A program made the position numbers and the translations under genes. From positions 1 through 34,288 of the forward strand of contig MU633633.1 in NCBI GenBank assembly GCA_026770595.1: a stretch of 34,288 nt of DNA, read 5' to 3'. Under the pieces are notes generated by a model. The model was not told where the DNA came from. It saw only the letters and a list, made by a program, of their open reading frames with translations, and did not search any database. Shown here piece by piece: positions 1-34,288 of this stretch (position 1 is its first letter; each line of letters starts with the position of its first letter). The DNA is from Ochromonadaceae sp. CCMP2298. Taxonomy: Eukaryota; Sar; Synurophyceae; Ochromonadales; Ochromonadaceae.

Positions 1-3000
1 TGTCCCCGGAGAGGGCTGTGAATGTCACGGTGTAGGCAGAGCCCCCCTCGGAACTAGGGGGCCCCTTGACGACGCTCACAGCGCCCACGATGGCTTCCAG
101 GGCGGTCTGCACAGTCTGGGCGGGGGCGTCGTAGGCCAGGGCGGTGGTTACATACCCATCATAGCTGAGCTCGAAGGTACCCCCGAGGTAGTTGCCGTCC
201 ACCACAGTAGCAGACACGATGGACACGTCAGAGCCAGTGCGCGACTCCGTAACGGACAGTGCAGGCACGTCTCCCTCGATAGTCAGCCACGTGACCGTCC
301 AGGTGAATCCGCCCTGGTTGTCCGGGCCCGTGCGCGCGACGGAGACGTTACCGAAGCCCGAAAGCAACTGCAATTCGTTCGCCATGTCGATGGCGGACAC
401 GTCGGAGGGCAGCAGTTTGCTGGTGGCAACAATGAAGTGGCCGCCGATGGTGTTGCCCTCTGTGACAGTAGAGTGGGCGCAGATGCCGTTGACTGAGAGG
501 GTGCTATCCATGCCGCACACCAGGGGGGGGGCGTTGCCCATGGATACGTCAAACACTACGGTCCACTTGAAGCCTAGTCGGTCGTCGGAGAGACTGCGGC
601 GCACGTCGTACACGTCCACGAATGTGGGCAGGGTTGACATGACCTCCATCAGATGGGCGTCTGTAGTGTTAGATGTGGGAAGGTTGAAGCCTCTAGGGCG
701 CACCCTAGCGGCCTCGATGGACACCTCCGTAGCGCCGAATATCTGCTTCGTGCCATCAGAGAAGTACGCCAAGGGGGTGCAGACGGGGTCGTCGTATGCG
801 GGCACGATCAAGGACAAAGCAGCGGCGCTGGAATCGTCCTGTACGTGCAGCCCGTTGCCGGTGAAGTACACACTGTATGTGTAGCCGTAGTCGGGGGAGG
901 AGCCGCCCCCGGTACGCTCGATGAGCACCTCGTCCACCCAGGCCAGCGCCTCCAGCGCTACTGTCATCTCCTCCGATGTGGCGTTCCAGGGCAGGCAGGC
1001 GGTCGTCTCGCCCTGGTAGGTGAGGCTGTACGTACCCTCTACAAAATACGTGTCTGCGCTGATGGTCAACTTCTGTATCTCCGTGTCCACACCCACCGCC
1101 CTATCCTCATTCACCGTGACTAATGAGAAACTGAGCCCGTCGGGGGTGGCCAGGTTGCACGTGGTGCTGTCCCCCCCATACTCAGCTACCATCTTCTGCA
1201 CATTGCCGGCCACCTTGTTGCCCGCAAAGGTGACGCTCCACTGGTACCCGAAGTAGTCCTTGTAGCCCCCATAGCCACTGCGCTGCACGATCACGTCGTC
1301 CACAGTGCTGAGCGCCTGTAGGGCCGCCTCCACCTCCTCCTGGTCCGCTAGCACTGACAAGCACGACGTATACTCCGTAGTGGCCGCATTTGGCAGCACG
1401 TAGGACGCATAGCCCAGCCGGAAGTAGCCTCCCATCGCGTCAGCATCCATAACCCTAGTTGAGAACACCTGCACCTCTGGGAACCTCACTGCGAACTTGC
1501 CGTCGATCTCGTACCCCTCAGGGGTCGTCAAAGTGATCTGCTGCACGTCCGAGTACTCCGCAGCGGATGTGGTGATGGTCTGGATCTCATTCAGGTGTGC
1601 GGCGGCCACGACAATGGCCTGCACCTCATTTGTCTTCAAAGTCTCCAAGGCCTGGAAGCCCTCCAGTGCGGGCGGTGTGGTGGCAGGTACGTTGGAGTAG
1701 GGCGAAGATAGGGCGGAGGTATAGGGGCTGTACCCGTGGTTCGTGCCGCGCGTGTATGCGGCGATGCGCGTTGAGTAGGCGATACCGGTGGACAGATCAG
1801 TCAGCGTGTGCGACAGAGGGTGCACGCCCTCCACGACATCGTCATACACAGTGAGCGTCGTGCCCTCCGTAAGATAGCCCGCCTGGGCCACCATTGGTGA
1901 GACGTTACCCAGGTTGGATGAGAACGTAACCGACCAGTGATTGCCGTTGACCTTGTACAGCGGCGCGTTTGTGATCGACTTGCCAGTGAACTTTGCGGCC
2001 ATGGAGGACAATGAGCTGGAGGCTAGAGGTATCTCGAGGGTGGAGAACTCGCCGTGGGGAATGGACGTCCCCACCTGGGACATTGAGAGCGCAGTGGTGA
2101 CCGACCCCGGGCAGCCGATCTGTGACAGTGTCACATCGTATACGAAGTTGTTTCGATAGAAGGTGGGACTTTCTAGGTACACGTGGTACACATAGCCGCC
2201 CACGTTGGTTACGCTGTCAACCCCGCGGGTCACCGACACACACCTCGAGGTGCAGATGGGCTCCAAAGCGGCAGCAAGCGCCTCCTCGAGCTCCCAGTCC
2301 GCCGCGTTCCAGTGCACGCACTCGGTGTCCGCCGTGGGCAGCAGACCGTCGTTCGTGGTGACAATTAACTTGTACATTACGTCCACAGTGCCGTCATCGA
2401 AGTCATAGTTTGTGGTCAGTTTCAGCACATCGACAGACTGGTCTTGCACGAAATACACAGGGGGCACGAGGTACGCCTGCACGGCGCCGAAAGCCTGGCC
2501 CAGGTATCCCTTTTCCACCGTGATCTGGTTCAGTGCGGGTGTGCCGGAAGAGACCACCTTGGAGGCCACCTGGGCCCCCGCGGGCAGAGTGGAGCCGGTA
2601 CGTACTGCGGTGAACACCCACTCGTCCTCGAGGTGGCCAGTCGAGTGGTTGAAGGTGATATACACCCCCTCCTTGAGCAAGAACGGAGTGTTCGGGAGGA
2701 CCTCCACAGGCTCGGAGAAGAAGCCACCAGGGGTGGTGGACGCCTTCCAGATGAAGTAGTTAACAGTCGCATTCTCCAGTGAGGCGTTCATACGCACGGT
2801 GAAGAGGGTGTCAGCGGACCCGTTGAAAAGACCGGTGGTGGTCAGGTCGTTAAGGTAGAGCGAGGCGTTCTGGGGGGTGTAGCGGGCGCCCGAGATGCCC
2901 CCATCCGAGAGTGCGTTGATCATCGGCACGTTGCCGTTTGAGTCCAGAGAGCTGTACGTGAGATCGTACACGAAGGAGTGCATCTCCTCGGCGCTGCCGA

Positions 3001-6000
3001 AGCCCTCCCGGGTTATGTCCACTAGCACACCGAAATCGTTGAAAAGTGCAGTGGTCAGCGCGGCCGCCTCCACCCCCCAGGTGAAGCCGTCCGCAGCTGG
3101 AGAGACCGTTACACCGTTCTTGACTATCTTCCAGTAGGCCTGTACGGAGTCGATGGCGGACTGGGAGGACAGGCGGATGCGCTGGACCTCGTCAGAGCCT
3201 CCGGACTGGGCTGTTAGGGTCTGCACGCCATAGCGCATGCCCCCGTACTGCTTAGGCGTGCAGATATAGGGCACCAGCTGTGCCACGTTGGTCAGGTGGG
3301 GGCCCGTGAAGTACACCTCGTAGGTGTAGGCGTCCTCGCCCATCTGCACGGTCTCCACGGTGTACTCCGGCACCGCGCTGTGGATCACGAAGATCTCCAA
3401 GGTTGTGTTGTACACACCCACCAGGGGAGGCAGCGCGGAGTCGACGGTTATGGTGGTGGGCTCGATGGCGAGCACTTTGTAGGTCTTGTAGGGCTTGGCA
3501 GAACCTGGCAGGCGGATGCGGTCTCCGGGCTGCAGGTAGGTGTTGGTGGTCTGCTCTACCCCCGCAAGGGTGGCGGTGTTCCAGGTAGACAGACCGGCGG
3601 AGCTGTTGTAGTCGATGAAGATGGCGTCAGTGTACGTACCGTTGAGGTCGTTGCAGCCGCCGTAGTGCCCCTCGTCGATAACCTGCACGAAGGGTGCAGA
3701 GTTGCCTAGCACCTCTGAGCGCACGAACTCGAGTGCGGGTCCGGTGAAAGCCAACTCGTAGACGTAGCCGTAGCCAGAGGTGGAGGAGCCGTCGCCCGAG
3801 CGCGTAACGGTCACGTGGTCGTCATCCAGAGAGGAGTAGGATCCGTCCCCGTTGAAGTCGAACATCATTGCGTTTATGGAGGTCTGCAGGGCAGCGGCCG
3901 AGGCGTGGTAGGAGATGCAGTGCGGGGTGCGCTTCTCTACGCCGTTCACCACCATTCTTAGCTTGAACAGACCCCCCGAGTCGGTGTACACGAAGCTGTC
4001 GGCCGTCTGGGTGATCCTGAGAACAGCCGAGGTGGCGTTTCCGGTACCGTAGCGGGCCACCTGCACAGCGCTGGGGTGGAATAACTCCACCTCCAGGTGC
4101 ACATTCTCCGTAAGTACTATGGCCTTGTCGGTAATGAAGGAGAGAGGCGAGTCGATCGAGGTGACCACCAGCACGTCATCTCTATCCTCAGAGAAGGCCA
4201 ATTGCGAGCCCACAGAGAGGATCCCGTAGACGGAACTGGTTGCGTTGAAGGTGTAGCTGGTAGTGTCTGAGGAGCTTATTTGCACACTGAAGGGCAGCGG
4301 CTGGTTGGTCAGGACATACATGGAGTTGAGCGTGGCCGCCAGAGAAGCGCCGGAGACCCCGTAGTCCACGCAAGAGGTGAGGTTCTCATACCCGGTGTAG
4401 GGGGAGACCGCCATAAGCTTGAACATAGAGCCGGCGATATAACCGTCCTCCACGTTAACCCGGACAGTCTGGGTCTCCGTGTACCCGCCCTGTACAGCCG
4501 TGAACACGCTCACAGTCGCGTTCGACATCTCGATAATACCCGCCAAACCTCCCTCGGCATTAACGCACCCCTCCACCAATTCGAACTGAATATTGTCCCC
4601 GAGCACGTCCGCGCCCGTGAAGTAGACCGAGAATACGTAGGCGGTGGCGTCGGAGTTAGAGGAGCGAGTGACCAAAACTGAGTCCACGTTAGCCTTGGAC
4701 GCCCAGTCTGCCTGCAACGCAGAGGCGCTGGTCATGTCTCCCCCCTGGGGGCGGGTGATGCAGATAGAGGGCAGGTCCATCTCGTTGTGCTTGAACTTAA
4801 GGAAGAAGTCACCGCAGGTGGAGTTCGTATCTTCGCACTGGATGGACACCACCTGCACCTCTGCGCCCGTGCGCACAACCGTGTAGTTGTCTGCACCGAG
4901 GCGCAATTGCTCGCCGGGCAGGATCAGAGGCACAACGCCCGACACGATGGGGCTCTCGGGAGCCACAGTTACCAGGCCGAACAGCTCAGCGCCGTCGATG
5001 GACACCTGCGCCTCAGCGTCAGCACCGTCAGAGCCCCCGATGCGGATCAGATCCCCCGCAGCTAGCATCTGGGTGATATCTGGCGGGTTGACTATGTCCG
5101 ATGTGTCGTAGGAGACGGTAAGAGTGGTGCTGTCACGGCGGGCGGACACAGTTACACCAGGAATCCGCTCCATCAGTCTGAACTGGCCAGCCGTAGCCAC
5201 CTCCCCAACCGTTGACAAGGACTCGAGGATGTACTTCGCCGCTAGGGGCTGCTGGTCGTAGCTGATGGAGTCCGAAGTTGCGCTGTCCAGGGTTAGTGTG
5301 AAGGTGCCGTCGATGGGCGTCGAGCCGTCGATATAGTTGACGCTCTGCGCGCGCACCTCCGTGCCGCTCAGCTCAGTGCCTGCCAAGTACGTCACAGTGA
5401 TGGGGTCGATGTTGCCGCTCCCGGGGGGGAAGGAGAACCCGTTCTTGGCTCCGGTATTCTTCAAGAAGTAAATGCGCCACTCATACCCCCCCACCGTGCC
5501 CGCCTCCACGCGATTGGCGCCCCAGCCGCCCGAGGTGGGGGAGGGGTACTCGAAGCGGTGCACGTCTACGCCCCCCACTGTAGAGAACTCCTCCAGCTTG
5601 CGCCTAAGGCGGTCGGCGGGCTCGTCGAAGGTCATATTGCGCTTGCCTAGGGGGTCGTTCAGGTCGATCGCGAAGAAGCCAGAGACACCGGTGGAGCCCT
5701 GGGCGGTCTCGTAGACTTGCGGTGCGTACGATTGGCCGTCGATGGCTGCCCCCTGCACTACCTGCAGGAGGTTCACGTTGCCAGAGCCGGTAGGATACTG
5801 GCCAGGGTTGTACACGAAGGTAACCTCGTACTGCACCACCCCGTACTTGCCGATCACATCGCGTGTAACGTTCACCTCCCTCTCAGAGATCGACTCCAGA
5901 TAAGACTTTACCGAGACGTTGGAGAAGCGGTCCACACCCTCAGGCAGGGTGTTCCATCTCAGGGGAGAGGTAGAGGTGGTATTTGCGTCTCCCAGGACGT

Positions 6001-9000
6001 AGAATGATTCGAAATCGCCCCTCTGCACGACGCCGTTCTGCACGCCGGCCTGCGCCGCAGTATGGCCGAAAATCGACCCGTTTACTACGCGTTCTGCGGT
6101 GACCGACCAATCGACAGTGGACAGTGCGTCGCCAGTGTTGTTGCAGCGGTCCACCTGGATGGGCGCGTGCTGTCCCTCGTCGAAGAAGTATATCGTGTAG
6201 ACCTTGCCGTTCCGCGCGTTGGCCGTGTCCGTGCCCTCGGTCACCTCTACACCCCGTGTGCCAGTGCTCATAACACTGTTCAAAGCGGCTTGCACAGCTC
6301 CCGCAGAGGCCGTCACCGGGATGCAGCCAGTGGTGGCAATGTCCCCCGACCCCTCCAGTCCGTGGTAGGTGATGTTAAACTCACTGTTCACGAAATAGGC
6401 GTCGTAGTCCGCGTTATCCACATATATGCGCTGTACGCTCTTGGACCCCGGGGGCTCCGCGGTGGAGTTGGAGTCCCCCGTGAGGATGGTGATTAGCGTG
6501 CAGTTGTACACCTCCTCAGCCCCGGCGGACCTGCAAGCACCGGTCAGAGAGGACAGATCGAACGTGAGAGAGGGCACATTCCCAGGGGAATTGCACAGAT
6601 TTGCGAAGGAGTCGCGCTGCTCGCAGTCGTCCCCGAACTGCCCGCCAGCGTTTGACCCGTCCCTTTGGTAGGTGATGGACCACGTGTAGCCGCCGTTGAG
6701 CTTGTTGACATCACTCCGGACCACGTTGATATCCCCCACATTACTTAATGCCTCCAGCTTCTCCTGTACAGAGCTGCCGTCACCGCCGGACTCGGAGGCG
6801 TTCGCGAAGGCGTTGTGTGCAATCGCAAAGGTGGTGAGTACGGCCTGGATGTTGATCACGGGATGGTTGGTCGTGTCGAGGGACAGAGTGAAGGCACCCG
6901 ACAAAGGGGGCGTGCCAGGTACCACCTCCTCTACGAGGCACCCGTCGGAGGGGAGGTTGCCGTTGGTCACGTAGAGAGAGGAGGACACGCACTGCACGGC
7001 AGGCACATCGCCCACATTCTTGCCCCAGGCCTTGGAGTACCCCGTGGCCCAGGTGTCCACAAAGGTCGTAGCCGCGCCCACCCAGGAGCCCTCCACATAG
7101 CTATCGTGGTTAATGGTAGGATCTACCCAGGTGTTCGAGTCGAAGGTGATTGACCAGATATATCCGAAGACCTGCGTAGAGGGCGTGCGCATAGGCCCCT
7201 CTCTTGAGACCTTCACGCGACTGGGGGAGATGCTGGCTAGGTCGTTGAGAGACAGTTCCACCACCTCAGGGGCGGAGTTAAAGTCCAACGCGCCTGTGGT
7301 GTAGCCGTTAAATACGATCTGGAAGGAACCCTGCATCTGCGCGCCGATGGTGGATTCCTTAACCTCTACGTTGGATGTGACCACGTAGTTGCCCACAATA
7401 CACTGCAGGGGGTCGGTGCACAACTCGCCGATCTCCAGATCCGCGTCAGCGCTGGCAGTGGTGGTCAGTTCGGTAACTGTGGGGATTAGGTTGGCCACAT
7501 TGCCCCCCACCACCTCGCCTGTGAACTGCACAGTGTATGTGTAGCCCATTGCTGAGTTGGGGGTCGCAGAGCGGGTAACCTCGACGATCTCCTGTGCGGC
7601 CAAAAGCTCCACCAGTAGGCTCTGGTATTCCTCTGCGGACAGAGCCTGCCCCGTGGTGGCGTTGACCACAGGGATAAACGAGGCCGCTGAGTTGTACGTG
7701 GTGCCTACCGTGTCTGTTAGAGACATGCCGTAGAAACCCCCCACCTGGTTGCCGTCGACGGCGGTTACGGGATCGTCCAGGGTTAGCTGGGCCGCCTGGC
7801 CGCCCACCTCCAGGGTAACATCGGTCGTAGAGAGGGACGCGAGAGTGGCATCGAAGGTCATCAAGGGGAGGTCTCCGTTGCGCTCGGTGAAGGTGACAGT
7901 CCACAAGAAGCCTCCAGACCATCTCAGGTGGCCTGAGGGCACGTAAGCCACGCGTGTGACAGTTACGGCGCCGAAGTTGGAGTTCAGGGAGAGCACGTCG
8001 TTGAGGCTGTCGGCATCGATATTCCAGGGCGTTTGGGTGGCGTTCTGCAGCAGCGGCAGCCCCACATAGGCGTGGGGGAAGGTGGTCTGCAATTTGAAAT
8101 AGCCCTGGATTAAAGTGCCCTCCTGCAGGGTGGAGACATCGCACACCGATCCGCCCTCTGTGTTGGTCGAGTCGAGGTTGGAGGTGTCACATTCAAGTGC
8201 CTTGAGGTCACCGTTCTGCCGCAGGAAGGTGATGGTCCACATATACCCCACCCTATCGGAATAGTAGGGGTAGGCGTTTCTGACCACCGTGATGCTGTCG
8301 GGGTGGTCGTTGATCACGTCAGACAGTGCCCGGAATTTGGTCTTCACATCCAGATCCGTATCTTCGGGGAAGATGGACTGAGTGCTGTATGAGAGCTGGT
8401 TCTGGCAGGCCTCTGACACGCCGAACTCGTTCGTGGGATCAGAGTAGAAACTCCCGTACTCCCCGTCTTCCGTATAGTACTCGTCAGAGGCCGTGGACAA
8501 AACCGTGGCCGAGTCGACGGTTAGGAAGGTGGGGGAGATGGTGGCGGAAGCGCCGCTGAGGGCGATGATCTGGTGGTACGACTGCTTGATGCGGATATAC
8601 TGGTACAATTCCAGTTCCAGGTCCCAGTGCACGGCGATCGTGTCGCCCAGCGAGGAGGCAGAGGATGAGGAGACGGTTACGTTGGTGGGAACTGTACGCG
8701 CCTCGCAGGTGTAGGCCACGCTCACCGCCCCGGAGGGCTGGTTGCCCTCTGTCAGAATATACGCCTCCCCTAGGGTGGTGATGTTGCCGACCGTTACGCC
8801 GTTATCGGAACTGGAGTAGACCGCATTGTCGTCTGGGTATGACACGTTGGAATACAGCACCTCCAGAGCGGGCAATTTGCCGCGCAGCGTTTGTGACAGG
8901 AAGGAGACGTTGAAGGCGAGCATGTAACTGCCCGCGGTGGCGTCCACTGCCAGGGTGCGGGACCACTTGCCCACAGATACGCAGGTGCCGTTGAGGTCTG

Positions 9001-9025
9001 TCATGAATGAGGTAGCCCCGGAGCC
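1..9025 (-). CDS. Exon 22 (partial): about 21 EVQ modules
   Basis: 3,008 codons open to the left window edge, in frame with exon 21. It encodes about 21 EVQ modules in a row, recognisable by strands such as F-L-W-T-V-T-F, G-Y-T-W-S-I-T-Y, G-Y-Q-W-S-V-T-F and G-F-T-W-T-V-T-W. Several carry G-D-x-I inserts (3430-3555 and 4860-5080, for example). Only one FN3-like piece is visible, a C-half at about 1823-1690 (L-T-D-L-S-T-G-I-A-Y-S-T-R-I-A-A-Y), which seems to pair with the N-half at 10030-9870. Other landmarks are an EF-hand-like loop (3824-3859), a bacterial/phage-like module (2590-2866) and a short 13-residue ladder (1511-1627). The exon breaks off inside an EVQ module; no stop codon is in the window. 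Confidence 0.93.
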
Positions 9026-12000
9026 CTGTAGATTATTATAGAAAGAAGGGGTTTAATACACATTATAGTATAGAGGGGGTTAAATACACATTATAGTATT
9101 GAGGGGGTTAAATACACATTTTAGTGTAGAGGGGTTTTTATGTATGGGCTACTTACCTTGAGGTTGCACAGCTCGTGCTGTAGGTGGGATGCGTTGCTGT
9201 TGAAACTTATGTAGTCCGTGAGGCAGGTCGTCTCCGAGCAGTCGTAGCCCGTTATCCCCATATCGTTCAGAGCCGCGGCGCACCAGTTGGTGTCCGTGTT
9301 GTCGTTGTCAGTGCCGCACTAGTAGGAAAGAGGGGTTAAATACATATTACAGTATTGAAAGAGGGGGTTAAATAAATATTATAGTATAGAAAGAGGGGGT
9401 TAAAGACATATTATAGTATAGGGCTTACCTTGTTGGGGTTGAACTGCAGCCGGTACTGGCCCTCGAACGCGTCCTCAATGGCGAGGCACTCGTCCCCGAG
9501 CACGCACGCGGAGGTGTCGATATTGGAAACGATGGTGCCTATTAGCTGCACAGAGGTGACCTGCTCAGAGTATACCTCGAAGACCTGCACCTCCGGCAGA
9601 TCCACCGTCCTAGTCTGGATGAGCTGAACCTCGTCCACATCCGTGCCGACCAACTCGACAGTCTGCACCTCGTCGATATCCACCCCCTGCGTGGTGATCC
9701 GCTGGATCTCGTTCGTCACATCATCGCCGGTTGTGGTGACTGTCTGTATCTCGTCCGTGCCGTTGACCGTACTCCGCACAATCTGTTTCTCATTCGTGAC
9801 CGCCACCACTACCCTAATAGCTTGCGTCTCGATGACCACCTGGCTCTGTGCTACCACTGTCTGCACCTCATGCACTATAGGCAGGTCCAGCAGCTGATAG
9901 TAACCCTCCTCGGCGCTGTACTGCAGGCGGTACTTCTCCAAAGTGGCGCCCCCGTCTCTATCGGGATGGTCCCATCTGGTAAACAGGGACGTAACTCCCA
10001 CCGAGCTGATTGCCATATTTTGGGGGCTTAGGGGGGCCGTGTCGACAGTCTTCACGGCCGCAAGCGCGTAACCCGCCACCCCCGCGCCCTTGCTGTTGAA
10101 CGCGATCAGTCTCACGTAGTAGGTCTGACCCTCAAGCAGGTCCGTCGACGCCTCGCCGGTCAGGATGTTGCGCCCGCCGATCTGGAAGGCCAAGTTGTCC
10201 AAGTTGGTGATGGTGGCTCGGGACGCAGGGGAGCCGAAGTCAGCCCTGGTGTCCCATTCGAGGCTATAGTAGCTCACGGGCGAGCCCCCGTCTCCGCCGT
10301 ACACGCACTCCAGCGCGTCTGGCGCGGCCCAGGTGACCATAATGCCCACGGCGTCGGTAGCGCGCGCGAGGACGGAGGTGGGGGCGCCGGGAGGGTTGAT
10401 GGAGCCGGTGGCGAACTTGGGGCTGGGCAGGCCGGCGTTGGACCAGTCAAAGCCGTTGTAAGCGTACACACGGGCGTACCGGGGTAGCGCCGAGGAGGCG
10501 GTGGGGATGGTGATATCGTAGCAGTACTTGGGTCCCGAGGTGGACGAAACGGCCACCTCTCGGCGGTTGCCGGTGGTCTCGACGTTGGCGAAGTCTGCCG
10601 ATACGTCCCACTCGATCTTGAACCGCTGGATGGCCGCGCCGCCCGTGGAGAGCGGCGTCTGCCAGGTCAGCTTGAGCAGGGCGGGTGACAGGGCGAAGAT
10701 TGTGGCGTTGAAGGGCGCAGAGGGGGCCACTAAGGGCGCCAGCATGGCCGAGACTACGGGGTAGGAGTAGCCCTGGCTGTTGTGCGCGCTGACTCTGACC
10801 TGGTAGGCGGTGCCTAGGGTCAAGCCGGATATGGTGTCAGAGCGGATTGTGTTGCCGGACACGAACTTGGCAGCGTAGTTGGCCGGCGCAACCCCCTCAG
10901 AGGTGGTGCTGACGCCAGCCTTGGCGAACAAGCCCGTCAAGCCCGCGTCGTTCACATACATGTCCTCCGCGTCACCCAGCTCGGACAGGAAGGTCACCCG
11001 CCAGTCGTGCCCGTACCCGTTCACGAAGCGCGTAACAGCCACCTCCGAGATTGTATCCAGGTTCTCTAGGGTGGTCTTCATCTCTGCGGCGGACAGATCG
11101 TGTGACACGGGGGGCGACATGGTGCCCCCAAAACCTACGCGGAAAGAGCCCGATAGGGGCGCCACGCCTTGTCTCAGAGTGTCTACCTTCAGCACCGGGT
11201 TGGTGCCCGCCCAGTTGTCCGAAGTACGCACAATTAACATGGGAAGGTCCCCTATTTGGTTGTCGAAGGTGACGTCCCAGGAGTACCCGTAGGACCAGGC
11301 GTAGACGTAAGCCTCCTCTAGGTCGGGGGTGGTGATTGAGGGCGTCACGACGATCTCCGTAGGGCCCAGGGGCGCCGTAACCGAGTACTGAACGCCACTC
11401 ACCCACACAATATCCCCCACCGCGAAGTCTGCGATCCCTTTATTGACGGTGAACCTGTCCACACCCAGGGTGCCATTGACCTTCATGCCCGGAACCACAA
11501 TACGACTCAGAATACGCTCTACTGACACGTCCCCCATGGTGGACAGACGCGCCAGGGCCTGGGCCACACTGTCCTCCCCCTCGGGGTTCGCGTCCCATCT
11601 CACGTTGCGGGTGGTCTCCCCCCCGAACTCTAGCTTGAAGAATCCAGCTAGGTTGTTGGCGTCGGACTCCACCGTGATGCGCTGGATCTCAGACAGAGAG
11701 GCGGACGAGGAGGTGGTTATCACCTGCACCTCGTAGGACGGGAGGACGGTGTAACTCTCGAGCAGATAGCCGTCCACAGTGGCGTCCCCGCCAGCCCAGT
11801 TAACCAGCAAGCTGGAGCCCGAGGCGATCGTCAAGCTGGAGGAAAGGGGCTGCGCGGGCTGGCTCAGCACAGTGGCAGAGGAGGTAGCAGACTGGAGAGA
11901 GAAGCCGCGATCGTTGTAAGCGAATACTCTCACGTGGTGGGTGGAACCGTACTCTAGATTCGTCAGATCGACCTGGAGGGGGTGGGATCCCTTGATTAGT

Positions 12001-15000
12001 TCGAACACCTCCACGGTCGCGCTAGAGGCAGGCGTAAGGTCGGTGTGCACAGTGAAGGGGGGAACATTGCCAGCACCCTGTACCACCTCCTTGCGCATGT
12101 GCGTGAAGGTCACCGTCCACGCGTAGGTCTGCAGCCGTGTGGAGAGCCTCTCGCGCCTCACGTTAACCGCGAAAATCGTCGGAATGAACTCCAATTTTCG
12201 CTTAAATTCGACCTCAGATTCGTCGAAATTCATAGCAGGCGTCTTGTAGCCCTGCATCTCCAACACGAATTGCCCGTCGATCAGAGACAAAGCCTGTGTG
12301 CGCACGGTCTGCACCTCGTACGTGAAGTCCCCGGGGACCACATCGCCCGCCCCCTTTGTGATTTCTTCCACCGTCATGCGGGCATCGTCGCCCACCAGCA
12401 TAGCCGAGTCTGCCAGAATCAGGCCGACATCACCCCTTATGCCCTTAAACACCACCGTCCAGCGGTAGCCTCTCGTCCAGGCGGAGCGGGTGACCGTAAC
12501 GGGCGCGGTGGCCGCCTGCCTCGTGCCGATGAGATTGTTGAGCACCACCTCAAGGTCAAAGTCGGTAATATCGTGCGAAAGGTCTGGCGTTGTGCGCCCG
12601 CCCAGGGTGAGCTTGAAGCTGCCCCCGCGGGTCTTCACGTCGTCGCCGGCGCGGTAGTGGGTGGTAATGCGCTGCACCTCGGGGATCACCTGCAACTCCA
12701 TGGTGCTGTATGCCGAGGAGGAGGGGTCGAAGTTGCTTGAGGTGTCGGACTCGATGCGGTAGAGGGTTATGGGCAACCCGCCCTGCACCAAAGGCGCCTT
12801 GTAGGACACGGTGAGGGAGTTCTTGCTGCTGTACTGACCCAACACGACCGTCTGAGGGGCCTGGGGCAGGCCTCCGTACAGTTCTGTGGCCACGTAGGCG
12901 ACCTCGGAGGGGGGAGAGATACCTGCCTTGTTGACTGCGCGCATACGCATTGAGTAGTTCTTGGCCTCATCCAGGGCGATATAGCGGGCCGAGTAGTCCG
13001 CCGCGAACTGGGATTCTCTAATGGTGTCAAAGTGCACCTCGATGTCCGCAATCTGGGACATATTGGAGTTCAATTGGGGGATAGTTTGGGTCCCGTAGGC
13101 CCCCCAGAAGGCCACCGTGTAGGAGTAACCGTAACTCCAGATGGCGGATTCGCCGTCGCCGTTGCGGGTCACGCGCACGCGCTCAACGTTTAGCAGTTGC
13201 TCAAGGTTGTACTTCCAAGAGGCAGCGGAGGCGCCGTAGGTAAGGTTGCCTACGATATCTGGCCCCAGCTGTAACTGGAAGGTAGCTGCAGCTGCCTGCA
13301 CGGTGGCCGAGATGTTGGCACTGGGGGCCCGGAAGGTGACTGTCTGCAGCTGGCTGTAGCCGCCCAGCTTGAAGGTGTTCGGGGCGATCCCGTCGGTCCG
13401 GCGGGTCAGCACTTTGACGTTGGTGCCCCTCCAGTCGGACTCGAGGGTCACTCTGGCGGTGGCGATATCGCCCGTGGTTGACTTGAGTATGACAGATCGC
13501 TCGAAGCCGTTTGCGCCCTCATCGGCGACAGCGCCCTCGAAGGGCACTAAGACATCTGCGCCTGAGACGAAGTAGTTACCACTGATGGAGGAGATGGACA
13601 TCTGATAGTCACCCACCCAGATAGAGTCCGACACAGCCACCATGCCGCTCCAGCTGACAGTGCTGTGCAGCTCCACCTCCTGGGGGAATATGTGCGCCAC
13701 CGGAGCTCCAGCGGTTACGTCCTCGGCCAAGAATACAGAGCCCAAAGTGGAGCAGTAGAGAGTAGTCTCGCCTGGGCAGAGGGCTGAAGCGGAAATTGTA
13801 TAGGCCTCGCCTAGGATGTAGTACGTCGTGGTGTCCAGCAGTACCGAGGTTACGATGTCGGCATCGCCGGTGGTGGCGGTGTACAGCATGCCCACGGACT
13901 CGATACTGGTCAGACCGGGGAGGGCCCGCTTGGATTGACGGATGGTGCCAACATTCACTGCGAAATCGGTTAATGTGGGGGTAAACTCGGCGTTCGTGAA
14001 TACCACCGTGCTGGCCTCTGTGTAAACGAGGTCCGTCACGAAGCCCACAAAGGCCGCGCTCGGGATTTGGAGCATGTCTCCGAAGGTGATCTGGGTGGTC
14101 GTGTTGGCTAGAATTGTAAAGTTCTTGCGTGCGAAGAGGTCTTCCACGGTGACCATGAAGGGCACAGAATCGTACGCCTCTTGCTCCCGTAAACCCACCA
14201 TCGCCGCTCTAGCTATGTTAGACATGTTGTGCAGGGCACCTAGGAGGGTTGAGTCGGTTGCGTCGAAGCGGAGAGGGATGGACTCTTGCGCGCCAAGCCG
14301 CACCTGGAAGTGGCCAGAGATGTCGTTCTTCTCAGCGGTGGTGGTGATGTTCAGCATAGGGTATACGGCCACAGCCGCGTTCACTCCCTTGATGTGCTGG
14401 TCGTCAGACAAGAGCGTCTCCACGTCTCCATACATGGCGGGGAAGGTGACAACCCACGCGTAACCCGAGAAGGGCGTGTCGATATGCGTGTAGCGGGTGA
14501 CGGACACGCCTGAGACCACGGTAAGGCTGTTGAGGGCCGCCTCCACCTCCGAGGAAGTGGCGTCGTACCCCAGCGCGGAGGTCTTCTCCCCCGCCAGGTA
14601 GAGGTAGAAGTAGCCACCCATATCCCCCCTAGCCTCGGCCACCACCGCCTGTACATCAGGCGACCCCTCGGCACAGGCGACCATATCGTTAGTGGCAATT
14701 ACGGACACAGTGGTGTTCTTGAACTCCTTCGAGTCGCACGCGCCGCCGTACTCCGGCCCCCATTTGGGCCCGTCGTCCACCGCGATGGCGCGCAGAACGG
14801 GCCACTCAAGCTCTTGGTAGACGCCCTCGAAGAACACGTGCATGTCGCGGTAGAAAGGCCCCTCGCCTGTGCTCCTCAGATGCTCCTCCACGTACACGTT
14901 CTTGGTGCCCCCCATCTCCATCAGAATGTGCTGCAGGGCGTCTCTTGAGACGTTCAGGGGGATGCAACGGGTGGACTCGGCCCCCAAAGCGAGGCGGAAG

Positions 15001-18000
15001 GAGCCCCCGCCCACTACGTCCACAGCATCGGACTGGATCGTCACAACCTGGTGCTCAGAGTTCTCGCCTATGCCGAGTCTGCCGCAGTCGGCGAAGATCC
15101 ACTGCGTGTCGTAGTCTGCCGGCTCGGAGGTGGTCGGTCTGTTGAGAATCTGGACCACGAACTCGTCCGTAAGAGAGTCCGAGGAGAGGTCGGAAATATC
15201 CAGAGCCAGCGAGCCCATAGCGAGAGACCCCACCTCCACGTTGAGAGTGATGGAGTATTCGTAGCCTTGGCCGTAGGAAGGCGCGAGCTCCGATCTTGTG
15301 ACGGTTACTGCCTCTGTGGAGGCAAGAGAGTTCACTGCCGCCTCGATCTCGACTGCCTCTGCCCCCCAGGGGAGGGCGGTAGTGCTGGAGTCGTGGAAGG
15401 ACAGTTTCCAGTAGCCCAGGGAGTCGTTTCCTGCTCTATTGAACATCCTGAAGGTCAATGTTGAGGCCACTTCGAATGTGCTGGAGGTGTCAGTCGTATA
15501 CTCTAGGAGGTATTTGTCAACCACGGCGCCGCCCACGTCCGAAGGGGGGGTGAAGGTCAGGCCGATCTGCGAAGAAGACAGAGCAACAACGGAGGCGACT
15601 TGGGGCGCCGTGGGGCGCGTGGCGAGCACAAAATTCATAGGGACCACGCCCTCTCCCTCGTTCTGCACAGTGGTGGTGGACTCGCCCGCGCCTGCGGAGT
15701 TGCTCGCGAACACCTCGACGGAGTACTGGGTCCCGGCCGTAAGGCCGGTGATATAGTCGACCCTAGGCAGAGGTACGCCCTTGATCACCTCGGCGATTGT
15801 CATAGACAGATCGGCCCCGTAGGCGTCCAGGCCCAAGGCGGGGCTGAGGTCGTACTTGATAAGGGGCAGGTCGCCCTCCTGGGTGAAGGTAATCCGCCAC
15901 TCATAGCCGGTCAACCCACCCTCGGAAGAGAGGGTGGTGCGCGTAACGGCCACATCACCCACCGTGGGCAGGGACTCGAACTTGACCTCAAAGTCTTCGG
16001 CGGATTCGTCTGACCGGAAGAAGACCGCCACACCGGAGGCATTGAAGTCCAAGTTGAAGCCCCCGAAGAGCAGCCCGTCGGCCACCGTGATGGTCACGTT
16101 TTGCACCTCTGAGACGCGACTAGAGAGGGTGTGCGTGGTGACTATGTTGGACAGGGAAGGGGGGGAGCCGGCCTGCACGAGGGTGGCGACGATGGTGGCG
16201 CTGTCGCCCATGAGGATTGTGGTATCGATGCCTTCGGTTAGGGTGAGCAGGTTCGTGCCCACGTCCTTTTTGTACGTACTGTTGCCCGCGTAGGCGGTGT
16301 AGATCGAGGAGCCGTTGGAGAAGATGGTGTAGGGCGAGTCCAGCCTCTGGTAGGCGCGTCGGCCCGCGATGTAGCTGTCTGAGTAGTAGTAGCCGTCCAG
16401 ATCGTCCAGAGCTGAGACGATGATACCCTCGGAGCCCTCAGTGAAGACCTTGAGGCAGGCACCGGAGCAGGTCTGCGTGTCTCCGTAGATGGAGGTGAAG
16501 GTGATTGACCAGGTGTAGGAGGCCTGCGAGGTGGGGCCGTAGCGCGTAACGTCCACGGAGCCCACGCCCGCGAGCGCATCGAGCTTCGCCTTGAGGTCCT
16601 CGGCGCGCTCATCGAAGCGCACCAGGGTGTTGGGCTGTCTGTACAGAGTCAGGAAGGTCGTCGCGTAGTTAGGAATGACCTCGACAACGGTAATCAAGGA
16701 GCCGCTGTTCGAGACTACAGTGAGGACCTGGCTGGTGCCTAGGGCATCGATGGCGAGCAGGTAGCTGCCAGCGGACACGTCGGCCGCGGTGGTGAGTGTG
16801 GTGGCGCTAGGCGCAGTGGCGGTACTGACTAGTGTCTCTGAGATGAAGACGTTCATGGCCATGGCGCCCTGTGTGTGGTAGGGGAAGAAGGTGACGGTCA
16901 GTCCGTCTGAGGAGACAGACTCCACCAGCAGCTCCTCATCCCCCACACGGATCGTAACGCCCTTCGCAATCATGCCGCGCACATCCACGCTAGCGATCAG
17001 CGTACGCTGGCCCGGGACGATGTTCACGCTCACGGCTACCGTCAGGCTGGTCAGCAGCTGCCCCATGTGTCCCTTGAATCCATATCGGAGGTCGAAGTAA
17101 CCGCTGACAGTGTCGGCAGCAGCCGTTACGAGCTGGTATACATCAGGAATGAATTCCTGCTGCGCCGCGGTGAGGGTATCGATAACCACGTCTGAGGACA
17201 GGACACTGCCAGAGCAGGTGGAGTGGTAGGTGATGATGGGGGCGTCGTACACCGCATCAAATACGATCGTAAATACGTTCAAATCCGAATCAACCGTGAC
17301 GGTGACCGCATCGACGGAGGCCAGCTCTTCTATGCGCAGCTCTAGCTCGAACGCAGAGGCGCCCATGTCCACGCACCTGCTCACAGAGGTGGCATCGGCC
17401 AGCGCGAAGGCTCCGGTAGCATCAGAGAGAGTGATGGTCATCACGGCGCTGACGGGGGAGGCAACCACGACCGTGTACGAGTCGATCTCGCGACCCAACG
17501 CGCCCTCGGATCGGATCGCCGGCGTTGACCAGTCGATCGCGAAGGTAGTGGAGTCAATGAACTCTACCGAAGCTGTCCCCACCACGGGGGGCGCCTGCAC
17601 CGGCCTGGCGGAGGTAGGGGTGCCGGGGTAACCCAGGTAGGAGTAGTCGGAGCAGTGGGAGTCCTCCTGGCACGTCTGGATGCGTATGAAGTATGACAGA
17701 CCGGGGATGAGACTCTCAAGGGTGGTGGAGTGGGACGTGGAGTTCTGGGAATCAAACGTAACCGCCCCAAAGTTGTTGGAGAAGGTAGGCACGGTGTCCA
17801 GCTGGATTCTGAACACATGCAGGGCGGAGGTGTTCGCTAGGGTTGACCAGCGCACCAGCAGCTCAGTAGCAGACACAGACAAGGCCGTGATGTCAACCGG
17901 GGCGGCGATCTCGTCCCCGTACAGGAGGACGGGGCCCTTGGAGGCGAAGGACGACATGCCTATGGAGTTCATGGCGGCCACACGCACGTACACTGCACTC

Positions 18001-21000
18001 GCCCCCTCCAGCAGGGAGTTGGCGATGTCGATTGAGTAATCCGCCACCCCCCTTACGAACGTGTTGAACCCCTGATTGACCGCCGTCACCACGCCCGCTG
18101 ACACAGTTATGGGGGTGACGTTCTCCGTCAGCGTGTCGAAGGTCACGGTGAAGGTGGAGGTGGCACCAGCGCAGCCGCAGCTGGCAGGTGTCTCAACGGT
18201 CTCGAAAACTGAGACGTGCCCGATCTGTGCGATCGCGGCGAACATTTCGGCGAATGAGGAGGCGGAAGAGGAGGCCGACAGGGTGAACGAGGCGCCCATG
18301 AGGGACACCGTGGTGTCCGCGTCCGTGCAGATGCACACATCTTGCACCTCCTGCTTAAGCTCACTGTCTATGAATACCGCCACTGTGCTGTTCGTAACGC
18401 AGTTGGTGTCGTTGTAGTGCATGCCCAGGCCCACACAGGAGCGCAGGAACTCCCCCGAGGCGGCAAAGCGGTCCCCGAACTTGGTGCTGTAGGGGGTCAG
18501 GTACTCCTCCGTGAGGTCGCCGTTGTTAATGACATCTAGGAAGGTGACTTTCCACACGTAGCCGCGGTCCATGCCACAGTTGTTCAGGCCAGTCTCCTGG
18601 CTGCAGTAGAGATCCCTGGTTACCTCTACGCTGCTCACCACAGGTAAGCCTTCCAGGGCAGCCTTCACACCGGCAGAAGATATGTTGTAGTCCAATTCGG
18701 CCGTGTTCTGGCCCAGATAGGAGAGCACAAAGGTGCCAGAGGGGTTGAAACCAACGTCCGCCACCACGGTCAGCAGGTGCACCTGCGCGCGGCGAGCCAT
18801 CTCGTTGGACAGGTGGACGATCTCCAAGCTCGGCTCGCCCAGAACACCGGAAGAGAAATCCGCCGCGGTGTCTACCTGCACCTTGTAGGCGGAAATCAGC
18901 TGGCCGCCGTTAAAGGCGGGCGCGTTGAACTGTAGGTTGAGGGTGCTGTTCTCAGCCACGAACACGCGCACATCCAGCACCGAGAAGGGCACCTGGTCGG
19001 AGGTTTGCTTGTTGGATGGGCTTGATGTACGGACAATACCGGCACCGTATGCGTTAACCCCCGACACCCCGATGTAGTAGTTAACACCGATCTGCAGGCC
19101 CGCCAGTACGTACTCCTGCACGGGAAAGGTCTCGGCGTTTCCAGACACCGCCGCCTCGATGAGCTGCTTGTTGATGAGCAGCAGGGGCATGTGGGTGGTG
19201 GTCTCAGGGGACAGGCCGTTGAATGTGACCATCCATGAGAAGCCGTTGTACTCCACCGAGCGCGTAACGTCCACCACTCCCACCATGCGCAGGGCCTGCA
19301 GTGCATCCTTCACCTCGTCAGCGCCAGCGTCGTACGTCAGTGGCTCCGTGGTCTCAAGGCGATACACGGGCAGGACCGACTCCCTTAGAGTGAGCACAGT
19401 GGTGCCAGAGAGGGTCGAGGCGTCGCACCCATTGGAGCCCACATCCATCACCTCTATCTCAGGCACGTTTCCTCTGACCAGATCGCCCACGAAAGTGACA
19501 CTGTAGGTGACCGACACGCCCGACACGGTGGATCTCGTCACCACCACTGCATCGATGCTCAACAGGTGCATCAGCTCGGCAGCCACCTCGGACGCTTCTG
19601 CGGCGGGGTTGATGCAGCCGTAGTCGCCCCCTGCAGTCGTGACGAACGTGTTAGCGTCCCTGAAGCGCAGACGGAAACCCGCCGAAAGAGAGGTGTCGTC
19701 ACCGCTGAGCGTGATGGACTGGACCTCGTAGGTGGCATGCGTTAGCGCCGTAATGGACAGAGAAGCCTCCTCAGTGGGGTCCTCAACGCGCCCCAGGCTG
19801 ATCTGGGGCGCCGCGTTGTCCAAAACACGGAACACCTCCCCTTCCGTAGGGTGTCCGATCATAATCCAGTCGCCCACGTCCAGCCCCACAGCGGCCTCGT
19901 TCCAGCTGTCGTCCCCATCTGTGATGTAGATAGCCGTAGAGCCCAGAACGGGGTTGGTGGAGCCGCCGAGGGTAGTATCGAGCTTGTACAGAGGCAGGGC
20001 CTGCATCACGTGCCCCTCGAAGCCCGCGTCGAAGGCAGCAGCCACGTAGGCGTCCATGGTGCAGAGGGGGATCACAGTGGGCCCGAAAAGCCCATACTCG
20101 GACACGAATTCTGGGTCCTGGTTTAGGCATACGCGGAACTCCTGGCCTCCCACGCGGATGTACTCGCCCGGTGTGACTAGCTCGAATAAGTTGATGTAGG
20201 CGGGGTTCTCCCAGCTGAGCGTGATAAAGGTATCCCCGTGCGTTACATCCACACGCGCTGTGGTGTTCGAAACGCCGTCCGCCGCGGCGTAGACGATGTA
20301 CAGGCCCTCGAAGCTGCCCAGGGACAGGGTGAACGTGGAGGAGTCGGTAAAGGGCAGCGTGTGCGCCGATGTGAGCACCTTCTGCACCCTATTTGAGAGC
20401 GGCACGTCGATCTGGGTGGTAGAGTCGGAGTCCGTGGCGAGGTCCAGCTTGTAGGCTGTAATGGCGTCGCCTGAGGTCGCAGCGTCCTGGGTGAAACTCA
20501 CGAGCAGAGAGGAGCCGCTGTGTGCCTTCACTGAGCACACAGAGGGTGCTAGGGGCGTGCTGGCAGGCACAGCTGAGACCATTTCGGACAAAACACCGTC
20601 GCCGATGTCGTTACTGGCCAGCACCCTGAAGTACCACGTGACTCCTGTAGAGAGGGTGAAGGTGGTACTCATCTGGGAGGACGAGGTGGCCAACACGACC
20701 TGCGACTGGTACATATGGGGCGCCACGCCGGCGCGCACGCGCAGCGTCGTGATGGTGGGATCAGACCCCAGCAGCTGGAGGGGATTAATTATTACGATTG
20801 GCTGCGGACCAACGTTCGAGGTGAACGTAACGGTCCACGTGAAGCCCGCGCCGACCAGGGTTCGCTCCACCTGCACCTGTCCGAAGTCGGCCTGAGAGGG
20901 GTAAGAATAGGGGGGCGGGCATATGGGTTTAATACAGATAGTATAATGAGGGTTTAATACAGAAAGTTTACAGTGGGTTTAATACATAATACATAATACA

Positions 21001-24000
21001 TATTACATAACACAGATACACGTACCTGGTTCTGCAGTATCGCCTTGAGCTTCTGCTGGCTCACGTCCCACTGGATGGGGTTTGTCTTGGACCGGACTAA
21101 TGCCGTCTCTATTGTCAGGTCGGCATTGCCGGTAGAGAGTATTTTCTCGTCCACGTACAGGTGCCAGTCCGACTTGAATTTCAATGAAGACACTGTGTAC
21201 ACCTTTGAGGCGACCTGGATCTGGTCACCAGGCTCTAGGTAGGAGGTGAGATCCGCAGTGGTATTGAAGCTGAAGAATTTCGAGAATGCGGATACCGTGC
21301 CCGGCAGGGGTACAGTGAATGCGTCGTAGGCGATGGTGAAGGTACCAGAGGTGACCACCGAGGTTGACGTGGAGAAAGACTGCACCTCCTCGTCTCCGTA
21401 GAAAGAGAACGAGGAGAAAGCGGCGGCGGACTTCTGGAAGGCGTCGACTCGGTAGGACGCGATCTGCCCCACGCTCGCAGGCTCCACCCAGCTAACATTA
21501 ACCGCCGTTGCGGACAGAACAGCAGCCGTTAGGCTCGGCGCGTCGGCGGGCTGCGCGGTGATGAGGGAGGCTGGGGTGGTGGCCACGAACCTGCCGCACT
21601 GGTCGTCGAACAGCAGGGAGGAGTCGCACACGCCGGCGGAGTTCTCGGCACTGAGGCGGACGAAGTAGCGCATTCCTGGGGACAGGTCTTGTATCTCGTA
21701 CTCCGCGTCCATCAGAAGCAGGTCCGCCGAGCCGGTGTTGATGGACTCAAACACGGTCTCGCGCAGGCCGTTGGTGGATACGGTAAAGGTGGTGAGGCTG
21801 GGGGAAGTCTCAGCCACAGTGAATGTGTAGGGGATCATGTCATCGGTAGTGACGATCACCACGCGGGCGCCCGTCTGCAATTCTCTGATGGTATCAGACG
21901 TGCCTGTGTAGGTCACAGTCACGGTGGAGGTGTCCTCGTAATCGAACGTGATGGCCGACACGCAGGCCTCGCAGACAAAACGATACGCGGGCACAGCCAC
22001 GGCACCCAGGGCGGTCCCTGAGGCGCCCGAGTCGAAAGACGACGCGACATCCCACTCCAGATTGTAGTGGGTTATGACAGAGCCGCCGTTGAACTCCGAC
22101 GGCCCCACCTTCACCAAGACTGTATTCTGAGTGGTCAGGTAGGCCCTCGGGGGGCCCGTAACCACCTCCAACTGGGTGGGCTCGGTGGGCTGCGTAACGG
22201 GCACGGTGAGGCTGGGGGGTCCTGATAGGCGGCGGTTACCAAAGCCAAGAGCGTTCATCGCCGACACACGGACAAAGTACTCTTGTCCCGGGATGAGGTC
22301 CTCGATCACATAGTACGTACCGGTTTCGCCGGCGGGCACGGGGTTCCACGCGTAGGTGGAGGGGAAGGCGGCGCGCTGAGCGTACGTTACGGAGGGTACG
22401 TACTGTGTGCCGAAGCAGAGCACGTCGGCGAAGTGTACTGTGAACAGGGGCACATCAAAGGCCTCATTGAAGGTCACCATCCAGGTTATCGCGGTAGAGG
22501 TGTCGTCGCGGGTGACCGAGACCTCTCCCACATTAGGCATGTTCTCCACAATGCGCTTGAAATCAAACCCGGTCGCGGAGACAGGTATGTCGCCAGATAC
22601 GTAGCTGCCCGTTACGAAGAACTGGTCGGAAGAGTAGTGCTCGCCCGCGTCCACCTTGACCTGGTCGTTGGTGGTGTCCAAGGACAGGGAGAATCTGTGC
22701 ACGCCCGTGGTGTTGGTGCAGGGGATCGAGATGTTCATAATGGTGGGCACTATGTTGTCGAAGGAGATCTTGGACCACTCCACTACATAGGAGGTCACCG
22801 CGTCCCCCCCGTCGCCCACCTGGTCGGGCACAGAGGCTCTGGGGTAGGACCAGGAGACGTTCAGGCTGCGGGCGTAACTAAAGAGGCTGGGGGAGTTAGC
22901 TGCTGTGAACAGTATGGGGTCGAAGGGCGCGTCTGGCTGCTGGTGGGGCTTGAAGGGCACAGAGGCGGAGGGGGCGCCGAAGCCCCCTGTGTGGTGAGCG
23001 ATCACGCGGATGAAGTAGGTTGTGCCCATATCCAGGTCGGTAATATTGTACTTGGTGTAACCGGCGTCGTTAGGGTACGCGGCAACTTCTGCGGTCATCA
23101 ACGCCTCCGAGGTGAAAGATGCCTCTACGTCCCACTCAACCCTCCACTTGTCCACGTCGGCTCCGTTAACTCCAGGTGCGAAATAGATCAGTCCCGAGTC
23201 CCGGGTGAAGGGCTGACGCGTGTCGATTTGCGGGAACGTGGGCGCGAGCAGCTCGGAGGCGCCGGGTAGTCCGCGGGACAGGATGGTGTATTCTCTGGAC
23301 TCTGTGCACTCCTCCAGACCTACGTAGCAGGTGGGGGTGGAGCGCTGAGTGCCCTCTCGGAAGTCGACTGTGGACGTGAGGGCGTTGGTGTCAGCCGCCC
23401 CTACGAAGGCGAACCAGCGGGGTCCCGAGGAGCCCAGGTCGTTGTGTGCGCGTACGCGCACCATGTAGTCCGTGTAGGGCGTGACGTCGATGAGAGACTG
23501 GAAGGTTTTATTCGCGCCAGCCTCGACTTCCAGGGTGTAAGGCCAGGTAGCTCCTGTGTCATCCGACCACTCGATTGTGTACAAGGTCACCGCGCTGCCG
23601 TAGACCAGCCCCTCATTCCACGTGACTAGCAGCACACCGCCCTCAGAGGCGGGCACGGCGTAGACCAACACGTCGATAGGCAGACCGGGCGGGGAGCGGG
23701 GGGTGATCGCGCCCAGCGCATTGCCGCCAGAGACATCGCACACCTCCGAGGGACCAATACCAATCTCGTTAATTGCCATGACGCGCACGAATACCGTCTC
23801 CCCTGCGGCCAGGTCGCCCGCGTTGATCAGCGTGGTGACCGAGGTGCGCGCGAGGTAGGTGACCGCGCCTTCAGTGGTGAAGGGCGTGGTAGCGGTGGTA
23901 CTAAGGCCGGCATTCTTGTCGCTCGTAATCATCACCAGCGAGTCTACGTCCCCCATGAACATCTCCCCGCCGAACGTGACCAGCCAGCTGTAGCCAGAGC

Positions 24001-27000
24001 TGTTCGCGAGAGAAACCCTAGCCACGTCGAAAATATCGCTGTATAGGGGGTAAGTGGCAGAGAACTGCGCGTCTAGGTGTGCTTCCACCTCGGCCGCTGT
24101 GGCGTCATAGTCCAGCGTGGAGGAGGGCGCGGCCACGTGGAAGGCCGTGGTGATGTCCGTGAAACCGCCCGAGAAGACCGCCGTCAGTTGGAAGATAGAG
24201 GAGGAGTTGACGGAGGCTACTTGGTACAACGTGCCGGCGATGCGGAGGTAGTCGTCCACAGCCACCAGTACGGAGTCCAGCAGCACCACCTCGGTCGATC
24301 CCTGGCGCACCAGCAAGTCCACATGGATGGTCTGCGGGCCCACGTAGAGCAGCACGAATGACCCCCCATCGAGAGGGAAGCCGTTGCCCGTCGCCAGCGT
24401 TACGTTCTGAACCTCCTGACCGATAGTGACGGTGCAATTCACTGCACACGTGATGTTCTGATTGTTCTCCGAGATACTGCGCACATCATAGTACGTACTG
24501 TTGGCGAAACTGGCCTGTGTGGACCACTGCAGGCGGTAGGCGGTGGCCATGGCGGGCGTATGGGGGCCAATAGTGGTGGTGAAGAAGCCATACTGGTCGT
24601 GGGTGGGCTGCTGCCAGCTCACCTCCAGGCGCTCGCCCACCTCCTGGTAGCTCAGCTGCGCATGGGGGGAGATCACACTGTGCAGCACCTGGCTGCTAGG
24701 CGTGGCGGAGCAGTGATTTGGCATGGTGGCGCAGGCCGTTGAGTTCAGGGGGAAGGCGGCCATGGCAGGGCTGTACCCCCCCAGGCCAGTGACGCTGTCG
24801 CCATTGAAGGCCGACACTCTCACATACGTGGGCAAGACACTAAGGCCTGTTATCTGGTACGAGTAGTTGGCCAGTGTATTGAAAGATAACGCCTCAGCCT
24901 CTGTGACCACCTCGCTGTACATGAACCCTGCCGAGTTGGGGAAGAACTCGTCCACATCCCACTCCACCAGGAACTTGGACACGGTGCCGAACTTCGGCGC
25001 GTCCCAGCGGATACCCAGTTCGCTAATAGACACCACGGAGGCGACGATGTTCTGCGGCGCGGAGGGCACCCCCACAGTCGGCGTGACGAAGTTACCCGTT
25101 GCAGGGACGCCCGCGAGCACACGGGTGGCGGTGACCTGCGCGGGCGAGGGGGAGGCGGCGCCTACGGTCAGATGGCCAGCAGAGGTGCCGAACCCGGCGT
25201 CCAGGAAGGTCACCCTGAACCACACCAGAATCGCGTCTGCCGACGTTACATCGAAGTTGTCCCCATTGGACTCGTCGAAGCGCTGCACCAGCACTGAGCG
25301 GATGGAGGGCAGGGACTGCAGCGCTGTCTGCACCTCTGCGGCGGTCGACTCATGCGACAGGGCGCCCGTGTCGTTAGCCCGGAAGCCGTCATTGAAAGTC
25401 AAGAAGAAGTCGTCCCCGCCGTCGACGCGGATGGCGGTTACGGGGGCCCAGGTGGAGCTGAGTGCTGTGGTGAAGGCGCTGTATCCCTGGGCGTTGTACG
25501 CCGACACGCGGACGGTGTACGGCACATTGGCGAGGTTGGGGATGGTGTAATGGAGGTCCGAGGATACCAATACGGAGTTAGAAGACGCGCCGAACTTGCT
25601 GTTCACATCCCACTGCACCAGGTAGTGCGTAACAACCAGGCCGCCGGTCTGCTCAGGCGCCCCCCACCACACAAGAATCTCAGCGTCGGCGGGGGACATA
25701 TATACGGCCACAGGCGCGTCAGAGATTGACAATTTGGGCGCACCAGCGATGGTAGAGACGGCCTGGGTTGACCAGAAGTAGCCATTGTAAGCGGAGATTC
25801 TGTGTGAGGGAGGCAGAGAGAAAGAGGAAAGGTGGAGAGAGGAGAAGGCATTAGGAATATAAAAAGACATATAAAGGCAATAGACATATATAGGCAATAG
25901 ACATTTATATACCTGGCAGCGTACAGCTGGTTCACGGTAAGTCCCGATATCTCCACCTCCACAGGAAGGCTCTCCGACACAACGCGCTCCACAGCAACCA
26001 GAGAGGCGGAGCCCAAAATGGTGCCTCCCGCCGCGCTGGTAGCGTTCTTCTGGCCGACCGTTACGAGAAGCGATTGGTAGTGAGGCTGGGCGAAAGTAAC
26101 TGACCAGGTGCGTCCGTAGTTTTCCAATTTGGAGGAGGTTTCTAGAGTTAGGTCGACCATAGAGACCTCTACCTGGCCGATGGTCAGCATAGACTCGAGA
26201 AGGTACTTGACCTCCTCGGCAGATGAGTATACATCAATAGGCAGGGAGATCTCGCCCCCGTTCATGACGTAGAAGTGTCCCTGCAGGTCGGTAGAGGACG
26301 TATTGACTGTGATGGTCTGTACGCTCTGGGTGGTAGCCACGGTCAGATTGCCCAGAGGGTGGTTGTAGATACCCACTGAGCCGGAGCTGAAGGTGGGAAT
26401 CTGGCCGGCGGATTTCTCCGAGACGGTGATGCTCGCGCCGGTAAGGTAGTTACAGCTGATGGAGAGGGGGGACAGGTCGCCCACGTTGTCCACGAAAGTC
26501 ACGGTCCAGGCGACGCTGAATGCTTCTTCGTCCATGATTTGCGTAACGGCCACATTTCCGATGTTAATCAGCGACTCCAGGGCGGCCTCCACGCGCGCAG
26601 CCGAGGCGCTGTAGGGGATAGCGGGGGTGGACATGCCGTCAAGGGACAAACAGAAGGTGCCAGAGACCTTAACCCCTGAGATGGCCACCACCTGCACCTC
26701 GGACTGCGCCGGTCGCACGTCGTAGTCGATCGCGTAGGACTGCAGTTGCTTGGAGCCCATGGCAGTGGGGGCTTTCCAGGCAAGCTTCACGCTCGAGTCC
26801 GACACGGCCACGATGGAGATGTCCGACACAGGCAGGGGGGTTCTGGCGGGGGCCGACAGAGCCGGGGTGGAGCCCAGAGATGCACCGTAGATTGCCCCCA
26901 CGCCGTTCCAGGCACTTACGCGGACATGGTAGTTTAATCCCTCCACACCGGCGATCGAGTAGAGAACGTTGTTGAGGTCTGCTACCTCCACGAGGGTTGA

Positions 27001-30000
27001 GTTCTTGTACCTGGACTCCATGATCGGCTGGATGCCCATAACCACCTCTTGGTAAGAAGCGAGCACCGCCGAACCCGTGGAGGAGTAGAGCTTGGTCACG
27101 TCGGCGGAGAGCATCTCGACGTTGCCCAAAAGCTCTGTGAAAATCACGTACAAGGTGAAGCCCTCGCCGTTAGACATGGTGTTTCTGCGGCGTACCACGA
27201 CCTCTCCGCAGGACAGTGCCGACAGAGCAGCCTGGATCTCCCCAGCGGAGGCGGACACCAGCAAAGGGGGCGTAGACTGGTCGTTGTAGGAGATAGAGAA
27301 GGTGCCGTTGAGCAGACCCGACAGAGCCTCGACAGACACTGATTGCTGCTCGAAACCCGCCATTGCTTCTACCACCCTGTTCACAGTAATCAGTCCCAGA
27401 TTCCCAGCGAAGGTACTGTCCCCGCCTGAGGTCACGTTAGCACCGAAGTCCTTGACCAGCGTGCCGTCGGCGTTGGAGATGCCCATCTGCGGCACATCGT
27501 AGTACCGGTTGCCTATGTACCAATCAGCGTTTAGGAACGTGACAGACCAGCTGTACCCATAGTCCGACTGTTTAATGCGTATTATGGAGGGGGTTAAATG
27601 CGTATTATAGTATAGAGGGGGTTAAATACACATTTTAGTATAGAAGGGGGTTACCTTGTCTTCCGAGCGCACCACTCTCACATCCCCCACGCTCGGCAGC
27701 GCCCTCAGGGCCGCGTCTAGGTCCTCTGCCAGAGCCGTAACGGCTATCTGACCGGTGGAGAACCCGCCGAAAGAGAGGTAGAAGTACCCATTTAGGGAAT
27801 AATCAACGGCCTTCGAGTTGACCACCTGCACCTCGTAGGGGGAGTAGAGCAGGGACTTGGGGGGGTTGGAGAGATAGCCGAGGTCGTAGGCCTCCGCGCC
27901 CAGCACATCCCACTCCACCTTGTAGTGGGTGATGGGGGCTCCGCCGGTGTCTGACGGGGGGGTGATGGTCACCTGGAGTTTTTATATAGAGGATTTAATG
28001 AGTATTATAGAGGGGGTTAAATGCATATTTTCGTATAGAAAGAGAGGATTAAATACACATATACAGCATAGAATTATGGGTTTTAATACCTGTAGAATGT
28101 TGTCCAGCATACTGTCCACGGCGACCTTAAGGGGTGCCGAGGGCTGCACCTTAGGCACCTTGTAGAAAGTAAATAATAGAATCATAGGTTATATTGTAAA
28201 TAGATATTATATATAGGTTATAGTATATATAGTATAGGTACGAGTAGTAAAACAAAGGCTATAGGTTATAGTAGTATTATACTCAATATGTATTATTATG
28301 TATTATGGTTACCTCGAAGAGTCCTGGGGGCGCCCCCGCCTCAACTGAGTAGCCGTACGAGTTGTAGGAGAACACTCTCACATAGTAGGGGGTGCCCTTC
28401 TCCAGCCCCGAGATGGAGTAGGAGCTAGAATGCGTATATAAAATAGAGAGGGGGTTAAATACATATTATAGAGAGGGGTTTAATACATATTTTAGTATAG
28501 GGGTTAAATACCAGTGGGTCAGGGAGCAGTTTTGCCCGCTGGAGACGAGCTTGAAGTGGTAGCCTACGGGCGAGCCATGAGCTGAGTCGAAGGTAGGGGA
28601 CAGGTCCCACTCCACCTGGGTTTTATTGTTATTTCAGTGTAGGGTTGTTATTGTTAGAATAATTTTGGAGAGTTTAATTTTTATTGTACAGGGTGAACGG
28701 CGTAGGGGATTAGGGGATGAGATGAAATAGGGGGTTAAGAGATTGGGTGGTCACGGGTGAGGGTTTTAATACCTTGTACTTGGTGATGACGTCGCCACCA
28801 TGGGACTCCGGGTGCTTGTAGAAAATGTTCAGGCTGTTGGCGCCGCTGGTGACCAGGTACGTATCGAGGGGTTTTGAGGGCTTCTGCACAGGCGGCGCGA
28901 GGGATTTGGGTACAGACACCTGAGCGTTGGAGTACCCCTTCTCATTCAGAGAGGTCACCTAGTAGTGGGTTTAGTACATATTGTAGTACGGGTGCGCATT
29001 AGTATAGGGAGGGAGGGAGGGAGGGTTTAATTCACATTATAGTGTACCTTTATATAGTAGGACACGCTGGGCTCAAGGTCTGTAATGACGTAGGAGTATG
29101 AGGAGACCCCGTCCGAGGCAGCTACCACGGTCGAGTTGTACCCGTGGGGCAGACTGGCCGGAACAACCGCTACGGTGGCGACCACGGCACCCCCACCCAC
29201 CGAGTCCACGCCCGTGGCGTCCACGGACAGTGCACGGTTGTATACGGTGGGGAAGTCGTGCAGAAAGGTGACCGTCCAGACGTGGCCGTTGGTCACTGTG
29301 GTGCGCTTGACCTGCACCTGCAGGGGGTTTAAAAAAACATTATAGTATAGAGAGGGTTATACACACTATAGTATAGAGGGGGTTTAATACACATAACATA
29401 CCTGTCTGATATCGATCAGCGACTCGAGTGCGACACGTACGACGTCCTCGGATGAGTCTACGGGAAGGTAGTCGGTGGTTTCGTCGTTGTACACTAGGCG
29501 GAATGATCCCACCAGCGCGTCTGCCGACGACACCTGTGGTTTGGGTTTATGAGTATAGAGGTGTTTGTTTGGATAAATGCGTGTGTAGGTGTGGTTATTT
29601 GGGAAATGTGTTAGTGTGGTAGTGTGTTAGTGTGTTAGTGTAAAAGTGTGTATTAGTTACCTGCACCGTTGCCACCTCGGGCGCGACGTTGATATCCCAC
29701 CACTCTACCAAGTACTCGCTGATGGCGGAGCCGTGCGTCTCCGAAGGCGCTGAGAAGGTCACCTTCACGCTGGAGCTGCTCTCAAGGACAGACACTGCCT
29801 CGGAGGCGGGCAACGCGCTGAGGCGCACAGATCCGTAGGGGATAACTGACGGCTTGTCGTAGGGCGCGATTGCGTTGCCCCCCGATGCGACGAACTCTGC
29901 TACCTCGTAAGCACCAGTGCCCATGCTGTTCACAGCCGCTACGCGCACGTAGTAACTGAGTTTTTGTGTGTTTGGGTAATATAATAGTGTTGAGAGAGAC

Positions 30001-33000
30001 GGGGTTAAATACATATTATGGTATAAAGAGAGGGGGTTGAATCATTATAATTACCTCTGGCCTGCCACGAGTCCGGTGATGTTGTGGGACAGAATGGTGC
30101 GGTTCTGGGTGTCGGGGAGGCGGTAGGCGTTCACCACCGCGTCCGCCTCCAGCACCACCTGATAGAGCGGGTTTAATACAGATAATAGTGTAGATAGAGT
30201 GGGTTTACGCGTTTGGGTTTAAGTGTGTGGAGGTGTGGTGTGTTTGGGTAATTTGTTAGTGTGTAAGCGTATAAGTGTGTATTTACCTCTTCTGCTACCA
30301 GGAAGGCACCGTCTGTCGACCACTGTATGTTGAAGTGCGTTACGGGCGCCGCACGGTCGTCCGAGAAGGGCACAAAGGCCCAGTACGCGATCAGAGAGCT
30401 ATAGGAGGTTTAATGCAAATTATAGTATAGAAGGAGAGGGTTACATACACAAATATAGCAATAAAAATATGGATTTTAATACAAAATATAGTATAGAAAT
30501 ATGGGATTTCATGGGGATTACCTATCAGACCCCTCGGCGCGCAAGATCTCGGCGTATTTAGATGCCAGGGGGGCGGCCATGGGCTTGAGGTAGATTGCCT
30601 TGGTGGAGATGGAGCTGTTGTGTGTGTATGTGTGTGTAGGTGTATGTTTAGTCAAAAACTATCTATAAAGTGTCAGATTATACAGTATTAGCACCTGTAG
30701 CCTTCGGCGTTCGTGGCGAACACGCGTACTGCGTAGCCGTCCGTGATCGAGGAGTCCTGGGTTTAAAACATGTTGAGGGAGTTTAATTACAGTATATAAG
30801 GGGGGTTATATATAGCATAGAAATATGGGTTTTAATACACATTGTAGTATATAATATGGGTTTTAGTGGGTTTTACCTGCACGAGCTTGTTAATAACATA
30901 GGAGAGGTAGCCTCTGGAGCCGATGTTCGTGTTGACCGATGAGTAGTTGCCCACACCTGATGTGTACACCACTACGGGATTGGCGGAGGCCTGGCTGTCT
31001 TCGGCTAGGCAGTAGAGGGTCGCGGAGAGGGAAGAGGGGGCGGCGTCGAGGCAGACCAGGCCGGCAGATCCGAGGTTTGAGGCGTCCAAAACGAGGTTAG
31101 TGGTGTCAATAGAGATCCCCCCGGGTGCCACATTGGTCACGAAGGTCACCGACCAGATGCGCGAGTCGGGGTCCAGACCCCCCTCTGTGCGTGTGACAGT
31201 TACGTCGTCGATGTCCGGCAGGCGCTCGAGGATCTCCTCCATACCCGCCGCATCTACGTTGTACGCGATGTCGTACGGGTATACATGGCCTGGTGGGGAG
31301 TTTAATACATATAGAAAGATTGGTGTTAATACACATTATAGTATATAAATATGGATTTTCATACATATTATAGAACATAATATGAAATGGGTTTTACCTG
31401 CCGGAGAGGTGAGTCTGAATGTGCCTCCCACTACGTCGTAGCTAATCTTGATCGCCTGCACCTCCAGTGGCTCGTTCAGCAGAGAGAAGTCATACCACTG
31501 CACTGTGTAGGACACGATCTCCGTGCCGCCGTCGTCCTCGGGCGCGGTGAAGTTGCAGTACAGCTGGTTCCATGAGGCGATCTCCAGAACCGCCCCGGTC
31601 ACAGGGGTGGGCTTGCGACCCGTAGGAGTGACCACAAAGGGGCTGCCCAATATCTCCTCCACAGAAGGGAACATGCGATAGGAGGGGATCGTCTCAGAAG
31701 GCTGGGATTTTGAGGACCACGCGAGGACCACGGAGGCAGCGCCTGCGTCCTCACGGTACTCGATTTTGATACTCACGACCTGGTTGGCAATAAGGGGCTG
31801 TGTTGACACGACGAACGTAGAGGGGCCATGTCTGACCGAGTTGTTGAAAGCATCCAAAAGCATCACGTCCCCAACCCACAGACGCACTCCGTCATCCACA
31901 CGCAATGAGATGTCGAAGGATTCAGAGAAGGCGGGGAGGAGGTAGCCGGTCCAGCGGGCGGATACGTAGTCCTTCGCGTTCTCGATGAGGGGGCTCTCTC
32001 CCCACTCGAAGGAGATGACGGGGTCCACGCGCGTCTCCTGGGGAATGCCCAGAAGCCAGCGGTTTGAGAAGTACTCTCCGTACAGGCCGCCGCGTAGGGC
32101 CTTAGCGACTGTGAGATTGTACGTACCGACCCTGGGTACGTCGTACACCACGTCGAATAGGCCCTCACCGCTGTAGGTTACGTTGGCCTTAGACACGACC
32201 TGTCCCTCCAGCGTCGCGAGGAAGGTCTCCCCAAGGGCGCCCGAGGAGGCGGTGGCGGTGGTGCCGGATATAGCTGTGGAGGGGCAGTGGTCGTGGTTGA
32301 CAGTGATGGCCACATCCAGGCCCTGTAGTAGCTTGCCCTCAGCGTACAGCGCGGTCGGGTACTGGTCGTAGGCGACGAACTCAACAGTCCAGTCGACGCG
32401 ATACGTGCCAGCTGTTCGCTCCACCTTAACTGTGTAGATTGAGTCGAACTCCTCCAGTGTGGCCTTGAGCTCCTCCTCAGATATGTCGTAGGCCATGTCG
32501 GGAGTTACCTCGTCTCCCATAGAGAGCGTAAAGGTGCCGCCAATGGCGCTGCTCGCGGCCGTAGAGACCACCTGGTAGGTCAGCTCGTTGCACGACACGA
32601 CCACGCCCTGTGCGGGGCTAAAGGCGCTGTCGCTTAGTGCCGAAGTGTCTATCTGGATGGCTTGAAGGTCGCCCAGGTTCGAGTCGAACGTTACGATATA
32701 CTGATACCCAGAGGTAGGCTGCGTGTACAAAACCACCGACTTTTCGGAATAATCCAGATAGGGGGAGGAGATGGTGAGTCGGCTGTTGAGGGTGTCTACG
32801 TGCGAGACGGTGTAAACAGGTCCACCGGACTTGATGCGGATCCAGTCGCCCACGGCGTAGGCTGAGGCGGGGTCTGTGTTGTCATTGATGGACACGTAGA
32901 TAGAGCCCTCGACCACGTCCCCCAGCAGGGCTGAGTCCACCTGCACAGAGTTGGTCGACACCTCCACAGAGCCTATGGAGGGCAGAGACTCCAATGCTGC

Positions 33001-34288
33001 CTGCATCTGTGCAATACCCGCCTGCGCCGGCACCTCCACCGAGTGGCTCAGATAGGACAGCACGAAGCTTCCCGTTAGAGCATTAGAGGCGTCAGAGGCA
33101 TACGTCTCAATGATTTGAACCTCATTTACTGGACCCTTGAAGACCCTGTTGGAGTACTGGTCCCTAGACTCGATCACGAAACTGGTAGTGTCGAGGTACA
33201 CGCCTGTTCGCAGACCGTTCTTGCCCGCGGCGCTTTCCTGCACGGCGGTTGTTGCGTGGGCCGCGATGGTAACCGCCTCTACGGTAGACTCGTAGGGCAC
33301 CCTCCCCTGCTCCAACTCCGCCACTGAAGATGCATCGTTGTCCAATACTTGCAACATGGGGAGGTCCCTATATAGGTGTAGGTGTAGGCGATTAGGGTGT
33401 ATATAGGGATTAATAGGTGTACATAGGGGTAACAAAAGGGGTAGGGGGCTCTCACCCATAGTTCTCGAGATGCGCCTCGGTGTCGCCCAGGATGGGCAGG
33501 AACTGCACTGTGTAGATGTAGGTAGAGGCTGAGCTGTCCACAGTGACAGCCACACTGCCTATCGTAGTCAGCGACTGGAGACTGTCCTGAACCTCCTGGG
33601 GGGTGGAGGGGCAGGCAAGAGGGGCCGTCACGTGGCCCCGGAAGGACAGCCGGAAGTCGCCTGGGCAGTCGACCGTTACGGCCTGTAGGGAAGGGAGGTT
33701 AGGATACTGTATGATAGACTACATCGGATACTAATCATACATAAATACATAATCGGATAATCAAACATATATACATAATAAATACATGACGAATAAGACG
33801 TACCTGTCTCTCCTGCATCAGTTCCCTGTTCACATAGGGGTACCCGATCACCGCCGAGTCGTTAGTGGAGCTGCCGATCATCGCGCACTTGCCGGGCACG
33901 ACTAGGGGGTGGGTTAGGGTTAACGTTAGGGTTGGAGTGGGGTTATAATAGAGGGGGTAAGCATACACAGGTTATCTATCATATGTCTTACCTGTGGCAA
34001 TACTCATGGGCATGGTGGTGTGCAGGTTGAGCTCGCGCACGTCGCAGGCGGAGTGGAATGTGACCAGCCAGGCCAGGTTTTTCAAGTCTGAGGTCAAAGT
34101 GTGCGCTACTGTGACGCCCCCGTCCAGACCAAGCGACTCAATGGCCTGCTTTACGTCCGCAGCGGAAGCGTCCCAAGCCAAAGGTTTGGTCTTCTCGCAA
34201 GGGGCGAGCAGCGTGCAAACGCCAGAGGAGAGCTGGAAATATCCTGCGCGTCCGGTGATCGCTGTCCAGTTGGAGGATATATTCTGAA
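1..34288 (-). CDS. Giant multi-exon FN3/EVQ-repeat protein, partial at both ends
   Basis: One gene fills the window: complement(join(<1..9025, 9157..9318, 9429..20891, 21026..25799, 25913..27567, 27655..27972, 28090..28158, 28313..28424, 28512..28615, 28773..28958, 29048..29317, 29402..29533, 29661..29955, 30055..30158, 30287..30398, 30522..30614, 30695..30756, 30877..31289, 31398..33367, 33456..33682, 33804..33901, 33992..>34288)). All 21 junctions are GT-AG and keep the frame, and most rejoin a recognisable FN3 or repeat strand. The 10,647 codons encode about 24 fibronectin type III domains, about 50 copies of a roughly 110-residue repeat (E-V-Q strand, G-x-F-x-L strand, A-L-E-x-L helix-like stretch, V-x-V-T-R, Y-x-W-x-V-T-F, G-D-x-P), one PA14 domain and a filamin-like domain. 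FN3, PA14 and filamin-type domains are typical of extracellular adhesive proteins; a surface or matrix role is inference. Start and stop codons, signal peptide and any membrane anchor lie outside. Exon numbers below count from the 5' edge of the window. Confidence 0.9.
1511..1627 (-). repeat. Short 13-residue ladder (three units)
   Basis: Three consecutive units, EVQAIVVAAAHLN, EIQTITTSAAEYS and DVQQITLTTPEGY, with the same 13-residue spacing as the nine-unit ladder at 9516-9869. They follow the FN3 C-half and come just before a further P-E-V-Q-V-F module strand. Confidence 0.8.
2590..2866 (-). other. Distinct beta module (W-V-F-T-A type)
   Basis: About 92 residues running from L-Y-L-N-D-L to R-T-G-S-T-L, with N-G-S-A-D-T-L-F-T-V, F-I-W-K-A, L-K-E-G-V-Y-I-T-F and H-L-E-D-E-W-V-F-T-A. 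The order 'G-S-A-D-x-x-[YF]-T-V ... F-x-W ... L-x-x-G-V-x-V-x-F ... G-D-x-W-x-F-T-A' is one I remember from bacterial and phage structural or surface proteins. It lacks FN3 and EVQ motifs. The family link is from memory and needs a profile search. Confidence 0.5.
3824..3859 (-). other. EF-hand/dockerin-like calcium loop
   Basis: Twelve residues DFNGDGSYSSLD match the calcium-loop pattern D-x-[DN]-x-D-G-x-x-S-x-x-D, with acidic or oxygen-bearing side chains at positions 1, 3, 5, 9 and 12 and glycine at 6. It lies inside an EVQ module between the helix-like stretch and the H-V-T-V-T-R strand. A single loop of this type, as in dockerin or thrombospondin type 3 repeats, can bind calcium; binding here is inferred. 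Confidence 0.55.
9026..9156 (-). other. Intron 21 (131 bp, phase 0), tandem unit array
   Basis: GTAAGT donor, ATCTACAG acceptor. Three near-identical copies of a 27-28-bp unit in 9047-9132 (plus strand: GGGGGTTAAATACACAT then TATAGTATTGA). Confidence 0.93.
9157..9318 (-). CDS. Exon 21: Cys-rich symmetric exon
   Basis: 54 codons with five cysteines (positions 1, 13, 27, 32 and 51), far denser than the rest of the protein. Asp/Asn-rich at the start (C-G-T-D-N-D-N-T-D-T-N-W-C). The later part, I-S-F-N-S-N-A-S-H-L-Q-H-E-L, can be aligned loosely with the helix-like stretch of an EVQ module. Two more cysteines lie in the preceding exon (D-T-S-A-C, D-E-C) and one soon after in exon 22 (N-G-T-C). 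Phase 0 on both sides and divisible by three, so it could be skipped or could have been inserted whole. The exon limits rest on GTAAGT and CTACTAG signals and the continuous frame. Confidence 0.87.
9319..9428 (-). other. Intron 20 (110 bp, phase 0), tandem unit array
   Basis: GTAAGC donor, CTACTAG acceptor. Nearly all of it is three copies of a 32-bp unit (plus strand: GAAAGAGGGGGTTAAATA then AATATTATAGTATA, with small changes). Confidence 0.93.
9429..20891 (-). CDS. Exon 20: 11.5-kb exon of FN3 and EVQ modules
   Basis: 3,821 codons without an intron. It completes the FN3/EVQ unit from exon 19, then holds about ten FN3 domains: one with about three EVQ modules (20575-19000), one with two (18990-17940), an uninterrupted FN3 (17930-17590), one with three (17585-15610), one with five (15605-12880; an insert of about 820 residues), two with two each (12870-11880 and 11870-10740), two uninterrupted FN3 (10740-10400 and 10400-10030), and an FN3 N-half (10030-9870) that leads into the 13-residue ladder and then an EVQ-like strand. 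Typical FN3 markers are V-E-W-D and G-T-A-Y-Q-V-R-V-S-A-H-N. Cysteines cluster at 18580-18160 (for example I-C-T-C and C-G-C-A). Domain limits are approximate. Confidence 0.95.
9516..9869 (-). repeat. Nine-unit 13-residue 'EVQ ladder' in the protein
   Basis: 118 codons that split into nine units of 13 residues (one of 14), each opening with E/S-[VITK]-Q: EVQTVVAQSQVVI, ETQAIRVVVAVTN, EKQIVRSTVNGTD, EIQTVTTTGDDVTN, EIQRITTQGVDID, EVQTVELVGTDVD, EVQLIQTRTVDLP, EVQVFEVYSEQVT, SVQLIGTIVSNID. Each resembles the first strand of an EVQ module without the remainder. Such a short period rich in beta-branched residues suggests a stacked-strand (solenoid-like) element, but that is inference. The copies differ in codons, so it is not a recent DNA expansion. 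Confidence 0.85.
20892..21025 (-). other. Intron 19 (134 bp, phase 0)
   Basis: GTACGT donor, CCTCTCAG acceptor. Three copies of a variant unit (GGGTTTAATACAGA, plus strand) and a run of ATACATA words. Confidence 0.93.
21026..25799 (-). CDS. Exon 19: FN3 array with EVQ and G-D-x-I modules
   Basis: A 4,774-bp exon. Opens with I-S-A-Y-N-G, closing the FN3 domain from exon 18. In order: an uninterrupted FN3 (25735-25450), an EVQ module between FN3 domains (25450-25080), an uninterrupted FN3 (25080-24745), an FN3 holding one EVQ module that itself holds a G-D-type module (24720-23730), two uninterrupted FN3 (23700-23400 and 23270-22970), an FN3 with one EVQ module (22965-22200), an FN3 holding only a barrel-like insert with no EVQ strand (22195-21560), and the start of an FN3 with an EVQ module and the P-G-D-Q-I-Q-V insert (21550-21026) that continues after intron 19. 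No membrane segment is visible. Domain limits are approximate. Confidence 0.94.
25800..25912 (-). other. Intron 18 (113 bp, phase 2)
   Basis: GTATAT donor, CTCACACAG acceptor. No common unit; has a GGCAATAGACATATATA repeat next to the donor and a purine-rich (plus strand) stretch that gives the sense strand a long pyrimidine tract before the acceptor. Confidence 0.93.
25913..27567 (-). CDS. Exon 18: two interrupted FN3 domains, four EVQ modules
   Basis: Starts with Y-G-Y-S-W-S-V-T-F, the end of the module begun in exon 17. A second EVQ module follows (G-T-F-S-I-S-Y, with V-V-V-R-R in place of V-T-R), then the FN3 C-half (Y-H-V-R-V-S-A-W-N, about 26995-26900). The next FN3 N-half (about 26855-26710, V-K-L-A-W-K-A-P) is entered by two more EVQ modules (E-V-Q-V-V-A-I at about 26700 and V-Q-T-I-T-V-N at about 26310) before I-S-G-L-T-V-N-Q-L-Y restarts the FN3 fold. 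This exon shows most clearly the pattern FN3 half, EVQ, EVQ, FN3 half. It ends in phase 2 inside the F strand. Confidence 0.93.
27568..27654 (-). other. Intron 17 (87 bp, phase 0)
   Basis: GTAACC donor, TTAAACAG acceptor. Almost entirely about three copies of the common unit. Confidence 0.92.
27655..27972 (-). CDS. Exon 17: FN3 C strand and EVQ module start
   Basis: V-T-I-T-P-P-S-D-T-G-G-A-P-I-T-H-Y-K-V-E-W-D completes the FN3 N-half; after a loop the EVQ module begins at Y-E-V-Q-V-V with G-Y-F-Y-L-S-F-G-G and A-L-R-A-L-P-S-V-G-D-V-R-V-V-R. Intron 17 follows directly after S-E-D-K, before the Y-x-W strand. Confidence 0.92.
27973..28089 (-). other. Intron 16 (117 bp, phase 0)
   Basis: GTATTA donor, AACTCCAG acceptor. 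Two to three diverged common units. Confidence 0.87.
28090..28158 (-). CDS. Exon 16: FN3 A-B strands (69 bp)
   Basis: V-P-K-V-Q-P-S-A-P-L-K-V-A-V-D to N-I-L-Q, the start of an FN3 domain that continues in exon 17. Phase 0 on both sides, 23 codons. Confidence 0.82.
28159..28312 (-). other. Intron 15 (154 bp, phase 0)
   Basis: GTAACC donor, CTACAAG acceptor, the only AAG acceptor in the window. Very AT-rich with repeated GGTTATAGTA/TATATA words, perhaps a decayed relative of the common unit. Confidence 0.83.
28313..28424 (-). CDS. Exon 15: FN3 E-G strands
   Basis: S-Y-S-I-S-G-L-E-K-G-T-P-Y-Y-V-R-V-F-S-Y-N, a near-consensus FN3 E-F region, then a linker ending G-L-F-E. Phase 2 in, phase 0 out. 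Confidence 0.9.
28425..28511 (-). other. Intron 14 (87 bp, phase 2)
   Basis: GTATTT donor, CATTCTAG acceptor. Three copies of the common unit fill nearly the whole intron. Confidence 0.88.
28512..28615 (-). CDS. Exon 14: FN3 C strand and loop
   Basis: V-E-W-D-L-S-P-T-F-D-S-A-H-G-S then F-K-L-V-S-S-G-Q-N-C: the middle of an uninterrupted FN3 domain. Ends in phase 2; the joined codon is Cys. Confidence 0.85.
28616..28772 (-). other. Intron 13 (157 bp, phase 0)
   Basis: Longest intron. GTATTA donor, ACCCAG acceptor. Only a partial common unit (GGGTTTTAATAC next to the donor); otherwise G- and T-rich. Confidence 0.85.
28773..28958 (-). CDS. Exon 13: FN3 G strand and next FN3 start
   Basis: V-T-S-L-N-E-K-G-Y-S-N closes one FN3 domain; after a proline- and serine-rich linker, L-N-I-F-Y-K-H-P-E-S-H-G-G-D-V-I-T-K-Y-K begins the next. 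Phase 0 both ends, 186 bp. Confidence 0.88.
28959..29047 (-). other. Intron 12 (89 bp, phase 0)
   Basis: GTACAC donor, CTACTAG acceptor. Two diverged common units around a (GGGA)n stretch at about 29007-29023. Confidence 0.88.
29048..29317 (-). CDS. Exon 12: EVQ second half and FN3 return
   Basis: V-Q-V-K-R-T-T-V-T-N-G-H-V-W-T-V-T-F completes the module, then Y-S-Y-V-I-T-D-L-E-P-S-V-S-Y-Y-I-K returns to the interrupted FN3 domain. 270 bp, phase 0 on both sides. Confidence 0.9.
29318..29401 (-). other. Intron 11 (84 bp, phase 0)
   Basis: GTATGT donor, CCTGCAG acceptor. Two to three copies of the common unit. It splits the EVQ module before the V-x-V-x-R strand. Confidence 0.9.
29402..29533 (-). 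CDS. Exon 11: EVQ module, first half
   Basis: V-S-S-A-D-A-L-V-G-S-F-R-L-V-Y, then E-D-V-V-R-V-A-L-E-S-L-I-D-I-R-Q: the opening strands and the A-L-E-x-L stretch of an EVQ module. 132 bp, phase 0 at both ends, so a symmetric exon. Confidence 0.9.
29534..29660 (-). other. Intron 10 (127 bp, phase 0)
   Basis: GTAACT donor, ACCACAG acceptor. Contains a tandem GTGTTAGTG array (plus strand, about 29608-29650); no common unit. Confidence 0.88.
29661..29955 (-). CDS. Exon 10: FN3 end plus next FN3 start
   Basis: Opens with Y-Y-V-R-V-A-A-V-N-S-M-G, the F-G strands of the domain in exons 7-9, then a linker, then the first half of another FN3 domain with V-K-V-T-F-S-A-P-S-E-T-H-G and Y-L-V-E-W-W-D. 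The exon stops at A-T-V-Q, the point where an EVQ module enters that FN3 domain. Confidence 0.9.
29956..30054 (-). other. Intron 9 (99 bp, phase 2)
   Basis: GTAATT donor, AACTCAG acceptor. One clear copy of the common unit and the GTGTGTTTGGGTAAT motif shared with intron 8. Confidence 0.88.
30055..30158 (-). CDS. Exon 9: FN3 C'-E region
   Basis: Encodes V-V-L-E-A-D to H-N-I-T-G-L-V-A-G-Q, ending just before the F strand of the same FN3 domain. Phase 2 at its end, the same place and phase as intron 18's break in another FN3 copy. Confidence 0.88.
30159..30286 (-). other. Intron 8 (128 bp, phase 0)
   Basis: GTAAAT donor, TCTATCAG acceptor. One copy of the common unit plus a GTGTGTTTGGGTAAT motif that is also in intron 9 and, diverged, in intron 10. 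Confidence 0.87.
30287..30398 (-). CDS. Exon 8: FN3 B-C strands
   Basis: Encodes S-L-I-A-Y-W-A-F-V-P-F-S-D-D and P-V-T-H-F-N-I-Q-W-S-T-D-G-A-F, the middle strands of an uninterrupted FN3 domain. Ends in phase 0 after A-E-E. Confidence 0.88.
30399..30521 (-). other. Intron 7 (123 bp, phase 2)
   Basis: GTAATC donor, CCTATAG acceptor. About two to three copies of the common unit. Confidence 0.86.
30522..30614 (-). CDS. Exon 7: FN3 A-B region
   Basis: Encodes S-I-S-T-K-A-I-Y-L-K-P-M-A-A-P and the run to R-A-E-G-S-D, the start of the next FN3 domain. Phase 2 on both sides, so 93 bp could be skipped without breaking the frame. Confidence 0.85.
30615..30694 (-). other. Intron 6 (80 bp, phase 2)
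   Basis: Shortest intron. GTGCTA donor, CACAACAG acceptor. Contains a TG-rich stretch (GTGTGTATGTGTGTGTAGG, plus strand) in place of the common unit. Confidence 0.8.
30695..30756 (-). CDS. Exon 6: FN3 strands F-G (62 bp)
   Basis: A tiny exon encoding D-G-Y-A-V-R-V-F-A-T-N-A-E-G-Y, the classic F-strand motif (Y-x-V-R-V-x-A-x-N) of the FN3 domain begun in exon 4. It ends in phase 2 within the residue after the tyrosine. Donor GTGCTA is the least typical in the window. Confidence 0.85.
30757..30876 (-). other. Intron 5 (120 bp, phase 0)
   Basis: GTAAAA donor, AACCCAG acceptor. Two to three diverged copies of the common intron unit. Confidence 0.88.
30877..31289 (-). CDS. Exon 5: remainder of an EVQ module inside FN3
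   Basis: Continues the EVQ module begun at the end of exon 4: the stretch with G-M-E-E-I-L-E-R-L-P-D-I-D-D-V-T-V-T-R, then I-W-S-V-T-F-V-T-N. It then returns to the interrupted FN3 domain with Y-L-S-Y-V-I-N-K-L. Ends in phase 0 at a GTAAAA donor after L-V-Q. The frame through both junctions rejoins FN3 and repeat strands as expected. Confidence 0.9.
31290..31397 (-). other. Intron 4 (108 bp, phase 1)
   Basis: GTAAAA donor, CCACCAG acceptor. Carries about three diverged copies of the common intron unit (TTAATACACATTATAGTATA type, plus-strand sense). Confidence 0.88.
31398..33367 (-). CDS. Exon 4: filamin-like, EVQ modules, PA14 and FN3 start
   Basis: A 1,970-bp exon. In order it encodes the end of an EVQ module; a stretch like the first half of a filamin/ABP280 repeat (33130-33294, with F-V-I-E-S-R-D-Q-Y-S-N); an EVQ module carrying a G-D-W-I-R-I insert (32716-32913); a second EVQ module (around 32590-32330); a stretch like the last strands of a filamin repeat (32092-32241, with G-L-F-D-V-V-Y and V-G-T-Y-N-L-T-V); a PA14 domain (31663-32091); and the first half of an FN3 domain with Y-T-V-Q-W, which is then entered by another EVQ module starting L-E-V-Q-A-I-K-I. 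The filamin-then-PA14 order supports an extracellular, carbohydrate- or partner-binding role (inference). The exon ends in phase 1 at a GTAAAA donor. Confidence 0.9.
31663..32091 (-). other. PA14 domain
   Basis: About 143 residues with the hallmarks of PA14: the opening G-G-L-Y-G-E-Y-F, the A-R-W-T-G-Y-L-L-P strand, the F-D-I-S-L-R-V-D-D-G-V-R-L-W core (the D-D-G motif), and I-K-I-E-Y-R-E-D-A-G-A-A near the end with L-A-W after it. PA14 is a beta-barrel found in adhesins, glycosidases and other secreted proteins, often binding carbohydrate; in yeast adhesins paired aspartates bind calcium. The ligand here is unknown. Confidence 0.9.
32092..32241 (-). other. Filamin-like repeat, second half (domain)
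   Basis: The pattern G-L-F-D-V-V-Y-D-V-P-R-V-G-T-Y-N-L-T-V matches the last strands of filamin repeats ('G-x-Y-x-V-x-Y-x-P-x-x-x-G-x-Y-x-I-x-V'). It sits directly in front of the PA14 domain, a common order in algal and protist surface proteins (from memory). Confidence 0.55.
32716..32913 (-). other. G-D-W-I-R-I module inserted in an EVQ module
   Basis: About 66 residues with G-D-W-I-R-I followed by a V-Y-T-V-S-H-V strand and L-T-I-S-S-P-Y. It lies between the V-x-V-[TS] strand and the Y-x-Y-I-V-T-F strand of an EVQ module. Similar sequences recur about ten times in the protein (for example around 3430-3555, 11315-11490 and 24130-24300), so it looks like an independent small beta module. I know no family name for it. 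Confidence 0.6.
33130..33294 (-). other. Filamin-like repeat, first half (domain)
   Basis: The segment T-S-F-V-I-E-S-R-D-Q-Y-S-N resembles the 'F-x-I-x-x-x-D-x-x-G-N' core of filamin/ABP280 immunoglobulin-like repeats. It breaks off where an EVQ strand (V-N-E-V-Q-I-I) begins. The matching C-terminal strands seem to follow two EVQ modules later, at 32092-32241. Assignment is from motif resemblance only. Confidence 0.5.
33368..33455 (-). other. Intron 3 (88 bp, phase 2)
   Basis: GTGAGA donor, TATATAG acceptor. Contains TAGGTGTA-type direct repeats rather than the common intron unit. Confidence 0.82.
33456..33682 (-). CDS. Exon 3: EVQ module
   Basis: Encodes nearly one complete EVQ module: A-V-T-V-D-C-P-G-D-F-R-L-S-F, then the region with S-L-Q-S-L-T-T-I-G-S-V-A-V-T, then Y-T-V-Q-F and L-G-D. 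The exon ends within the last strand in phase 2 at a GTGAGAG donor, and the sequence resumes in exon 4 as G-D-L-P-M-L-Q-V, the usual module ending. Confidence 0.88.
33683..33803 (-). other. Intron 2 (121 bp, phase 0)
   Basis: GTACGT donor, CCCTACAG acceptor. AT-rich, with repeated ATACAT/ATAAT words; lacks the common intron unit. It falls exactly at the start of an EVQ module. Confidence 0.87.
33804..33901 (-). CDS. Exon 2: linker between EVQ modules
   Basis: A 98-bp exon encoding a short stretch beginning V-V-P-G-K-C-A-M-I-G and ending Q-E-R-Q just before the next EVQ strand. Both flanking junctions keep the frame (phase 1 in, phase 0 out). No domain can be assigned to it alone; it probably closes one EVQ module and leads into the next. 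Confidence 0.82.
33902..33991 (-). other. Intron 1 (90 bp, phase 1)
   Basis: GTAAG donor and CCCCCTAG acceptor on the minus strand. It has a degenerate form of the common intron unit and a TTAGGG-like stretch at 33911-33933. Confidence 0.85.
33992..34288 (-). CDS. Exon 1 of window (partial): EVQ module
   Basis: Reads in frame from the right window edge to a GTAAG donor at 33991-33987. It encodes most of one EVQ module: a G-Y-F-Q-L-S-S strand, the stretch A-W-D-A-S-A-A-D-V-K-Q-A-I-E-S-L, V-T-V-A-H in the place of V-x-V-T-R, and L-A-W-L-V-T-F. Two codons read T-C-T-L-L and A-P-C-E-K, so the module has extra cysteines compared with most copies. The exon ends in phase 1 and must begin beyond the window. 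Confidence 0.85.

Follow-up and report, generated by a model that had tools for sequence, protein, structure and literature searches.

A nine-unit ladder of 13-residue repeats, probably a fixed beta element, in a giant stramenopile FN3 protein

The window, a 34,288-nucleotide stretch of DNA from Ochromonadaceae sp. CCMP2298 (contig MU633633.1), codes on its minus strand for a ladder of nine short tandem units which, judged by comparison with its relatives, belongs to one giant FN3 protein of stramenopiles as an old and fixed part rather than as an expanding repeat. We consider it probable, if by no means certain, that the ladder is a fixed nine-strand beta element of this giant, probably secreted FN3/EVQ-module protein and the root of an arm looped out of an FN3 domain.

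Units and periodicity of the ladder

Nine tandem units with a 13-residue period, one of them of 14, had been placed at 9516..9869 by a first-pass annotation. This was confirmed with exact coordinates, the coding strand being minus (9869→9516), and the ladder lies within a long open frame:

9411..20978, minus strand: open frame (3,855 aa) holding FN3 domains, EVQ modules and the nine-unit ladder
9516..9869, minus strand: nine-unit ladder, units of E-x-Q-x-[IV] plus a polar turn with N or D mostly at the turn end, alignable in 54 relatives

Measured from x-x-Q to x-x-Q, the spacings were 13, 13, 13, 14, 13, 13, 13 and 13. Units 1 to 5 read EVQTVVAQSQVVI, ETQAIRVVVAVTN, EKQIVRSTVNGTD, EIQTVTTTGDDVTN and EIQRITTQGVDID, and units 6 to 9 EVQTVELVGTDVD, EVQLIQTRTVDLP, EVQVFEVYSEQVT and SVQLIGTIVSNID, with the starts EVQ, ETQ, EKQ, EIQ, EIQ, EVQ, EVQ, EVQ and SVQ; the E-[VIT]-Q start ascribed to all of them was thus strictly kept in seven of nine, the exceptions being unit 3 (EKQ) and unit 9 (SVQ). 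Residue identity within the ladder segment was highest at lag 13 among lags 5-29 (0.267); when the residues of the segment were shuffled 10,000 times, one shuffle reached this value at any of these lags, which rules out chance periodicity. In line with the described divergence of the units, the DNA identity of the ladder at lag 39 was 0.44, so that the duplication must be old; together with the occurrence of the units in relatives, this value rules out a recent expansion. The plus-strand reading of the segment contains a stop and no ladder, exon-per-unit shuffling is ruled out by the position of the whole ladder inside one open frame, and a 26-residue (odd/even) super-period was not supported.

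The alternation of hydrophobic residues, also claimed earlier, held in part: among 37 non-redundant rows (the window and its relatives), unit position 5 was hydrophobic in 100% and position 2 in 80% of cells, while positions 9, 12 and 7 reached 67%, 65% and 54%. The unit turns are polar and acidic, with N or D common at position 13 and E at position 1, and E1, Q3 and I5 were found again in every unit. Cysteine is absent from the window's ladder. Profile scans (E up to 0.1) matched the ladder to no Pfam or NCBIfam family, in agreement with the view that it corresponds to no named repeat, and none of the open-access papers listed was on the 13-residue repeat itself.

As a separate observation, tandem arrays of 25-33-base units (ten rows in all) were found in introns or gaps between coding frames. 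Most were similar to one another (GGGGTTAAATACACATTATAGTATAGA-like), and these could be related intron insertions, as if one repeat had filled several introns:

9035-9134, 9326-9421, 20925-20986, 27583-27653, 28443-28511, 29325-29393 and 30409-30509: intron or gap tandem arrays of 25-33-base units

Constancy of nine units among relatives

Three protein searches gave 26, 6 and 27 matches (22 of the last 27 were new), corresponding to 54 different relatives, so that similar ladders do exist in related proteins. As the relatives were picked for resembling the ladder, finding it in them reflects selection; its constancy does not. An organism name was given for 21 of the 54, and all of these were oomycetes, centric diatoms, Triparma or a brown alga (genera Triparma, Discostella, Thalassiosira, Discosporangium, Aphanomyces, Saprolegnia, Pythium, Globisporangium and Phytophthora, several species appearing more than once). 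Four of the nine genera were looked up in the taxonomy and all were stramenopiles, which we take the remaining five to be as well.

A local profile aligned the ladder in 55/55 rows (the window and 54 relatives). All eight spacings were the same as in the window in 31 of the 55 rows, 13 further rows had a first gap of 14, and the rest carried additional residues in gaps 3, 7 or 8. The fourth gap was 14 in 53 rows and 15 in two, gaps 2, 5 and 6 were 13 throughout, and no gap was shorter than 13. In two rows (P0031 and P0055) the ladder end was apparently cut by the gene model; when these were dropped and rows were kept below 80% identity, 22 of 37 matched the window spacing and seven had a first gap of 14. 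Five groups were also compared unit by unit: in 542 of 900 comparisons the sole best match was the unit of equal rank (about 100 expected by chance), with poor recognition of units 1 and 7 (29/100 and 24/100). These comparisons used 12 chosen rows, namely the window, five oomycetes, four diatoms (the unnamed P0010 being counted among them from its tree position), Triparma and Discosporangium. Ladders with varying unit numbers, as had been envisaged, were not found at the orthologous place, which held nine units in the rows examined, though separate ladders of three and two units lie elsewhere in the same protein.

A tree of the ladder together with the preceding 310 or so residues was calculated for 46 rows (left out were six that had less pre-ladder sequence, P0031, P0055 and the weakly scoring P0037) and rooted at its midpoint, which does not give polarity. 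The window and metagenome relatives grouped with Triparma and diatoms (support 96/98); the brown alga Discosporangium, on a long branch, lay on the opposite side of the tree beside oomycetes and unnamed rows. Seven rows (P0024, P0025, P0027, P0028, P0034, P0035 and P0054) formed a branch of their own (99/95) and may represent an uncultured stramenopile group.

In the host genome (11.2 Mb, 724 contigs), matches were confined to this window (the nine-unit ladder and, weakly, the three-unit ladder), two or three candidates being scored per search. Searches reaching close relatives only found no viral ladder (window ladder against viral contigs) and no prokaryotic ladder (Triparma ladder against genome contigs). 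Short tandem repeats usually gain and lose units; that the stramenopiles examined have retained nine, the one of odd length included, suggests that the length of the structure is important.

Apparent interruption of an FN3 domain and kinship with the EVQ module

The segment before the ladder resembles the first half of an FN3 domain, and a candidate second half lies far downstream, directly before a three-unit ladder:

9870..10037, minus strand: FN3 first half, stopping at the ladder start (Pfam fn3 2-42 of 84; hhalign 98.9% over 51 columns, from the relatives' segments)
1682..1828, minus strand: candidate FN3 second half (TDLSTGIAYSTRIAAYTRG...; hhalign 91.4%, E 9e-7, from a segment of 33 sequences; reversed control 0.3%)
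1475..1627, minus strand: three-unit ladder followed by an EVQ-type module (first unit bases 1627→1549), located after the nine-unit ladder in 32/54 relatives
11610..11732, minus strand: two-unit ladder followed by a canonical EVQ module (EVQVITTSSSASLS-EIQRITVESDANNLAGFFKLEFGGETT; first unit bases 11732→11690), from unit pattern and model 2

Pfam matches in the ladder's frame were confined to fn3 and look-alikes, and the ladder itself matched no FN3 family. Positions 2-42 of the 84 in Pfam fn3 cover residues 1651-1704 of the scanned frame, the last of which is also where the ladder begins; the flank gave no continuous whole-domain match, its similarity covering the first half only. In 52 of 55 rows, a local FN3 profile made from 42 domain sequences of these proteins gave a first half that ended at most 30 residues from the ladder or overran spuriously into it; the exceptions are P0024, P0027 and P0054, where about 110-120 residues lie between the two. 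The three-unit ladder, identified by pattern, begins 1,729 to 2,711 residues after the nine-unit start in the 32 relatives that have it, with one at 3,984. Among the 22 relatives that lack it, 16 end less than 2,000 residues from the nine-unit ladder and six (P0007, P0020, P0037, P0040, P0050 and P0054) continue for more than 2,000. In 21 of the 32 relatives, a match to the second half of FN3 alone ended no more than 100 residues ahead of the three-unit ladder. Each of these matches was weak (-1.0 to 10.2 bits); control trials at random positions between the ladders gave such a match in 0 of 6,400. For 20 of the 21 relatives, this match was the first FN3 signal to follow the nine-unit ladder. 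The profile match of this segment to the FN3 end is convincing mainly in its last third. Because a first-half match precedes the nine-unit ladder and a second-half match precedes the three-unit ladder, the FN3 domain appears to be interrupted by about 2,000 residues, with the second half some 1,700-2,700 residues on and the ladder first in the insertion. Like the FN3 domains of titin, DSCAM and others, the half domain at the flank and those next to it match fn3; what sets the domain here apart is its apparent interruption by the ladder and a very long chain of modules. The shorter insertion with the two-unit ladder may interrupt an FN3 domain likewise, as structures with three FN3 domains align with model 2 over the range 5-587 (first and last residue only).

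The end of the ladder leads into a different kind of module:

9429..9554, minus strand: ninth unit, continuing as the first part of a diverged EVQ-type module (SVQLIGTIVSNID...GQYRLQFNPNK), with a GTAAG donor at its end

The coding sequence extends 87 bases beyond the ninth unit, up to the GTAAG donor. Units 1-8 correspond to leading strands only, the remainder of an EVQ module being absent, and the ninth alone continues into a diverged module; the last unit likewise continues into an EVQ-type module in the two-unit ladder, the three-unit ladder and the nine-unit ladder of P0034, which fits the earlier proposal that the units are the leading strand of the EVQ module multiplied.

Bacterial counterparts of the module were sought with a consensus of the bacterial module, and 74 bacterial loci were found, including Streptomyces, Nocardia, Mycobacterium and Planctomycetes. 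The bacterial module shares the leading E-V-Q-x-[IV] strand, G-x-F-x-L-x-F-x-G-x-x-T, and then V-x-V and Y/W-x-V-x-F. When modules were cut by one pattern, 56 from the window and its relatives aligned with 36 bacterial ones at 99.6% (hhalign, E 3.5e-24), a comparison in which the cutting pattern itself enforces the front part of the module; the last 62 residues alone, which were not used for selection, gave 98.4% (E 9.7e-15). In contrast to the stramenopile proteins, the 74 bacterial EVQ loci contained no run of three or more leading strands (frames of at least 100 aa). Runs of two occurred nine times, most of them chance-like; a plausible one is that of a Pararhodobacter EVQ protein (L044, plus-strand translated frame), in which two leading strands stand close together (TVQTVTQGSGSGNEVQRVTI), possibly a minimal ladder outside eukaryotes. 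Because of this lack of three-unit runs in bacteria, combined with the kinship of the modules, the ladder is best explained by multiplication, in stramenopiles, of an old module's leading strand.

The resemblance of the unit to the leading strand of the EVQ module, and the presence of more EVQ modules downstream in the same chain, would also suit a ladder with no single fold, a docking strip of nine donor strands whose units cap or zip onto EVQ modules, either in their own chain or in a partner molecule. The recurrence of the ladder at the same chain position does not need docking, however, and we regard this arrangement as highly improbable.

Predicted fold and proposed role

AlphaFold predicted about one strand per ladder unit at low confidence (pLDDT 44-61), so the structure prediction which the first-pass annotation had proposed as a check yielded low-confidence strand and not clear disorder. 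Values near 50, together with the polar, acidic turns (N/D common at 13, E at 1), could also indicate a flexible linker with strand tendency, that is, a conserved, mostly unfolded spacer ordering only on a partner or on ions such as calcium at the acidic turns. The constant unit number and spacing in the rows examined and an identity at least as high as that of the flanking folded domains would be unusual for such a linker, which makes this explanation quite improbable.

In model 1 the ladder was arranged like a parallel beta-helix (pLDDT 44-61); model 2 differs, with confident strands at 25-31 and 39-45 (the units of the two-unit ladder) and at 54-59. A Foldseek search for known folds returned nothing below E 0.84. 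A second look with model 1, which shows the arrangement only, was led by chains including the CsgA fibril and chain B of the Suf complex, which we take to be parallel beta-helix/solenoid folds. No sequence relation to these was found, and the ladder differs from them in its 13-residue unit and fixed number. It shows the near-constant tandem unit length and the hydrophobic columns at fixed unit positions (5, 2, 9, 12 and 7) expected of a beta-solenoid, a fold that is unproven for the ladder. Some insect antifreeze proteins are beta-helical, with twelve-residue coils, stacked identical residues and a Cys/Thr-rich composition with disulfides; the ladder is like them in its similarly short repeat and would be so in its stacked identical residues, and is unlike them in lacking Cys.

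A competing arrangement also draws on model 1, which has strands 26-34 and 37-44 before the ladder and then successive strands with short loops, as if the ladder added nine hairpin strands to the C-C' sheet of the interrupted FN3 domain as an antiparallel beta-meander (a flat sheet or half-barrel, no solenoid). Geometrically, hairpins would be compatible with strands 6-9 residues long and links of only a few residues; the repetition of E1, Q3 and I5 in every unit would fit like-on-like stacking better than antiparallel pairing, and the chains leading the Foldseek matches of model 1 also argue against a meander, which we therefore consider unlikely.

In the preferred reading, a fixed nine-strand beta element at the root of an arm, the FN3 part before the ladder would comprise approximately strands A to C', and the ladder would form the base of a long chain of modules that loops out of the FN3 domain. 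Each unit would form one short beta-strand (about residues 1-8) and a polar turn (about 9-13), and the strands would stack with E1, Q3 and I/V5 as continuous columns, giving a stiff short rod of set length that keeps the arm away from the FN3 backbone. The units would have arisen by multiplication of the EVQ module's leading strand before the oomycete-ochrophyte split, if inheritance was vertical, and their number would then have been frozen. The role would be structural, as the spacer or stalk of a fibre outside the cell or on its surface, and not catalytic. A bolder version, which we put forward tentatively and with some doubt, is a new 13-residue beta-solenoid of invariant nine units, derived from the leading strand of a bacterial-type module and, since the oomycete-ochrophyte ancestor, the rigid root of a 2,000-residue arm from a split FN3 domain; this would be a domain insertion of exceptional size and a molecular ruler under length selection.

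A secreted or cell-surface structural protein is suggested by a signal-peptide-like hydrophobic stretch in the first 50 residues of 6/15 relatives (hydropathy and inspection by eye); the other nine start inside the protein or have no such stretch. A further domain lies upstream:

31684-32091, minus strand: PA14 domain (Pfam E 1.7e-19), belonging either to this giant gene or to one just upstream

Source databases name the ladder protein only 'fibronectin type III', 'titin' or 'hypothetical protein'. PMC12905231 mentions PITG_01932 as too long for a localisation program, and PMC7409359 names FN3-repeat genes of Phytophthora parasitica. No pennate diatom was among the named matches of searches limited by protein length; because of this absence a role in the flagellum or mastigoneme was considered, for which the open-access papers listed offered no support, and 'fibronectin' is absent from the main text of PMC12223298.

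The ladder belongs to a giant, conserved, uncharacterised protein common to diatoms, a brown alga and oomycetes, and it marks the entry of a module chain of about 2,000 residues that is seemingly inserted in an FN3 domain. One solved ladder would tell how a single beta-strand unit multiplies into a fold.
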